This document shows, piece after piece, positions 1-64,000 of a DNA stretch of 64,000 nucleotides. Numbering within the stretch: position 1 is the stretch's first letter; every line of letters begins with the position of its first letter. The stretch is from Methanosarcina flavescens (lineage in GTDB: Archaea > Halobacteriota > Methanosarcinia > Methanosarcinales > Methanosarcinaceae). The DNA is taken from NCBI RefSeq assembly GCF_001304615.2, contig NZ_CP032683.1, forward strand, positions 2,728,001-2,792,000, written 5' to 3'. The notes beneath the pieces are model-generated. The model saw nothing but the letters and a program-made list of their open reading frames with translations. It had not been told where the DNA came from and searched no databases. The position numbers and the translations under genes were made by a program.

Positions 1-965
1 TTATAGTTGTAGGCGGATGTTTAGAAGAGACAAACAATTTATTAAACGCTGAAAAAATAATAAATAATTCTCAGGAAAGATACGGATCTATTGACGTATT
101 TAAGTATACAGTAATTTCCACAACAGAGTTTCAAGGAGAAGAAGTAACTCAAAAAATAGATTTTTTGTTTAAGAAGCCAAACAAGTATAAGTGCATTTAT
201 CAATCAAAGAACTTAACTACAGTTTCTAATGGAACAGTTACCTGGATATACGATTTAACTAAAGGTGAAGTAACAGTAAAACATTTAGAAGGCTATAAAG
301 GAACACCAGATTTTGATTATGGCACTCTTCTTAAAGACTTACTTAAAACTAATAATGTGAAATTAATTGGAGAAAAGGAACTATTTGGAAAATCATGTTA
401 TATAATTGAAGCTATACCAAAAAATAAAACTTCTATAATATCTCAAGACATGTGGGTAGATAAAGAAAGCTTGATTCCAGTTAGAATCGATACAAATTAT
501 GGAGATTATAAATCAAGGGTAGAATACACAAATATATTCGTAAGCACTGATGTTAACGACAATGAATTTGAGTTTACTCTACCAGAAGGCGCAAAAATTA
601 TAGAACCGAGCACAACACTTCCCAACCAAGTCAATATAGAAGAAGCTCAGAAGAGCGTAAATTTTACAATATTGAAACCTTCTTATTGTGCTGGGTACCA
701 ATTCGCAGGGGTGACAGTACTTGAATATGGAAATAGTGCTTATTTAACCTATTCTAAAGAAGGAAACGTGTTAACTATTTTTCAAACTCCATCCAAGAGT
801 TCAGTATCAAATGTAGGAAATATTACAATCGAAAATTTAAAAGGGAAAACAATCGAAATATTTGACAATACAATTATCAAATATAACTATGGGAATACAT
901 ATATTATAATTTCAGGTCCAGTAAGTGAACAAGAGCTTATAAAAATAGCAGAGTCTTTGGGATAA
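1..965 (+). CDS. LolA-like lipoprotein with DUF4367-type C-terminus (5' end outside window)
   Basis: The frame is open from base 3. It begins inside a signal peptide reading IVVGGC, a lipobox, so the first bases encode the end of an archaeal lipoprotein signal and the true start lies before the window. The mature protein resembles the LolA-like fold (residues WVDKESLIPVRI and FEFTLPEGAKI are typical), followed by a second domain of about 100 residues of the DUF4367 type. It is presumably anchored outside the cytoplasmic membrane; its ligand is unknown. A TTG at 165 is only an internal codon. It is the first of three related genes in 2.7 kb, here called by similarity to the gene at 1900-2709. 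Family assignment is from recognition, not a search. Confidence 0.75.
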   Translation, partial: IVVGGCLEETNNLLNAEKIINNSQERYGSIDVFKYTVISTTEFQGEEVTQKIDFLFKKPNKYKCIYQSKNLTTVSNGTVTWIYDLTKGEVTVKHLEGYKGTPDFDYGTLLKDLLKTNNVKLIGEKELFGKSCYIIEAIPKNKTSIISQDMWVDKESLIPVRIDTNYGDYKSRVEYTNIFVSTDVNDNEFEFTLPEGAKIIEPSTTLPNQVNIEEAQKSVNFTILKPSYCAGYQFAGVTVLEYGNSAYLTYSKEGNVLTIFQTPSKSSVSNVGNITIENLKGKTIEIFDNTIIKYNYGNTYIIISGPVSEQELIKIAESLG

Positions 966-1025
966 TATCGCATTTCGAACAATAAAGTTCGAACTTACAA
1001 ACATGAAGTCATTTCTAATAAATAA

Positions 1026-1214
1026 AATGAAACATATAGTCATCATATTCTATGGATTGATCCCAAAATCTGGATGCCGTTAAAGATCCAAAGTTATAAC
1101 GGTGACAAACTTCTGATGACACTAGAATATGAGAATTATTCTATAAATTCAGGCATAAAAGATACTGAATTTGAATTTAAACCTCCAGAAGGTACTGAGG
1201 TGATTAATATATGA
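1026..1214 (+). pseudogene. Remnant of a third LolA-like lipoprotein (C-terminal piece)
   Basis: A stop-free stretch of about 62 codons without a usable start. It encodes WIDPKIWMPLKIQ..., then TEFEFKPPEGTEVINI and a stop. This matches the end of the LolA-like domain in both flanking genes (WVDKESLIPVRI...FEFTLPEGAKI upstream; WVDKETWTPLKYE...FVFDVPKGAEVV downstream). The N-terminal two thirds and signal peptide are missing. Its stop overlaps the start of the next gene, and its last codons supply that gene's Shine-Dalgarno (GAGGTG at 1198-1203). Confidence 0.65.
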
Positions 1215-1855
1215 ATATAGACCATATCGTTAAAGAAGAATTATTACGTTCACTTCCAGTACTATTTGTTAGTTTTTTAATAATCGGGCTACTGATTAGG
1301 GAAGGATATATTCCGTTAGAGATGTCAAGGGTATTTATTCTTGCCCTCTTTGTTACAGCTGTCCATTTCTTTTTTATGGTCTGGTATAGAAAAAAGGAAC
1401 AGATTGATAAGAATTCTATCTTTTATATAATTGACCATATTTTGAGCTCAAGGTTTTATGAAGAAAAAACTGCAAAATCCCATGATAAAGAAATCAGCAT
1501 CTTTTCCTCGCTTCGAAAAAATGTGGGTCTTCTAATTATTACGCTGTTCCTGTATATTGCTTACCTCTACGCATCTCTAACTTATCACATAGATCAGATC
1601 TTCTGGATCTTAGTTCTATTATTTGTTGGGGGCACGCTATCAAAAATCATATATGGTGAAAGGAAAGAAGATCAAAACAATCCTGTGAGATTGCTGTTTT
1701 TCTATGTAATCGCATGCGTTTTTATTTTTGTACGTTACCTTGTACTTGATTATCCTATTCTTCCTGTTTTAAAAGGAAGTATAATTCTTGGAATATTACT
1801 GATATTTTTGGTTTTAGGAATAAAATGGTCGCAGCGTAAACAAAACTCGATTTAA
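1211..1855 (+). CDS. Multi-pass membrane protein of unknown function
   Basis: The 214-residue product has about six hydrophobic segments (roughly residues 12-30, 40-58, 104-121, 128-146, 160-177 and 185-203) and basic loops such as YRKKEQ and GERKEDQ, so it is an integral membrane protein. I recognise no domain or catalytic motif. The ATG at 1211 is preceded by GAGGTG seven bases upstream, inside the end of a decayed lipoprotein gene. It sits between LolA-like lipoprotein genes on the same strand and may have been inserted when that array was rearranged. A role with the neighbouring lipoproteins is only a guess. Confidence 0.6.
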   Translation: MNIDHIVKEELLRSLPVLFVSFLIIGLLIREGYIPLEMSRVFILALFVTAVHFFFMVWYRKKEQIDKNSIFYIIDHILSSRFYEEKTAKSHDKEISIFSSLRKNVGLLIITLFLYIAYLYASLTYHIDQIFWILVLLFVGGTLSKIIYGERKEDQNNPVRLLFFYVIACVFIFVRYLVLDYPILPVLKGSIILGILLIFLVLGIKWSQRKQNSI

Positions 1856-1899
1856 TCACATTGAACAAAGTGCATTATTTTGTTAATTAAACATTTGAG

Positions 1900-2709
1900 G
1901 TGAGAGAGACGCTAACGAAGAAAATTGCATTTGCACTCTTTTTGATAAGTTGTGCCATTTTTACATCGGGCTGCGTGAATGAACTAGAGGCAGAAGATAC
2001 TGAACTGATTGCAGAAAATACTGAACTAATTGCAGAAGAAATTGCAGCAAAGATGCAGGAAAAAGAAAACAATATCGAGGATTCTTCGTATACCCTTTGT
2101 ATAACAACGTTTCTTGAAGGAGAGAAAGTTCAGGAAAGTGAGTTTGATATCGTCTGGAAAAAACCGAATATGAAGAAAACAATTACAAAAGGAACAGAGA
2201 ATGAGACTGTAATGATTTACGATGGGAAAATTGAATGGTTTTACGATCCCGGGACAAATGCTGTCCAGAAAATAATAGTTCCTGAAGAATATCAAGAATC
2301 GGATCTCGACTACTTCAAGCTCTTTAACGATATTTTAGATGAATACGATGTTTCTGTGCTTGGAAATGATACTATTGACGGGAGAACTGCATATCTGCTT
2401 GAAGCAAAACCGAAAGAAGGAAGGGAAGAAAGCAATTTACTCGACGAGATAAAAATCTGGGTTGATAAGGAAACCTGGACACCCTTAAAGTATGAGATCT
2501 ACAAGGGCACACAGAGAATGGAAATCGAAATTCAAGGTTTAAAATTCAATACTGGCATTTCGGATACTGAATTCGTATTTGATGTACCTAAAGGAGCAGA
2601 AGTAGTTACAATGAATTTTGAAGATTTAATTCACAAAAACATGTCCGAAGGAGGAATAAAGGTGCCTGCCCAAGGAGGGAAAGAAGCAACTATGGTTGCT
2701 GTTGTTTGA
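1900..2709 (+). CDS. LolA-like lipoprotein
   Basis: The 269-residue protein starts at GTG 1900. The signal peptide (basic MRETLTKK, hydrophobic core, lipobox FTSGC with Cys near residue 25) marks a membrane-anchored lipoprotein. After the Cys lies an acidic duplicated stretch built on TELIAE, then a LolA-like domain with YDGKIEWFYDPGTNAVQKI, WVDKETWTPLKYE and FVFDVPKGAEVV. In bacteria this fold shuttles lipids; in Methanosarcina such proteins are common and their cargo is unknown. No strong Shine-Dalgarno precedes the GTG, so the start could be revised. It is paralogous to the gene at the window start and to the remnant at 1026-1214. Confidence 0.72.
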   Translation: MRETLTKKIAFALFLISCAIFTSGCVNELEAEDTELIAENTELIAEEIAAKMQEKENNIEDSSYTLCITTFLEGEKVQESEFDIVWKKPNMKKTITKGTENETVMIYDGKIEWFYDPGTNAVQKIIVPEEYQESDLDYFKLFNDILDEYDVSVLGNDTIDGRTAYLLEAKPKEGREESNLLDEIKIWVDKETWTPLKYEIYKGTQRMEIEIQGLKFNTGISDTEFVFDVPKGAEVVTMNFEDLIHKNMSEGGIKVPAQGGKEATMVAVV

Positions 2710-2740
2710 ACAGATGTCGTATATGCAGTCGAAAATCTAA

Positions 2741-2923
2741 TACAATCAGATAAAAGGGAACCTAAAGGTCAAGCACAAAGGGGAAGATTACGGGAAAAGG
2801 TATAAGGCGGTCAAGAACATGGGAGGCTGGTTCCCTGCAAAAGCCCTTGTAGTTATGAAAATTACTGAAATTTATGGGTGCAAGCCCGGGGACGGAACAG
2901 AGCCCGGAGAGAAACTGCTTTGA
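2741..2923 (+). pseudogene. Start-less coding remnant, family not recognised
   Basis: Sixty codons are open and end in TGA. They encode a basic, plausible protein tail (...YKAVKNMGGWFPAKALVV, ...EIYGCKPGDGTEPGEKLL) but contain no start near the beginning, and a TAA lies immediately upstream in frame. I do not recognise the family. It lies between a lipoprotein gene and the decayed CDGSH gene, in a stretch that looks like gene graveyard. Confidence 0.3.
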
Positions 2924-3153
2924 TCCCGTTCAAAGCTTAATTCATAAGTTAGCTAATAAATAAGTTTAGTATAAATTTATAATTTTTTCTTCCCTGAAAA
3001 TGAAAAATCTTTACGCTCTTTCTCGGACGAGAAGACTGCCAGGACACATGCTACTGGAAGAGAAATTGTATGACAGAATTGGTGGGCGGCTCTGTCATAA
3101 AAACTTTGATAAGTAAAAAAACTTTGAGAAACTAAAACATAGAGGAAGTTGCA

Positions 3154-3867
3154 GATGACCATGAAGGAAGAAAAGGAAAGAAAATCAATGTGTCGGATGG
3201 CTCCATGAAGATCACTGTGCTTACGAATAGTTCATATAGTGATCGGTAAAGTTCCCCTTATAGCCTGGGAGATTTGCAAAGATAAAGGGGCTGACCGTCT
3301 GATATGGTAGCGTGAGATTGAGAAATATCCCATAAAAAAGCGGTATGCCCTATGCCTATGTGGTCACTCAGAGAACAAAACCATTCTGTGACGGGACATA
3401 TTAAAAGGTTCACTTTGATGGAACCGAATCAGGAGACTTTAAACCCTTTTGGGCAGTTCAAACGCTTATCCTTGGCGCTTTTTTGACTCTTATTGACAAC
3501 AACACTATGTGTCCACGCAGGATTCTGCACACAGGCAGGGAGAATATGAAACCTTGTCGAACAATCCGAAAATCCGGAAGCTTGAGACATTGCTATTGAG
3601 GAAGCCTGCAACTGCCCTTAGGTAGGTTGATAATTATTGATAATGTTACAGGAAAGACAATTGAGCCTGAACTTGAAAAGTCGATTGTCATCGAGGAAGG
3701 CCTCATCGTGGCGAGCATGGTCCTCTCTGAGTACGCGGCGAGATCCCGATAAATCCGCAGATGGCAAACAGTATGAGATCAGGAATAGGGTCATTCTCTG
3801 CAGGCGTGGAGAATCCAAAAATAAACCATTCTGTGATGGAAGTCATGCAAAGACTGGGAAAGATTGA
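3154..3867 (+). pseudogene. Decayed CDGSH-type iron-sulfur protein gene
   Basis: Pieces of one protein appear in order but in different frames with internal stops: ITVLTNSSY, VIGKVPLIAWEICKDKGADRLIW then a stop, KKRYALCLCGHSENKPFCDG (first CDGSH motif), CVHAGFCTQAGRI then a stop, NLVEQSENPEA, IAIEEACNCP, a stop, VTGKTIEPELEKSIVIEEGLIV, and finally DGKQYEIRNRVILCRRGESKNKPFCDGSH ending at 3867 (split here over positions 3756-3867). Intact relatives carry two CDGSH [2Fe-2S] motifs in about 210 residues. At least two frameshifts and three stops are needed to explain it. A 76-codon open frame at 3637-3867 covers only the last motif and is not a functional gene on its own. Confidence 0.8.
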
Positions 3868-3908
3868 GAAAATTGATACAGTGTATGTGGGTGAATTCAA
3901 TATAATGC

Positions 3909-5627
3909 TTAATTATGACAGCACAGCCCTATTCTTGAATCCACAAGCCTCTTTGTATACTCATCAGAAGGTGAAAGCATCACATCGTGGGAATTACCCA
4001 TCTCTACAATTTTTCCGGAATTCATAACGGCTATTCTGTCAGCAATCTTCAGGGTCAGGGAGAGATCGTGTGAAATATATATCATTGCAAACCCTCTCCT
4101 GTTCTGAAGGCCCTTTAAAAGACGCAATACATTCGCGGAGGTTGAAACATCCAGAGCCGAAGTTATCTCATCGGCAATAAGGAGTTTTGGCTGCATAACC
4201 ATTGCTCTGGCAAGTGCGACCCTCTGTCTCTGTCCGCCGCTGAGTTCCCCGCAATATTTTCTGAGGAAATTATCAGTACTGGGAAGATGAACAAGTTCAA
4301 GGGCATTTTTAACCATTTGCAGTCTATCCCCATTGGACCCGATTTTATTGATATAAAGAGGCTCTTTGACTGCGTCAAGCACGGTAAACCTGTTGCTGGT
4401 CGAACTGAACGGGTCCTGGAATACTATCTGAATGCCATTGAACCTGTTTCCATAGTTACCCCTGCTGACATTACCGTCCATAAACAATACCTCTCCGGAT
4501 TCGGGTCTTATTACGTTTGCAAGGATGTGTGCAAGGGTTGACTTGCCCGAACCGGTCTGACCGACAATTGCAAGGACCTCTCCTTCAGTCACTTCCAGAC
4601 TGACATTATCAACTGCCTGAATATATTCTCCATCTGGAAGACGATAGCTGAAATTCAGGTTCTTTGCTTCCAGAAGGTTTGCTATGCCCCCTCTATGGCA
4701 TGCAATTTCCCGTCGGCCTCCTACAGGCATCAGGACCGGAGAAGCTTTACTGCAAATATCGATTTTTTGCGTACATCTCGGGCTGAAAGGACATCCCTTA
4801 AACTCATCCCCTGCCGGCACGTCCCCGGGAATCCCCCATAAATCTTTATAAACGAAAATATCCGGAGTCGAATGGACAAGCCCCCTCGTATAAGGGTGCC
4901 GGGGAGATACAAGAATCTCCCTTACAGGGCCGGATTCCACAACCCTTCCCGAATACATAACTGCAATCCTGGACGCCACAGAAGAAACAAAAGTGATATC
5001 ATGAGAGATCATTAACATCGTATACCCGTTCTTCTTCTGAAGGTCAACCAGAAGGTCCCTGATCTCCTTTCGGGTAAATGCGTCAAGTGCAGAAGTAACT
5101 TCATCAAGAATCAGTAGTTTCGGATCGCATGAAAGAGCCATTGCCAGAAGAACTCTCTGCCTCATACCCCCTGAGAGCTGATGCGGATATGAATCCATCC
5201 ATTTCGGATCAAGGCCGACAGTCCGGAATAGATCGGCACATTTACTCCGGGCCATTTCAGAGCTGATATCAAGATGTCTTATCATTGGTTCTGTTACCTG
5301 AACGCCTACTCTCATAACAGGATTCATAACCTCCAGGCTGTTCTGGAAAACTATTGCAATATCTTTCCATCTTAATTTATCCATTTCGGGTTCAGGCAAA
5401 GAAGAGAGAACCTCCTCCCTGTAAAGAATTTCACCAAAAATGGCTGTATTTTCCGGCAAAAGCCCCATGATTCCAAGTGCAACAGTAGTCTTGCCACTTC
5501 CGGATTCTCCAACAATGCCCAGTATTTCTCCTTCTTCGATTTCAAAAGAAATGCCGTCAACAGCCTTAACAGTATTACTGTCTGTTAGATAGTGGCATTT
5601 AAGATTATTGACTTTAAGCAGACTCAT
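3909..5627 (-). CDS. Peptide/nickel-type ABC importer, fused double ATPase (DppD-DppF fusion)
   Basis: The 572 residues contain two complete nucleotide-binding domains that are usually separate proteins. Domain 1 has Walker A GESGSGKTT near residue 40, signature LSGGMRQR near 150 and Walker B LLILDEVTSALD, then the Cys-containing oligopeptide C-terminal extension (CPFSPRCTQKIDIC). Domain 2 has GQTGSGKST near 355, LSGGQRQR and LLIADEITSALD. It would energise uptake through the two permeases encoded immediately upstream in the same operon; two bases separate it from the second permease gene. Substrate could be peptides, nickel or a metal chelate; sequence alone does not decide. Last gene of a five-gene minus-strand operon. 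Confidence 0.92.
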   Translation of the reverse strand: MSLLKVNNLKCHYLTDSNTVKAVDGISFEIEEGEILGIVGESGSGKTTVALGIMGLLPENTAIFGEILYREEVLSSLPEPEMDKLRWKDIAIVFQNSLEVMNPVMRVGVQVTEPMIRHLDISSEMARSKCADLFRTVGLDPKWMDSYPHQLSGGMRQRVLLAMALSCDPKLLILDEVTSALDAFTRKEIRDLLVDLQKKNGYTMLMISHDITFVSSVASRIAVMYSGRVVESGPVREILVSPRHPYTRGLVHSTPDIFVYKDLWGIPGDVPAGDEFKGCPFSPRCTQKIDICSKASPVLMPVGGRREIACHRGGIANLLEAKNLNFSYRLPDGEYIQAVDNVSLEVTEGEVLAIVGQTGSGKSTLAHILANVIRPESGEVLFMDGNVSRGNYGNRFNGIQIVFQDPFSSTSNRFTVLDAVKEPLYINKIGSNGDRLQMVKNALELVHLPSTDNFLRKYCGELSGGQRQRVALARAMVMQPKLLIADEITSALDVSTSANVLRLLKGLQNRRGFAMIYISHDLSLTLKIADRIAVMNSGKIVEMGNSHDVMLSPSDEYTKRLVDSRIGLCCHN

Positions 5628-5629
5628 AA

Positions 5630-6628
5630 TCAGAAACCTTTCTTTATCTTTAATTTTGGATCAAGTATCCTTTCCATATCCCTGCTTATGAACGCAAGAC
5701 AGAGCAGGAGAAAAATAAGCATAAATAATGGAGGCAATAGCCACCATTGCCAGTAAGGCGTAAAATATATGGAACGGAAGCCGGTTGCATGATTAAGCAT
5801 CATCCCCCAGCTTTTGGAAGTTGGGTCTCCAAGGCCCAGAAAAGCAAGTCCTGCTTCGGCTATGATTGCATGGGAGGATATGCCGATAACAAGCACAAGC
5901 AGAACAGGCATAACTTCAGGAAAGATATGCCTCCAGAGCAAGTAAAATGGTTTTGCACCGTAATTCCGGGCTGCAATAATATAGTCGTTCTTCTTCAAAA
6001 ACAGCGTCTGGGAACGTGCAATACGTGCAGGTTTAGCCCAGCTGAATATTACAAGGATAAGAATTACGTTAAGAATACTTGGGCCAAGAAAAGCAGAGAT
6101 TACGATCAGAAGAGGAAAACTTGGAAGAGCCATTGTTACATCAATTACTCTCATCAGGCCCTGGTCAATGTGTCCTCCCATGTATCCGGCCAGGATCCCA
6201 AGAGCTCCTCCCCCAAACCCTGCCGCAAAGGCTACTGCGAGCCCTATTGTAAGGCTCATTCTTGCACCATAACAGATCTGTGACCAGATATCCATACCAA
6301 GTTCATCGGTTCCAAGTATATGTTCGGAACCTGGAGGTTCAAGGGAATCCCCTGTGATCTTCTGAGGGGGATACATTGTTATCACAGGAGCAAAAACTGC
6401 CATTAAAATGATACAGATAATGCCAAGAATACCAAATTTTCCTTCAGTACTGAACTTAGAGAATGTCTTAGCTATAATCTTAGCTATAATACTAAACTTA
6501 GAGAATGTCTCAGCTATAGTACTTTTAGAAAATTTCCTAGCTATACTGCTGACAATTCCGTTAATATTTAATGCCTGAATAAAAGAGAGTATTCCGGCAT
6601 TTCCAAAGGCAGCAATATCTTTTATCAT
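5630..6628 (-). CDS. ABC importer permease, DppC/NikC type
   Basis: This 332-residue inner-membrane permease carries the DppC-type N-terminal hydrophobic segment (FGILGIICIILMAVFAPV, near residue 75), PPGSEHILGTDELGMDIWSQ and a binding-protein-dependent transport domain with the EAA-like loop ...NYGAKPFYLLWRHIFPE. The N-terminus before the first membrane segment is unusually long, about 70 residues, and consists of repeats built on IA-x-x-FSK-x-S, encoded by imperfect DNA repeats at 6450-6545. This looks like a local expansion rather than a conserved domain. The start overlaps the end of the DppB-type gene by four bases, so translation is probably coupled. Confidence 0.9.
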   Translation of the reverse strand: MIKDIAAFGNAGILSFIQALNINGIVSSIARKFSKSTIAETFSKFSIIAKIIAKTFSKFSTEGKFGILGIICIILMAVFAPVITMYPPQKITGDSLEPPGSEHILGTDELGMDIWSQICYGARMSLTIGLAVAFAAGFGGGALGILAGYMGGHIDQGLMRVIDVTMALPSFPLLIVISAFLGPSILNVILILVIFSWAKPARIARSQTLFLKKNDYIIAARNYGAKPFYLLWRHIFPEVMPVLLVLVIGISSHAIIAEAGLAFLGLGDPTSKSWGMMLNHATGFRSIYFTPYWQWWLLPPLFMLIFLLLCLAFISRDMERILDPKLKIKKGF

Positions 6629-7608
6629 ATCCCAACTCTCGGATCAAGTTTTTCGTATATTTTGTCAACCAGCAGATTGCAGATAAGTATGGAGACTGCA
6701 ATTACCAGGAGAATCCCCTGAATAAGAGGATAATCCCGGCCGACTACAGCACTTCTGAGAGTCATCCCTATGCCAGGATAGGAAAAAACACTCTCAACAA
6801 GTACAACACCCCCCATCATTGTACCGACCATAAAACCTGTTCTTGTCACTACCGGAAGCAGGGCATTTCGAAGTGCATGCCGGTTCCATACAGTTTTTTC
6901 ACCCAGGCCTTTGGCCCGGGCAGTCCTGATATAATCCTTTGTGGTCACTGTAATCAGTGTATTTCTGGTGAGCAGGTACACCCCGGTCAGCTGTGAAAGT
7001 GACAGAGTCACAACAGGCAGAAAGGCATGGTACAATATATCCCATGCCTGTTCTACCGGACCATTATAGTTTGCAAAGGGAGTAACAGCTCCTGCAAGCG
7101 GGAAAAACCTGAGATATACACTAAAAAACAGGAGAAGGATCAGGCCAAGCAGAAATGAAGGAATTTCTGCAAAGGTGATCATACCCATCATTATAATTCT
7201 ATCACTCCCATTTTTCCGGTTTTTTGCCGATATTGTTCCGAGCACCACACCTGAGATTGTACTGACTACTGTAGCACACACGACAATCAACATAGTCCAG
7301 GGAAGATGAAGTAGAATTACATCACTGACCGGCATTTTGTAATAAATACTCCTGCCCAGATTTCCAGTCATTAGATTTTTCATATAGACTAAAAACTGTT
7401 CATGCAATGGCCTGTCAAGTCCGTAATAGTTTATGTAATAAAGGCGCTGCTCCTCCGTCATTTCAATAATTTCTTCCCCGACCTCGTCTGCGGAAGTTGT
7501 GGAGAATGGATCTCCGGGCATCATCCTTGGAAGAAAAAAATTAATGGCAAGAATTACAAAAAGGGTCAATAACAACCTGAAAATGAACGAATTCCTGTCC
7601 TTTTCCAT
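6625..7608 (-). CDS. ABC importer permease, DppB/NikB type
   Basis: The 327-residue protein has an N-terminal membrane segment, PRMMPGDPF as in DppB/NikB proteins, and five further membrane spans. The cytoplasmic coupling loop reads YIRTARAKGLGEKTVWNRHALRNALLP. It forms the membrane channel with the DppC-type protein whose gene overlaps its end. It follows the methyltransferase gene after a 56-base gap occupied by a short tandem repeat. Function as a permease is certain; the transported substrate is not. Confidence 0.92.
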   Translation of the reverse strand: MEKDRNSFIFRLLLTLFVILAINFFLPRMMPGDPFSTTSADEVGEEIIEMTEEQRLYYINYYGLDRPLHEQFLVYMKNLMTGNLGRSIYYKMPVSDVILLHLPWTMLIVVCATVVSTISGVVLGTISAKNRKNGSDRIIMMGMITFAEIPSFLLGLILLLFFSVYLRFFPLAGAVTPFANYNGPVEQAWDILYHAFLPVVTLSLSQLTGVYLLTRNTLITVTTKDYIRTARAKGLGEKTVWNRHALRNALLPVVTRTGFMVGTMMGGVVLVESVFSYPGIGMTLRSAVVGRDYPLIQGILLVIAVSILICNLLVDKIYEKLDPRVGI

Positions 7609-7611
7609 CCA

Positions 7612-7681
7612 ATCATCTGCCGTTAAATTACTATCCGATCATCTGCCGTTAAATTACTATCCGATCATTTGCCGTTAACTT
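7612..7681. repeat. 26-bp tandem repeat, 2.7 copies, at the methyltransferase stop codon
   Basis: Units begin at 7612, 7638 and 7664; the first two are identical and start ATCATCTGCCGTTAAATTAC. The partial third copy contains the last codons and stop of the methyltransferase gene (reading VNGK-stop on the minus strand), so the end of that gene has been tandemly duplicated into the gap before the permease gene. Confidence 0.85.
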
Positions 7682-8588
7682 TCCAGGTCATCATACCGGT
7701 ATATACATCCGACTCAGAACGGTACATTCCATCCACAGAGGCATTTTTATAATAATTCCTTATTTTTTCCTTTGTTTCTTCATCAAAATCACGGCCCCGT
7801 CCAATAAACTCAATTGCCTGGTCTGCCGCTTCTTTCCAGTCCGTTTCTTCATTCCATTCGGAATGGTTGATCCTGACCGAGGGCCTGTAGCCTGAGAGGT
7901 AAAGATACATGAATGGATAGATTATGCCGTTCATATTATTCGCAGAGTTTTCACCGAGTATTGAACTCCGGATATCACGATACGCCTTATCCTCACCTCT
8001 CCTCAGAAAGTTACTGTAATAACAAAGGTTTTTTGAGCAGGCTATCATCATATCAAAGTTTTCAACATCCCTTATTCCGGGAGTCATGGAGGCAATTACA
8101 AGGTCAAACTCGTTCCTGAAACCAAGCTCATCTATATCTGCCGTCCACCAGGAGCATTCAATGACATCTACCGGCAGGGACTCCTTTTTTACCGCATCTC
8201 TTAATCTGTTGAGCATTCCGGACGATATGTCAAGTGAAGTCACCTCTGCTCCAAGCCTTGCAAGCGGAAGGGACAGGGTTCCAGGTCCGCATCCGATATC
8301 CAGAACTCTGGAACCTTCCGGATTAAAACCGGCTTCTTCAAGAAATTCGAGAATATCATCGGTTTTCTTCTTTCGTTTACCTTTGTCAATATTATTGGCA
8401 TAGTTCTCCGAGCGTTTGTTCCAGAATTCTGCCATCCTGCCCTCATCCAGGATACTCAGACCATTACCTGTAGCTTTTTTCCAGCATTCGACCAAGTTAT
8501 TAATATCATCTTTTTTATCATCTTTTTTCTGCAATTCCATCCCTCTCAAGATACGAAAGAATACTGTGTGTTCTTGCATGGTGGTCAT
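7665..8588 (-). CDS. Class I SAM-dependent methyltransferase in the ABC importer operon
   Basis: The protein of up to 307 residues has the class I Rossmann core: motif [23 protein letters not shown] near residue 95-117, then [11 protein letters not shown] and a post-motif region [13 protein letters not shown]-terminal residues ([15 protein letters not shown]) resemble ubiquinone/SAM methyltransferases. It sits between the solute-binding protein and permease genes. The longest start (8588) overlaps the binding-protein gene by 71 bases; an internal ATG at 8540 would reduce this to 23, but neither has a well placed Shine-Dalgarno. Such genes in nickel/peptide importer operons suggest modification of the imported ligand or a metallophore, which is inference. 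Confidence 0.85.
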
Positions 8589-10179
8589 ACATGTTCATCC
8601 AGCCGTCATATTTCGAAATCCGCCATGCATCATACGAGGTAGTATAATAGAGTGGTATTGCGGGTATATCCTCCGCAAGCACGGTTTGCATATCGTATAC
8701 TATTTCCTTCCGTTTACCATCGTCAGGTTCCTGCAATTCCTGGGCGCCAAGCGTATTCAGGGTATCATTGTGGTAACCATATACTGCTGCGCCAGATGCT
8801 ACACTTTCAGACTGTAAACCTGTATCACAGTATCTCGTACGCAGATAATCCGCATCTGCTCCCCAGCCGCCAAACCCACCGATCAGAAGTTCAAAGTTTC
8901 CTTTATTTAGATTGGCATCCCTGGATTTGCTCTCAAGGGCCTTTACCTGAACATCAATTCCAACTTCACTCAGTCTCTCTTTTATAAGTTCGCCAATACG
9001 GACTTCGCCGCTGCTAAGAGACAATACATATGACAATTTTTTCCCGTTTTTATCACGGATTCCGTCCCCATCGGTATCAATCCATCCAGCTTCATCAAGC
9101 AATGTTCTGGCCTTATCTGGATTGTAATCATATTCCGGCTGGTCAGGATTATACCAGATATGGTCTTCAGAGAGTATGCCCATTTTACCGGGTTTCCCTG
9201 CACTTCTTGCAATCTTTTCTACCAGTTCATCTCGATCAATGGCATAAGCAAAGGCCTGCCTTATTTTCCTGTCATTAAGCTCCGGGAATTTTTTCATATT
9301 GAAATAAAACTGGTAACCCCAGAAAGCCGGCTGCTGGACTATTCTTACATCAGGATCTGATTTGAACCGGGCAAGAGTATCAGGAGATACCCCTGTGAAA
9401 TCTATTTTCCCCTGTTCAAAAGCTATTAATGAGTCGCTGACCGGAATGAATTCAACGGCTTTAACAGCAGTCTCCGGCCCCCAGAATTTCTCGTTTGTTA
9501 CAAACCGGTATGATCCATGCTCTTTATTGTACTCTTCAAGGAGGAACGGACCAGTCCCGATGACTGTCTGTGGATCAAGGAAACTTACAGGGTCTGAGAT
9601 ATCTTTGTAAATATGCTCAGGTATGATCTTAAAACCCGTGAGCTTGTAAAGGAAGGTTGAAACCGGCTGGCTCAGTACAAATTTAACTGTACTGGTATCC
9701 ACGACCTGGACATTATCTACAACTCCAGCCTCAATTCCCCCTGACACAGGTACATTTTCCTGCTCATAATCAAAAGTAAATTTAACATCGCTTGCTGTAA
9801 AAGGTGCTCCATCGCTCCATATTACACCTTCACGGAGATGAAATGTATATTCTGTTCCATCCAGACTGACATCCCAGCTTTCAGCCAGCCAGGGAATTAT
9901 ACCTATTTCATCTCTTTCTACCAGGCTGTCAAAAATCATTCTAACCTTTGATGATCCAGGACCTCTCGGATATATCGTAAACGGTTGTGGATATCCATAA
10001 TCTCCGCCGCTCAGATAAACAACATCCGCGTGCTGAGATCCTTCAGCAGTATTCTCAGCCAATGCCTCCTCAGCCAATTGCTCGGTCTGAGTTCTGTCCG
10101 GACCAATGCAGCCTGATATCATCAGAATCAGGGCTGCCAGGAAAGCAGAAAATAGCATTAATAACTTTTTTCTCTCCAT
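8518..10179 (-). CDS. Extracellular solute-binding lipoprotein, family 5 (DppA/NikA type)
   Basis: This first gene of the importer operon encodes a 553-residue periplasmic-type binding protein. The signal peptide [24 protein letters not shown] ends in a lipobox, so the mature protein is lipid-anchored on the outer face of the membrane. SBP family 5 features include the region around [36 protein letters not shown] and [13 protein letters not shown] chose the ATG at 10179, not the upstream in-frame start at 10218, because AAGGTG lies seven bases before it and the signal peptide begins there. Ligand unknown: peptides, nickel or an organic chelate. Confidence 0.92.
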
Positions 10180-10842
10180 TACAGAACACCTTATTTTTGC
10201 AATTATTCTGTTAATCACTCGGTAATATGAATAAAAATATTAACGACATGTAAGTGTTATTATCTAAATCTATAAGAGTGTTACTAAATGCTTCAAAAAC
10301 AAAGGAATTTTCTTAATAAAACTTCGAAAATCAAGACCCTAATTTGATAAGCATTTTCCAAGTAATATTTTCGAAGGATAAGCTCTTGTTAAAAACTAAT
10401 ATTTTTCACTAAATTCCATTGCAAAACTACAAGTTCATCTGTCTGACCAAAAACGCTTTCCTTTTAGGCTCTGTAGAAAACCTGTCTACATCAGATGAAA
10501 GAGGCTGAAAAAAGATAAGTATATTCAGATCTTGCTACTCATTTCAAATTTATGGAAATTCATTACTTCAGAGGATTTCTACAGAGCCTAAAATTCATTA
10601 CATAATATAATTGAAAAAGAGAAATCAAAATTAATCCTTCATTTTGATTATTAGATACTATGTGGATAAATTTATAATCAATCAAATACAAGTAGTTTAT
10701 AGGGTTTAAGGTAGTTTATAGACTTTAAGTTGCTTTCCCAAAACTCATTTAAACTATGTTCTGTTGAGAAATGAGAAAGCATTAACATTTAAAGTATCGG
10801 GGAGTTGCTTTGCTTTCCCAGTTAATTGATTAAGGAGTAGTT
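10180..10842. other. AT-rich spacer upstream of the importer operon
   Basis: About 660 bases without a convincing gene. It must contain the importer promoter on the minus strand. The only clear structure is the short element at 10467-10588 listed separately. Confidence 0.5.
10467..10588. mobile_element. 122-bp MITE-like element with insertion-sequence ends
   Basis: Its left end GGCTCTGTAGAAA and right end GAGGATTTCTACAGAGCC match the ends of the complete insertion sequences at 25201 and 50105. The interior is unrelated to the transposase and has no coding capacity. Flanks TTTTA and TAAAA extend the inverted repeat, and no 8-bp direct duplication is visible. It is best read as a non-autonomous derivative of the same element family. 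Confidence 0.75.
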
Positions 10843-10973
10843 ATGGTTCTAAATAGAAACTTTAGAACCAATTTAATAGTTGCGTTACTCTATCTTTCGG
10901 ATTATTGGGCAGTTTGACCTGTCTTATAGAGGATGGAAGCTCAGGAAAAGTAATGCAAGGTTTGAATTTTTAG
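10843..10973 (+). pseudogene. Frameshifted small lipoprotein remnant
   Basis: An ATG preceded by AAGGAG opens MVLNRNFRTNLIVALLYLS, a signal-peptide-like start, and then meets a stop. Switching frame just before the stop gives GLLGSLTC, a lipobox-like end, followed by LIEDGSSGKVMQGLNF and a stop. The best explanation is a short lipoprotein gene broken by one frameshift. Confidence 0.35.
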
Positions 10974-11157
10974 ACTAAATTTGAACCCTGTGGTGCTCTG
11001 AAATTTTTGCAAACTTTAGGAAGACTAGGGAGATGAAGAGATTGCAAAGAAATATAATTTGAAATAAAAATTATAATTTTTTTAAAGCAATTTACTTTGA
11101 TCTTATATTGAAAAATTGAGAGCTTATCTTCAAAATTAATAATAAAGTGATTTTACG

Positions 11158-11397
11158 ATGTATAAATTGGAGATAAATACCATTGAAAAAATAGCGAAAA
11201 CAGTTATTTTAATCCCGGCAATACTGGGGCTGATTTTCATTATATTTATCTACTATTCTGAATTAAGTGGAAAGAGCATATCTGTTGGAGGTAATTATCT
11301 TATTTTTGGCCTTTTAATTAATATCGGACTTTTAATATTAATTTATATGTCTGTACGTGGATTTATTAAGGCTTATAACGAAGCTGAAAGAAAATAA
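11158..11397 (+). CDS. Small membrane protein of unknown function (79 aa)
   Basis: Seventy-nine residues with two hydrophobic segments, about residues 14-32 (VILIPAILGLIFIIFIYYS) and 45-63 (LIFGLLINIGLLILIYMSV), a charged start and a basic tail. It begins at ATG 11158 with only a weak ribosome-binding site. No family is recognised. It stands alone in an AT-rich stretch on the plus strand, upstream of another short membrane-like frame. The two clean membrane segments favour a real gene, but short length leaves doubt. Confidence 0.5.
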   Translation: MYKLEINTIEKIAKTVILIPAILGLIFIIFIYYSELSGKSISVGGNYLIFGLLINIGLLILIYMSVRGFIKAYNEAERK

Positions 11398-11646
11398 AAA
11401 ATGTTGTAAATTAACAATAAAATGTTATAAAATAACAATAACGCACAGAAGTTCTGTAAACTAAAAGTAAAATTTTTGAATATTATGTTATATTATATTC
11501 GGTTTAATAACTTTTGAGGTTTAAGGTTTTATAGAATTTTCAATCTTTACCATTTGAATTAATTCAAAATCGAAATATCACATTTTATAAAAACAAAGTC
11601 ATGAGTTGGTAAACATGGAAATATCTCTAGTGAAAGAGAACGATTT

Positions 11647-11802
11647 TTGTATTTCATTATCACATTTATTGTAGGCACATTATATGGATACTTGTCTCAT
11701 GATTTAATGAATGGAATACGCACTGGGATATTCATTGGAATTGGGTTCGTTATAGGGAATATACTCGTAGGAAAAAGACTAAGAGAAGAAAACAAGAAGT
11801 AG
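11647..11802 (+). CDS. Possible very small membrane protein (51 aa, TTG start) or frameshifted remnant
   Basis: The frame encodes YFIITFIVGTLYGYLSH, a charged turn, GIFIGIGFVIGNILVG and KRLREENKK: two membrane segments and a basic tail, a plausible small membrane protein. The only in-frame start is TTG 11647. An ATG at 11614 lies in another frame that stops early, so a one-base shift may have broken an ATG-initiated gene. Codons upstream of the TTG (SSERERF) look coding too. Confidence 0.3.
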   Translation: MYFIITFIVGTLYGYLSHDLMNGIRTGIFIGIGFVIGNILVGKRLREENKK

Positions 11803-11818
11803 AAAAACACTAAAATCA

Positions 11819-11912
11819 ATAGCAAATGAAATAAGTCAAAGCAAAACGCAAGAAATTTTAATTTCTTTTTTCAATCAAATGCAATAGCAAATGAAATAAG
11901 TTAAAGCAAAAC
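11819..11912. repeat. 29-bp direct repeat pair
   Basis: ATAGCAAATGAAATAAGT followed by (C/T)AAAGCAAAAC occurs at 11819-11847 and 11884-11912 with a single difference. It lies in the 200-base AT-rich gap downstream of the S6e gene. Nothing else is seen there. Confidence 0.75.
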
Positions 11913-12015
11913 CAAATAAGTAAAAACAGTATCAAAATAAGTCAAATCAAAACGAATCAAAATTAAAAATAGAGTGAATATTATTTAAGCCCGCCCGTAG
12001 GCGGAACTTGAAAAA

Positions 12016-12565
<550 letters not shown>

Positions 12566-12589
<24 letters not shown>

Positions 12590-14341
12590 TTTCCGTTTCA
12601 GGGAAAGGAAAATATCAAGAGTTTCCTTTTCATCGGTTGAAAGGGAATCATAAATCTCGTGCTCAAGAATCTTAGCGTGCCTCTCAGGCACATTGATGTA
12701 GAGCACATCCTCTTCTTTGATCTGCCTGCCTACGGTTGCGCCTTCAATTGCCATTGCAACCTCTTTGCCTGCCCCTGCCGATGGAATATTCTCGCCTTCG
12801 GACTGCAGTCCCTTAATCTTGCCTACAACATTTCCGTTTTCAAGCATAACATCGACATTTGTCCGCACGACCCCACCGAGCACCCTTACGCCGACAACTG
12901 CGGGCTTGCTCTGGCGGAATACACAGCCCGGAAGAATTTTGAATTTTCCGGGACGGATTATCGTTTCGAAAATCTTTTTTTCAGCCTGTTCCTGCTGCTC
13001 TTTCACATATTTCTGGTAATCTTCAACCAGGCGGTAGATCACATCACTTGTGAATACCTTCACATTGCTTTCCTGCAGAAAATCTCTGGCATCAGGATGA
13101 ACCTTGACATTGAAACCGACAATCACAGAATAAATCGGGTCTTCGACAGTCGACACCTCAACCGCATCCCGGTGTGAGATGTCTCCTACTTCGGCTTTCC
13201 TGATAGGAACCTCATCTTTCTGAAACTCATGGACAAGAGCCTCAAGGGAGCCAAGAGTATCGGCTTTGATCATGATACCTACCGAATCAGTATCAATCCT
13301 TACCTCATCGATCTCGGATTTTACCTGGGCTACAATCTCATCAAGGGTTTCTTCGGTAGCAACCCTTATCGGAGAACCTGCAAGGGCACCCTCGAGCCCG
13401 GGAGCTGAAATCTTTACACCAGCAGCAGCAGTAACCTTTTTCACCTGCTTGAACTTGCTCTCGTAATGAATTTCAGAAAGTTCCCTGGGTTTTAAAAGCG
13501 CACGGACTTTTGTCTGGATGGGTTCTCCCAGACTTCCGATAACAACAGTATCGCCCTTTTTCAGAGTGCCATCATAAAGGATGACATCAAGGGTTGCACC
13601 CAGTCCTTTCTCTTCCTTGACCTCTAGCACAGTGCCGACTCCAGGGCCTGTAGCGCTGTACTGCAGGTTTGCTTCAAGGAATTTCTGAGCCAGGCCCAGA
13701 AGCACCATAAGGACATCAGGAATTCCTTCACCTGTAACAGCACTTACAGGCACAACACCCAGGGTTTTCTGGAAGTTTGTAACCCGGTCATATCGATCTG
13801 CTGCAAAACCCTGATTGTACAGTTCGCCTATTACCTCATAGAGTTTTGTCTCAAGCCGAGCCTGGACATCCTCGGACTGTTTTTTGAAAGTGGCTGCAAA
13901 AGGCAGGTTTTTTTGTGAGATCCAGCCGCCAATTTTGTCGATCTTATTGGCAACAACAACAAAAGGAGTTTTAAAACGCTTTAAGATCTGCAGACTCTCG
14001 TAGGTCTGGGGCTTGAAACCTTCGTTTATGTCTACAACTACAATTGCAAGATCGGCAAGAGCGCCTCCCCTGCTCCTTAAAGTTGTAAAGGCATGGTGCC
14101 CAGGGGTATCAATAAAGAGCAGTCCTGGCACTATGAACCTGTCTCGAAGCTTCGGATCTCCGAGCTTGTTGACAATCACGTCTATTGGGACTTCAGTTGC
14201 CCCTATATGCTGTGTGATGGCGCCGGCTTCTCCACTAACAATCGCAGTGCCCCTGATCTTGTCCAGCAGAGTTGTTTTCCCGTGGTCGACGTGCCCCATC
14301 ACGCAGACTATAGGAGTCCTTAAATTTTTCTTGTCGGCCAT
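12566..14341 (-). CDS. infB: Translation initiation factor aIF5B (IF2 homologue)
   Basis: This GTPase of about 591 residues promotes subunit joining and initiator-tRNA placement. G1 is GHVDHGKTTLLDKIRG near residue 15, G2/G3 include ITQHIGATEVP and DTPGHHAFTTLRSRG, and G4 is NKIDKIGGW. Domain II and the archaeal/eukaryal C-terminal domains follow (RPGKFKILPGCVFRQSKPAVVGV). I chose the ATG at 14341 (MADKKNLRTPIVCVMGHVDHG) over one 18 bases upstream because AGAGGT precedes it at proper spacing. It lies between ndk and rps6e in the translation operon. Confidence 0.97.
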
Positions 14342-14497
14342 ATGCAAAACCTCTCTCATTCCCGCGTCTTATTTGCTGCAGGTCCAGAAGGGTCTGGGTT
14401 TTCCCCTACAGACCCATATTGCAGGTACCGGATAAACAAAAGCCTGGAGTCGTGTCCTGGAGTCTCAGGAGCACGGAAAAAGGCTTTGAGTACCTGC

Positions 14498-14947
14498 TTA
14501 TTCGTACAGACAGACCTCGTCGATCCTGGAATATTTCCCTATCTCGGAGTCCTTAAAGTGGATTGCGATTTCCCTTGCTGCAGCTTCCGGGGAATCGGAT
14601 GCGTGAACTACATTTCTGCCCACATCCAGAGCGAAGTCACCACGGATTGTTCCGGGAGCCGCATCCACAGGGTTTGTAGCCCCGTTTATAGCCCTCATGA
14701 CCCGGATTGCATCTTTTCCTTCAACTACCATTGAAACTGAAGGGCCCGACGTGATGAATTCGACAAGACCGGAGAAGAAAGGTTTTGCTGCATGTTCAGC
14801 ATAGTGTTCTTTTGCAGCGGCTTCACTGATAACGTTCATTCTGAGAGCGACGATTTTTAGGCCCCGCTTCTCGATTCTGGAAATTACCTCTCCGACCAGC
14901 CCGCGCTGGACTCCGTCAGGCTTTACCATAACGTATGTCTGTTCCAT
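14498..14947 (-). CDS. ndk: Nucleoside diphosphate kinase
   Basis: The 149-residue enzyme transfers phosphate between nucleoside tri- and diphosphates through a phosphohistidine. Diagnostic sequences are the start [20 protein letters not shown] and the active site [16 protein letters not shown] with the catalytic His. Length is normal for the family. The ATG at 14947 has AAGGTG five bases upstream and is preferred over a GTG six bases earlier. It follows rpl24e and precedes infB, a gene order shared by many archaea. Confidence 0.97.
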
Positions 14948-14988
14948 GTACACACCTTAATAGTTCGAATAAACTGCCAACTCTATTC

Positions 14989-15427
<439 letters not shown>

Positions 15428-15439
15428 TTATTATCAGGA

Positions 15440-15802
<363 letters not shown>

Positions 15803-16059
15803 TTAAATTTCTCCTTCGAAATTGCGGTACTCGCAATTTTTCATCAATCATAGGTTTTTAACACACATCTATCAACATTGAGATTCAGATTCTTAAATTA
15901 AAGCCTGAGATACTTCAATGTGGAAAGTAAATGAGTTGAAACAAGATACTGCTAGCTAAATGCCGCAGATCGAACCTTAGAAGTACATGATCACCTATAA
16001 ACTTTCTGCTTGAAAACGTTAGTCATAAACGAAAAGCAGAAGTAGAGTAATAAGAAATT

Positions 16060-16070
16060 CTTATATATAA
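16060..16070 (+). promoter_or_regulatory. TATA-box candidate for the TatD-linked radical SAM gene
   Basis: CTTATATATAAG spans this site, about 45 bases before the ATG at 16112, which would give a leader of roughly 20-25 bases. Judged by sequence and position only. Confidence 0.4.
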
Positions 16071-16111
16071 GGTTATTTTCAATTCCCGGATGAAAACCGA
16101 GTTAATACGTC

Positions 16112-16759
16112 ATGGTTATAAGGAATGTAAGAAATTTTGGTCACATGGACACAATTTACTATGAAGCTCACAAAAATCTCTATCTTAACCTTACAAACCG
16201 CTGCAGTGCGGATTGTATCTTCTGCATCCGCAATTTTGCAGACGGGGTTTACGGATATAACCTGAGGCTCTCGAAAGAACCGGCAGCTGAAGAAGTCATC
16301 GAAGCCCTGAAAGGATTGGATCTTTCAAAATATCGGGAAATTGTATTCACAGGACTTGGAGAACCTACTCTCAGGTTTGACACAGTGCTTGCAATAACCC
16401 GCTGGCTAAAAAGTCGGAATGTCCGGGTCAGGCTTGATACCAACGGACAGGCAGCCCTGATAAATCCGGGAAGAGATGTGATCTCGGAATTGAAATCCGC
16501 AGGCATAGACTCCGTTTCCGTAAGTTTGAACGCTGAGTCCGAAGAAAAGTATAACAAACTCTGCAGGCCGATTCACAAAAACGCTTATGGTGCAGTGCTC
16601 GATTTTATAAGAGGAGCAAAACAGGCAGGAATCTATACAAGAGTTACAGTAGTTGAAGTGTCCGAAATAGACATAGAAGAGTGTAGAAAGCTTACCGAGG
16701 AGCTCGATTCGGATTTCCATATAAGGGCTTTATCCGAAGCTGCAAGCAAAGATATTTGA
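16112..16759 (+). CDS. TatD-linked radical SAM protein
   Basis: The 215-residue protein has the radical SAM iron-sulfur motif C-x3-C-x2-C in NLTNRCSADCIFCIRNF near residue 30-45, then the strand FTGLGEPTLRF and RVRLDTNGQ. The short length and sequence are those of the radical SAM family often found beside or fused to TatD-type nucleases; its substrate is unknown. An alternative ATG at 16145 (MDTIYYEAHKNLYLNLTNRC) would shorten the protein by 11 residues and resembles the family start; no Shine-Dalgarno decides between them. No TatD gene is visible in the window. Confidence 0.82.
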   Translation: MVIRNVRNFGHMDTIYYEAHKNLYLNLTNRCSADCIFCIRNFADGVYGYNLRLSKEPAAEEVIEALKGLDLSKYREIVFTGLGEPTLRFDTVLAITRWLKSRNVRVRLDTNGQAALINPGRDVISELKSAGIDSVSVSLNAESEEKYNKLCRPIHKNAYGAVLDFIRGAKQAGIYTRVTVVEVSEIDIEECRKLTEELDSDFHIRALSEAASKDI

Positions 16760-16914
16760 AAACCGCTAAAGGTCCATATATTTAAAAAATTAAGCTGTTT
16801 AAGACTCTATAGATGTAAATCAGCTTTATAATTAAAAGCTACATAGCTGAGAAATACATTCTTCCAGGTTATAAATAAGATCTCATAACTATTAATGACT
16901 ATTATTTATGGGAT

Positions 16915-17124
16915 GAGATTTACAGTACTGAGATTAATAGTATCGAAATTTGCAGCACTGAAATTTAAAGAATTAAGATTTACATAACTGAGATTTAAAG
17001 AATTAAGATTTACATAACTGAGATTTACGGGATTGAGATTTACGGGACTGAGATTTACAGGACTGAGATTTACAGGACTGAGATTTACAATATTGAGGTT
17101 TATAGAAAGGAAATTTCCAGAACT
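16915..17124. repeat. 15-bp tandem repeat array, 14 units
   Basis: Exact 15-base periodicity with consensus GAGATTTACAGGACT. Units start at 16915, 16930 and so on to 17110; a 30-base super-unit is repeated at 16975 and 17005. Units are contiguous with no spacers, unlike a CRISPR. The array lies between the convergent radical SAM and beta-propeller genes and decays toward 17160. Confidence 0.93.
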
Positions 17125-17174
17125 GGAGATTTATACCTTCAGTTCTGAAAATTTCAGATTTCCAGATTTTCTTC

Positions 17175-18665
17175 TTAATTTTCAGGAATGTGTTTTTCAT
17201 CATCAAGGTTTTCAAAGTCGTCAGAGTCCTCCTCTTGGGCCCGTTTGAAGGTTTTGTTTTTCAGGAAGATGGCTACTATCATGACTGCCAGTAAAAGAGC
17301 TATAGGAAACTTAAAGAAATTAAGCAATCCGGAAAGCCCTGAGGAGTCCCCCAAAGAGCCGTAGTTCTCTGTACCCAAATTAGCTTTATTATTTATATCA
17401 GCCGAGTTTTCACCTGAAGAAGCCGATGCAATCTCAACTATGTTTTCAATACCTTCAGTCGTTGAAGTGCCCTCATTTAGTGGTATTCCGGTTTCCCTTT
17501 CCTTATCAATATCGGATTCCCTGATCTCTTTATTGGAGAGGAAACTATCTCCAAAGAGCCGTGCAAAAACCATGGGGTTTCGCTCAAAAAGATACGCTGA
17601 TCCGTCGTCACTTGCCGCGGCAAGGGTTGAGCTATCAAGGGAAATAGACACGCAGTTAATATTTCCTCCACAACTGGCGTTCCAGAACTCTTTTCCCTCC
17701 ATATCGAGGACGTAAAGCGTATCATCCCAGCTTCCGGCTGCAATAAATGATGTATCTGGGGAAATTGCAACGCTGTAAATATCATCCTTTGCCTGATAGT
17801 CCCAGAGTTTTGTGCCTGTATTGTTAAATAGGTAGACCCTATCATCAAAACTTCCTGCTGCCAGGTGTGAGCCGTTGCTTGTTAGTGAAACGCTGCTGAT
17901 CCAGTAAGCAGGATTGTGCATCCAGGAAAACTCCCCTTTCTGGTTAAGAAGATACACATTGTAATTGGATCCACCGGCAGCCACATAGTAAGCTTGTGGA
18001 GTCATGCATACGCTATTGATTACACTGCCTGTCTTTCTTTCCCAGACTTTATTTCCTTTGCTGTCAAAAAGGTAAATATACTGATTGGAACTTCCGGCTG
18101 CAACATAGGAACCATCTCTTGAGATAGCTACACTCCGGATGGAATCCCTTGAATCGAAATTCCATAAAAGCCTGCCTTCTCTGTTAAAGAAGTAAAGCTT
18201 GCCGTCCTCACTGCCTGCTGCCACATAGGAACCGTCATAAGAGATCGCCACACTATTCAGACTGCCCCCAGTTTCATAATTCCAGAGCAGATTACCATTC
18301 CGTGTAAAACAGTATACCTTTTTATCGTTGCTACCTGCAGCTACACGGGTCCCATCCGAAGAAATCGATACTGTATAAACAACATCTCCTGTAGTATAGT
18401 TCCAGAGTTTTTTTCCCTCAGAATTGAAAAGAGAAACACTATGATCAAAACCCCCTGTTGCAAGAAAATTCCCCCCGGAAGAGAGAGAAACCGCATTGAC
18501 TATGCGTCCGGTTTCACACTTGCAAAGCAGATTAAAAGCCCTGAATTCCGAAAGATTGACGTCCCCACTATCCGGGATAACAGGGTCCGCAGCTCCCAAA
18601 TCTGCAAACAGGCCGAAGGACAAACCCAATGCTATAAACAACCATATTCCCACCAACTGTCTCAT
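17175..18665 (-). CDS. Membrane-anchored WD40/PQQ-type beta-propeller surface protein
   Basis: The 496-residue protein has an N-terminal signal peptide (LVGIWLFIALGLSFGLFADLG) and about eight repeats of roughly 40 residues. Repeat consensus is VAIS-DGSYVAAGS-DGKLYFF followed by an NREGKLLW-like strand, the hallmark of WD40-like/PQQ-like propellers. A Ser/Asn-rich linker follows, then one membrane span (FFKFPIALLLAVMIVAIFL) and a short acidic cytoplasmic tail. It is therefore displayed outside the cell and tethered at its C-terminus. Binding partner unknown. The start at 18665 lacks a strong ribosome-binding site. Confidence 0.82.
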   Translation of the reverse strand: MRQLVGIWLFIALGLSFGLFADLGAADPVIPDSGDVNLSEFRAFNLLCKCETGRIVNAVSLSSGGNFLATGGFDHSVSLFNSEGKKLWNYTTGDVVYTVSISSDGTRVAAGSNDKKVYCFTRNGNLLWNYETGGSLNSVAISYDGSYVAAGSEDGKLYFFNREGRLLWNFDSRDSIRSVAISRDGSYVAAGSSNQYIYLFDSKGNKVWERKTGSVINSVCMTPQAYYVAAGGSNYNVYLLNQKGEFSWMHNPAYWISSVSLTSNGSHLAAGSFDDRVYLFNNTGTKLWDYQAKDDIYSVAISPDTSFIAAGSWDDTLYVLDMEGKEFWNASCGGNINCVSISLDSSTLAAASDDGSAYLFERNPMVFARLFGDSFLSNKEIRESDIDKERETGIPLNEGTSTTEGIENIVEIASASSGENSADINNKANLGTENYGSLGDSSGLSGLLNFFKFPIALLLAVMIVAIFLKNKTFKRAQEEDSDDFENLDDEKHIPEN

Positions 18666-18786
18666 ATTAATTGTAATGTAGGAGTTTAACCCAAATGAAT
18701 TTTTTGCTAGTGTTTGCAGTGGAAAAAAGGAATTTAGTCCTGGCTAATCGAAAAACCAGAACAGATCAAGTTATATTCAATATCCT

Positions 18787-18924
18787 TTAAGAGACAGAAC
18801 AAAGTGGCAGGTGATCAAATTCACTGTCATTAACCTCATAAGGGGAATCACAGATTCCGTCTTTATCCAGGTCCGTACATTTCTGGCTAAAACCGGTTTC
18901 GTTTGGGGTTGCCCAGAAATTTCC
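18787..18924 (-). pseudogene. Remnant of a NosD-like beta-helix protein C-terminus
   Basis: About 45 codons read GNFWATPNETGFSQ, KCTDLDKDGICDSPYEV and NDSEFDHLPL before a stop. The same motif occurs in the intact gene just upstream (GNFWANLEGTGFSQVSNDSNSDGICDLPY, split here). It has no start, so it is a leftover from a duplicated beta-helix gene. Confidence 0.75.
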
Positions 18925-19001
18925 TCAACAGAAACCATATACAGGAAGACTTCGTTTAAGAAAATAAAAAATAAAAAACAAAAATAATTAAATCCGATCT
19001 C

Positions 19002-20726
19002 TCAGATCTGCTTGGCCAGGAAAATAAGAGACCCTTTTTCAGTGCCGTCCCCAGAGTAGTTCGCCGGAGCTCGGAGTATAATTTCAAAATCTTTACTTGT
19101 ATTGCTTGGAATTACTTCAGAAAAGTCTGACCAGGGAGTGGAAGAGATATAGATTCCTTCTGAAAATAACGTACCTGAAAAATCTCTGACCTCAGCGGAA
19201 AGACTGACATTGCTTTTTCCTGTGTTGCTCACCTTCAAAACCTGAGGTTTGACTGACTGCTCTGCTGACTGCCCTGAGAGCAGGGTTCCGAAATCGATGG
19301 CACGCCGATCAAGCTCAATGGGAACTTCAGATGTATTATTTGTCTCAGGTATTCCGATTATGACCGTAAGATCCACCGCAGTCACGGGAGGAGGTCTTGC
19401 AAGTGGAAGATAGTCGAAATCACTTCCGTTAACGTTGTACGGAAGGTCGCAGATCCCGTCCGAGTTTGAATCGTTCGAGACCTGGGAAAAACCGGTTCCT
19501 TCCAGATTTGCCCAGAAATTTCCTCCCAGGTTTGGCCCCCCGATTATATTTGTCCCGTCAGATTGCGTAGTATTCCAGACATTTCCTTCAGCATTTTCTG
19601 CTTTCACATTTATGCTATTATTGAAACAATTATTGTAAATTCGGTTATCTGCACTGTAGTCCAGCAGGTAGATGCCCGATTCGTTATTCGCTGCTATTAT
19701 GTTGTTAGACAGCTCGTTGTCGTGGCAGTCTTCTTTCAGAAGGATGCCTGTGTTGCCATTTGAAATCGTGTTGTTATAGATCCTGGAATCGAAGACGAAA
19801 GTCAAATAAATTCCTTCCCTGCAACCTGTAATCAGATTGTCACGAAGCACAGTTCTTGCCTGAACGTCATAAATATCGATGCCGGTACTGCAGTTTACGA
19901 TTTCATTCCTTGAGACTAGATTGTTTCCACCGCAGCAGGCAATGCTTATCCCATTGCCATTCGAGACATGGTTCTGGAACATTATATTGTCCCAGCAATG
20001 GGCTCCAATAATGAGATTACTCCCCTCAATGATATTATTTATCAGCAAGTTCTTCCCACATCCTTCGTCGAGCCAGATACCGTTTTGGAAAAAAGTATTT
20101 TTCAGGAGTGTACAGTTCCTGGAGTTTTGGAGGTAAACTCCGTACTGATTTTCGAAAAATGTATTATTCTCGATTGTGCAGTTATTAACCTGCTCAAGGC
20201 AGATCCCTGCCGGAGGGCAGCCTATCTCGTCCCATAAATAGACAGGCGCATTCGATTCGGGATCAGGAGCCTGATCTGTAACCGGATTTTCTCCTGTATC
20301 GCCGGGATTACTAGAATTACTGCCCTGGTCAGAGGTATTTATGGAATTTGAAGCTTCAGGAGCGGCAGTAATTTCCCCTGTTCCGGTTATATTGAAACCG
20401 CTGATAGTTACGTTATCAGCTTTAACTCGGAATACGCTTGAATTTCCGTCCCTGGCTTTTAAAAGCACAGCTCCAGAGCTATCAGATTCCGAACTGATCT
20501 TTATGCCAGAAACATTGACAAAGATGTTCTCCTGATACTCCCCTGCTTTCACAATTACAATATCCCCGGATGTAGAATTATTTACTGCAGCCTGGATTGA
20601 GTTTCCGGGTTCTACATAAATAACCTCTGCACTTCCTACATATGATGAAAATAGAAATAAGACGACAAAAAATGCGGCACTAAACCTCTTCCGGTTACGG
20701 CAGTCTCCGATAAGCATAATTTTCAA
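19002..20726 (-). CDS. Secreted NosD-like right-handed beta-helix protein
   Basis: The 574-residue protein has a signal peptide (FSAAFFVVLFLFSSYVGSAEV) and the NosD/PbH1 entry motif IYVEPGNSIQAAVNNSTSGD. Then come about a dozen parallel beta-helix turns such as NCTIENNTFFENQYGVYLQN and LSNNIIAANNESGIYLLDYS. After GNFWANLEGTGFS a C-terminal beta-sandwich-like domain begins (VLKVSNTGKSNVSLS). It is likely a cell-surface carbohydrate- or polymer-associated protein; bacterial NosD inserts copper, but nothing here implies that. Start is TTG at 20726, six bases after GGAGGG; the ATG nine bases later is too far. Confidence 0.82.
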   Translation of the reverse strand: MKIMLIGDCRNRKRFSAAFFVVLFLFSSYVGSAEVIYVEPGNSIQAAVNNSTSGDIVIVKAGEYQENIFVNVSGIKISSESDSSGAVLLKARDGNSSVFRVKADNVTISGFNITGTGEITAAPEASNSINTSDQGSNSSNPGDTGENPVTDQAPDPESNAPVYLWDEIGCPPAGICLEQVNNCTIENNTFFENQYGVYLQNSRNCTLLKNTFFQNGIWLDEGCGKNLLINNIIEGSNLIIGAHCWDNIMFQNHVSNGNGISIACCGGNNLVSRNEIVNCSTGIDIYDVQARTVLRDNLITGCREGIYLTFVFDSRIYNNTISNGNTGILLKEDCHDNELSNNIIAANNESGIYLLDYSADNRIYNNCFNNSINVKAENAEGNVWNTTQSDGTNIIGGPNLGGNFWANLEGTGFSQVSNDSNSDGICDLPYNVNGSDFDYLPLARPPPVTAVDLTVIIGIPETNNTSEVPIELDRRAIDFGTLLSGQSAEQSVKPQVLKVSNTGKSNVSLSAEVRDFSGTLFSEGIYISSTPWSDFSEVIPSNTSKDFEIILRAPANYSGDGTEKGSLIFLAKQI

Positions 20727-21735
20727 AACTAACCCTCCAGAATTACATTAACCCCTCCGGTTCAAGACAAGATAAGTTTGAACCGATAGTCATTGTTATA
20801 ACGACCGTAATTTGTTAATATACAGATTAAATTAATAATTTATATATTAACTGTCCCATTAATTTAATAACCTCTATTAATTATCTTTTACATTCTTTTA
20901 CAATGTACAACACAAAACAAAACCGAAAATAGAGAACTAACCTACAACAAAGCGTCGCCTCAGTGGGACTATGGGCGGGTTTGTGAGATAGGCAAGGTAG
21001 GCATTTGTATGGATACATTTCTTTTGGCAGCACAGTTATATGCTCTTGCAAAAATAGCACAAGAAAGAGTAAGGTAACCATATCTCCTGATCATCTCTGA
21101 GTCTCTTGCAAAAATAGCACAAGCAAAGGTAGGGTAACCGTAAATGCGCCGAAATCTCCTGATCATCCCTGAGTTTAGAGAAGAGAGATTGAGCAAGAGA
21201 ATGTGCCCGACTTTAACTATTCCTCCAGATCTTAATCAATATCTGGAGCTTATCCCATGCCTGTTATGAAATTTTCGGATTGTATATCCACAATGTAAGC
21301 TATAGAATAAGGTTTCTGGGATTTTTTGTTTTTTCAGAAATATTAACAGATGTAACCTATAATAAAAAGAATATTAAATAATTGAAATTCTTATTTTAGG
21401 CTTTTAACTCATAATTTAATTACATAGGAGTTTATCTGTAATATTTTACAATTTTGAATTTTTTTCATCTTTCATAAAGGGAAATAAAGTATTATCAAGC
21501 TTTAAAAGCTCTCAACCAGAGAGATTATTGGACTATTGAAAAAAGTATACTTATATTTTAATTTTACAATTTTAGATTTAGTCCCAACTTGCCTCCCGAG
21601 AAGTAAAGTCAAAAGTTGGGATGTAACAAATCAAGAGTTTAAAGATCTTTAGAATTGAAAGAATAAAGATCTTAAAAATAAGAAAGAAAATTCAAAAATG
21701 GATAAATACTTGAAAAACTGAAAAAAATGAACTTT
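20727..21735. other. AT-rich spacer with a degenerate direct repeat
   Basis: No gene could be supported. Between 21045 and 21175 a segment starting TCTTGCAAAAATAGCACAAG and ending CTCCTGATCATC(C/T)CTGAG occurs twice in tandem with small changes. Short open frames on the minus strand here merely translate the repeat. A promoter for the NosD-like gene must lie near 20727-20870. Confidence 0.5.
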
Positions 21736-21739
21736 AGGG

Positions 21740-22105
21740 AGTTCGAACGGAAAATGCGACCTCTGCTCTTTTGTAATATCGTCGCGCACTTTGATTCCTT
21801 CCGGAGCAATTGCAGCAGAGGTCGCTTATGAATCCCATACAGGCAACCTGTCCTGTAACTGATTTTCAGGAAGGGAGGTTGTGAGTGGCAGCAGAAATGG
21901 CCATATTTCTCTGTAGGGATTCAGACTTGCAGGCAGACCTGCAATTCTCGGCTTGTGGGATGAGAACCTAACTACATCGGTAACAAGACGGTGTCGGATA
22001 CCGTATGCATTAGGATTAAATCCTTACACGAAGAGTCTTTCAGACAGTTCCTGAGAGGGCGGATCTCAGGGGCTGCCTGAAATATCTTTCTTATTTTTAG
22101 CCGTT
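21740..22105 (-). pseudogene. Decayed minus-strand gene or structured element, unidentified
   Basis: On the minus strand a frame reads GFNPNAYGIRHRLVTDVVRF, SSHKPRIAGLPASLNPYREI and WPFLLPLTTSLPENQLQDRL, ending at a TAA near 21827, with another frame supplying EIRPLRNCLKDSSC just upstream. No start is present. Directly after the stop lies a 12-base inverted repeat, GCGACCTCTGCT at 21758 and its complement ending near 21827. Protein-like codon use suggests a broken gene of unknown family; several further short hairpins leave an RNA role possible. Confidence 0.3.
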
Positions 22106-22197
22106 GTCTCAGGAGATGAATATGTTCAAGAAAGAACTATGTGTCTGCTGGTAGACTCCATATTTGAGACTATTGTTTCAGGGTTATTCAGGTTTTT

Positions 22198-22524
22198 TCA
22201 GGCTATTCTGTCACTGAGGTTAAGCCCGATTATTCCTGCCACGACTATGAAAAGAGAAATTATTTTCACAGAATTGACAGGTTCCCTAAACCAGAAAATC
22301 CCGACAACAGTAATCAGAGCTGTACCTAATCCTGCCCATACTGCATATGCAATGCTGACATCCATACCCTTAAGGGCCAGGGTAAATAAGAAAAAGCTGA
22401 CCGAGTAAAAAACAAAAATTAGTATAGAAGGAAGAAGTTTTGAGAAACCCTGGGAAAGTTTCATGCATGTAGTTCCGCAGACTTCAAATAGAATTGCCAG
22501 TAAGAGCAGATAATGAGAGTTCAT
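22198..22524 (-). CDS. Small multidrug resistance (SMR) family transporter
   Basis: The 108-residue protein has four membrane spans and the SMR hallmarks: the membrane-embedded Glu in LLLLAILFEVCGTTCMKLS (residue 14), AYAVWAGLGTALITVVGIFWF, and the final span IISLFIVVAGIIGLNLS. Family members act as proton-coupled dimers exporting cationic compounds or guanidinium. The cluster of Cys next to the Glu is unusual but not disabling. I cannot tell EmrE-like from SugE/Gdx-like with certainty. It is a single-gene unit reading away from the CxxC module. Confidence 0.9.
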   Translation of the reverse strand: MNSHYLLLLAILFEVCGTTCMKLSQGFSKLLPSILIFVFYSVSFFLFTLALKGMDVSIAYAVWAGLGTALITVVGIFWFREPVNSVKIISLFIVVAGIIGLNLSDRIA

Positions 22525-22707
22525 TAATTTATTATTTTTCGTCTCTTTATTTTTATCTTCTCTTTCATTTATTTTTTATTTAATGTTTATTCTCACTTCT
22601 AAGTCTACCTTATTTGTTTTCTTCAATTAAAACCGCGATTGATAATCCGAAAAGCTTTCTTTTATTATCAGGTTTTTATTGTTGTAATCGAGGTATTTTG
22701 CAGATAT

Positions 22708-22717
22708 ATTTATATAG
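22708..22717 (+). promoter_or_regulatory. TATA-box candidate, CxxC mini-protein copy 1
   Basis: ATTTATATAG in an AT-rich tract about 155 bases before the ATG at 22867. It predicts a leader of roughly 125 bases and matches the element at 24098 in the duplicate. Confidence 0.55.
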
Positions 22718-22770
22718 TATAAAAGCCACGGACATAATTGCAGTAAAAATAAAGAGTCATATAATCTGTT

Positions 22771-22866
22771 ATTAAAAACTCATTTTTGTTTTTAATAAAA
22801 GAATGTATAGATCTTATTTTTATAGCAACTTAGACTGTATCCGCTATAAGCGGAGGTGAAACGAAA
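22771..22866 (+). promoter_or_regulatory. Structured 5' leader with hairpin over the ribosome-binding site (copy 1)
   Basis: Two inverted repeats: ATTAAAAAC (22771-22779) with GTTTTTAAT (22788-22796), and CCGCT (22841-22845) with AGCGG (22849-22853). The second stem contains the first two bases of the Shine-Dalgarno GGAGGTG (22852-22858). Both features recur at the same relative places in copy 2, which supports function, possibly temperature- or protein-dependent control of translation. Confidence 0.6.
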
Positions 22867-23088
22867 ATGAGTTTTAATAACAGAGGGAGCTCTTTCAGGG
22901 GAAGAGACAGCAACCGGGGAAATAGAGATAGTAACCGCGGAGGTTTCAGAGGCGGCAACAGCGGTCCCAGGGAAATGTATCCCGCAGTTTGTTCTGACTG
23001 TGGTGTAGAGACCCAGGTCCCATTCAAGCCAGCTGAAGGAAGACCAGTTTACTGTAGAGATTGTCTGCCTAACCACAGGAAGTTCTAA
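22867..23088 (+). CDS. CxxC-x17-CxxC zinc-ribbon mini-protein, RG-rich (copy 1)
   Basis: The 73-residue protein has an Arg/Gly-rich first half (RGSSFRGRDSNRGNRDSNRG) like RNA-binding RGG tails. The second half is CSDC, exactly 17 residues, then CRDC and PNHRKF. This matches the small Methanosarcina-type family defined by CxxC-x17-CxxC spacing, whose members probably bind zinc and nucleic acid. ATG 22867 follows a perfect GGAGGTG. It precedes an aIF1A gene in a module duplicated downstream, hinting at a job in translation or RNA folding. Confidence 0.85.
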   Translation: MSFNNRGSSFRGRDSNRGNRDSNRGGFRGGNSGPREMYPAVCSDCGVETQVPFKPAEGRPVYCRDCLPNHRKF

Positions 23089-23108
23089 ATTAAAAGCTTT
23101 TAAATTAA

Positions 23109-23160
23109 GGTGAGTGCTGATTTTAAAATTATCAACACCTGCTTCCTTTTTGTTCTAAAT
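23109..23160 (+). terminator. Candidate terminator after CxxC mini-protein copy 1
   Basis: An imperfect hairpin with arms AGGTGAGTGCTGAT and ATCAACACCT is followed by TTCCTTTTTG, a pyrimidine run of the kind that ends archaeal transcripts. Confidence 0.4.
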
Positions 23161-23267
23161 TTTTACCTTATAGCTGGTTAGGGATCTTATAATCCCGAAA
23201 TTTTATTAATGCTTTAATTTACTTACTCATGGATATAGAACCGTTTGCAGCATTTTTATAGCTTGGC

Positions 23268-23280
23268 GATATATATAAAT
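23268..23280 (+). promoter_or_regulatory. TATA-box candidate upstream of aIF1A copy 1
   Basis: GATATATATAAAT lies 266 bases before the CTG start at 23546, so aIF1A may have its own promoter and a long leader, separate from the mini-protein transcript. Confidence 0.4.
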
Positions 23281-23545
23281 GCTTAAAAGGGTTTTGAAGC
23301 AAACACTCAGGTTCTGGGCTGGGGAACAGTGAAGGGTCTTTAAGGATCTTTGATATGTAGAAATCCCTGAGGTTCAGGCGCCTTCAGAGATTCAGGTTTT
23401 TAGAGGTTCTTTAATTCCTATCCATTTATGAACCTTCACGTCAAAGTACCTGAAGCATCGATTAGTGTAGAATGTTCGATAACTTGACAAGAAAGTAACA
23501 AATCATAATAAAATAAACCAAACTGATAAACAAAGAGGAGTTAAC

Positions 23546-23890
23546 CTGGCGAACTATAGAAGCAATATAAGAAAAAGAAAAGCAAGGGCCGGGGGCGCCA
23601 CACCCGCCACGCAGGAAGTAACAAGGGTACGCACTCCGCGCAAAGAAAACCACGAAGTTCTGGCAACCGTAGGAAGCCTTTTAGGTTCAAAAAGAGTAAC
23701 ATTGCAGTGTATGGACGGTATAGTCCGGATGGGGCGGATTCCAGGATCCAAGAACAAGAAAATGTGGATCCGCGAGGGAGATGTAGTAATCGTCGCTCCC
23801 TGGGATATTCAGGATTCTAAAGCCGATGTTATCTGGAAATATACAAGGCCTCAGGTCGAATGGCTTGAAAGGAAAGGGTACCTCAAGTAA
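23546..23890 (+). CDS. Translation initiation factor aIF1A, copy 1, apparent CTG start
   Basis: The frame is open from a CTG at 23546, five bases after GAGGAG, and gives 114 residues aligning end to end with copy 2: (L)[11 protein letters not shown]..., then [20 protein letters not shown], the OB-fold core [20 protein letters not shown], and [20 protein letters not shown]. aIF1A binds the small subunit and helps position initiator tRNA. No ATG, GTG or TTG lies near this start; the first ATG at 23702 would remove half the OB-fold. Copy 2 uses TTG at the same codon. So either CTG initiates or the copy is poorly expressed. Confidence 0.85.
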
Positions 23891-24097
23891 GCACCCGAAA
23901 TAATGAGGTAAACTCGATAAGACTGTATTCTCCCTATTCACTCCGGTTTTAACCAGCTCTCGGTTAAACCCTTCTCTTCTTTCCCATGCTTCTTCCTCAA
24001 ACACTTACCTGTAATTTCTGAGGTTATTCCATTAGCTTACTTTAATTTTCTGACGCAAAAAGCATTTTTCTGCATGAGTATGATTTTTATAGGTAAG

Positions 24098-24107
24098 ATT
24101 TATATAA
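24098..24107 (+). promoter_or_regulatory. TATA-box candidate, CxxC mini-protein copy 2
   Basis: ATTTATATAA about 145 bases before the ATG at 24249, at nearly the same distance as the TATA element of copy 1. Confidence 0.55.
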
Positions 24108-24156
24108 TTTGATTGTATATTAAGAGTATTAAAAATAAAGAGATGTATAATCTGTT

Positions 24157-24248
24157 ATTAAAAACTATTTCTGTTTTTAATCAAAGAGCAATATACAATC
24201 TTATTTTTAAACTAATGACTATCCGCTGTAAGCGGAGGTGAGAATAAA
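24157..24248 (+). promoter_or_regulatory. Structured 5' leader with hairpin over the ribosome-binding site (copy 2)
   Basis: Repeats both inverted repeats of copy 1: ATTAAAAAC (24157-24165) with GTTTTTAAT (24173-24181), and CCGCT (24223-24227) with AGCGG (24231-24235) running into GGAGGTG. Loop bases and intervening sequence differ while the stems are kept. Confidence 0.6.
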
Positions 24249-24434
24249 ATGGTTTTTAATGACAGAAATTCCTTCAGGGGAAGGGACAGCAACCGCAGAG
24301 GCTTCGGAGGTCCCAGGGAAATGCACAACGCAATCTGTTCGGATTGTGGCGCTGAAACTCAGGTACCATTCAGACCTGACCCTGACAGACCAGTCTATTG
24401 TAGAGAATGTCTTCCTAACCACAGGAGATTCTAA
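24249..24434 (+). CDS. CxxC-x17-CxxC zinc-ribbon mini-protein, RG-rich (copy 2)
   Basis: Sixty-one residues, a shorter paralogue of the protein at 22867. The basic start is DRNSFRGRDSNRRGFGGPRE; the ribbon is CSDC, 17 residues, CREC and PNHRRF. The Arg/Gly segment is 12 residues shorter than in copy 1, while the metal-binding half is nearly identical. ATG 24249 follows GGAGGTGAGAATAAA. An in-frame-looking start 11 bases upstream belongs to another frame and is not used. It forms the duplicated module with the aIF1A gene at 24741. Confidence 0.85.
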   Translation: MVFNDRNSFRGRDSNRRGFGGPREMHNAICSDCGAETQVPFRPDPDRPVYCRECLPNHRRF

Positions 24435-24446
24435 AAACAATCAGCG

Positions 24447-24530
24447 TTGAGTATTAATTTTAAAGATTTAGCCAGCTTTAAGGCTTAGCCTGGATTAATG
24501 CTCAATTCATTTTCATTATTTATTTTGATT
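24447..24530 (+). terminator. Candidate terminator after CxxC mini-protein copy 2
   Basis: TTGAGTATTAAT (24447-24458) pairs with ATTAATGCTCAA (24494-24505) and is followed by a T-rich stretch (TTCATTTTCATTATTTATTTT). Confidence 0.45.
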
Positions 24531-24740
24531 CGCTTTGCTTTTTACCTTTTGTTCAGGGGGTTTTGGGAACCAGGAAACAATCGTTCTATCAGGTCTCTCT
24601 GAGAAAGTTAATAGCATCAGACAGTGAAGACCTGTATAGATATTCGGAAAGAAGCAAAAACAGGCGAATTAAGGGTAAAAGCAAGAAAAACTATTCGAAA
24701 TTAAAACTATTGAATAAGAAACAAAAATCGGAGGAATAAT

Positions 24741-25091
24741 TTGGCTAATTATAGAAGCACTATGAGAAAGAAAAGAGTAGGATCAAATAAATCTGTAGGT
24801 GCAGGAGACGCTCCGGAAGTAACAAGGGTACGTACTCCCCGTAAGGACAGAAATGAAGTTCTTGCAACTGTATCAGGTTTACTTGGTTCAAAAAGGGTCA
24901 CATTACAATGTATGGACGGAGTCGTCCGAATGGGCCGGATTCCCGGGTCCAAGAAAAAGAGAATGTGGATTCGCGAAGGCGATATAGTAATAGCGAACCC
25001 CTGGGAAATTCAGGATTCCAAAGCCGATGTTATCTGGAAATATACAAGGCCCCAGGTCGAATGGCTTGAAAGAAAAGGGTACCTTAAATGA
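24741..25091 (+). CDS. Translation initiation factor aIF1A, copy 2
   Basis: The 116-residue protein starts at TTG 24741, six bases after GGAGG. It reads [20 protein letters not shown], then [40 protein letters not shown] and [20 protein letters not shown]. This is the complete S1-like OB-fold of archaeal IF1A with its basic N-terminal tail, which reaches into the decoding site. It differs from copy 1 mainly in that tail, so the two factors may have diverged in use. It has standard start signals and is the better candidate for the housekeeping copy. Confidence 0.95.
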
Positions 25092-25187
25092 GGATGCCTT
25101 AAAACCTTCATTCATTTTATACAGATTGCCTTAGTCTGCGCTTAATTAACCTGTGGTTAACCCATGTTTTTGAAAACTAATAAAAAA

Positions 25188-26096
25188 TCAGGCACTGAAC
25201 GGCTCTGTAGAAATCCTTAATTTAATCCATAATAATTGTATTACTTTTTTGTTTATATTATAGACTATTAGTTTAACTTTTACTTCTTTTACTTGATTTC
25301 TAACCTTTCTTGCTCTTAATGTTTCTCCAAATTTTCTTTTTACAACAGATATTATTGTCTCTACTATATTCCTTCTATTGTATTTGATCTTATCAAAGTC
25401 TTTGTTTAATTGTTTTCTATATTTTCCGTTTATTCTCTTTCTTTTTCTTTCTCTCAAAGGTACTATTGAATCTGCTTTTATCTCTTCTCTTATTAGAGTA
25501 TGAATTTCTTCGGAATCATATCCTTTATCCATCACATAACATTGAGACTTTCTTGACTTGTTTGATTGTCTTATCAGAGTCTTTGCATGCTTGACATCAT
25601 GATCTGTTTTTTGGCTAATTTTCCATCCTAATATTACTTTTTTAATAGTGTCTACTGATATTGAAGTTTTAAGGAAGCTCCTTCGGAGCTTCCCTGTTCT
25701 CTTAGAATAATAATGACTTGCATAAGAACTCGTAAATCCTGTTGCATCAATTGCCGTAATGAGAACTTTTTCTCCATGTGAGTAAAATAGTTTTAGAGTT
25801 TTTGACAAAATTAGGTTAAACAATGAAGAGGGAATTCTGGACACAAACTTTTGAAGAGTAGTGTAATGAGGAACCTTATCAAGGTCAAGTTTTTCCTTTA
25901 TACTGTTCATGAGGTCAACAAGTTCTACAAAGTCACGGTAGTCTGTACTTATATACTCCTTCAATAAAACAAGAACAAGAAGCTGATGTTGAGTATAAAC
26001 ACGTTTGGAATATTTGCAGGAGTAAAGGTTCAGTCTGGAAGACTGAACCGTTTTAAGACTGAGATCAATAAATTTAATATACTTATTTGATGACAA
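25188..26096 (-). CDS. IS5-like DDE transposase, copy 1
   Basis: The DDE residues appear as [20 protein letters not shown] (first Asp), [13 protein letters not shown] (second Asp) and [20 protein letters not shown] (Glu). The N-terminal half holds [13 protein letters not shown], a helix-turn-helix-like segment of such enzymes. I place the start at TTG 26096, nine bases after AAGGAG; an earlier TTG at 26129 lacks a ribosome-binding site. The frame reads through the element's terminal repeat (RISTEP) and stops only in flanking DNA, so the insertion site supplies the stop. It differs from copy 2 by one residue in the shared part (KEKLDL here, KKKLDL there). Confidence 0.9.
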
Positions 26097-26208
26097 TAGC
26101 AATTGCTCCTTTGTTTTTTGTGTGGACAAAAAAATTAAGGAGCATTTTTACAATTTTATTTTTATAATTTTTGGGTAAAAACAGAATTTAGAGGATTTCT
26201 ACAGAGCC
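25201..26208 (-). mobile_element. Complete insertion sequence, copy 1 (1008 bp, IS5-like)
   Basis: Ends are GGCTCTGTAGAAATCC and GGATTTCTACAGAGCC, perfect inverted repeats of 16 bases. The 8-bp direct duplication CACTGAAC flanks it at 25193-25200 and 26209-26216. One transposase gene fills the element. The 8-bp duplication fits the ISH1-like group of the IS5 family, which is my best guess. Copy 2 lies at 50105 in opposite orientation and is nearly identical. Confidence 0.95.
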
Positions 26209-26365
26209 CACTGAACCACAACTTAAGAATTGTTTAAATTCTCTAAATTTGAAAGCCTGAAACACAAATTGAAAAGTGCCGTCACGGTATAACTGAGATT
26301 TCTTTTAAGATCCCGCATCTAGCCCGTAGTTAATGTGGAAAAAATATCTCATATCAACTTTCGAA

Positions 26366-27751
26366 TTATAACAGGTTTTCAATTTTAAGTAGTTCATCGG
26401 CTTCCTCTTTGCTCAAAAGCCCCCTCATTACCAGGACTTCCTTTACAGGTATTCTCTTATCCAGCACCTCTTTTGCAATCTCGGCAGCTTTAAGATACCC
26501 TAACTTTGGGGTAAGGAAGGTTACCAGGATAGGATTCAACTCAAGGTAGGCTCTGCACTTATCTTCATTCGCTTTTATCCCTTCCACGCAGCGATTCTGA
26601 AAAATCGGCAGATAGTTTGTGAGAAGGGAAATTGACATAAGAATATTGGAGGTTATAACAGGGGTCATAACATTGAGCTCGAGCTGCCCGGCCTGAGCTG
26701 CAAAAGCCACTGCAGTGTCATTGCCTACAACCTGGAACCCTATCATATCCAGGCATTCAGCCATTACAGGGTTATATTTTCCCGGCATCATGGACGAGCC
26801 AGGCTGCACAGCGGGAAGCTCGATTTCGGAAATTCCAGTAGTTGGACCGGCGTTAAGGAGCCTCAAATCATTGGCTATTCTTATAAGTTCAAGTGCTAAT
26901 TCTCGAAGGGCTCCTGAAAAGGCAGCAAGCTGGGAACGGCTCTGCAGAGCTTCAAAACTATTGCTTGCCTTTCGAAAAGGTAATTTACAAAGTTCGGAGA
27001 GTTTCGAAATCACAAGCTCGCGATATTCCGGATCGGTGTTAGCCCCTGTCCCGGTTGCAGTCCCTCCTAAAGGAAGTTCAAGAAGATCATTTCTTCGCTC
27101 TTCTATCCTGCCTGAAGCCCTCAGCAGCGCAGCAGTATAAGCCCCGAATTCATCGCCAAGAGTCACAGGCAAGGCGTCCATAAGGTGTGTCCTGCCAGAT
27201 TTAGGGATTCTAGAAAATTCCAGGGCTTTTGCCTGAAAAGCTTCCGAAAGAGAGGCAAGCACATCAATAAGCCTGTCAGCCGCAAAAATTACAGCTATAC
27301 AGGAGGCGGTCGGAAAGGTATCATTGGTTGATTGAGACATATTTACATGGTCGTTAGGGCTCAAAAAGCTATAATCTCCCCGGCTCCGGCCCAGGATTTC
27401 CAGAGCCCGGTTCGCAAGTACCTCGTTAACGTTCATATTAAAAGAAGTACCTGCCCCTGCTTGGAAGATGTCAACAGGAAACTGGTCCGAATACTGTCCT
27501 GATAGCCCAGAAAGCACCTCATCGGCTGCAGATACAATGGCATTTCCTCTCACCCTGTCAAGCACTCCAAGCTCCTGATTGGTAAGTGCTGCTGCCTTTT
27601 TTACCAGAATATACGACCTGATAAACTCCGGTCTCGCCCTGTACCCGCTTACAGGGAAATTACAGATAGCACGCTGGGTCTGGATGCCATAATAAGCATC
27701 AGCTGGAACTTCCATTTCCCCAAGAGAATCTTTCTCAATCCGACTATTCAA
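26366..27751 (-). CDS. aspA: Aspartate ammonia-lyase (aspartase/fumarase superfamily)
   Basis: The 461-residue enzyme should interconvert aspartate with fumarate and ammonia. The superfamily signature loop is GSSMMPGKYNP, with GAGTSFNMNVNEVLANRALE and NDHVNMSQSTNDTFPT around the active site. The start YYGIQTQRAICNFPVSG favours aspartase over class II fumarase, which usually reads YYGAQTQR. It is the last gene after the FAD and iron-sulfur subunits of a fumarate reductase/succinate dehydrogenase, 38 bases apart, so fumarate is the shared metabolite. Fumarase activity cannot be excluded from sequence. Confidence 0.85.
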   Translation of the reverse strand: MNSRIEKDSLGEMEVPADAYYGIQTQRAICNFPVSGYRARPEFIRSYILVKKAAALTNQELGVLDRVRGNAIVSAADEVLSGLSGQYSDQFPVDIFQAGAGTSFNMNVNEVLANRALEILGRSRGDYSFLSPNDHVNMSQSTNDTFPTASCIAVIFAADRLIDVLASLSEAFQAKALEFSRIPKSGRTHLMDALPVTLGDEFGAYTAALLRASGRIEERRNDLLELPLGGTATGTGANTDPEYRELVISKLSELCKLPFRKASNSFEALQSRSQLAAFSGALRELALELIRIANDLRLLNAGPTTGISEIELPAVQPGSSMMPGKYNPVMAECLDMIGFQVVGNDTAVAFAAQAGQLELNVMTPVITSNILMSISLLTNYLPIFQNRCVEGIKANEDKCRAYLELNPILVTFLTPKLGYLKAAEIAKEVLDKRIPVKEVLVMRGLLSKEEADELLKIENLL

Positions 27752-27789
27752 AGTAATAGATTCACCCCAGAAGATCTCCTTTGAAAGTT

Positions 27790-28569
27790 TCAGAATTTTT
27801 GTTCAGGTTCCATTCCAGATTTTTTGATTTGCCTCCTGGCCTTTCCGATGCCCTCAATAGGTGGAACACCTTTCGGGCAGACAGCCCTGCAGTTGGCATG
27901 GAATTCACAGCCCCACCAGCCTGATTTGCTGTTGGCGAGCATAAGCCGTAATTCGTTATTGGCTTCGCGGGGATCTATATGGAATCTGTACAGTTTTGCG
28001 AGAGCTGCAGGACCCAGAAAATCTTTTTCCCTTCCCGAGACAGGGCAGGCACTCACGCAGGCTGCGCAGAGTATGCAGTTTGTGTATTTCTCAAGCTCTT
28101 TTACGGCATCAGGCTGCATGAGATATTCCCTCTCGGGTGGTTTTGAAGCCGGTTTAAAGGTCGGCTCGATTGCTCTGTAAAATTCGAAGAATTTATCCAT
28201 ATCTACTATAAGGTCCTTAATTTTCGGCAGGGAAGGAAGGGGCTCTACAAGTACCTCATTTTTGGGATCCCAGGAAATATTCTCTTCCATTCCAGGAAAG
28301 GGGCTCAATTTTACTCTTCTTTCCCCTTTAAGCAGGGATTCTATCCGAGTCTGGCAGGCAAGCGAGGGTATTTTATTAATCAGCATTGCACAGCTTCCGC
28401 AAACTGCGCCTCTGCAGGAGTAGCGGAAAGCAAGGGAATCATCAAACTCTTCCTGGATTTTGAATAAAGCGGAAAGGACTGTCATTCCTGCAGAGGGTTC
28501 GATTTCAAAAGTATCATAACGTAACCTCCCTTCTTTCCTGTCAAATCGAAATACTTTCAATTTCATCAA
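27790..28569 (-). CDS. Succinate dehydrogenase/fumarate reductase iron-sulfur subunit
   Basis: The 259-residue subunit transfers electrons between the flavin and an acceptor. N-terminal [2Fe-2S] Cys lie in [21 protein letters not shown]. The C-terminal ferredoxin-like clusters are [14 protein letters not shown] and [14 protein letters not shown]. Length and layout match SdhB/FrdB, with no CCG domain as in the thiol:fumarate reductase B subunit of other methanogens. Its start overlaps the flavoprotein gene by four bases. No gene for a membrane anchor is present nearby, so the complex may be soluble or use a partner encoded elsewhere. Confidence 0.9.
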
Positions 28570-30371
28570 TATACACGCTCCTTAACAGGAAACTTCCTAA
28601 TCCTTACAGGCAGGGATTCAAGCACAGGTTTTCCTTCTTTTAGCCTGTACAGAGTGTGATGAAGGAAGTTATTGTCGTCCCTCTGCGGGTAATCAACCCT
28701 TGAATGGGAACCCCTGCTTTCCTTCCTGGCAATAGCTCCTCTTGCAACGGTTTCTCCAATATCAAACAATCCCTCAAGTTCGAGGGCATAGATAAGTGCA
28801 TAATTGAATTCTTTGGACTTATTATTGATATAAACATCATGAAAGCGATTTTTAAGCTGGAAGAGTTTTTCCATACCTTTTTCCATCTTTTTCCCTTCCC
28901 GAAAAACCCCAAAATGTTCAAATATTGTTTTTCTCAGTTCATCCCTGAGGCTGTGCATTTTTATTCCGGATTTTCTGGCAAGTAAGGCTTTTATACGTGC
29001 ATTTTCCCTATGCAGGTTTTCAAGGACAGCCTTTTCAGCCTCCTTTCTGTCATATCCAGAAGCCGGGAAAGCCTTTCCTATCTCCTGCCCTGCAAGCTTT
29101 CCGAAAACCACAGTTTCAAGCAGGGAATTGCCTCCTAGCCGATTTGCCCCATGCACGCTTATGCAGGCGCATTCTCCTGCAGCATACAGCCCAGGGAGTT
29201 CAGTTTCCAGGAAGTTGCCTACCGAAACTCCTCCCATTGAATAGTGCTGGCCTGGCTGTACTGGAATTGGAGATTTAACAGGATCAACGCCTGCAAAGTT
29301 CAGGCAGATGAGCCTTATCCCGGGCAGGCGTTCTGTAATTCTCTCCTCTTTCAGGTGCCTCAGGTCAAGGAGGACGTAACCACCCTCAAATCCCCTGCCT
29401 TCTTCAATCTCCTGCTGGATGGCTCTTGCAACAATATCTCTTGGGGCAAGCTCCATGGAGGCAGGAGCATATCTCTTCATAAAACGCTCGTTCCTGTTAC
29501 TCAGGAGATACCCACCTTCTCCCCTTGCACCTTCTGTGATCAGGATGTTTGTGCCATAAAGGGTAGTCGGATGGAACTGCACGAATTCCATGTCCTCTAA
29601 AGGCACACCTGCCCGAAGCGCCAGGGATGCACCGTCCCCAGTATTAATCAGGGCGTTTGTGGAACGGTCAAAAAGTCGCCCAAAACCGCCGGTTGCAAGT
29701 AGCAGGGAATGGCAGGTAAAACCATGCAAGTTTCCATCAGCGATATTCAGAGCAGTACAGCCTGCACACCTTTCTTCTTTCTTCGAGCCTTTCTCAAACA
29801 GGGTTTCTCCTGACTTTACAAGGGAGGTTACAAAAAATTCTTCGTAAAAGCTAAGTTTGCCCGGCTCCCGGTTTTCACAGTTTTCACTTTCTTTTCTCTG
29901 CCTGCCAACAAGCTGTTCATAGAGTGAATGCAGAATATTATGCCCTGTCCGGTCTGCAGCGTAACAGGTTCTTGGGAACATACCTCCCCCAAAGGGTCTC
30001 TGAGCAATCCTGCCGTCAGGGAGCCTGGAAAAAACGGCTCCGAAATGTTCAAGCTCTATCACCGCTGCTGGTGCGTTTTTACACAGGATTTCCACGGCGT
30101 CCTGGTCAGCCAGATAATCCGACCCCCTTACTGTATCAAAGGCATGTGCTTCCCAGGAATCACTGGCTACGGCATTTCCTAAAGCTGCGTTTATCCCTCC
30201 CTGGGCCGCTACGGAGTGGGAGCGGAGAGGGTGCACCTTAGAAATGACGGCTGTATCAAGTCCCTGATCTACAGTTTCAATCGCCGCCCGAAGCCCTGTA
30301 AGTCCGGCACCGACTATAACTACATCATGTGAGTGTACAGGATATCCAGTTTCATTTTCTTTGCCTTCCAA
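28566..30371 (-). CDS. Succinate dehydrogenase/fumarate reductase flavoprotein subunit
   Basis: The 601-residue FAD subunit has the dinucleotide fold [20 protein letters not shown]. The [20 protein letters not shown] segment holds the His that usually links FAD covalently. Active-site regions are [30 protein letters not shown] and [10 protein letters not shown], with [20 protein letters not shown] near the C-terminal FAD contact. It interconverts succinate and fumarate. It is the first gene of the flavoprotein/iron-sulfur/aspartase operon. Sequence does not tell the direction in the cell. Confidence 0.92.
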
Positions 30372-30463
30372 TTAGTCCCCCCTCTGGGCTTAATTTTAAA
30401 ATCTGAGGCTTGCATGGATTTAATCCGCAAACCCGATTTGCAATCAAAATTTTTATTTTCGGG

Positions 30464-32098
30464 TCAGAACTTACATGCGAGCTTTCCCAGTTCTATCGAG
30501 AAAATCTCATAGTTTACGGAATAGTCAATAGGGCATTCAATAACTGCCACCTTATTCAGGGCAAAAGCTCGCTCGAGAACCTCTTCAAGGTCATCATCTT
30601 TCCTAACCCTGAAACCTTCAGCTCCAAAGCTCCTGGCAAAGCTAGAGAAATCAGGATTTCCATAGTCTAGCCCGTAATCCATAAAATTCAATTTTTTCTG
30701 TTTCCATTTAATGAAGCCGAGACCATTGTCATTGAGGATAAGGACGACAACAGGGATTCCATACCTGACTGCCGTTTCAAGTTCCTGGCAGTTCATCATA
30801 AACCCCCCATCCCCACAGATTGCAAGTACTCGGCGCTCTGGATTAAGAAGTTTTGCGGCAATTCCTGACGGAAGCCCTGCGCCCATAGTTGCAAGCGCAT
30901 TGTCAAGGAGCACGGTATTTGGGGCATATGTCTTATAAAGGCGAGCAAACCAGAGTTTATAAATCCCGTTGTCAAGCGTGATTATGTCTTTTCTCCCGAG
31001 CACCTTCCTGACACTCTGGACTACCGCCTGTGGGAGAGGAGGGTAACTTTTCCCGGCGACAGTGTTTATCTTCTCTTCAATGAAACTTCTGGTGTGCTCA
31101 AAGACCGGAAACTCTCGTCTTCCCGGTATACATGAGGCAAGTTCTCTGATTGAAGAGGCGATATCCCCGATTATTTCTACTGTCGGATTAAAATATCTGT
31201 CAGGTACGGACTCCACAAAATCAATATTTATAATCTGCTTGTCCAGTGCCCTGTTCCACAGATAGGGAGGATATTCAACTATATCGTACCCAATGGTAAT
31301 AATAAGGTCAGCTACGTCAATTCCGCAGTTAACATAGTCTCGGGTATGAATCCCTGTGGCAAAGAGGCTGTGAGTGCAGTCATCCGGAACGACACCTTTT
31401 CCCATCTGGGTATGCACAAGGTAGATGCCTGTCTGTCGGACAAAGTCCTCAAGCTCTTCAGTGACCGCTTTCCTGTTTGCGCCTGAAGAAACTATGATCA
31501 GCGGATTTTTAGCCTCACAGATCATGGCTGCGGCTTTTTTTACAGCTTCGGGATCAGGGTAAGGGATTTTAATCTCGCTTCGCTTCTGCACCACAGCTTC
31601 AGTTTCTTCTTCAGCCACGTCTTCAGGAAGCTCGATATGTACAGCTCCTGGTCTTTCAGCTTCCGCATGTTTGAAGGCATTGCGAATAACTGTGGGAATC
31701 ATTCCCGGATCCGTAATGGACACAGCGTTTTTGCAGAGAGGTTCCATCATCCTGATAACATTTACAAGCTGGAAGCGGGCTTGCCAGTTATCGGCCAGAG
31801 CCTTCTGTCCGGATATGGAGATAAGAGGAGCTCCTATGAGCTGTGCCTGGGCAACACCTGTAACAAGATTGGTGGCTCCTGGCCCAAGTGTTGAAAAACA
31901 GACTCCTGTTTTCCCTGTCAGCCTCCCATATGTTGCAGCCATAAATGCTGCAGCCTGTTCATGCCTTGTTACGATAAGTTTGATTCCGGAAGTCCTAAGG
32001 GACTCAAGCAGGTCAAGATTTTCTTCGCCTGGCAGCCCGAAGATATATTCTACACCTTCCTCTTTGAGCTGGGCAACGAAAAGATCTGAAGCTTTCAT
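30464..32098 (-). CDS. TPP-dependent enzyme annotated-type acetolactate synthase; possible 2-oxoglutarate decarboxylase
   Basis: The 544-residue protein has the three-domain TPP architecture: N-terminal FGLPGEENLDLLESL and the catalytic Glu region VTRHEQAAAFMAATYGRLTG, central domain PLIIVSSGANRKAV, and C-terminal TPP/Mg motif ICGDGGFMMNCQELETAVRY with NDNGLGFIKWKQ. It resembles IlvB/AlsS, but cyanobacterial proteins of this type beside an SSADH gene act as 2-oxoglutarate decarboxylases. Here too an aldehyde dehydrogenase gene lies just upstream. No small regulatory subunit of acetolactate synthase is next to it. ATG 32098 follows TGAGGT at six bases. Substrate needs testing. Confidence 0.75.
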   Translation of the reverse strand: MKASDLFVAQLKEEGVEYIFGLPGEENLDLLESLRTSGIKLIVTRHEQAAAFMAATYGRLTGKTGVCFSTLGPGATNLVTGVAQAQLIGAPLISISGQKALADNWQARFQLVNVIRMMEPLCKNAVSITDPGMIPTVIRNAFKHAEAERPGAVHIELPEDVAEEETEAVVQKRSEIKIPYPDPEAVKKAAAMICEAKNPLIIVSSGANRKAVTEELEDFVRQTGIYLVHTQMGKGVVPDDCTHSLFATGIHTRDYVNCGIDVADLIITIGYDIVEYPPYLWNRALDKQIINIDFVESVPDRYFNPTVEIIGDIASSIRELASCIPGRREFPVFEHTRSFIEEKINTVAGKSYPPLPQAVVQSVRKVLGRKDIITLDNGIYKLWFARLYKTYAPNTVLLDNALATMGAGLPSGIAAKLLNPERRVLAICGDGGFMMNCQELETAVRYGIPVVVLILNDNGLGFIKWKQKKLNFMDYGLDYGNPDFSSFARSFGAEGFRVRKDDDLEEVLERAFALNKVAVIECPIDYSVNYEIFSIELGKLACKF

Positions 32099-32330
32099 GA
32101 AAAACCTCAAATAAGTTATCTGGCTTTTATCCGAACTGGGTATAACTAACTCATGTTTGCTTATTAAGTCCTGACTAAGTTATTTGTCAAGCTTAAATTA
32201 AGTTTGCCGTTCAGACCTGAGCAGGTTCTCAAGCTTAAACAGGCAAACTTCTAGGCTTAAACAGATTCTCTTACGAATTCCGGTTCTGGTTTTCCAGTAC
32301 AAGTTTTGATCTGCCTCATGCCCGTAAATT

Positions 32331-33695
32331 TTACCTGTTGACAACAACTGTTTTTATATTCACAAATTCTTTAAGCCCATAATGGGAAAGTTCTCTCCCG
32401 ACTCCAGACTTCTTTACCCCGCCAAAAGGCAGCCTCGGGTCGGATTTGACCATTCCATTAATTGCTACAAATCCGGAATTTATTCTTTTTGCCAGCCTCT
32501 GGGCTCTTTCAAGGTCTCTTGACCAGATCTCGGCTCCGAGCCCGAATTCCGTTGAGTTTGCAATTTTTACGGCTTCATCCTCGTCCTTTGCCGTGATCAC
32601 AGGGGCAATGGGTCCGAAAACCTCGACATTGCAGACCTTCATATCTGTACTTGCTGCAGGGATAAGGGTAGGTCTAAAGAAGAAACCCTTATTATGCTCT
32701 TCTCCATAGGTGTGAGGCTCCGCACCTTTCTTTTTCGCATCTCTCAAAACTCTCTCAAGGCTATCGATAAATTCTTTCTTTGCAATCGGCCCTATATCGG
32801 TTTCTTCATCCATAGGGTCCCCGATCTTCAGTTCTTGCATTTCAAGTTCAAATGCCTCGATGAAGTCCACCACAACGTCTTCAGTAACAATAAAGCGCTT
32901 GGCAGCAATACAGCTCTGTCCGGTATTAAGAAATCGGGACTTTACAGCTACCTGCGCAGCCCTTTCGATGTCAGCATCCTCAAGCACTATAAAGGGGTCC
33001 GAACCTCCCAGTTCCAGCACTACAGGTTTGATCAACCCCCCGGCAAGTCCCCCTATCTCCGAGCCTGCGCCTATACTGCCGGTGAGCGAAACTCCATCTA
33101 CCAGTTCTTCCTTAATAATCTGCATGGCAGTTTTAGAGTCAATTAACAGGGAACTAAAAACGTTTTCCGGAAACCCGGCTTCAATAAAAACTTTCTCAAT
33201 CTCCAGTGCCGACTTCGGCACATTTGATGCATGCTTTATAACGCATACATTCCCTGCGCACATTGCGGGCACTGCAAACCTGAAGACCTGCCAGAACGGA
33301 AAATTCCAGGGCATGATCCCGAAAATTATCCCCAGTGGCTCAAAAGTTACATAGCTTTTCTCAGCTCCGGTATCCACAATCTCGTCTTTCAGAGATTCTG
33401 CTGCATTTTCCGCGTAATAATCGCAAAGCCAGGCGCATTTTTCAATCTCGCCCCTTGACTGCCTGATAGGTTTTCCCATTTCCTTGGTAATAATTTCGGC
33501 ATAGATCTCAGTATTTTGCCGAAGTACTTCCCCGGCCCTTGAAAAATACTTTGTCCTTTCTTCAACAGGCAATGAACTCCATCCGGAAAAAGCAGCCCTG
33601 GATTTTCCAATTTTGGACTCGCACTCCGCGAAAGAAAACGAGTCATATACCCAGTTTACTTCTTCTGTATAAGGATTAATGGATTTGATTTTCAT
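32331..33695 (-). CDS. NAD(P)-dependent aldehyde dehydrogenase, succinate-semialdehyde type
   Basis: The 454-residue enzyme belongs to the aldehyde dehydrogenase superfamily: GIIFGIMPWNFPFWQVFRFA, cofactor site VSLTGSIGAGSEIGGLAG, general-base Glu in PVVLELGGSDPFIVLEDADI and catalytic Cys in NTGQSCIAAKRFIV. The WNFPF and C-terminal PFGGVKKSGVGRELSHYGLK resemble GabD/Sad-type enzymes that oxidise succinic semialdehyde to succinate. The ATG at 33695 follows GGGGGGAAG at five bases, so the in-frame upstream codon at 33716 is not used. It lies upstream of the TPP enzyme gene, 232 bases apart. Confidence 0.85.
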   Translation of the reverse strand: MKIKSINPYTEEVNWVYDSFSFAECESKIGKSRAAFSGWSSLPVEERTKYFSRAGEVLRQNTEIYAEIITKEMGKPIRQSRGEIEKCAWLCDYYAENAAESLKDEIVDTGAEKSYVTFEPLGIIFGIMPWNFPFWQVFRFAVPAMCAGNVCVIKHASNVPKSALEIEKVFIEAGFPENVFSSLLIDSKTAMQIIKEELVDGVSLTGSIGAGSEIGGLAGGLIKPVVLELGGSDPFIVLEDADIERAAQVAVKSRFLNTGQSCIAAKRFIVTEDVVVDFIEAFELEMQELKIGDPMDEETDIGPIAKKEFIDSLERVLRDAKKKGAEPHTYGEEHNKGFFFRPTLIPAASTDMKVCNVEVFGPIAPVITAKDEDEAVKIANSTEFGLGAEIWSRDLERAQRLAKRINSGFVAINGMVKSDPRLPFGGVKKSGVGRELSHYGLKEFVNIKTVVVNR

Positions 33696-33880
33696 GACTT
33701 CCCCCCGAAAAGTCATTTAAAAGCATTACAATATTAGAATTCCAGGTATTATAATTTAGGGAAATCGGCGAGAAAATAAAGATTTCAGTTTAAATCTATT
33801 TGGAATGAGACTGCATAGAAGCTCCGATAGAGAGAAATATCCTTAAATGACCGGATTTTCTTGATTTGAGAAGAACTTAT

Positions 33881-33967
33881 GTTCAGAATCTAGCAGTAAT
33901 CATTATAATACCTCAATATCAATTATAGTGCATCTGTTATAAAGACACGAACTAAGTGGGGGAAAAT
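33881..33967 (+). promoter_or_regulatory. Shared upstream element of the lipoprotein trio (copy 1)
   Basis: GTTCAGAATCTAGCAGTAAT opens an 80-base segment that recurs before the genes at 35092 (from 35003) and, more diverged, 36148 (from 36075). All three end in a G-rich Shine-Dalgarno just before ATG. It probably carries the promoter and leader. Confidence 0.6.
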
Positions 33968-34426
33968 ATGAGAAAAGCACTTATCATGTTGATAGTATTG
34001 TTAGGCGTTTTCCTCGCAATAGGATGCGCCGGTGAGGAGGGAGATGCTCCGGAAGCAGGAACTCCAGCTGAAGAAGTGGAGGATGTAACTCCAGCTGAAG
34101 AAGGCACTCCAGCGCAGGTTGTAACTGAGGTTGAGGCTGTAACTGAAGTTGAGGTTGTAACTCCAGTTGAAGAAGTAGTAGCAGAAACTCCAGTTGTAGC
34201 AGAAACTCCAGTTGTAGCAGTAACTCCGGCTGAAGAAGGAGCTACGGTTGAAGAAGGCACTCCGGCAGTAGAAGCGGAAGATGTAACTCCAGCTGAAGAA
34301 GTGGAAGGTGTAACTCCAGAGGGAGGTGCACAGGAAGAAGAGCAAATAGCTGAGGAGGAAGAGACCGCCGCTGAAAATCAGACTGGAGGTAGAGTAATCA
34401 GAGTAACTCCCAGTACAGGTGAATAA
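33968..34426 (+). CDS. Low-complexity surface lipoprotein (trio member 1)
   Basis: A 152-residue lipoprotein: signal MRKALIMLIVLLGVFLAIGC with a clear lipobox, then an acidic Pro/Thr/Val/Glu-rich region built on repeats such as TPAEEVEDV, TPAEEGTPA and VAETPV, ending RVIRVTPSTGE. There is no folded domain; it looks like an extended stalk or spacer on the cell surface. ATG 33968 follows GTGGGGG. It is strongly similar to the gene at 35092 in both coding and upstream sequence, so the pair arose by recent duplication. Function unknown. Confidence 0.7.
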   Translation: MRKALIMLIVLLGVFLAIGCAGEEGDAPEAGTPAEEVEDVTPAEEGTPAQVVTEVEAVTEVEVVTPVEEVVAETPVVAETPVVAVTPAEEGATVEEGTPAVEAEDVTPAEEVEGVTPEGGAQEEEQIAEEEETAAENQTGGRVIRVTPSTGE

Positions 34427-35002
34427 ATTTATCCATAACGATTAGTAAGCAGATGAGTCCGGTCCTACTGGTAAGTTTAAAATAAATAAAAATTCTGGAT
34501 AAAGCTGATCTGTAAAAACAATCACCTGAAACTCAGACTTTTTACTGTACTTTGTATTTTGCTATAAATTTGCAATTAATAGTAGATCTCTGAGTTTAAT
34601 CCAAAGAGCAGATGAGAGTCAGATAAAACAATGAAATTGCAGTTTACCGGGAAAGAAATACAGTTAGCCGGATAATCCTCTTTTCCGGTAAAATGTATTA
34701 GTTTAGAGTTGACATAATAATAAAATGATGATCAACTAAAGTGATGATCAGCTGCCAGGTATTTTTAATGGCCAGCATTTGAATATATTAGCTTTTTTTT
34801 TAATTCTTTTTCTTTCTAATGAACCAGGATTTTTCGGATTCTAATAGAGATCCAATTCTTTCTATAAACATATTTTTTGTAACCATTTAGGAATTAGCAT
34901 AAACATGATTTAAAAAATAATGGATTGATTAATCGAACATAATTTCTCTATGAATCCTACGAGTCAAATTTAGAGTCTAATTAGAATCTTAAAAAGAATA
35001 AT
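34427..35002. other. Spacer between lipoprotein genes
   Basis: AT-rich, with no gene seen. An inverted repeat, TTTACCGG at 34643-34650 and CCGGTAAA at 34685-34692, could form a hairpin, possibly ending the upstream transcript. Confidence 0.4.
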
Positions 35003-35091
35003 GTTCAGAATCTAGCAGTAATTATTATAAAACCTCAATATCAATTATAAAGCATCTATTATAAAACACATGAATTAAGTGGAGGGAAAGT
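35003..35091 (+). promoter_or_regulatory. Shared upstream element of the lipoprotein trio (copy 2)
   Basis: Near-identical to 33881-33967: GTTCAGAATCTAGCAGTAAT, a TATAAA-like tract, CTCAATATCAATTATA and a GGAGGG ribosome-binding site. Confidence 0.6.
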
Positions 35092-35505
35092 ATGAGAAAA
35101 GTACTCGTTATGTTGATAGTGCTGCTGGGCGTTTTCCTCGCAATAGGATGCGCCGGTGAGGAGGGGGAGGCTCCGGAAGCAGGAACTCCAGCTGAAGAAG
35201 TGGAGGATGTAACTCCAGCTGAAGAAGGCACTCCAGCGCAGGCTGTAACTGAGGTTGAGGCTGTAACTGAAGTTGAGGTTGTAACTCCAGTTGAAGAAGT
35301 AGTGGCAGAAACTCCAGTTGTAGCAGAAACTCCAGTTGTAGCAGTAACTCCGGCTGAAGAAGGCACTCCAGCTGTAACTGAAATGGAGACTGTAACTGAA
35401 GAAGAAGCTGCACAGGAAGAAGAGACTCCAGCCAGAAACGTTACAGGCACTGCAGACGAGAATGGTGGAGTGATCAGAGTAACTCCCAGCACAGGTGGTA
35501 GCTGA
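35092..35505 (+). CDS. Low-complexity surface lipoprotein (trio member 2)
   Basis: A 137-residue paralogue of the protein at 33968. It has the same signal and lipobox (GVFLAIGCAGEEG) and nearly the same TPAEEVEDVTPAEEGTPAQA repeats, but it lacks about 20 residues in the middle and ends VIRVTPSTGGS after ARNVTGTADENGG. ATG 35092 follows GGAGGGAAAGT. The repeats are coded by similar DNA, so slippage probably drives length changes. It is presumably a membrane-tethered stalk. No functional domain is visible. Confidence 0.7.
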   Translation: MRKVLVMLIVLLGVFLAIGCAGEEGEAPEAGTPAEEVEDVTPAEEGTPAQAVTEVEAVTEVEVVTPVEEVVAETPVVAETPVVAVTPAEEGTPAVTEMETVTEEEAAQEEETPARNVTGTADENGGVIRVTPSTGGS

Positions 35506-36147
35506 ATAAACTTAAATTAATACCAATATGGGCAGGCAATCCAGTAACTGTTAGTAAGGCTGAATTATTATGATAATCAGCCGTGATCAGGGTTCTGCCC
35601 ATAATGCAAAACTGTTATTAAGTACAGTTCTAACATAAACTTTAGATATAGCCAGCCTAGCTGCAGCACTTTACGCGCATCAGGAAGATAAGTTACTTGA
35701 GTCAAAGCACTTGGATTAAATATCCAGATCTGCTCCTTCTCTAGAAGGCATATCAGGATTGCCTGAAAATTTAGCTTAGAAGAAAGAACTTTTTAAATAT
35801 TTTAACTTATTCAAAATATAATGCTCTTAACCCATTGAGTCACTTTTTACTGACGGCAGTACTTTTTGTGTTAAAGGCACTGTATATACCTTTAACCGTA
35901 TGAAAGATACTGTGTATACCTTAAACCCATTTTAAAGTACCTTATTTTGTACATTTAAAACATTTTACTCTGAATAAGAGAAAAAGATGAATTAAAAATG
36001 AGGAATTCGAGGATCTATTTCAGTTTCCTTCCTTAAAGCACAATAATATCAGTTTAATTTATGGAAGAAACTATGTTTAGAATCTGGTAGGAACTATTAT
36101 AAAATCAGGATATTAATTATAAAGCACCTTATTTTTGGGGGGAAAGA
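35506..36147 (+). other. Spacer with leader of the cupredoxin gene
   Basis: No gene is seen. The last 70 bases (from 36075, GTTTAGAATCTGGTAGGAAC) are the diverged third copy of the lipoprotein-trio upstream element, ending in GGGGGGAAAG before ATG 36148. Confidence 0.5.
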
Positions 36148-36663
36148 ATGAGAAAAGAACTTGCAGTTTTTATAATTTTACTCAGCATATTCCTCGCAAT
36201 AGGATGTGCTGATACTGGTGACGAAGGTGGGACCGAGGAAGGAGTAACTCCGGCTGAGGGAGGTGAAGGAGCACCGGAAGCAGGTGAAGGCGGAGCAAGC
36301 GAAGAACGGATAACACCAGCTGAAACACCTGCAGTTCCAGCAGAAGAAGAACCGGCGGCTCCGGTAGAGGGAGAAACGTCTGAGCTTCCGATAGGTGACG
36401 GCGAGACTGTAGAAGTAGCAATCGAAGATAACGCCTTTAACCCAGCTACAGTCAATATCTCCACAGGTGACACTGTTAGATGGACTAATCTTGACACAGC
36501 TTCTCATACCGTGACAGGTACAGGGACCAATTTTAGATCTGAGGTTCTGAACCAGGGAGATTCATACGAGTTCCTGTTTACTGAAGCAGGCAACTACGAT
36601 TATTACTGCTCAATCCATCCAGAGATGAGAGGAACTGTGGTAGTTCAGGAAGAGGCGGAGTGA
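36148..36663 (+). CDS. Cupredoxin (blue-copper) lipoprotein, trio member 3
   Basis: The 171-residue protein has a lipoprotein signal (FIILLSIFLAIGC), an acidic Pro/Glu/Gly-rich linker like its two neighbours, and a C-terminal plastocyanin-like domain from about residue 85. Copper ligands are His in DTASHTVTG and Cys, His and Met in YDYYCSIHPEMRGTVVV, the complete type 1 set. It should therefore be an electron carrier on the outer membrane face. The shared signal, linker and upstream DNA suggest the two low-complexity paralogues are the same protein without the copper domain. Redox partner unknown. Confidence 0.88.
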   Translation: MRKELAVFIILLSIFLAIGCADTGDEGGTEEGVTPAEGGEGAPEAGEGGASEERITPAETPAVPAEEEPAAPVEGETSELPIGDGETVEVAIEDNAFNPATVNISTGDTVRWTNLDTASHTVTGTGTNFRSEVLNQGDSYEFLFTEAGNYDYYCSIHPEMRGTVVVQEEAE

Positions 36664-37124
36664 AGACTTTGCTTAGGGAGGAGGAATAAAAACAAAGATA
36701 AAGATTGTTGAAAATATGTATTTTTACAGAATTTTTTAAAAACAATTTTCTACTTTTTAAAGTTGCATTAAACTGAATATTTTACCAATTTGCTTAATTG
36801 TCTTATTTACTTCGTAAGTCCTTCTCCACTACCTGGTGGAAATACTTAAAAGAAGTCTCAAGATTTACAAAAAATCAGTACTTATCCTAAAAATTATCCA
36901 GTGTATAGAATTACACTTTCATCTGCCTATTTTTATTTTGAGCTTTTCTTTTTCCTGCCTCCACAAGACGGCATATGGAATACAATTTTTTCCTACGATA
37001 GGATTTTTTTATGCTAAATACTTTCCTTCAGACCGCTATATCCGAGAAAAAATAAAAGATATAGTACAGTAAATGAAAAAATAAAGACCTGGATAAGAAC
37101 AGGCTCTTTGATTTAAAAGCTCGG
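36664..37124. other. Spacer between convergent cupredoxin and TPR genes
   Basis: AT-rich. A GTG-initiated open frame of 78 codons at 36836 has no ribosome-binding site and unusual composition, and I do not regard it as a gene. Nothing else is seen. Confidence 0.4.
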
Positions 37125-38315
37125 TTACTGTATGTCTCCCCCTACCTCAGCATATCTGGGATCGATTTCTACAGCTTTTCTGTATGCTTCTTCAGCCTCT
37201 TCTTCCCGTCCGAGGAAACTCAGGCAGACAGCCTTCCCAAACCAGGAGTCTGCAGCCTCAGGATTAAGCTGGAGCGCCTTTTCGTATATCTCCAGAGCTT
37301 CCTCAAAACGCTTGAGTTGGGCGAGCACGAAACCCAGACTGGAATAAGCTTCGAAATACTCAGGGTCAAGCTCTATGGCTTTCCTGTATGTATCTACGGC
37401 TTCTTCAAATTTCTGCATCTGGCTCAGGGTAAAACCTTTGTTGTACCAGACATCGGCATTTTCGGCGTTAATTTCAATTGCTCTGTCAAAAGCTTTAATT
37501 GCCTCATCATATTTCTCGAGATTCTCGAGGTCTATTCCCATATTGTTCCAGGCATCATCGTTCTCAGGATCCAGTTCCACAGCTTTTTCATAGGCTTTCA
37601 GTGCCTGCCTGTAACTTCCAAGACTGTCCAGGTCCACACCTTTATAGTACCAGGCTTCAAGGAAATCAGGATCAAGTTCTAATGCCTTGTCGTAAGCGAT
37701 AATTGCCTCATCATAGTTGCCCATTTGTCCGAGAGCTACTCCTTTTCCTACCCAGGCTTCTTTATAATCGGGATTTTCCTCAAGTACCTTTTCATAGGCT
37801 TCGATAGCCGCCTCGTATTCTCCAACCTGGCTCAGGTTCAGGGCCTTTCCGTACCATGCGTTGGGATAGTCAGGTCTTATCTCAAGAGCTTTTTCATAGG
37901 CTTTGATAGCCTCTTTGTGCTTTCCAGCCTGGGAAAAGGAAAAAGCTATATTGTTCCAGAGATCAGGATCCTCAGGATTGATTTTTATAGCTTTGTTATA
38001 GAGCTCAATGGCTTCTTCATATCTTCCAAGGGTCTCAAGGACTGCAGCCTTATTGTTTAAAAGGTATATGTTATTCGGGTCCTTGCTGATTGCCTTGTCA
38101 AAAGATACAATTGCCTCATTAAGCTTCCCAAGCCTGAGAAAGTCAAGTCCACATTCGTTAAGTTCGGCTGCAAGGATCTCGTCGGTGACTTCCTGCTTAC
38201 CCACATTCCCCGTATCACTCAGAACATACATATCTTCGGAAACTGGTTTTTCTTCAGATTTTTCTTTCCCACCTTCTTTTGTGAAGGTTTTGTCATTTGG
38301 TTCATCGGAGTTCAT
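37125..38315 (-). CDS. TPR repeat protein, about nine repeats
   Basis: The 396-residue protein has a charged N-terminal tail (about 50 residues, Lys/Glu-rich), then consecutive 34-residue tetratricopeptide repeats. Repeats follow the pattern AW-NKG-AL-LG-YEEAI-AYDKALELDP, for example PDYPNAWYGKALNLSQVGEY. No signal peptide or catalytic domain is present, so it is a cytoplasmic protein-interaction scaffold. A second TPR protein, shorter and differently arranged, is encoded at 41994. TPR families are expanded in Methanosarcina; partners are unknown. Confidence 0.9.
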   Translation of the reverse strand: MNSDEPNDKTFTKEGGKEKSEEKPVSEDMYVLSDTGNVGKQEVTDEILAAELNECGLDFLRLGKLNEAIVSFDKAISKDPNNIYLLNNKAAVLETLGRYEEAIELYNKAIKINPEDPDLWNNIAFSFSQAGKHKEAIKAYEKALEIRPDYPNAWYGKALNLSQVGEYEAAIEAYEKVLEENPDYKEAWVGKGVALGQMGNYDEAIIAYDKALELDPDFLEAWYYKGVDLDSLGSYRQALKAYEKAVELDPENDDAWNNMGIDLENLEKYDEAIKAFDRAIEINAENADVWYNKGFTLSQMQKFEEAVDTYRKAIELDPEYFEAYSSLGFVLAQLKRFEEALEIYEKALQLNPEAADSWFGKAVCLSFLGREEEAEEAYRKAVEIDPRYAEVGGDIQ

Positions 38316-38530
38316 ATCAAAATATCCCGTTCTGCCTTTTATAGTAGATCCTACGGACTCTTAAGTGCCGCGTTAGGTATTTACTTAAATCTGTTGTCCT
38401 TATGATCTATACATCTGTCCTTTATGGCTTTTATAGCCTCTCCCCTAAAAACCCTGGAAAAAGTACAGGAAAGGTGAATAGGGAGAAATAAAAGCAATAT
38501 ACCCAAAATTCAGAAAAAGGCAGGCAGAAA

Positions 38531-39277
38531 ATGGAAGAAGATGAGAAGAACTGGAGCAGAGTTCAGAAAAACACAGAAGAGGTTTATCGAGGGACTCTGA
38601 AAGCCATTCTTTTTGATATGGACAATACCCTTTTTGACTTCATAGCCGCAAAACTCGGAGCCTGCAGGGAGATACTCTCATATATTGGGAAGGAAAATGG
38701 AGACACTGCCGGGGAACCTTCGGAACTTTTCAGGTATTTTCTGAGGGGAATTTATGGTTTTGAAGACTACGAAAACATTCGTGACTACATGCAGGAAAGA
38801 AATCTTTTTACAGCTCAGGGTTACAGGGAGTGTTGTGAGATATATGAGAGGGAAAAACTGCAAAATCTTGAACTCTATCCAGCTGTAATGGACACTCTTG
38901 ATAAGCTTAGGGAGCTAGGTTTAAAACTTGTAATCATAACGGATGCCGATAGACATCATGCCCTGGCAAGGCTTACAAAAGTTGGGCTCCTGAAATACTT
39001 CGATCTCCTCGTGACTGCAGATATGACTGGAACAAAAAAGCCAGATCCTGCGCATTTTCTTTTTGCACTTGAGGCTCTTGGGACAAAACCTGGTGAAGCT
39101 CTGGTAGTAGGAGACAGCATTAAAAGGGATATTGTACCTGCCCGTAAACTGGGATTAAGAACTGCATACGCCTCTTATGGAGATTGGAGGCCCGGAGAAG
39201 AAACGGATCAATTTTTTGATTTTAGGCTCAGTACCTTTTCGGACTTGCTCGAGATATCCGAGTCTGAACAAAAATAA
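38531..39277 (+). CDS. HAD-superfamily hydrolase
   Basis: The 248-residue protein carries all HAD motifs: I, ILFDMDNTLFDF near residue 27-38 with the nucleophilic Asp; II, VIITDAD; III, Lys in TGTKKPDPAHF; IV, VVGDSIKRDIVPARKLG. A helical cap lies between motifs I and II (residues 45-105). Sequence resembles phosphoglycolate phosphatase-like or YjjG-like members, which dephosphorylate small metabolites; the substrate is not determined. The start at 38531 leaves an extra 20 charged residues before the fold, so an internal start is possible, but no better ribosome-binding site is seen. Confidence 0.88.
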   Translation: MEEDEKNWSRVQKNTEEVYRGTLKAILFDMDNTLFDFIAAKLGACREILSYIGKENGDTAGEPSELFRYFLRGIYGFEDYENIRDYMQERNLFTAQGYRECCEIYEREKLQNLELYPAVMDTLDKLRELGLKLVIITDADRHHALARLTKVGLLKYFDLLVTADMTGTKKPDPAHFLFALEALGTKPGEALVVGDSIKRDIVPARKLGLRTAYASYGDWRPGEETDQFFDFRLSTFSDLLEISESEQK

Positions 39278-39308
39278 AGCTAAATGTAAATTCACAAAAA
39301 TATTTTTA

Positions 39309-39410
39309 ATTGAATAAATCAACTACTTTTTATTTTGATAGTTTATAAACACTCCAGATATTAACGTTTGAGCTTTTTTATAGGATTAAAAAGTAGTTGA
39401 TTTATTCAAT
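39309..39410. repeat. 102-bp palindromic element with 23-bp perfect arms
   Basis: Left arm 39309-39331 begins ATTGAATAAATCAACTAC; the right arm 39388-39410 is its exact complement, with 56 bases between. The ends differ from those of the insertion sequences elsewhere in the window. It could be a small non-autonomous element or a long transcript-ending hairpin after the HAD gene. No duplicated target was identified. Confidence 0.85.
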
Positions 39411-39782
39411 CTGCATTACACATTTTAGTAATGGATTTTCCCAGGTTTTTGATTATTCTGCTCAATACAGCACTCAATCTCATTTTCAATCACAGGATTG
39501 AATTTTAAAATTAGGAATAGAAATGCTAATAAATAAAAAATTAGTTTGAAAACAAGGCTTCTTAAGCTTTATAAAGTATATTACCCTCTATAGATTATAT
39601 ATATTGGGATACATATTATTATCCAAATTAATCACCAGAATCTACCGGTTAAATACCTTATGGAATATTGGCAATTTCCGGGGCGCGAGAAAAAGTTAAT
39701 AAATTATTGGAAAATTCAAAAAAGTCTAATTCTAAAGCATTAAAGGTATTTTATAAGTTAGATTTAGGGGGGGGGAATTTCA
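39411..39782 (+). other. Upstream region of the Cys-X-Pro protein gene
   Basis: AT-rich, no gene. Several TATA-like stretches occur near 39570-39605 (for example TTATATATATT). A long G run, GGGGGGGGG, just before the TTG start acts as ribosome-binding site. Confidence 0.35.
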
Positions 39783-40394
39783 TTGGCAGACGAAAAAGTA
39801 AGCGAGAAACCGAGTATAGAGACGATTAATCCAGGTAAGGAACAGCAGAAATCTATAGCTGATATGTTCAAAGTGGACCTATGTGGTCCTATAAAAGATC
39901 AAATTGGCAAAGAGATAGATATCTGCGGTCCCAATATAGAGATTACACCATGCAGCCCTTTAATGGAGTCAAAATGGTGCTTGCCTACTCTCATAGAAAA
40001 TTGTATACCAGCACATTGTATACCAACAATTCCAACATATCGCTCTGCAGCTATGAGATTTACAATATGCGACCCAATATTCTGCAATCCTTTAGTAGGG
40101 CCGTGCCCGCCCACATGGTGCGAGCCCAAATGTGGACCAGCACTACCAAGACTTCAACGTGAAGCTACAATATGCTATCCTAGTTGCATTCCTGTGTTTT
40201 ATGAGCCGTTAAGCGAATGTCGTCCAAAATTCACAATAGAGTGCATTCCCGATAGAATCTGTGATCCATTGAAGTGGTGGATTGAGTATCCATTTGCTGG
40301 TCCAGTCCCTGACCCGTGGATAGAAATTATCAAAAATATTAAATCGATTAAAGATGAGATTGAGAATCTTAAGAAGAGAATTGAGAATGTTTGA
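39783..40394 (+). CDS. Protein with sixteen Cys-X-Pro motifs, probable radical SAM substrate (RiPP-like precursor)
   Basis: The 203-residue protein has a leader-like N-terminus of about 30 Cys-free residues, then 16 cysteines at 34, 48, 57, 66, 74, 79, 96, 101, 108, 113, 117, 131, 135, 146, 154 and 160. Every one is followed by X-Pro (CGP, CSP, CLP, CIP, CDP and so on). A Trp-rich segment and a charged helical tail (IEIIKNIKSIKDEIENLKKR) close it. There is no signal peptide. Start is TTG 39783 after a long G run. The radical SAM/SPASM gene follows 69 bases on. I know no family with this repeat; the precursor role is inferred from context. Confidence 0.8.
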   Translation: MADEKVSEKPSIETINPGKEQQKSIADMFKVDLCGPIKDQIGKEIDICGPNIEITPCSPLMESKWCLPTLIENCIPAHCIPTIPTYRSAAMRFTICDPIFCNPLVGPCPPTWCEPKCGPALPRLQREATICYPSCIPVFYEPLSECRPKFTIECIPDRICDPLKWWIEYPFAGPVPDPWIEIIKNIKSIKDEIENLKKRIENV

Positions 40395-40463
40395 TTCCTG
40401 AGAGTCCAGAATGAGGGGATTGCCATTCTTAATCAATATTTTTTCTTACTTCCAGAAAAGGAG

Positions 40464-41744
40464 TTGGTCAATGGAGCCAAATACTCACTAATATTAGATT
40501 TTTGTAACGGTGGGATCTATCGACTCAATAAATCTGCCACCCGCATTATAGAATCTGGAGGAAAAGGTCTCAGAATCTCAGAGGTTGCTGAAGAACTTAA
40601 TCTTGAGCTCTCAGATATATCAGCGTTTGTCACAAGTTTATCACGTCAGGGGTTAATTCAATTATCTTCATTGCCGCCTAAACCTGAAACTCAGAAAACT
40701 GATGAGAAGGAGGCATCTCCCCAACTTGACTTCCTATGGGTCGAGATGACTTCTAGGTGTAACTTGCGCTGTTTACACTGCTATGCTGATGCTAAGCCGA
40801 AGCAAGATCCTGATCTTACAACGGACGAAATCAAAAGGGTTATCGGTCAGGCAGCTGATTTAGGCTGCAAGAAGATTCAGTTTACTGGAGGGGAATGCAC
40901 ACTCAGAGAGGATCTGAGGGATCTAATTGATCATGCAAGGTTAAAGGGATTCAGTTTCATAGAAGTATTTACTAATGGCACGCTATTGACTGAACCATTG
41001 ATCAGATACTTCGCTTCTGTAGGGGTTAACGTGGCCATATCTATTTACTCTTACAGGCAAGAGACTCATGATACCATAACAGGTACTAAGGGCAGCTTTG
41101 AGAAGACACTGAATAGCCTTAAGCTTCTATTGGCTTATGGTGTTCCAACACGGTGTGCAACTATAGCGATGAAGCAGAACGAAGTTGATCTCGATGGGAC
41201 AAGTTACTATCTTCAACAGCTTGGTGTCCAGAACAGACCTCCAGATCCTATCAGACCAAGTGGGAGAGGTTGTAATATGGAAAATTGGCCCCAGCAGTAT
41301 GTGCTCAAAACTGTCAAAACCGAACCCAATTTCGTTGCTAACAGGGAAATTTATGACTATAATAGATCGCGGAACAGTTGCTGGTTCGGTAAAATAGCGA
41401 TTACAAATGAAGGAGACATTCTTCCCTGTGTTTTCGCCAGAGATCAGGTTGCTGGCAACATCAAAGATCAAAGTCTGAAGGAGATAATTGAGAATAGAAT
41501 GCTCAAGTTCTGGAATTTAACCATAGATCAAATTGATGTTTGTAAAGACTGTGAATATCGATACCTATGTCATGACTGCAGACCCTGGGCTTATGGATTT
41601 ACTGGGAACCTCTATGCAAAGTCTCCACGATGTACCTATAATCCATACACCGGTGAATGGGGTAGTGCTGAGAGCGCATTTCTCGATATCCAACAAAAGA
41701 GTGCAGATTTAAGTATAATTTGGGCTGGCTTAATTAATGTGTGA
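40464..41744 (+). CDS. Radical SAM/SPASM peptide-modifying enzyme with PqqD-like N-terminus
   Basis: The 426-residue protein begins with about 80 residues resembling a PqqD/RRE recognition domain (NGGIYRLNKSATRIIESGGK, then a small helix-turn unit ISEVAEELNLELSDISAFV). The radical SAM core follows, with C-x3-C-x2-C in VEMTSRCNLRCLHCYADAKP and GG(E/D) motif QFTGGECTLRED. The SPASM-type end holds CWFGKIAITNEGDILPCVFA and CKDCEYRYLCHDC plus a last Cys in SPRCTYNP, enough for two auxiliary clusters. Such enzymes crosslink Cys in RiPPs. TTG 40464 is tight to AAAAGGAG; upstream codons are open back to the precursor stop, so the start is uncertain. Confidence 0.9.
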   Translation: MVNGAKYSLILDFCNGGIYRLNKSATRIIESGGKGLRISEVAEELNLELSDISAFVTSLSRQGLIQLSSLPPKPETQKTDEKEASPQLDFLWVEMTSRCNLRCLHCYADAKPKQDPDLTTDEIKRVIGQAADLGCKKIQFTGGECTLREDLRDLIDHARLKGFSFIEVFTNGTLLTEPLIRYFASVGVNVAISIYSYRQETHDTITGTKGSFEKTLNSLKLLLAYGVPTRCATIAMKQNEVDLDGTSYYLQQLGVQNRPPDPIRPSGRGCNMENWPQQYVLKTVKTEPNFVANREIYDYNRSRNSCWFGKIAITNEGDILPCVFARDQVAGNIKDQSLKEIIENRMLKFWNLTIDQIDVCKDCEYRYLCHDCRPWAYGFTGNLYAKSPRCTYNPYTGEWGSAESAFLDIQQKSADLSIIWAGLINV

Positions 41745-41898
41745 TTATTACCTGACAAAATAACAAATAAGGTTATTATTAAATAACAATTCTATTTTAG
41801 TATTTTATACCTAGACTTGAGCAGGTTGAAGTTAAACACGAGATCTGTAAGTCAGGTATGTCAGGGTATAGAATAATTTCAGAGAAAAGTAAACATTT

Positions 41899-41949
41899 AG
41901 CCGCCAGTCAGGAAATCCGAAAAGGATTTTCAGCTAACGGCTTTTTTTT
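41899..41949 (+). terminator. Hairpin plus T-run terminator after the radical SAM gene
   Basis: Outer arms AGCCG (41899-41903) and CGGCT (41938-41942) enclose an inner stem GAAATCC/GGATTTTC, followed by TTTTTTTT. It lies between convergent genes and could serve both strands. Confidence 0.65.
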
Positions 41950-41993
41950 AGCTCTGGGCTTTGACATTATGTAAAAACCTGAAGCCGGGCTAC

Positions 41994-42872
41994 TCAAAGG
42001 AGATCGGAATAAATCGGGTTTATATCGACTGCCCTCTCATAGGCTTCCATTGCTTTCTGGTGTTTCTTAATCCTGTCGTATACAATACCTTTACCAATCC
42101 AGGCTTTTGTAAAACTTGGATTGATATCGATAGCCCTCTCAAAAGCCTGAAGTGCCTCTTCATACCTCTCCAGGTCCCTTAGGGCAATTCCCTTATTATA
42201 CCAGAACCGGGCATTCTCAGGATTTATTTTTATCTTGCTATCAAAAACCTCCACAGCCTTTTCCGTATAAAGTCTTGCTTCTTCATGCTTTCCAAGCCAG
42301 CGGAGAGCTACACCTTTGTTATAAAGAGCCTTTCCGTTAGCAGGGTTTAATTCAAGTGCCTTGTCAAACGCGCTAACAGCTTCTTCAAAACTCTTTATCT
42401 TGCAGAGCCCCATGCCTTTCTTGCACCATTCGCTTGCACTCATGGAACTCATGTCGTATTTCTTTTCATAAAGACGGATAGCCTTCTCAAAATCATCCAT
42501 AGCGTCTTCGTATGCCTTCATTTCCCTCAGAGCCATTCCTCGCCTGTACCAGACATCTGGGTCTTCAGGAGCGAGATATATAGCCCGGTAGTAAGCATCC
42601 AGAGCCTCTCTATACTGCATCAGATCCATAAGCAGTTCAGCTTTGGAGTACCAGGTTTTCGCATCCGCAGGATTGATCTCAAGGGACCTGTTAAGGGCAT
42701 CGAGAGCCTCTTCATATCTGAAAAGACTTCTCAGAACTATCCCTTTGCAAAGCAGGATTTTTGCATTGTCAGGGCTTGCTTCCAGAGCTTTATTGTATGC
42801 ATCCAGAGCTTCCTGTAATCGTCCAAGCTCATGGAGTGCAGCACCTTTATTGTACCACTCGTTCGAAGTCAT
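41994..42872 (-). CDS. TPR repeat protein, about seven repeats
   Basis: The 292-residue protein is nearly all tetratricopeptide repeats, starting at once with SNEWYNKGAALHELGRLQEA. Later repeats include DVWYRRGMALREMKAYEDAM and RFWYNKGIALRDLERYEEAL. A less regular unit with two Met-Ser stretches (YDMSSMSASEWCKKGMG) sits in the middle. It lacks a signal peptide and acts presumably as a cytoplasmic scaffold. The start at 42872 is chosen over a GTG one codon earlier. It converges on the radical SAM gene across a shared terminator. Confidence 0.88.
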   Translation of the reverse strand: MTSNEWYNKGAALHELGRLQEALDAYNKALEASPDNAKILLCKGIVLRSLFRYEEALDALNRSLEINPADAKTWYSKAELLMDLMQYREALDAYYRAIYLAPEDPDVWYRRGMALREMKAYEDAMDDFEKAIRLYEKKYDMSSMSASEWCKKGMGLCKIKSFEEAVSAFDKALELNPANGKALYNKGVALRWLGKHEEARLYTEKAVEVFDSKIKINPENARFWYNKGIALRDLERYEEALQAFERAIDINPSFTKAWIGKGIVYDRIKKHQKAMEAYERAVDINPIYSDLL

Positions 42873-43796
42873 CACTCAACCACACCTTTTTTCGATTACG
42901 TTTTTCCACATTTATCACATAAACTCCAGCAATAATAATATATGCCTTCAGAGCGTTAAATCAATTTTGTACTTTAGTTCCGTATCAAAAATAAGGAGAT
43001 ATTCACTCCTCACACCATGATTTACGCCCTGACGACATATTTACAGTTGCATATGATCCTATGTTCTGCTCTTTTTTAAGGATTTTGAAATATTCCAGAA
43101 CTTTATTATTTTAAAAATATAGTTTTAAAGTTGCGGGTAAGAATTAGGTAAGGTTAAACAATTTTATACCGGGCTCTTTCAAATTATTACTAAAGTTAAT
43201 AAAAATATATTAATCTTATTCTCAGGTTTTTCCGACTTTTTTCTATTTACTCCATATTTTTGCCCTGACATGAAAAAGGTAGACCTATAAAATAAAAACG
43301 GAAAAATGAGATAAGTTCAATTCTGATAAAAGTTGGGATTCCCTTCTTTCACGGCATGTTAACAGTTTGATTATTAGCTTTTCTATTGGGAATATGAGAA
43401 TCTCTCTAAGTTCAGGAGACTGAACTTGATACCTGAGCTTCAAATTAGGGAGGGGAATCTTCCTTTCACAGCTTTTAATCTTCTGAAAGTGTATTCCAAA
43501 GATATTTACACAAATATTGGATATGATTATGCCGGGAATTACGGCAGATATCATAAATTAATCAATTAAGTTCAGGAAGCTATTATAGACGTGACATATA
43601 TTTTTAACAGGATGTTTAATAAAAGCGTTTAGTACAGACAATTAATAAAAGCGCCTTAGAACGTTTTGGATATGCCTGAAAAGATACAAATTTTCAAGGG
43701 AGTGCCCTAAAAGATCTGTTTTTTCAGAACCATTTTTCCGCTTGCAATGCCCTTGCGAAAGAAAGAGTTCTTTCCTGCTATAAGCTGGCTTTCGAG
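42873..43796. other. Long AT-rich spacer without supported genes
   Basis: About 920 bases. An 89-codon open frame at 43285-43554 (minus) has no ribosome-binding site, no recognisable family and odd composition, so it is not called. I see no RNA gene or strong repeat. Confidence 0.4.
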
Positions 43797-44309
43797 TTAG
43801 ACCTGAGCACGCCTTAATACCATTCCCACTCTGGCTCTAAGTTCCACAGGGTTGAAAGGCGTAGTAACATAGTCATCTACACCCGATTCAAAAGCTTTAA
43901 CCCAATTTTTCACTCCGCCTCTCTCACTGAGCACCATTACCGGGACCCACCAGTACCTTGAACTGCTTCTAAGTTGCTTGCATATTTTAAAGCTATCAAT
44001 GTCGGCAAGTCCGGTATCCAGCAATACAAGGTCAGGTCTCTCAGTTTTCACGGCTTCAAGTGCTGAAAAGCCACCAGAAAACTTGACAACGTTATAGTTT
44101 TCAGCTTCAAGCGCAGTCTTAATATTGGGAGTACTGCTCCCCTCACCCATAATCAGGATTTTCTGCCTTGTATCTTTAAAACTCTCAATGCGAGTTTTTA
44201 CCAATTCTTCCGAGACTGAAAGAGAAGAGGCAATATCCCTTTCAGTTATTTCGGGCTGCGCTTCAATCAATTTTAAAATTTCATGATCAAGATTTTTATA
44301 ATTCATCAC
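43797..44309 (-). CDS. HTH plus degenerate receiver-domain protein
   Basis: The 170-residue protein has an N-terminal helix-turn-helix-like segment (ILKLIEAQPEITERDIASSL) and a C-terminal CheY-like domain from about residue 50. The phosphoacceptor Asp is present in DLVLLDTGLADIDSF. However, the acidic pair that binds Mg is missing (ILIMGEGSS instead of ILIVDDE), and the conserved Lys is Thr in DDYVTTPFNPVEL. It therefore probably does not use normal aspartyl phosphorylation and may respond by another route. No histidine kinase gene is adjacent. It is divergent from the wHTH gene at 44540. Confidence 0.8.
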   Translation of the reverse strand: MMNYKNLDHEILKLIEAQPEITERDIASSLSVSEELVKTRIESFKDTRQKILIMGEGSSTPNIKTALEAENYNVVKFSGGFSALEAVKTERPDLVLLDTGLADIDSFKICKQLRSSSRYWWVPVMVLSERGGVKNWVKAFESGVDDYVTTPFNPVELRARVGMVLRRAQV

Positions 44310-44539
44310 CCTCCATCACCATACATTATACATTTTCTTAGGTATTAAACATTTCTCAAATTCTTTGGAATAGATATTAATACAAACTTAATACAGTTTA
44401 AAGGAAGCAGAGTTACCCAAATATTCAGAAGAATTTTTATGTATCGCCGGCTTAACCAATAAGCAGATAAGTTTATAACTGTAAATAGCAAGTTAATATT
44501 GGAAATAAGAATCGCTTACTGAGAACAGCCACCTCTGAG

Positions 44540-44830
44540 ATGATAACAATGGACCCAATGGAAAAAATCTTCGGAAAAACCGCACAAATGACAGTTCTCA
44601 AAAACTTGATCGAGCACCAGAATGAATCAACTTACCTCTCGGGAATAGCTGAAGAAACTGGTCTGTCTCACTCCAGCGTATCAAGGGTTATTACTCCTTT
44701 GATTGAATCAGGCATTGTTATAGAAAAACCACTTGGGAAGCAAATCCGGACTTTTCAGCTCAATATGGACAGCGAAGCAACACGACTGATAATAGATTTC
44801 TATAATAAAATCAATCAGATACTGGAATAA
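44540..44830 (+). CDS. Small winged-helix DNA-binding regulator
   Basis: The 96-residue protein is a single winged helix: first helices KTAQMTVLKNLIEHQNESTY, recognition helix in GLSHSSVSRVITPLIESGIV, wing IVIEKPLGKQIRTFQLN, and a C-terminal dimer helix ATRLIIDFYNKINQIL. It resembles archaeal MarR/ArsR-like regulators. There is no ligand domain or metal Cys. It is transcribed divergently from the receiver-like protein gene and could control it or itself. Start at ATG 44540; a second ATG three codons later (GATAACA ATG) is possible. Confidence 0.8.
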   Translation: MITMDPMEKIFGKTAQMTVLKNLIEHQNESTYLSGIAEETGLSHSSVSRVITPLIESGIVIEKPLGKQIRTFQLNMDSEATRLIIDFYNKINQILE

Positions 44831-44961
44831 GCCCGGAAAAAACAGTAGCGCGAAAAATGGAAAATAAGGGGCAGAACAGGTTTACTGTTCCGTCTTTTAA
44901 AATTTACTAAGAATAAACTTTAAGACAGTTCCGGTCGGAAGATCCTTATTCGGATAATTCT

Positions 44962-45891
44962 TTATGTAACCTCTTTTTTGAAGCTCTCTATGTACGCACT
45001 TGCAGCAGTGGCTGCGAGTGCCCCATCTCTAACAGCTGCCACAAGCTGCCAGATAGGTGTGTCTCGGCAGTCCCCCGCAGCATAAATTCCCTTCTGTGAA
45101 GTCTCAAGGGAACGGTCCGTCTTGATAAAGCCTTTCTCATCCTTATCCACATCAATGATATCAGTGTTAGGGTGAATGCCTACGTAAATAAAAACACCGT
45201 CTGTAGCCAGCTCACGCTGCTCTCCACTTTTGATATTCTTAATTATTATTTTTTCGACTCTTCGAATTTCTCCGCTGCTACCTATTATCTCAAGGATATG
45301 ACTATTGAAAATGAACTCAATATTCGGAGTTGCAAAAGCCCTGTCCTGAAGGACTTTTGCAGCTCTCAACCGGTCTCTTCTGTGAATAAGATAAACTTTC
45401 AGGGCAATCTTTGAAAGGAAAAGGGCATCCGTAACTGCTGAATTGCCACCTCCGACTACTACAACCGTTTTATTCTTGAAAAAAGGCCCGTCACATATGG
45501 CGCAATAGGATACTCCTTTACTAATAAATTCTTTTTCCCCGGGCACATTCAGATGCTTGGGATTTGCGCCTGTGGCAATTATAACAGCCCTTGATTCGAG
45601 GTCTCCGCTGTCTGTGGAGACTATTTTCTTATCCCCCTCTGTGCGAACAGAAAGGACTTCAGTTATTTTTGTTTCTACCCCTGCTTCCTGAGCATGGTTT
45701 TTATATTTTTCCATCAGTTCAAGCCCTGAAATCGACGGAAAGCCAGGGTAATTTTCCACTATATCTGCAAGCGCGATCTGACCGCTGATCTCGCTTCTTT
45801 CAAGAATCACAGTGTTAAGTCCGGAACGTGTGGCATAAATGCCGGCTGTGAGCCCTGCAGGACCCCCTCCTACAATTATTAGGTCGTACAT
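44962..45891 (-). CDS. trxB: Thioredoxin reductase
   Basis: The 309-residue flavoenzyme has FAD motif IIVGGGPAGLTAGIYATRSG, redox-active CxxC in SYCAICDGPFF near residue 133-143, second dinucleotide fold VVVGGGNSAVTDALFLSK and C-terminal FAD contact GIYAAGDCRDTPIWQLVAAV. It reduces a thioredoxin-like partner. The NADPH-type motif HRRDRLRAAK is present with its Arg residues, favouring NADPH, although some methanogen enzymes use F420H2. A thioredoxin/glutaredoxin-like gene lies 55 bases upstream on the same strand, so the two probably form a redox pair. Confidence 0.95.
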   Translation of the reverse strand: MYDLIIVGGGPAGLTAGIYATRSGLNTVILERSEISGQIALADIVENYPGFPSISGLELMEKYKNHAQEAGVETKITEVLSVRTEGDKKIVSTDSGDLESRAVIIATGANPKHLNVPGEKEFISKGVSYCAICDGPFFKNKTVVVVGGGNSAVTDALFLSKIALKVYLIHRRDRLRAAKVLQDRAFATPNIEFIFNSHILEIIGSSGEIRRVEKIIIKNIKSGEQRELATDGVFIYVGIHPNTDIIDVDKDEKGFIKTDRSLETSQKGIYAAGDCRDTPIWQLVAAVRDGALAATAASAYIESFKKEVT

Positions 45892-45946
45892 ACTTCCTCC
45901 AAATTAAGAAGAATGTCTCAAAAAATGTGCATTTTAAGGATAAAAT

Positions 45947-46189
45947 TCAGCTAATACGAGCAATCGCTTCGGCTTTTTTCGGAAGGCCCGTAAAAGCTAC
46001 CTCCCCATCAATAATAGTCGTAGGAACCCCAATTATACCATATTTATCAATCAATGCCTGGCCCTTCGGAGTTTCCACATCTATTTCCTCGTATTCAAAG
46101 TTGTATTCGGATTCCAAATCTTTCCAGAATCTACGAGTTGCCGGGCAGGCAGTACACCAGCTAGCATGAATAAGTGTAACTTTAACCAT
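45947..46189 (-). CDS. Thioredoxin/glutaredoxin-like small redox protein
   Basis: The 80-residue protein folds as a minimal thioredoxin: strand KVTLIHASWCTACPATRRFW with a CTAC active site at residues 12-15, YEEIDVETPKGQALIDKYGI and the cis-Pro loop GVPTTIIDGEVAFTGLPKKA. Length is that of archaeal mini-thioredoxins/glutaredoxins, shorter than bacterial Trx. The CTAC motif is neither the classic CGPC nor CPYC, so specificity is open. It is upstream of and probably cotranscribed with trxB. Confidence 0.92.
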   Translation of the reverse strand: MVKVTLIHASWCTACPATRRFWKDLESEYNFEYEEIDVETPKGQALIDKYGIIGVPTTIIDGEVAFTGLPKKAEAIARIS

Positions 46190-46349
46190 GATAAAACCCC
46201 TTTAAAAACTGCAGTTATAAACCCATTGTAGTATTAATTTCCAAATATAAATAAGTTAACCGTACCCGTAAACATAGGAAATAAAGACTTTTTATCGCCG
46301 ATCACTCCGAACAAAAAGCTTTAAACAAAGAGGACTCCTAAAGTGGGCT

Positions 46350-47150
46350 ATGCTTACATTTATAGGTCTGGGCCTTTTTGACGAATATGACATTTCTTTA
46401 AAGGGACTTGAGGCTATCAGGGAAGCTGACCTCGTTTATGCAGAGTTTTACACATCCTGTCTTATGGGTACAAGCCTTGAAAGAATGGAGAAGCTCTATG
46501 GAAAAAAAGTTTTTCTGCTTTCAAGAGAGGATGTAGAACAGCATCCTGATTGGCTCAACGAGGCAAGAGACAGGAAGCTTTGTTTCCTGACAGGCGGAGA
46601 TACAATGGTTTCTACAACCCATGTAGATTTACGCCTGAGAGCTGAAAAGCTGGGAATAGAAACCCGCCTGATTCACGGGGCTTCAATTGCCTCGGCTGTC
46701 TCAGGGCTCACGGGGTTGCAGAACTATCGCTTTGGGAAATCCGCAAGCATTCCTCATCCCTATGAGAGCAGGAGAGGCACAAGAGTAATCTCGGAAACTC
46801 CTTATGACATTATAAAGCAAAACTCAGAACTTGGCCTGCACACCTTAGTCTTTCTGGATATAGACCAGGAGAAAGGTTATATGACTGTAAACACCGCACT
46901 TGAGCTTCTCCTGGAGGTTGAGGAAAAAAGAGGAGAAGGGGTTATGCACAGAGCTGCAGCAGTAGGAATAGCCAGGGCGGGCTCGGAAAAACCTATCGTA
47001 AAAGCGGACTATGCGGAAAACTTAAAAGATTTCGATTTTGGAAAACCCCTTCACATTCTTGTAATTCCTGGAAAGCTGCACTTTCTTGAGGCTGAAGCAC
47101 TTGTTAAACTTGCAGGAGGCCCTATTGGATTCATGAAAGAAGCGGAGTAA
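46350..47150 (+). CDS. dphB: Diphthine synthase (diphthamide methyltransferase)
   Basis: The 266-residue enzyme methylates the modified histidine of elongation factor 2 during diphthamide formation. The start MLTFIGLGLFDEYDISLKGL, FLTGGDTMVSTTHVDLRLRA, HGASIASAVSGLTGLQNYRF and GKSASIPHP are characteristic of DphB/Dph5. Length fits the family. ATG 46350 lies 25 bases after AAAGAGGACTCC. It leads a plus-strand series with DUF357 and DUF555 genes and, 2.2 kb further, dph6, the last pathway step. Confidence 0.96.
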   Translation: MLTFIGLGLFDEYDISLKGLEAIREADLVYAEFYTSCLMGTSLERMEKLYGKKVFLLSREDVEQHPDWLNEARDRKLCFLTGGDTMVSTTHVDLRLRAEKLGIETRLIHGASIASAVSGLTGLQNYRFGKSASIPHPYESRRGTRVISETPYDIIKQNSELGLHTLVFLDIDQEKGYMTVNTALELLLEVEEKRGEGVMHRAAAVGIARAGSEKPIVKADYAENLKDFDFGKPLHILVIPGKLHFLEAEALVKLAGGPIGFMKEAE

Positions 47151-47219
47151 GGAGGACAACACTACGCAAATAATAATATTGCGTAAATTAATATTCTAGC
47201 AAATCTCGCGGTGATCAGA

Positions 47220-47501
47220 ATGCCTGCCGATCTGGATGAAAAAGTCAAAAGGTACGAAGATATGTTAAAAAGGGCACTTCAGAAAGCAAAATATTCCCCA
47301 ATACCGGCCTCCCATATGTATGCTGTTGCAAAGGATTATTATACGATGGCGGAAGCCTATTATAAAGATGGGGTGTATTTTCTGGAGAATAAAGACCCTG
47401 TAAACGCCCTCGCTTCTTTCAGTTATGGTCATGCCTGGCTTGATGCGGGAGCAAAACTCGGGGTTTTTGCAGTCGACGATGAAACACTCTTTACTATATA
47501 A
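47220..47501 (+). CDS. DUF357 family protein
   Basis: The 93-residue helical protein matches the archaeal DUF357 family (LDEKVKRYEDMLKRALQKAK, MAEAYYKDGVYFLENKDPVN, ALASFSYGHAWLDAGAKLGV). Its helical hairpin resembles HEPN/TPR-like bundles; the biochemical role is unknown. ATG 47220 follows GGTGATC by four bases and is preferred over GTG 47211. It is 69 bases downstream of dphB, probably in the same transcript. Confidence 0.88.
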   Translation: MPADLDEKVKRYEDMLKRALQKAKYSPIPASHMYAVAKDYYTMAEAYYKDGVYFLENKDPVNALASFSYGHAWLDAGAKLGVFAVDDETLFTI

Positions 47502-47698
47502 ATGGTTAAATGAGCATAAAAAGGAGAAAGAAGTCAAAAAATAACTGAACCCTGATACCAGGGAGAAAGTATAGTATATTATATTTGAAGCAGAAACAAT
47601 TTATATACTTTATTCTATTTCCTTAAATTCTGTAAGAATCTTTAACTTATCTGGAAATCTTCCCGAAAAATTTGTATAAATAAGTATGGTGGACGAGA

Positions 47699-48088
47699 AT
47701 GAAGAACTTTCATGTGGTACTTGAAGCAGCTTGGTTGGTTAGAGATGTAAAGACGGCTGATGATGCTATAGGGGTTGCGATTTCTGAGGCTGGAAAACGC
47801 CTGAACCCTAAACTGGATTTTGTAGAGGTTGACGTAGGAACTACATCCTGCCCGGTGTGCGGCGAGCCTTTCAGCAGTGTTTTCATAGCAGCGAACACAG
47901 CTCTTGTAGGTCTTATTTTTGAGATGAAGGTTTTTGATGCCGAGTCTGCCGAACATGCGGAAAGGATTGCAAAATCTGTTATAGGGAAATCCCTCAGGGA
48001 CATTCCGTTGACAGTTGTTGAAGTGACTGAATTTGAAAGATCAACCGAGAAGGGTGAACAGCAGCAGAAGAGCAAAACAGGCAAATAA
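47699..48088 (+). CDS. UPF0212/DUF555 family protein
   Basis: The 129-residue protein matches the conserved archaeal DUF555 family: [40 protein letters not shown] with a CPVC pair that may bind metal, [20 protein letters not shown] and the acidic end. The last 20 residues are a polar, Gln/Lys-rich tail. Function unknown. ATG 47699 follows GGTGGACGA. It lies downstream of DUF357 and upstream of a sugar kinase gene. Confidence 0.9.
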
Positions 48089-48347
48089 ACAGTTTTTCCG
48101 GAACCTGTCAGGAGATGAGAAATATTATGCTGCGGTTAGTTATGCCCCTGGTTTTTCCATTACTGGCTTGAATAGATTTACGGTTGAGAAGAGACTTCTG
48201 GTAAGAAATGAGTACAAATGAGTACTTATCATTTAATTGAAGCCAGCAAAATTAAGTTTTATCATTCCGGCAGGCTTGATTTTTTAAATCATATCCAGCA
48301 CAAAGACTCTGGGTATTTTCACAGCCCATAAGAAAAGAGGACACTAC

Positions 48348-49247
48348 ATGGACAGAGTAATTTCTATTGTAGGGCATACTGCCCTTGATTACATAGTAAA
48401 TGTTGAAAAAATCGCAGGAAAAAATGAGTCGTCCCCTGTTACTGACTACGAAGAGTATCCTGGAGGAGGAGCTGCCAATATTGCAGTTGCCATTGCAAGG
48501 CTTGGGGGAAAAAGCCAGCTAATTTCTCCTGTAGGGATGGATTTTGAAAGCTCAGGATATGAAAAACTCCTTACAGAGGCTCGTGTTGACCTCTCCAGGC
48601 TTTACAGACTTGAGGATCAGAAAATCTCCAAGGCATTTATTTTCACGGACAGGGAAGACAACCAGGCAACCTATTTTTACTGGGGAGCCTCCTCAAAATT
48701 CAAAGATTTGGAGCCCGAACCTGTAGATTTTGTCCACCTTGCAACCGCAGACTCCGTCTACAATGCGAAAATCGCACAGATTGCCGGCTTCGTCTCCTTT
48801 GATCCTGGGCAGGATCTTGTTACTTATTCGAAAGAAAATCTTGAGCTTATACTTGCCCATACTGATATCCTTTTTGCTAACCGGCACGAAATCAAGCGGG
48901 TCTCAGAGATAACTGGAAAAAGTTTCTCTGAGCTTAAGTCCACTATTAATATTATCGTGGTGACATATGATGCCGAAGGCAGCAGGATCTATACAGGTGA
49001 AGAAGAACTTGTAATACCTGTGATTCCTGTCAGAGCTGTGGATCCCACAGGTGCGGGAGATGCCTACAGGGCCGGTTTCCTACTGGCTCTCACCAGGGGA
49101 TACTCACTTTCCACATGTGGAAAAATTGGGTCGACTGTAGCCTCCTTTGCTGTACAGACCCGGGGCTGCCAGACAGGTCTCCCCACATGGGAAGAAATGG
49201 AGACCCGTTATGAAGCTAATTTCGGAAAACTTGAGAAAGAATGCTGA
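48348..49247 (+). CDS. PfkB-family sugar or nucleoside kinase
   Basis: The 299-residue kinase has the PfkB N-terminal signature YPGGGAANIAVAIARLGGKS and the C-terminal DPTGAGDAYRAGFLLALTRG with the catalytic Asp. FSQD-like FVSFDPGQDLVTY and the substrate lid FIFTDREDNQATYFYWGASS complete the fold. Family members phosphorylate ribose, fructose phosphates or nucleosides; the substrate here is not decided. DAYRAG replaces the common DAFxAG, a mild change. ATG 48348 follows AAGAGGACACTAC. Confidence 0.9.
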   Translation: MDRVISIVGHTALDYIVNVEKIAGKNESSPVTDYEEYPGGGAANIAVAIARLGGKSQLISPVGMDFESSGYEKLLTEARVDLSRLYRLEDQKISKAFIFTDREDNQATYFYWGASSKFKDLEPEPVDFVHLATADSVYNAKIAQIAGFVSFDPGQDLVTYSKENLELILAHTDILFANRHEIKRVSEITGKSFSELKSTINIIVVTYDAEGSRIYTGEEELVIPVIPVRAVDPTGAGDAYRAGFLLALTRGYSLSTCGKIGSTVASFAVQTRGCQTGLPTWEEMETRYEANFGKLEKEC

Positions 49248-49366
49248 AATTGTGAGTATCAAAGACAGAATGATGAAAATTCAAAAAGTATATAAAATAT
49301 TATAATTATCACGCATTATAACTTCCCGAAATAAGGAAAAAAAAGTAAAACAAAAAAGGGATGCAG

Positions 49367-50038
49367 ATGAAACTCGCAGCACTGGTTTCCGGTGGCAAGG
49401 ACTCAATTTTTGCCATATATAAAGCCCTCCAGGAAGGGCATGAAGTCACCCACCTGATAAATATAATTCCCGCAAGGGACGATTCCTACATGTACCACTC
49501 AATAAACCTCCATATGGTAGAATTAATCTCTGCCGCCTGTGGGATCCCACTGGTTCAGCAAGAGTCAAGTGGAATAAAGGAGCTCGAGCTTGATGACCTG
49601 ACCCTTGCCCTCAAGAAAGTGGATGTAGATGGTGTATCCGTAGGCGCGATTGAATCCCAGTACCAGGCAGGCAGAGTGCAGAAAATCTGCGACTCCCTGG
49701 GACTTAAGGTCTATGCCCCTCTCTGGCACAGGGACCCTGAAGAATTGCTCACCGAAATGTCTAAAGTGCTTGATATTCGAATTGTCAGGGTTGCAGCTGA
49801 CGGTCTTGATAAATCCTGGCTGGGTCGCCCTATAAACGTAAACTCTATTGAACATCTGAAAGCCCTGAACAAAAGGTACATGGTTCACATGGCCGGTGAA
49901 GGTGGAGAGTACGAGACTGTTGTACTTGATGCTCCCTTCTTTAAAAAACGCATTGAGATTGTGAAAAGTGAGGTTGAATGGCAAGGCGACACTGGTTCCT
50001 TAAAGATCCTGGAAGCAAAACTTGTTGACAAAAATTGA
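49367..50038 (+). CDS. dph6: Diphthine-ammonia ligase
   Basis: The 223-residue ATP-pyrophosphatase has the PP-loop AALVSGGKDSIFAIYKALQE, HSINLHMVELISAACGIPLV, VSVGAIESQYQAGRVQKICD and the family signature MAGEGGEYETVVLDAPFF. It converts diphthine on elongation factor 2 to diphthamide using ammonium and ATP. The archaeal single-domain form lacks the C-terminal extension of eukaryotes, as here. An ATG two codons earlier (49361) is an alternative start. dphB is encoded 2.2 kb upstream on the same strand. Confidence 0.9.
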   Translation: MKLAALVSGGKDSIFAIYKALQEGHEVTHLINIIPARDDSYMYHSINLHMVELISAACGIPLVQQESSGIKELELDDLTLALKKVDVDGVSVGAIESQYQAGRVQKICDSLGLKVYAPLWHRDPEELLTEMSKVLDIRIVRVAADGLDKSWLGRPINVNSIEHLKALNKRYMVHMAGEGGEYETVVLDAPFFKKRIEIVKSEVEWQGDTGSLKILEAKLVDKN

Positions 50039-50104
50039 GTAAAATTTTCCCTCTTTTTATTCTTAATGTCTGATATTTGCATGTGCTTTTAAGTTTATTA
50101 TTTG

Positions 50105-51111
50105 GGCTTGTAGAAATCCTCTAAATTCTGTTTTTACCCAAAAATTATAAAAATAAAATTGTAAAAATGCTCCTTAATTTTTTTGTCCACACAAAAAACA
50201 AAGGAGCAATTGCTATTGTCATCAAATAAGTATATTAAATTTATTGATCTCAGTCTTAAAACGGTTCAGTCTTCCAGACTGAACCTTTACTCCTGCAAAT
50301 ATTCCAAACGTGTTTATACTCAACATCAGCTTCTTGTTCTTGTTTTATTGAAGGAGTATATAAGTACAGACTACCGTGACTTTGTAGAACTTGTTGACCT
50401 CATGAACAGTATAAAGAAAAAACTTGACCTTGATAAGGTTCCTCATTACACTACTCTTCAAAAGTTTGTGTCCAGAATTCCCTCTTCATTGTTTAACCTA
50501 ATTTTGTCAAAAACTCTAAAACTATTTTACTCACATGGAGAAAAAGTTCTCATTACGGCAATTGATGCAACAGGATTTACGAGTTCTTATGCAAGTCATT
50601 ATTATTCTAAGAGAACAGGGAAGCTCCGAAGGAGCTTCCTTAAAACTTCAATATCAGTAGACACTATTAAAAAAGTAATATTAGGATGGAAAATTAGCCA
50701 AAAAACAGATCATGATGTCAAGCATGCAAAGACTCTGATAAGACAATCAAACAAGTCAAGAAAGTCTCAATGTTATGTGATGGATAAAGGATATGATTCC
50801 GAAGAAATTCATACTCTAATAAGAGAAGAGATAAAAGCAGATTCAATAGTACCTTTGAGAGAAAGAAAAAGAAAGAGAATAAACGGAAAATATAGAAAAC
50901 AATTAAACAAAGACTTTGATAAGATCAAATACAATAGAAGGAATATAGTAGAGACAATAATATCTGTTGTAAAAAGAAAATTTGGAGAAACATTAAGAGC
51001 AAGAAAGGTTAGAAATCAAGTAAAAGAAGTAAAAGTTAAACTAATAGTCTATAATATAAACAAAAAAGTAATACAATTATTATGGATTAAATTAAGGATT
51101 TCTACAGAGCC
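50105..51111 (+). mobile_element. Complete insertion sequence, copy 2 (1007 bp, IS5-like)
   Basis: Nearly identical to copy 1 but inverted relative to it. The 8-bp duplication ATTATTTG flanks it (50097-50104 and 51112-51119). The left terminal repeat reads GGCTTGTAGAAATCC, one base shorter than GGCTCTGTAGAAATCC, so this end is slightly damaged, which also explains the 1-bp length difference. Confidence 0.95.
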
Positions 51112-51286
51112 ATTATTTGTACTATTTTTAAAGCCTCTGCCCAATGGCTTCTCGAGACTTAATCTAAACTGTCAATATAAATTTCCGTTTAAAGGAATCT
51201 TTAAAAAATTGGGATACTGCAAAAAACTTGATATAAATAGCAGTATATCCCTATTTTTATATAATATAATACATATTTATATGTGA
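50216..51286 (+). CDS. IS5-like DDE transposase, copy 2, with flank-encoded tail
   Basis: Same enzyme as copy 1 (AIDATGF, VMDKGYD and NIVETIIS carry D, D and E) with Lys for Glu in KKKLDL. Start is TTG 50216 after AAGGAG at nine bases. As in copy 1 the frame leaves the element through its right end; here it continues 57 codons into flanking DNA and stops at 51286, adding a tail rich in Leu, Phe and Lys. Whether the long tail impairs activity is unknown. Confidence 0.9.
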
Positions 51287-51673
51287 GGCATCTGAGAAAA
51301 ATCTTATTCTGTTTTAAACCTCAGCCAATATTTTTTTCCCCCAACTCCCCACACTCCCAATACTCAGATGCCTATCCCCAATATAATTCACCAGTTTTTT
51401 GTTTTCTAATACTTGTTTTCTAATACTTGTTTTCTAATTATCCTTTTTTAATTCCTAATACGGAATTTAGACTACTGTTTTTTAATATGAGGTTTTGATT
51501 ATGAACTATTGTTTTTCAGGATTTGTTTTTACTTTAAATTTATCAATGCCTTTCGCAAATAATAATACAGTTTAAAAAAGAGATTTTCGGGGCAAAATCC
51601 ACATAGCAAGTAGACTATGTGTTTTTAAACTTGGAGTGAAGGCTTTTAACAGGATTCTTAGTTAACAGGATTC
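51287..51673. other. Spacer after insertion sequence copy 2, with a 14-bp triplicate repeat
   Basis: ACTTGTTTTCTAAT occurs in tandem at 51411 and 51425, with a truncated unit from 51397. No gene is seen. Confidence 0.6.
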
Positions 51674-52075
51674 TTAGGGCTTTACGGTATCTATCAAGTC
51701 TAGAATTCTCAGGGCAAGATGTGCGCCGTTTGCCCCGTTATCGATTCCTACACTTCCGACAGGCACACCTGGAGGCATCTGGGCAATGGAAAGCAGGGCA
51801 TCAAGCCCTCCAAGTTTCGCACTTACAGGAACTCCTACTACAGGTTTTTTCGTTTTGGAAGCCACGACTCCTGGAAGGGCTGCCGATAAACCTGCAATTG
51901 TAATAAAGACCTTTGCATCTGTGCTTGAGATGTAGCTGTCAAGTTCGTCAGGGTTCCTGTGAGCGGAAATAACCATTACTTCATATGTGTATTTGCTTTT
52001 TTCCAGTACGGCTACCGCACGATTGGCGACAGACCTGTCGGATTCGGAACCCATGATTATTGAGATATCAACCAT
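51674..52075 (-). CDS. purE: N5-carboxyaminoimidazole ribonucleotide mutase/AIR carboxylase (PurE)
   Basis: The 133-residue purine-biosynthesis enzyme has [20 protein letters not shown], active-site [14 protein letters not shown] and [40 protein letters not shown]. These are the PurE substrate-binding loops. I start it at ATG 52075 ([11 protein letters not shown]), eight bases after AAGGAG, not at the upstream in-frame codon at 52117, which would overlap the chorismate mutase gene. It is last in the aroK-aroQ-purE operon, joining aromatic and purine synthesis genes. Confidence 0.95.
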
Positions 52076-52094
52076 TTTTCTTTCTCCTTGGCAG

Positions 52095-52382
52095 TCAGGG
52101 CAGGCTTCCCTTGCCACTCAACTCGTTCTGGCGTTCAATACTCATCCTGATAAGGATTTCAAAAATAGCCTTTATGGATCCCAGATCAAGATTGAGTTCG
52201 GTTGCGGTATTTAAAGCTCTGTTGATTACAACCTCATTTTGTCTGTGGTCATTTATCGAAGTCCCATTTATTCTTTTTGATTCAAGTACCTTCTCAGCCA
52301 GGTTTACTCTTCTATTAATAAGGGCAAGAATTTCCCTATCAATTTCTTCAATTTCTTTGCGGACAGCCTCAAGTTCGCTCAA
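52095..52382 (-). CDS. aroQ: Chorismate mutase, AroQ type
   Basis: The 95-residue all-helical protein reads [40 protein letters not shown] and then [13 protein letters not shown]. The Arg, Lys and Glu/Gln positions of the AroQ active site (R in INRRV, K in ESKR, Q in ERQ) are visible. It converts chorismate to prephenate for Phe and Tyr. Fourteen bases separate it from the shikimate kinase gene and 19 from purE. Confidence 0.92.
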
Positions 52383-52396
52383 GTGAACCCCTCGCT

Positions 52397-53263
52397 TTAT
52401 AAAGACATTGCATCCCTGTTATTTATAGAGGTTTCTATAACCTTACCTTCTACCCCACAGCTTTCCCAGGCTGATCTCAGTTCTTTTACCTGTTCGGCTC
52501 GGACAAGTGCCGCATATGAGGGGCCTGTTCCGGATAGGCTTACTCCTTTTACCCCGAGCTCAAGCGCTCGAAGCATATGTTCCGTGCCAAAACCAAGAGC
52601 CCCGCAATAGAGGAAACCATTGAGCGTCATGGCTCGTTCATAGTCACCTTTTAGAGCAAGTTCGTAAGCAATTTCCACGCACGGGGCTATAAGTCTTGAG
52701 CGATTTACATCCGTATCCGCACTGAAAGCTTTCCTGGCAGGCGCAAATATCATGACTTTTGAATTAAACTCCTCACGCCTGAGAAGTTCCATTTTACGGT
52801 TATCGGTAACCACAATCCCTCCAAAAAAAGAAGCACACGCATCATCAAAGGCGCCTGTTATAGTAACCCCTACTTTTTTTGCAGCCTCCACCCCCAGTTT
52901 TACTATCTCAAGAGGCGGTAAAGTCTCCCCCACTGCACGAAGGGTTGCAAGGACTGAGGCATTTGCTGCGGCACTGCTGCTCTTGAGCCCGCCCGCCAGG
53001 GGAATCTCACTTCTTGTCTTTACTGTACCTCCCAGCTCAAGCCCAAACCGCTCCAGGGTCATTTCGACACACTGCTCAATAAGGCGGGTATCTCCTTCAG
53101 GCATCTCCTCGATAAAACCTGAGATTCCGCTCTCACCTTCTGAAAGTTCGACTTCTGCAAAGGTCATTAAGTCAATTCCGAATGCAGCGCCCTTCCAGGT
53201 TGCTATGGCATTTATTATGGTTCCTGCCCCTGATGCGCAGGCGTTCCCTTGAAGTGTCATCAA
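52397..53263 (-). CDS. aroK: Shikimate kinase, archaeal GHMP type
   Basis: The 288-residue enzyme belongs to the GHMP kinases, unrelated to bacterial AroK. N-terminus MTLQGNACASGAGTIINAIA binds substrate; the ATP loop is EIPLAGGLKSSSAAANASVL, and the C-terminal motif VSLSGTGPSYAALVRAEQV is the third GHMP motif. The pattern is that of archaeal shikimate kinase. It is first in the minus-strand operon with aroQ and purE. The start at 53263 has a second Met immediately after. Confidence 0.93.
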   Translation of the reverse strand: MMTLQGNACASGAGTIINAIATWKGAAFGIDLMTFAEVELSEGESGISGFIEEMPEGDTRLIEQCVEMTLERFGLELGGTVKTRSEIPLAGGLKSSSAAANASVLATLRAVGETLPPLEIVKLGVEAAKKVGVTITGAFDDACASFFGGIVVTDNRKMELLRREEFNSKVMIFAPARKAFSADTDVNRSRLIAPCVEIAYELALKGDYERAMTLNGFLYCGALGFGTEHMLRALELGVKGVSLSGTGPSYAALVRAEQVKELRSAWESCGVEGKVIETSINNRDAMSL

Positions 53264-54334
53264 GCCCAGAATGCGTTGTTCTTTAATATTTTTTGCTGTA
53301 TTTCTTCATAGAACCTGATATGCTGCCCAAACGCAGGATTCAACAGTGATTCATCGAGAAAGCGGGAATCCACAAATATAAATAATTAAGTTGAACGGCG
53401 TATATAGAAAAAGTGCTTCTAATTTTTACCTGGAAGTGCTATAAAATTATGAATAAATATTCCATTATGAATAAATATTCCTGATTTCTAATTTAGCAGA
53501 TTTAACCAGAAAGGTCGCCGTAAGGGCGCTTAAAAATTATTGATTACTACCTTGCACTGATGAAAGCCAAATCTTGAACAGATGAGCAAAACCCTACCTG
53601 AGTAATCAGAAATGCTCCGCACCTGAAAGGTAAAGGTATTGCTGCTTTTTAAGTAAAATATGCCTGAAGTAATAAAAAAATTAGATATATAGCTAAGATC
53701 TTAAACTCGAGAAATAGGTTTACCTTTCAATGCCCTGAGATATACAAAAGATATACTGCAATTTATAAAAATAATCTTAATTTTTAAAAGATATCTTGAA
53801 ATATCTAGAAGAAAACTGAGCTGTAAAAGCTGTATTCAATATTAAATCAGATGGATACCAGAATATATCCTGATAAAATGATTTATATTTTTAAGGTTGA
53901 ATGAATAAAAATAGGAAAAAATATAAAGGAATGTGCAGAACATCAGTGCACATATAAAAATTTAATACAAATAAAAGAATTTCGGGAGAAATAATGTCTT
54001 CTGAATAAAAAGCTTTTTATCCAGAATAAAAAGCTTTTATCATCGTGGTGAGGGAATCAGGCAATAAAAGCAATTTATTTATATTCTGGTGTTATTTCCA
54101 CGGAGGCACTTTCTATTTTACCGTAGAAAGGATCCGAAACTTCCTGTTTATACCCGGATGTGCCGGAAAGGGAAAGGAATATCTTCAATTCCTCTGATCC
54201 CCTCACTACAAACAAATGGAAATTACTTATATGCATGGATCAATAAATCAAAAATTTACTATAATTACCAACCCATACAGGAAAGCAATCCGAGAAATCC
54301 TTAGGTGCTGTGCTTTTCCCAAAGGAGGGAAGCT
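53264..54334. other. Long AT-rich spacer with a duplicated hairpin
   Basis: About 1.07 kb without a supported gene. AATAAAAAGCTTTTTATCC at 54004-54022 and AATAAAAAGCTTTTATC at 54025-54041 are adjacent palindromes. A 71-codon frame at 54089 lacks coding character. The promoter of the GTPase operon should lie in its last third. Confidence 0.5.
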
Positions 54335-54976
54335 ATGAATATGATAAAACGATTTAAGGTAAGCTTTTCAAAAATATTCAGTAAGCTCTTCAAGAAAAAA
54401 GGAGCATGTATAGGAATCTACGGTCCCCCCAATGCCGGCAAGACAACCCTTAGCAACCGGATCCTCAAGGACTGGGTAGGAGGCGAAGAAACAATGGGTT
54501 CTGTTTCTCATATCGCCCATGAGACCAGGCATGCCAAACGAAGAAATGGAGTAAGTATCGAGGCCAACGGGCATACCATCAACCTTGATATCGTAGATAC
54601 GCCCGGGCTTGCTACAAAAATCGATTTCCACGACTTCATGGAGCAGGGAATGAGTGATTCCGAGTCCAAGAAGCGATCCAAAGAAGCAACAGAAGGGGTA
54701 ATCGAAGCTGTCAAATGGCTGGATGACCTCGATGGTGTCATACTGGTCATGGATTCCACCGAAAATCCCTATACCCAGGTAAACGTAACGGTAATAGGAA
54801 ATATGGAAGCCAGGAACCTTCCACTTCTTATTGTGGCAAACAAAGTAGACCTTCCTGAAGCCGACCCGGCCGTCATAAAGGAAGCCTTTCCCCAGCACCC
54901 CATGGTGCCAGTCTCAGCACTTGAAGGAATTGGAATGGATTCGTTTTATGAAGCTCTGGCAAAACAGTTCGGGTGA
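54335..54976 (+). CDS. Era-like small GTPase
   Basis: The 213-residue GTP-binding protein has a basic N-terminus (MIKRFKVSFSKIFSKLFKKK) that may touch membrane or RNA. The G motifs are G1 YGPPNAGKTTLSNRI, G3 DIVDTPGLATKIDF, G4 VANKVDLPEADP and G5 PVSALEGIGM. No KH domain follows, unlike true Era. ATG 54335 follows AAAGGAGGG by five bases, so an in-frame codon 30 bases upstream is rejected. It forms an operon with the DUF2073 gene, a pairing conserved in Euryarchaeota. Confidence 0.92.
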   Translation: MNMIKRFKVSFSKIFSKLFKKKGACIGIYGPPNAGKTTLSNRILKDWVGGEETMGSVSHIAHETRHAKRRNGVSIEANGHTINLDIVDTPGLATKIDFHDFMEQGMSDSESKKRSKEATEGVIEAVKWLDDLDGVILVMDSTENPYTQVNVTVIGNMEARNLPLLIVANKVDLPEADPAVIKEAFPQHPMVPVSALEGIGMDSFYEALAKQFG

Positions 54977-54981
54977 TCTAT

Positions 54982-55341
54982 ATGCAGGGAATTCAGCTTG
55001 ATTTAATATCCGAAGCCCGAATTTCTCAGATGGCTTCAATGGAAAAAGTTCGATATATAATCGATGAGGTAAGGAAAGGTAAAATACTGGTGCTTGAGAA
55101 GGGTCTGAACCCTATGGAGGAAGCAAAGCTTATAGAAGTGACAATGTCAGCAATCCAGCCTGATGTGTTTTCAGGTATTGAAATGCAAAGTTATCCTGCA
55201 AACTCTGAGGGTTCGCTGCTGGGAAAAATTTTCAAAAAACAGAGCAATAAACGACTTACAGTAATAGGACCTGCAAACCAGCTAAAGACCCTTAAGAAAG
55301 ATCGGAACCTCATCAGTGCACTTGTCTCTGCAAGTAAATAA
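54982..55341 (+). CDS. DUF2073 family protein
   Basis: The 119-residue protein matches the archaeal DUF2073 family: GIQLDLISEARISQMASMEK, VRYIIDEVRKGKILVLEKGL, NPMEEAKLIEVTMSAIQPDV and a basic stretch FKKQSNKRLTVIGPANQLKT. No catalytic residues are evident. It starts five bases after the GTPase stop; GGGTGATC, which contains that stop, acts as ribosome-binding site for ATG 54982. Coupled expression with the GTPase suggests a joint role. Confidence 0.88.
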   Translation: MQGIQLDLISEARISQMASMEKVRYIIDEVRKGKILVLEKGLNPMEEAKLIEVTMSAIQPDVFSGIEMQSYPANSEGSLLGKIFKKQSNKRLTVIGPANQLKTLKKDRNLISALVSASK

Positions 55342-55355
55342 ACGAAGTGGAAGCA

Positions 55356-55868
55356 ATGTGTGCCCAGAAGACCCAAGACGTGGAAGCTATAATCTTCCCT
55401 CCCCAGTCCCTCGGCTCCTTTGAGATGGGCAGGAATGACGTCAATGTAACCTGTACTTATGGGAAAATCGCAGTATGGTTTGGACGGAAGGTTCCTGATT
55501 ACATTATAGCGCAGATACTCATAGGAATCTCAAAAATCGATCAGTCTACGGTTCATGAGTTTGAGATAATCTGCAACTTTGATGAGATCACGGAATATGA
55601 GAGTAAAGGGTACACACTCGTGTCCTATGGAAAAACAGCCGGCGGTTATCGCGTAAACTATAGTATTCCTTTCTCCAATAAGAAAGCTCTTTTCCACTTA
55701 TCAAAATTTATACTTGAAGAACTCCAGAAAGGAGATGCACGTAAGGACTTTTACTGGAATGGGAATGACTGCGATATACAGAGACTTTATCATGAATTTA
55801 AAAACAATATTGAAAATTGGGAGCTGAAAGCTATTAATTACAAGACCGAACCACAAACAAGCAGATAA
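55356..55868 (+). CDS. Unknown protein downstream of GTPase-DUF2073 pair
   Basis: The 170-residue protein (start MCAQKTQDVEAIIFPPQSLG) is not recognised with confidence. It has alternating strands and helices (DVNVTCTYGKIAVWFGRKVP, DYIIAQILIGISKIDQSTVH, EFEIICNFDEITEYESKGYT). There is no signal peptide, membrane span or zinc motif. It starts 14 bases after DUF2073, so it belongs to the same transcript. An in-frame GTG at 55347 is an alternative start. It could be an accessory part of the GTPase system. Confidence 0.65.
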   Translation: MCAQKTQDVEAIIFPPQSLGSFEMGRNDVNVTCTYGKIAVWFGRKVPDYIIAQILIGISKIDQSTVHEFEIICNFDEITEYESKGYTLVSYGKTAGGYRVNYSIPFSNKKALFHLSKFILEELQKGDARKDFYWNGNDCDIQRLYHEFKNNIENWELKAINYKTEPQTSR

Positions 55869-56100
55869 AAACCTGCGCTGGTGCTGCGGCAGGGTAAAAG
55901 GAAAGTTTCCAAAAACCTGCCCTGAAATCTTCATCATAAACTTAAAGGGAGTGGAGCAGGCTTTTGAGAAAGCGTTACAGAATAAATGTAATTTTTGACG
56001 CAGGCTTTCAATTATTGATGCAGTCAGGTAGATAAAACTTTAATCAATTGATTATTATAGTGAATTAGGTATTTAACCCAATGTTTTTTGGAGAACTCAT

Positions 56101-56733
56101 ATGGAAAAAGTAACTCATATGGAAAAAGCTCAGGTAAACGACTGCGAAGATGTATTATTATCAATGAGAATGATTGCAGAAACCCTCAATGAGGTAATTA
56201 ATGTACTTGATAGAGAAGCCATAAAGGCGATGATCCAGAAAATTCTAGAAGGCGAAAAAATCTTTTTGATGGGAGCCGGAAGGTCAGGGCTTGTTGCCAA
56301 GGCTTTTGCAATGAGGCTTATGCACCTTGGATTCAGCGTGTATGTAGTCGGTGAAACCACAACTCCTGCTGTTAAGCCACAGGATGTTGTAATTGCTATC
56401 TCAGGGTCAGGGGAGACCCGCTCTATAGCAGACCTCGGAAAAATAGTAAAAGATATTGGTTCGACCCTTATAACGGTAACTTCTAAAAAGGAATCTACAC
56501 TTGGTAGAATCTCGGATATTGCTATGATCCTTCCGAGCAAAACCAAAAACGACCTTGATGCAGGCGGCTACCTTGAAAGAAATATACGTGGGGACTACAA
56601 AAACATGCCTCCTCTGGGCACATCTTTCGAGATTACCTCGCTAATTTTCCTTGATTCTATAATCGCGCAGCTGATAACGCTTACAGGTGCATCGGAAGCC
56701 GAACTTAAGTCAAGGCACACAAACATCGAATAA
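56101..56733 (+). CDS. hxlB: 6-phospho-3-hexuloisomerase (SIS domain)
   Basis: The 210-residue sugar isomerase has the SIS fold: KIFLMGAGRSGLVAKAFAMR, VVIAISGSGETRSIADLGKI, LITVTSKKESTLGRISDIAM and the closing PPLGTSFEITSLIFLDSIIA with EAELKSRHTNIE typical of PHI enzymes. In methanogens PHI and hexulose-6-phosphate synthase make ribose-phosphates through the reverse ribulose monophosphate route. ATG 56101 follows GGAG at six bases; a second Met-Glu-Lys repeat seven codons later is a possible alternative. No hxlA gene is adjacent. Confidence 0.9.
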   Translation: MEKVTHMEKAQVNDCEDVLLSMRMIAETLNEVINVLDREAIKAMIQKILEGEKIFLMGAGRSGLVAKAFAMRLMHLGFSVYVVGETTTPAVKPQDVVIAISGSGETRSIADLGKIVKDIGSTLITVTSKKESTLGRISDIAMILPSKTKNDLDAGGYLERNIRGDYKNMPPLGTSFEITSLIFLDSIIAQLITLTGASEAELKSRHTNIE

Positions 56734-56808
56734 AGAAGGTCCATAAATTGCCGGAAGACAGTGGGTATATTCAGAACAGTTATTTGCAGGGATTCAGGAG
56801 GGCTCAAT

Positions 56809-57921
56809 TTGAAGGAAATAAAATTTTCTGAAAACGTCACCAGGATTGACACGTCTGGGATTAGAAAGATTTTCGAAGCTGCAGGGTCGGATGCAATTAA
56901 CCTTGGGCTTGGACAGCCGGATTTTGATACTCCGGGGCATATCAAAGCTGCCGCAATAAAAGCCATAAACGAGGGCTTTACGGGTTATACTGCAGGCACT
57001 GGAATCCCGGAGTTAAGAGAAGCCCTGAGTTCCAAGTTCAGGGAGGAAAACGGGTTTTCTGTTTCCCCGGAAGAAATTATTGTAACTTCGGGAGCATCCG
57101 AGGCGCTTACAATTGCCCTTGCAGCTCTTCTAAATCCCGGGGATGAGGTCCTCATTTCAAATCCCGGCTTTGTTTCTTATAATGCACTGACCGAGATCCT
57201 TAACGGCAAAGCTGTAAGTGTACCGCTTGCCGAAGACCTCACTATGAAGCCTGAGACTGTGCTTGAGAAAATTACCCCGAAAACGAGAGCCATTGTCCTG
57301 AATTCCCCTTCAAATCCTACAGGCGCAGTTGCAAGCAGGGCAGATATAAGAGCCCTTGCTGAAATTGCTAATGACCACAATATAACCATTATTTCTGACG
57401 AGGTTTATGAGTACTTTATTTATGAAGGAGAGCACGTAAGCCCTGCCAGCTACTCGGATAATGTGATTACGGTAAACGCTACCTCAAAGAGCTATGCCAT
57501 GACTGGCTGGAGACTCGGGTATGTGGCAGCCAGAAAAGATTACATTGGCCAGATGCTGAAGGTGCACCAGTACATACAGGCCTGCGCTAACTCAATTTCT
57601 CAGAAAGCCGCTTACGCCGCCGTGACAGGGCCCAAAGATTCTGTCAATGCCATGCGTGAGGAGTTCAGAAAGCGCAGGGACGTGCTTGTAAAAGGCCTGA
57701 ACGAGCTCGGGATGGAATGTGCCCTTCCAAGAGGTGCTTTCTATGCCTTCCCGAAAGTTTCGAATTCCACAGAGGTTGCTTCGAAAATGATATCAAACGG
57801 CATTATTATTGTGCCCGGTACAGCCTTCGGAAGCGAAGGAGATGGGTACATAAGAATTTCTTATGCGGCATCGATGAAAGATATCGAAAGGGCGCTGAGC
57901 ATCATGGAAAAAGTACTCTGA
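56809..57921 (+). CDS. Class I/II PLP aminotransferase (aspartate-aminotransferase-like)
   Basis: The 370-residue enzyme has AINLGLGQPDFDTPGHIKAA, GYTAGTGIPELREALSSKF, the cofactor-binding region LNSPSNPTGAVAS and ISDEVYEYFIYEGEHVSPAS, and the PLP lysine in VNATSKSYAMTGWRLGYVAA. The C-terminal Arg (GYIRISYAAS) binds a carboxylate. It resembles archaeal aspartate or broad-range aminotransferases. I start it at TTG 56809, six bases after GGAGGG, rather than GTG 56761, which has no ribosome-binding site. It is cotranscribed with hxlB. Confidence 0.9.
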   Translation: MKEIKFSENVTRIDTSGIRKIFEAAGSDAINLGLGQPDFDTPGHIKAAAIKAINEGFTGYTAGTGIPELREALSSKFREENGFSVSPEEIIVTSGASEALTIALAALLNPGDEVLISNPGFVSYNALTEILNGKAVSVPLAEDLTMKPETVLEKITPKTRAIVLNSPSNPTGAVASRADIRALAEIANDHNITIISDEVYEYFIYEGEHVSPASYSDNVITVNATSKSYAMTGWRLGYVAARKDYIGQMLKVHQYIQACANSISQKAAYAAVTGPKDSVNAMREEFRKRRDVLVKGLNELGMECALPRGAFYAFPKVSNSTEVASKMISNGIIIVPGTAFGSEGDGYIRISYAASMKDIERALSIMEKVL

Positions 57922-58689
57922 GAAAATTATCTAAAGAATAACACTCTGAGAAAATATTCTGAGAAATATATTTCTCAGATTAGGATTTTTTGTCAAATAT
58001 TCTTCTGCTATCTATTTTTTTTAAGCATCTGTTAGCACATTAATTTATTAATTTCTATGGAAACAAGGATTATCTCAGGGGATTCATAGCTCTTATGAGG
58101 AATGATTATGGGAAGAGATATATAAATAAGTAAAACGGTTATATAAATAAGTAAGACAGTTATCAGGAGAAATCCTATCACGATGAATTTTTTTGCTTGC
58201 GTTACTAATCACTTAAGCCATCTCTGCAAGCTTTCTTTGCCTATATCCCGACTACTGTTTTACCTAAATAGAATTACTTTATCCAGACTGTACTGTTTTT
58301 CATAGCGATACTTCAGTCAATTTAGCTTGAAGTTACTAGATTACTAAGTTTATTGGAAAAGTATAAATTTATGCTTATTCTCAACCAGCTCAGGTGGTTC
58401 TCTACAAAATTTATGAGACCTATATAAAACTTATATACAGATACATAACTGAAGCTAAATCCATTACATTAATTAACAAAATAGAAAGAGATAATTGTTA
58501 TCAATACATAACTTTTTTTCATTATAAAAAACAGGAAAGTTAAAAATGGATAAATGATCCGAACACGAATTTTTTCTGCTCACAAGAAAGAACCTGTCAA
58601 CAGGCAGAAATCGGGATCTCAGAAAAGATCATTTATCCGTTGATCTCGGAAATTTAGAATATCTTCATAGAATAATCCTGGAAAAACAT
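57922..58689. other. AT-rich spacer, no supported feature
   Basis: About 770 bases with no gene or RNA seen. The sequence ATATAAATAAGTAAAACGGTT repeats imperfectly near 58120 and 58141. Confidence 0.4.
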
Positions 58690-59625
58690 ATGAAAAAGAA
58701 ACCCATGCGTCTGCTACCTTTAAATAAAGGAATTTTTGCTCTTACCTGTATTCTTTTATTGCTGAGCCCTGCTTCCGGCTCAGCCCTCATGTCTGAGAGC
58801 TGGCTAACGGGCTCCTTTTACGGAACATACCAAAGCCAGACAGGAGTTTTTCTGACCGAAGCCCAGGTATTTCCTTTACTTATTCCCCAGGACCTTATGC
58901 TTCTCCTTACAGGAAGTCGGGAAGGGAAAAGTAATAATATAGAGAGGATCAGCCCTTTCTTGCTCCTGACAGCAGGCGTTCTGGCAGGCTTTAACCCCTG
59001 TCTACTCGCGGTAATGGCTTTTCTTGCCTCAGTCACCCTTGCCCAGCATGGAAGAAGAAGAGAAATGCTCGAAATCACACTGGGGTTTTCGGTAGGGATC
59101 TTTACAATGTATATGCTCGCAGGATTGGGCATACTCAGTATTGTTAATTTCCTGCCTGAAATCCAGGGAAGTTTTATAGAAGCTTCAATTCTGCTCATTG
59201 CCCTGCTCGGCTTCTGGCATATTTTTGATGCCTACTGGCTGAAAAAGCATGCAAAATCTACTTTCAGGACTCCCGAACCACTGAAAAAGTTCATGGCAAA
59301 AATGGACAAAAACAATCTTCTGCTACTGTCCTTCCTCTCCGGAAGCATGTTTTCTTTGGTTAAAGCCCCCTGCGTAGGAGCTATTTTCCTCTCACTCCTG
59401 AGTATCCTGGCAACAAAAACCGACATTGTAAGGGGAACATTATACATGGGTATTTATAATCTGGGGCTTCTGCTTCCTGTAATTGCCCTGGGCCTCCTCC
59501 TTGCCTTCGGACTCAGCCCGAACAAAGTAACAGAATTCAGGGAAAGATGGAGAGTAGAAATCAGACTGACAACCGGTTTTATACTTATTTCCGTCGCCCT
59601 CCTCATGCAATTTGGAATAATTTAA
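58690..59625 (+). CDS. CcdA/DsbD-like membrane thiol-redox protein
   Basis: The 311-residue protein has a signal/anchor start, an extracytoplasmic segment of about 60 residues, then six membrane spans. The paired CcdA cysteines are in VLAGFNPCLLAVMAFLAS (span 1) and SLVKAPCVGAIFLSLLS (span 4). CcdA proteins move reducing power across the membrane for cytochrome c maturation or disulfide exchange; Methanosarcina has c-type cytochromes, so this fits. The second Cys-Pro order is PC as expected. It is monocistronic. Confidence 0.85.
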   Translation: MKKKPMRLLPLNKGIFALTCILLLLSPASGSALMSESWLTGSFYGTYQSQTGVFLTEAQVFPLLIPQDLMLLLTGSREGKSNNIERISPFLLLTAGVLAGFNPCLLAVMAFLASVTLAQHGRRREMLEITLGFSVGIFTMYMLAGLGILSIVNFLPEIQGSFIEASILLIALLGFWHIFDAYWLKKHAKSTFRTPEPLKKFMAKMDKNNLLLLSFLSGSMFSLVKAPCVGAIFLSLLSILATKTDIVRGTLYMGIYNLGLLLPVIALGLLLAFGLSPNKVTEFRERWRVEIRLTTGFILISVALLMQFGII

Positions 59626-59686
59626 GATGAAAAATCACGCAAAAAGTTTAAAAGATCCGACCGTCTCTCGAGATGGGACTCGGGCA

Positions 59687-60688
59687 TCAGACTGCAGGCT
59701 CAGTATCAGGCTCTTTGGAAGGAGAGGATAGGCGCTTTTCTTCAATCATCTCCAGAAGTCTGTCCATGACTTCTCCGATCCCTTCCCCGGTAACCGTGGA
59801 AATATTAAATTCTACTTCATCAAGTTTCTGGAACTCAGGTCTGTCGGCCTTATTTGCAACCACAAGCATGGGAAGCTTGAAGTTCTTTCGAATTTCGGCA
59901 AGCAGGCGTTTCTGTTCCTCGATTTCGTATCCGCAGCTTTCACTGGGGTCAATCATGAACAGTACTACCGCATCAAGGTAATGAATTGCGGTAATTGCCT
60001 GCCTTTCAATATCGTTTCTTTCGGACATCGGGCGGTCAAGCAGACCCGGAGTATCCATAACCTGGTAACGCACTCCATCGCGCGTAAAGTGCCCAATTGT
60101 TACTCCTTTTGTTGTGAAAGGATAGGGAGCTACTTCTGGGCTTGCACCTGTAATTTTCGAAACGAAACTTGACTTCCCAACATTCGGATAGCCAGCAATT
60201 ACGATTGTGGGTTCGTCCTGGACGTCAGGAAGCTTCCTCAAAATATTTCTGGCTTCGTTGAGGAAAAGAAGATCCTTGTTGATGGACTTGATAATTGAGG
60301 CAAGCCTTCCGAAAGCCTCTTTCCGGACAGGCTCAGGAACCTCCGAAGTCCGAATTTTCCCAACATAACTCCTTGCAACCTCATGGATCTTCCTGCTTGC
60401 CCAGTCCACAGATGCGAGAGACATCTTGAGCTTTTCCACACCTACCAGTATGTCCGTAAGCTCATAATAGAATCTGGGTAAGCGTTCAAAACTTGGGAAC
60501 CTCCTGACTATATTCGCAAGGTTATCCGTGAGAATGTTTGCAGCGGTTAGCAGCATGGATTCATTTGCCCTGAACCGGCTCTCCCTGCTATCAATAGTTT
60601 TCCCGGACATAGCTCGTGCTGACCGCTTGAAGGCTTTATTAATTAACTCACCGGAAGTGGGAACTGTATGTATTTTCTCAAAGATCAT
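59687..60688 (-). CDS. NOG1-type GTPase, ribosome assembly
   Basis: The 333-residue protein has the NOG1 N-terminal helical region (FEKIHTVPTSGELINKAFKR, SVDWASRKIHEVARSYVGKI) and an OBG-like G domain: G1 IAGYPNVGKSSFVSKITG, G2 YPFTTKGVTIGHF, G3 MDTPGLLDRPMSERNDIE and G4 VVANKADRPEF. Archaeal and eukaryal NOG1 act in 60S/50S maturation. Eukaryotic C-terminal extensions are absent. GAGGGTT precedes two adjacent ATGs; I take the second. Confidence 0.93.
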   Translation of the reverse strand: MIFEKIHTVPTSGELINKAFKRSARAMSGKTIDSRESRFRANESMLLTAANILTDNLANIVRRFPSFERLPRFYYELTDILVGVEKLKMSLASVDWASRKIHEVARSYVGKIRTSEVPEPVRKEAFGRLASIIKSINKDLLFLNEARNILRKLPDVQDEPTIVIAGYPNVGKSSFVSKITGASPEVAPYPFTTKGVTIGHFTRDGVRYQVMDTPGLLDRPMSERNDIERQAITAIHYLDAVVLFMIDPSESCGYEIEEQKRLLAEIRKNFKLPMLVVANKADRPEFQKLDEVEFNISTVTGEGIGEVMDRLLEMIEEKRLSSPSKEPDTEPAV

Positions 60689-60832
60689 CATGTTCTAACC
60701 CTCTGGGGGCTCTCCTAAGCATATAAACATTATTATGGATGAAAAGTTTTAACAAAATAAACGCGCAAGTAAAAGTCTCGCAGAGATTCCTGAAGGCGAT
60801 CTCCTGAGAGGGGATTTATTTTCAGATTTTAT

Positions 60833-60848
60833 ATTTGTAATTACAAAT
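60833..60848. promoter_or_regulatory. 16-bp palindrome in the NOG1/HTH-CBS divergent region
   Basis: ATTTGTAATTACAAAT is a perfect palindrome. TATATTTGTAAT, overlapping it, is repeated at 60915-60926, so it may be a regulator half-site pair. Confidence 0.4.
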
Positions 60849-60988
60849 CCTGGTGATAACTTCTATATAAAGCGTAGAACCAGGTGGATATTCAAAGCAG
60901 AACCGGACTCTTTTTATATTTGTAATAGTAATGTGTAATTGATTTATAATCATTAATTATGTAAATATCTGCGTTAACTTACATTATT

Positions 60989-61009
60989 GATGTATAGATT
61001 TTATACATC
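60989..61009 (+). promoter_or_regulatory. Operator-like 8-5-8 palindrome before the HTH-CBS gene
   Basis: Arms GATGTATA (60989-60996) and TATACATC (61002-61009) around GATTT are perfectly complementary. It ends 36 bases before the ATG at 61046, next to a TTATAAAAGT TATA-like element, a position suited to autoregulation by the HTH protein. Confidence 0.55.
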
Positions 61010-61045
61010 ATCCTTATAAAAGTATATGAAATTAATGGTGGTAGT

Positions 61046-61921
61046 ATGGAACTGACTCCGATTCAAAAAGATATTATTATATCATTAATCAACCTTCAGC
61101 GGCAAAAGGACCGGGCAATCAAAGGGGAAGAAATAGCCGAGGTCATCCAGCGTAATCCTGGAACTATCCGCAATCAGATGCAGTTATTAAAAGCTCTGGG
61201 GCTTGTGGAAGGAGTGCCCGGACCAAAGGGAGGATACAAACCCACAGGAGCAGCGTACGACGCATTACGGATACAGCAATTGAAAAACGAATCAATAGTT
61301 CCCATCTATAGAAACAATGTGTTAGTTAATGGGGCTACGGCTGCAGAGATTAGTTTTACGACTGTCAGGAACCCTGATGCATGCAATGGAGTCATCCGCG
61401 TAATAGGAAACACAAAAGACTTCGTTATGGACGATAAAATTCAGGTGGGTCCCACGCCTGTAAACCGTCTGATAATTCGTGGAGAAGTCATAGGAAGGGA
61501 TGATACTAACAATTCTATTCTTTTCAATATTACTGAAATGGTCTCTCTCCCTAAAAAACATGTCAAACACTATATGAAATATCCTCCTTTGCTTGTGAAC
61601 CTGAATGCAAGTATCCAGGAAGCAACCCGGCTTTTCATCAGGAACAACGTTCACGGCGCTCCTGTAGAAGACAAAGGAAAGATAGTGGGAATTGTTACTT
61701 ATACTGACATTGCCCATGCTATTTCCCAGGGAAAACCGAACGCAAAAGTCAAAGATATTATGACAAAGGAACTCATCACAGTTGATGGAGATATGCAACT
61801 CTACGATGTGGTAAAACTCTTCCATAAGTATAATGTTGGAAGGCTTATCGTAACCATTAACGGCGTACCCAAAGGCACGCTGTCGAAAACCGATGTTCTG
61901 AACGAGCTGGCAGTGTATTGA
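61046..61921 (+). CDS. Winged-HTH regulator with CBS domain pair
   Basis: The 291-residue protein has an N-terminal winged helix (LTPIQKDIIISLINLQRQKD, EIAEVIQRNPGTIRNQMQLL, GLVEGVPGPKGGYKPT), a middle region of about 90 residues (residues 85-180), and two CBS motifs (ATRLFIRNNVHGAPVEDKGK, IVGIVTYTDIAHAI; DVVKLFHKYNVGRLIVTING, GTLSKTDVL). CBS pairs usually bind adenosyl compounds, so DNA binding may sense energy state. This HTH-CBS type is widespread in methanogens. A perfect palindrome just upstream suggests autoregulation. Confidence 0.9.
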   Translation: MELTPIQKDIIISLINLQRQKDRAIKGEEIAEVIQRNPGTIRNQMQLLKALGLVEGVPGPKGGYKPTGAAYDALRIQQLKNESIVPIYRNNVLVNGATAAEISFTTVRNPDACNGVIRVIGNTKDFVMDDKIQVGPTPVNRLIIRGEVIGRDDTNNSILFNITEMVSLPKKHVKHYMKYPPLLVNLNASIQEATRLFIRNNVHGAPVEDKGKIVGIVTYTDIAHAISQGKPNAKVKDIMTKELITVDGDMQLYDVVKLFHKYNVGRLIVTINGVPKGTLSKTDVLNELAVY

Positions 61922-62081
61922 GAAGCAGAATTTTTTGCGGCTTCCTGAAAGCTTTCATAAGAGCTCTCTGAAGCAGCCGAAAAACCTGGAATTCCTAAAT
62001 TATTTTTAGGTTATGGATTATCCTGCTGCTCAAACAGGATTATCTGCATGCTCAAACCGGGAGGTAAAAACCTCCAAATCT

Positions 62082-62396
62082 TCAATCCCTTTTCATGCTT
62101 TCATGCCTGGCACTAAGTTCGGCTGCAATTTCATCTAGGGTAATGTTATTTGCAGCAAGCAGTATAAGAAGATGAAAGATCAGGTCCGAACTTTCTGAAA
62201 CAATCTCGTCATGGTCTTCGTTCCTGACTGCAAGAATAGTTTCAATTGATTCTTCTCCTACTTTCTCAAGAATCTTATTCATTCCTTTACGGTGATTCAG
62301 GAGCTTGCAGACATATGAGCGCTCGTCATAATTCTGTTTTCGATCCAGGATGATTTCATATACTCTGTTCAAGATTGATAAATCGGTATCCGTCAT
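62082..62396 (-). CDS. hisE: Phosphoribosyl-ATP pyrophosphatase
   Basis: The 104-residue MazG-fold enzyme carries out the second step of histidine synthesis. [40 protein letters not shown] with the metal-binding Glu residues, and [20 protein letters not shown] are typical of HisE. ATG 62396 follows CAGGTG at five bases. No hisI is fused, as is usual in archaea. It lies 85 bases downstream of the aconitase-family gene on the same strand. Confidence 0.95.
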
Positions 62397-62481
62397 TCTA
62401 ACACCTGTTTAATTAAACATAGACAAATATTCAAAAAATCAGAAGCCAGAAAATATCAAAAAAGTAAAAACAGGAGATTTT

Positions 62482-63777
62482 TCAAACCTTCCTTGGATCA
62501 GTAATTTCTCCGGTAAGGGCTGACGCTCCTGCAGTTGCAGGGGAAGATAAATACACAAAAGATTCGGGACTTCCTTCTCTGCCTTTGAAGTTGCGATTCG
62601 AGGTTGCAAGACCAACTTCTCCAGCCCCAAGCAAGCCAAAAGAGCCACCCATACAGGGTCCGCAGCAGGGGGATTCTACGATTGCACCTGCATTCATAAG
62701 TTTTTCTATATACCCGGCTTTCAGGAGTTTTATATACTCGGTCCGTGATGCGGGGACAACAAGCAGGCGAACACCCTTTGCCACTGGCTCATCGCCCATA
62801 ATATCAGCCATGATTTTGATATCCTCGAACCTGCCATTCGTGCAGGAACCTACAAAGATCTGGTCAAGTTTTGTACCTTCAACTTCGGTTACGGGTTTCA
62901 CGTTATCCACATTGTGAGGGCAGGCAACCTGGGGCTCAAGGTCCGATATATCATAGTGTCTAACTCCTACATATTCTGCGCCCTCATCGGATTTCCAGTA
63001 TGGGTCAAATTCATAGTACAGGATTCTCTCTTTGAGGTAGTCTGCAGTCACTTCATCTGCTTCGATAATTCCTGCCTTTCCTCCCATCTCGATTGCCATA
63101 TTGGACATGGTCATGCGTTCAGGAATGGAAAGAGAACGAATTGTTGAGCCTCCAAACTCAGCAGCCATATACCTGACTCCTTCTACTCCTACATCACCTA
63201 TTAGGTGAAGAATAAGGTCTTTTGAGTATACCCTTTCTGGCAGGCTGCCTTCAACTTCAAAGCGGAAAGTTTCAGGTACCTTAAACCAGAGCTTGCCAGT
63301 AGCAAAGACCGCTGCCATATCAGTAGATCCTATACCTGTAGAAAACGCCCCTAGTGCGCCATACGCACACGTATGCGAGTCCGAGCCAACTATTAGATCT
63401 CCTGGCAGCACATGCCCTTTCTCAGGAAGAACCTGATGGCAAACTCCTTCGTATACATCATAATTTAAAATGCCCTGTTCCTCAGCAAATTCCCGAAGCA
63501 TAATATGGTTTGCTGTGGCGTTGATAGAATCCGCAGGAACCTGGTGGTCAAATACGATCACTATTCTCGTCGGGTCCCAGACTTTTTTCTCTTCTCTGTC
63601 CTTCATTATCTCGTAAAAGCCTTTGACTGCCAGCGGACCTGTAATGTCGTGCGTCATTGCCAGGTCTATATTTGCCAGCACGAAATCTCCGGCCTTTACG
63701 GGACTTCCGGAGGCCTTCGAAAAGATCTTTTCTGAAACGGTCATCGGACGATTTTCATTATCAGATATCCCGGCCAT
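62482..63777 (-). CDS. leuC: 3-isopropylmalate/homoaconitate dehydratase large subunit
   Basis: The aconitase-superfamily large subunit (about 431 residues from this start) has the [4Fe-4S] ligands in [16 protein letters not shown] and [17 protein letters not shown], and [20 protein letters not shown]. It acts with a small LeuD-type subunit not in the window. Paralogues in methanogens make leucine precursors or the homoaconitate steps toward coenzyme B, and these cannot be told apart here. The start is unclear: 63777 (MAGISDN), 63744 ([13 protein letters not shown], the usual family start) and 63840 are all in frame and none has a good Shine-Dalgarno. Confidence 0.85.
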
Positions 63778-63840
63778 GGGGAATAACTGGCTCTTTCTAA
63801 TAAATAAATTTAATTGATGGTGTACGCTAGTAAAAATCAA

Positions 63841-64000
63841 AAGTCTTTCAAGCTCATAAAAAGGCGAAGTTCTTTAAAAATAGATATGCTTAGCCTACGA
63901 ATCCTGAGTTTCTATTAGTCCCAGTGTTAACAAATAATTTCAGTGCTTCCCAGGCTGTCGTGAACTATACAGGTACATGTGCGGTTCTCCAGGCTCGTTT
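63841..64000. other. Upstream region at the window end
   Basis: Only 160 bases. It should contain the promoter of the aconitase-family gene. No coding feature can be supported. Confidence 0.3.

Follow-up and report, generated by a model that had tools for sequence, protein, structure and literature searches.

In the SCIFF/CteB (thermocellin; ranthipeptides) and PapB/PapA (freyrasin) systems, a Cys-rich precursor adjoins a radical SAM/SPASM maturase with an N-terminal RRE. Grasp-with-spasm maturases are paired with an ATP-grasp, and in borosins (OphMA-type) the substrate lies in cis at the C-terminus of the modifying enzyme. The precursor PapA has a multi-site Cys motif with six CX3D units (PMC10470005), and the radical SAM/SPASM enzyme SbtM acts on the Cys/Sec of a precursor and forms a thiooxazole from Cys (PMC11002830). 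Archaeal radical SAM RiPP systems were few in the papers that we searched.

Here, we analysed a window of 64,000 nucleotides from the archaeon Methanosarcina flavescens (2.73–2.79 Mb of its 3.28-Mb single-contig genome), in which a gene for a protein rich in Cys-x-Pro (C-x-P) triads precedes a radical SAM/SPASM gene. This arrangement resembles the SCIFF/CteB and PapB/PapA systems, and the repeated C-x-P resembles the multi-site motif of PapA. However, the motif is C-x-P and not CX3D or that of SCIFF, and it occurs up to 16 times. The SbtM thio(seleno)oxazole system is likewise comparable, by description only, in combining a radical SAM/SPASM enzyme with a precursor Cys. In the literature searched, which was covered partially for subscription journals, we found no use of a CxP or Cys-X-Pro motif with a radical SAM enzyme, and recognised no archaeal, Bathyarchaeia, candidate-phyla or fused radical SAM system of the C-x-P kind. 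Our best reading is that the locus belongs to a cross-domain, apparently undescribed radical SAM RiPP-type family. We put a probability of roughly 80% on a two-gene RiPP-type system in which the leader would be held by the RRE and the C-x-P triads would undergo radical modification, with a second branch of self-tailed enzymes.

A precursor-like protein with all its cysteines in C-x-P

The first-pass annotation of this DNA had claimed that all 16 Cys of the protein are followed by X-Pro, over residues 34–160, after a Cys-free start. Both the ORF reading and shuffling bore this out. Pro stands at +2 in 16/16 cases, residues 1–33 contain no Cys, and 200,000 composition-preserving shuffles of the 203-aa protein gave at most 10 C-x-P (mean about 2) versus the 16 of the real sequence. 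The features of this gene are as follows.

39783..40394, + strand: C-x-P precursor-like protein of 203 aa, TTG start, 16/16 Cys in C-x-P (ORF reading, shuffles, homologues)
39783..39881, + strand: Cys-free leader-like N-terminus, residues 1–33, with the motif KPSIETINP, common by eye to the archaeal and WWE3 precursors
39882..40268, + strand: C-x-P core region, residues 34–162, from the Cys and Pro positions in the 203-aa protein
40314..40391, + strand: putative C-terminal helical segment, about residues 178–203, common to the two closest archaeal homologues (alignment A5); helix read from the sequence

The C-terminal ∼25 residues have a helical or coiled-coil look. No Pfam or NCBIfam model matches the protein, and direct protein searches with it gave no matches in viral contigs, phages or plasmids. 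A hint of a UXPK-star selenoprotein domain in this system (E 0.23) was taken as chance.

The adjoining radical SAM/SPASM maturase

The next gene had been described as PqqD-like, radical SAM and SPASM in composition, and we observed the same from the CNLRCLHC motif, PF04055 (3.6e-25), SPASM PF13186 (4.8e-8) and a weak PqqD match (Pfam, E 0.037). Its ORF (40464–41744, + strand) and domains thus stand as first read, but the listed TTG start at 40464 does not. The frame is kept for ∼15 codons 5′ of this TTG in the window and the archaeal homologues (GIAILNQYFFLLPEKEL / GIAFLSNYFFLSEKKAL / ILFINNYYFLSENKC in the three archaea), and these ∼15 residues have a confident fold in the structure model (pLDDT 92). 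Therefore, translation probably begins at position 40419 or 40425, from an unusual codon such as ATT.

40419..41744, + strand: radical SAM/SPASM maturase, listed as an ORF from TTG 40464, with the true start probably at ATT 40419 or 40425
40419..40667, + strand: predicted N-terminal RRE (PqqD-like) domain, from the secondary structure of the model, the alignments with CteB and TigE, which span it, and the PqqD match
40758..40781, + strand: radical SAM CxxxCxxC motif (CNLRCLHC), with Cys114, 118 and 121 invariant in alignment A4
41379..41633, + strand: SPASM domain, from C321, CKDCEYRYLCHDC (PF13186; alignment A3)

In three archaea, the maturase genes seem to have non-ATG starts (ATT/ATC or TTG), shortly 3′ of a G-rich stretch (window 40419–40427; L011 9940–9960; L068 8060–8095), and the precursors paired with them have good starts. 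Possibly, the non-ATG starts reflect a deliberately low expression of the archaeal maturase.

The structure model, in which 25 homologues were used, has a mean pLDDT of 90.9. Its top matches among the solved structures were SuiB (Z 24.4, 300 residues, 3.4 Å), CteB (Z 24.1, 357 residues over 12..406, 6.9 Å, over the RRE, SAM and SPASM domains), SkfB (Z 23.0) and TigE (Z 19.2, 353 residues over 5..403, including the N-terminal RRE), all of which are RiPP maturases. By sequence, the nearest solved structures were those of the sactipeptide maturase SkfB (6e-32) and of CteB (1.3e-21).

None of the NCBIfam equivalogs was reached by the window maturase; the top model was TIGR04053 (140 bits, cut-off 395). 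The SCIFF and PapB cut-offs were also not attained: no precursor model matched, PapB was outside the best 25 models for the window maturase, and the PapB model gave 45.8 bits (cut-off 340) with one fused enzyme of the family (L016, see below). Similarly, the curated sactipeptide models scored low (StsB 125.7 bits of 625, AlbA 84.7 of 850, SkfB outside the best 25). In contrast to the SkfB, AlbA and StsB systems, the C-x-P cores repeat one motif 2–16 times, the precursors reach 203 aa, and a fused branch exists. The SPASM domain most similar outside the C-x-P family is that of the grasp-with-spasm maturases (TIGR04193), including Bacteroidetes matches (L020–L026) without the radical SAM Cys motif in the aligned stretch. 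We dropped this identity at 107.7 bits against a cut-off of 175, with no ATP-grasp recognised among the ORFs at 36–46 kb of the window. The C-x-P family is therefore outside the curated SCIFF/ranthipeptide, sactipeptide and grasp-with-spasm models, yet like them in architecture.

Distribution of the pair and conservation of the C-x-P rule

At the thresholds used, the window maturase was found in no other genome among the 112 of its family or the 393 of its phylum, and the C-x-P protein was missing from the other 111 family genomes searched; the pair was thus probably acquired horizontally. The nearest relative of the maturase in the tree is a Bathyarchaeia enzyme with 58% identity. A scan of 84,980 species for the enzyme gave matches in Bathyarchaeota, Jorgensenbacteria, WWE3, Clostridium, Micrarchaeota and Parcubacteria. 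At E ≤ 1e-50, relatives were present in 3/257 genomes of the class of Bathyarchaeota (including the divergent G309, which lacks C-x-P), 6/384 of the class of Jorgensenbacteria, 8/45 of the WWE3 class and 12/207 of the Clostridium family.

A C-x-P protein is linked to a maturase homologue in 21 loci (archaea, candidate phyla and Clostridium), with adjoining C-x-P proteins in Thermoproteota, WWE3, other candidate-phyla bacteria and Clostridium. Across 20 precursors of 33–203 aa, 98 of the 107 Cys are in C-x-P (per precursor 13/13, 6/8, 6/6, 4/4, 4/4, 5/5, 5/5, 7/7, 3/3, 5/5, 5/6, 3/3 and others). The Clostridium precursors of L014 and L084 measure 48–50 aa. Three precursors from the class of Jorgensenbacteria have CQCCKPGPCSPK-like cores that are partly off the rule, and three Clostridium loci (L082, L083 and L091) have the maturase with no C-x-P ORF nearby. 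We examined the archaeal locus L099 after the rule had been formulated, and observed two precursors of 73 and 33 aa that start with MSKKEKPK and have 4/4 Cys in C-x-P. In the family loci, which total 493 kb, 17 ORFs had at least 3 Cys with at least 75% of them in C-x-P, and every one was a precursor; around other radical SAM genes (785 kb), none of the 2116 ORFs with at least 3 Cys was of this kind. The RiPP-type pairing suggested by the first-pass annotation, which depended on conservation of the motif and linkage of the enzyme, is hence upheld across several phyla, L099 included. It gains further support from the fused enzymes, the accompanying RRE loss and the linked genes for a protease-like protein and a RiPP-type methyltransferase (see below). 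Its picture of an archaeal system with an unusually long precursor was too narrow; most of the relatives are bacterial, and the window protein is at the upper end of the length range.

Among the 98 C-x-P sites, the residue X and position +3 after Cys are variable, and no conserved Asp, Glu or Thr stands at a fixed spacing of the CX3D type as a ranthipeptide acceptor. Pro is the sole residue conserved one-to-one with Cys. Most precursors also have, by eye, a short common motif before the first C-x-P, resembling KPxIE/ELV: KPSIETINP in the window, and KPTIEKINP, RPRIELLQS, ERPTIELVT, EEPTIELVT, EKPEIKLVT and, in Clostridium, FELVEI elsewhere. To the eye, this motif looks like the kind of strand bound by RREs, and it would pair with the RRE-like fold predicted in the maturase model.

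Enzymes with a C-x-P tail of their own

In four loci (L016, L017, L070 and L072), the maturase itself ends in a C-x-P tail, and a tandem duplicate is present in L072. A single-motif scan of viral contigs returned 80 loci, of which only the top five (L100–L104) have C-x-P tails and are further fused forms; the rest served as a control set. Plasmid records gave fused forms from Streptomyces (among them S. canus and S. clavuligerus, the latter with the pSCL4 gene L182), Amycolatopsis, Rhizobium sullae and Paraburkholderia. This second branch has members in the candidate phyla, Streptomyces, Amycolatopsis, Rhizobium and Paraburkholderia, with 2–8 tail Cys per enzyme, as in the tail of Amycolatopsis sp. 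AA4, SCHPSCAPDPCQPTCAPRCSPSCSPCAPFRRCWPTYR. For the Streptomyces enzymes, 'radical SAM protein' is the only annotation given.

All the fused enzymes checked have short N-termini without room for an RRE, and the second set of SPASM Cys, half of the total, is gone. Unfused enzymes with linked precursors keep both the RRE and this second set; the L012 maturase is cut by the contig start, with most of its RRE still in frame. In the tree, the fused enzymes and a Micrarchaeota enzyme with neither RRE nor tail (L015) form one clade with an ultrafast bootstrap of 100.

The RRE is lost exactly where the C-x-P segment is covalently attached, which is strong indirect evidence that this segment is the substrate of the maturase. 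With the substrate in cis, the loss of the RRE together with half of the SPASM Cys would be expected. Borosins and the fused branch are alike in the C-terminal, in cis position of the (here putative) substrate, but the borosin enzyme is an N-methyltransferase and the C-x-P enzyme a radical SAM protein, and their folds are unrelated.

Genes linked to the C-x-P system

Of the 15 candidate-phyla loci where it was sought, 13 encode a protein of ∼250 aa that has HExxH and ExxxD motifs; its gene adjoins that of the maturase in L012 (1493–2290), L013 (11514–12260) and 11 other loci (alignment A2). The protein has no Pfam match, and its model (pLDDT 89.7) shows moderate likeness to M1/M4 zinc peptidases (best Z 7.5), with an oxygenase HExxH domain (8s5f, Z 5.3) also among the fold matches. 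The name protease thus comes mainly from the HExxH and ExxxD pattern, and we consider the protein a candidate gluzincin-like protease. We found it neither in the genome of the window nor in the Bathyarchaeia and Clostridium genomes searched, and the archaeal loci have no linked protease or exporter.

After the fused gene, Streptomyces loci usually have one for a relative of RiPP-type isoaspartyl methyltransferases, related to the methyltransferase of ATP-grasp peptide maturase systems (TIGR04188, 7.5e-79, below cut-off). In L070, an FKBP-type prolyl isomerase gene (7383–7856, E 7.6e-35) directly adjoins the fused maturase; as a single case, its fit with the conserved prolines is suggestive. 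In the window, two related TPR-repeat genes (37125–38315 and 41994–42875, − strand) flank a HAD hydrolase gene, the C-x-P gene and the maturase gene.

Proposed mechanism and alternative explanations

We propose that the C-x-P protein is held by its leader (KPSIE...) at the RRE of the maturase and that the enzyme would then act repeatedly, by iterative radical chemistry, on the C-x-P triads. The Cys thiolate would probably sit on an auxiliary Fe–S cluster while the 5′-deoxyadenosyl radical takes a hydrogen from the triad. A study on PapB reports direct binding of the substrate to the auxiliary cluster (PMC10470005), and by analogy the same would be a reasonable model for the C-x-P maturase. The outcome at each C-x-P would be an oxidative change centred on Cys, with a thioether (−2 Da) as the likeliest. 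As X and +3 are unconserved, only Pro can be a one-to-one acceptor; otherwise, Pro would form a turn that sets the register, with the change on Cys or X. In candidate-phyla bacteria, the HExxH protein may trim the product, and in the second branch the substrate would have turned into the C-terminal tail of the enzyme, with the RRE dispensable. The archaeal loci have no linked protease or exporter and the helical tail is kept, and so the archaeal protein may act whole, as a modified cytosolic protein.

Given a RiPP system, we see about an even chance that the bond at C-x-P is a thioether; an SbtM-like thiooxazole-type oxidation and epimerisation are the alternatives. A modification that makes no crosslink, be it epimerisation, a thiooxazole-type oxidation of Cys (−4 Da, as by SbtM) or another, with Pro serving only for recognition or as a turn, has somewhat less than an even chance. 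It is a rival in chemistry alone and leaves the RiPP reading intact, and it would agree with the lack of a fixed acceptor of the usual type (for example, the Asp of CX3D) around the Cys; moreover, SbtM provides a known thiooxazole-forming enzyme of the radical SAM/SPASM type. On the other hand, SkfB and CteB, which are nearest in sequence among the solved structures, form thioethers, although this does not fix the reaction.

An improbable reading is that the C-x-P proteins and tails are metal- or Fe–S-handling segments, either ligands that load or complete the clusters of the enzyme or co-regulated, unmodified metal-binding proteins. Their richness in Cys, and the fused enzymes in which C-x-P Cys stand in place of the missing second SPASM set, would agree with it. 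Yet the C-x-P triads differ freely in number (2 to 16) and spacing, with a duplication in L072, which is unsuited to a fixed set of ligands, the unfused enzymes have a C-x-P partner despite their complete SPASM domain, and neither the leader motif with its RRE nor the loss of the RRE upon fusion finds a clear place. We give next to no credence to chance, that is, a low-complexity ORF beside an unrelated radical SAM gene. The protein is indeed Pro- and Cys-rich and unmatched in Pfam and NCBIfam, but shuffles never produced more than 10 of the 16 triads, and the recurrence of rule and linkage across phyla, missing around other radical SAM genes, contradicts it.

Beyond the two-gene RiPP-type reading, we lean slightly towards an undescribed RiPP class with C-x-P cores. 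It would comprise a two-gene form (archaea, candidate phyla, Clostridium) and a self-modifying form that has shed the RRE and half of SPASM (Streptomyces, Proteobacteria, candidate phyla), and its chemistry would be a previously unseen Cys modification set by the Pro two residues downstream. An archaeal oddity is tied to a family that spans domains and has culturable Streptomyces among its members. If true, this would add a RiPP class whose sequence rule is very simple and minable by pattern, and radical SAM enzymes with a built-in substrate, which may make it easier to study how substrates bind at auxiliary clusters; it would also suggest a route from RRE-dependent maturases to self-modifying ones.

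Degenerate copies and other features of the window

In L099, a truncated second copy of the N-terminal part of the maturase (PPKLDSLWIKLTSSCNLRCIHCYAEVKAG; 3702–4076) lies near the intact gene. A near-identical Clostridium-type maturase with an in-frame TAG, and thus a decaying copy, is present in the genome of L019 (L092, 7128–7730). The window also has a second, short radical SAM ORF of another kind (16106–16759, a 217-aa frame), unrelated to the C-x-P system, and an ORF-like stretch with a short in-frame tandem repeat (LRFTG repeated; 17018–17080) that is probably non-coding.
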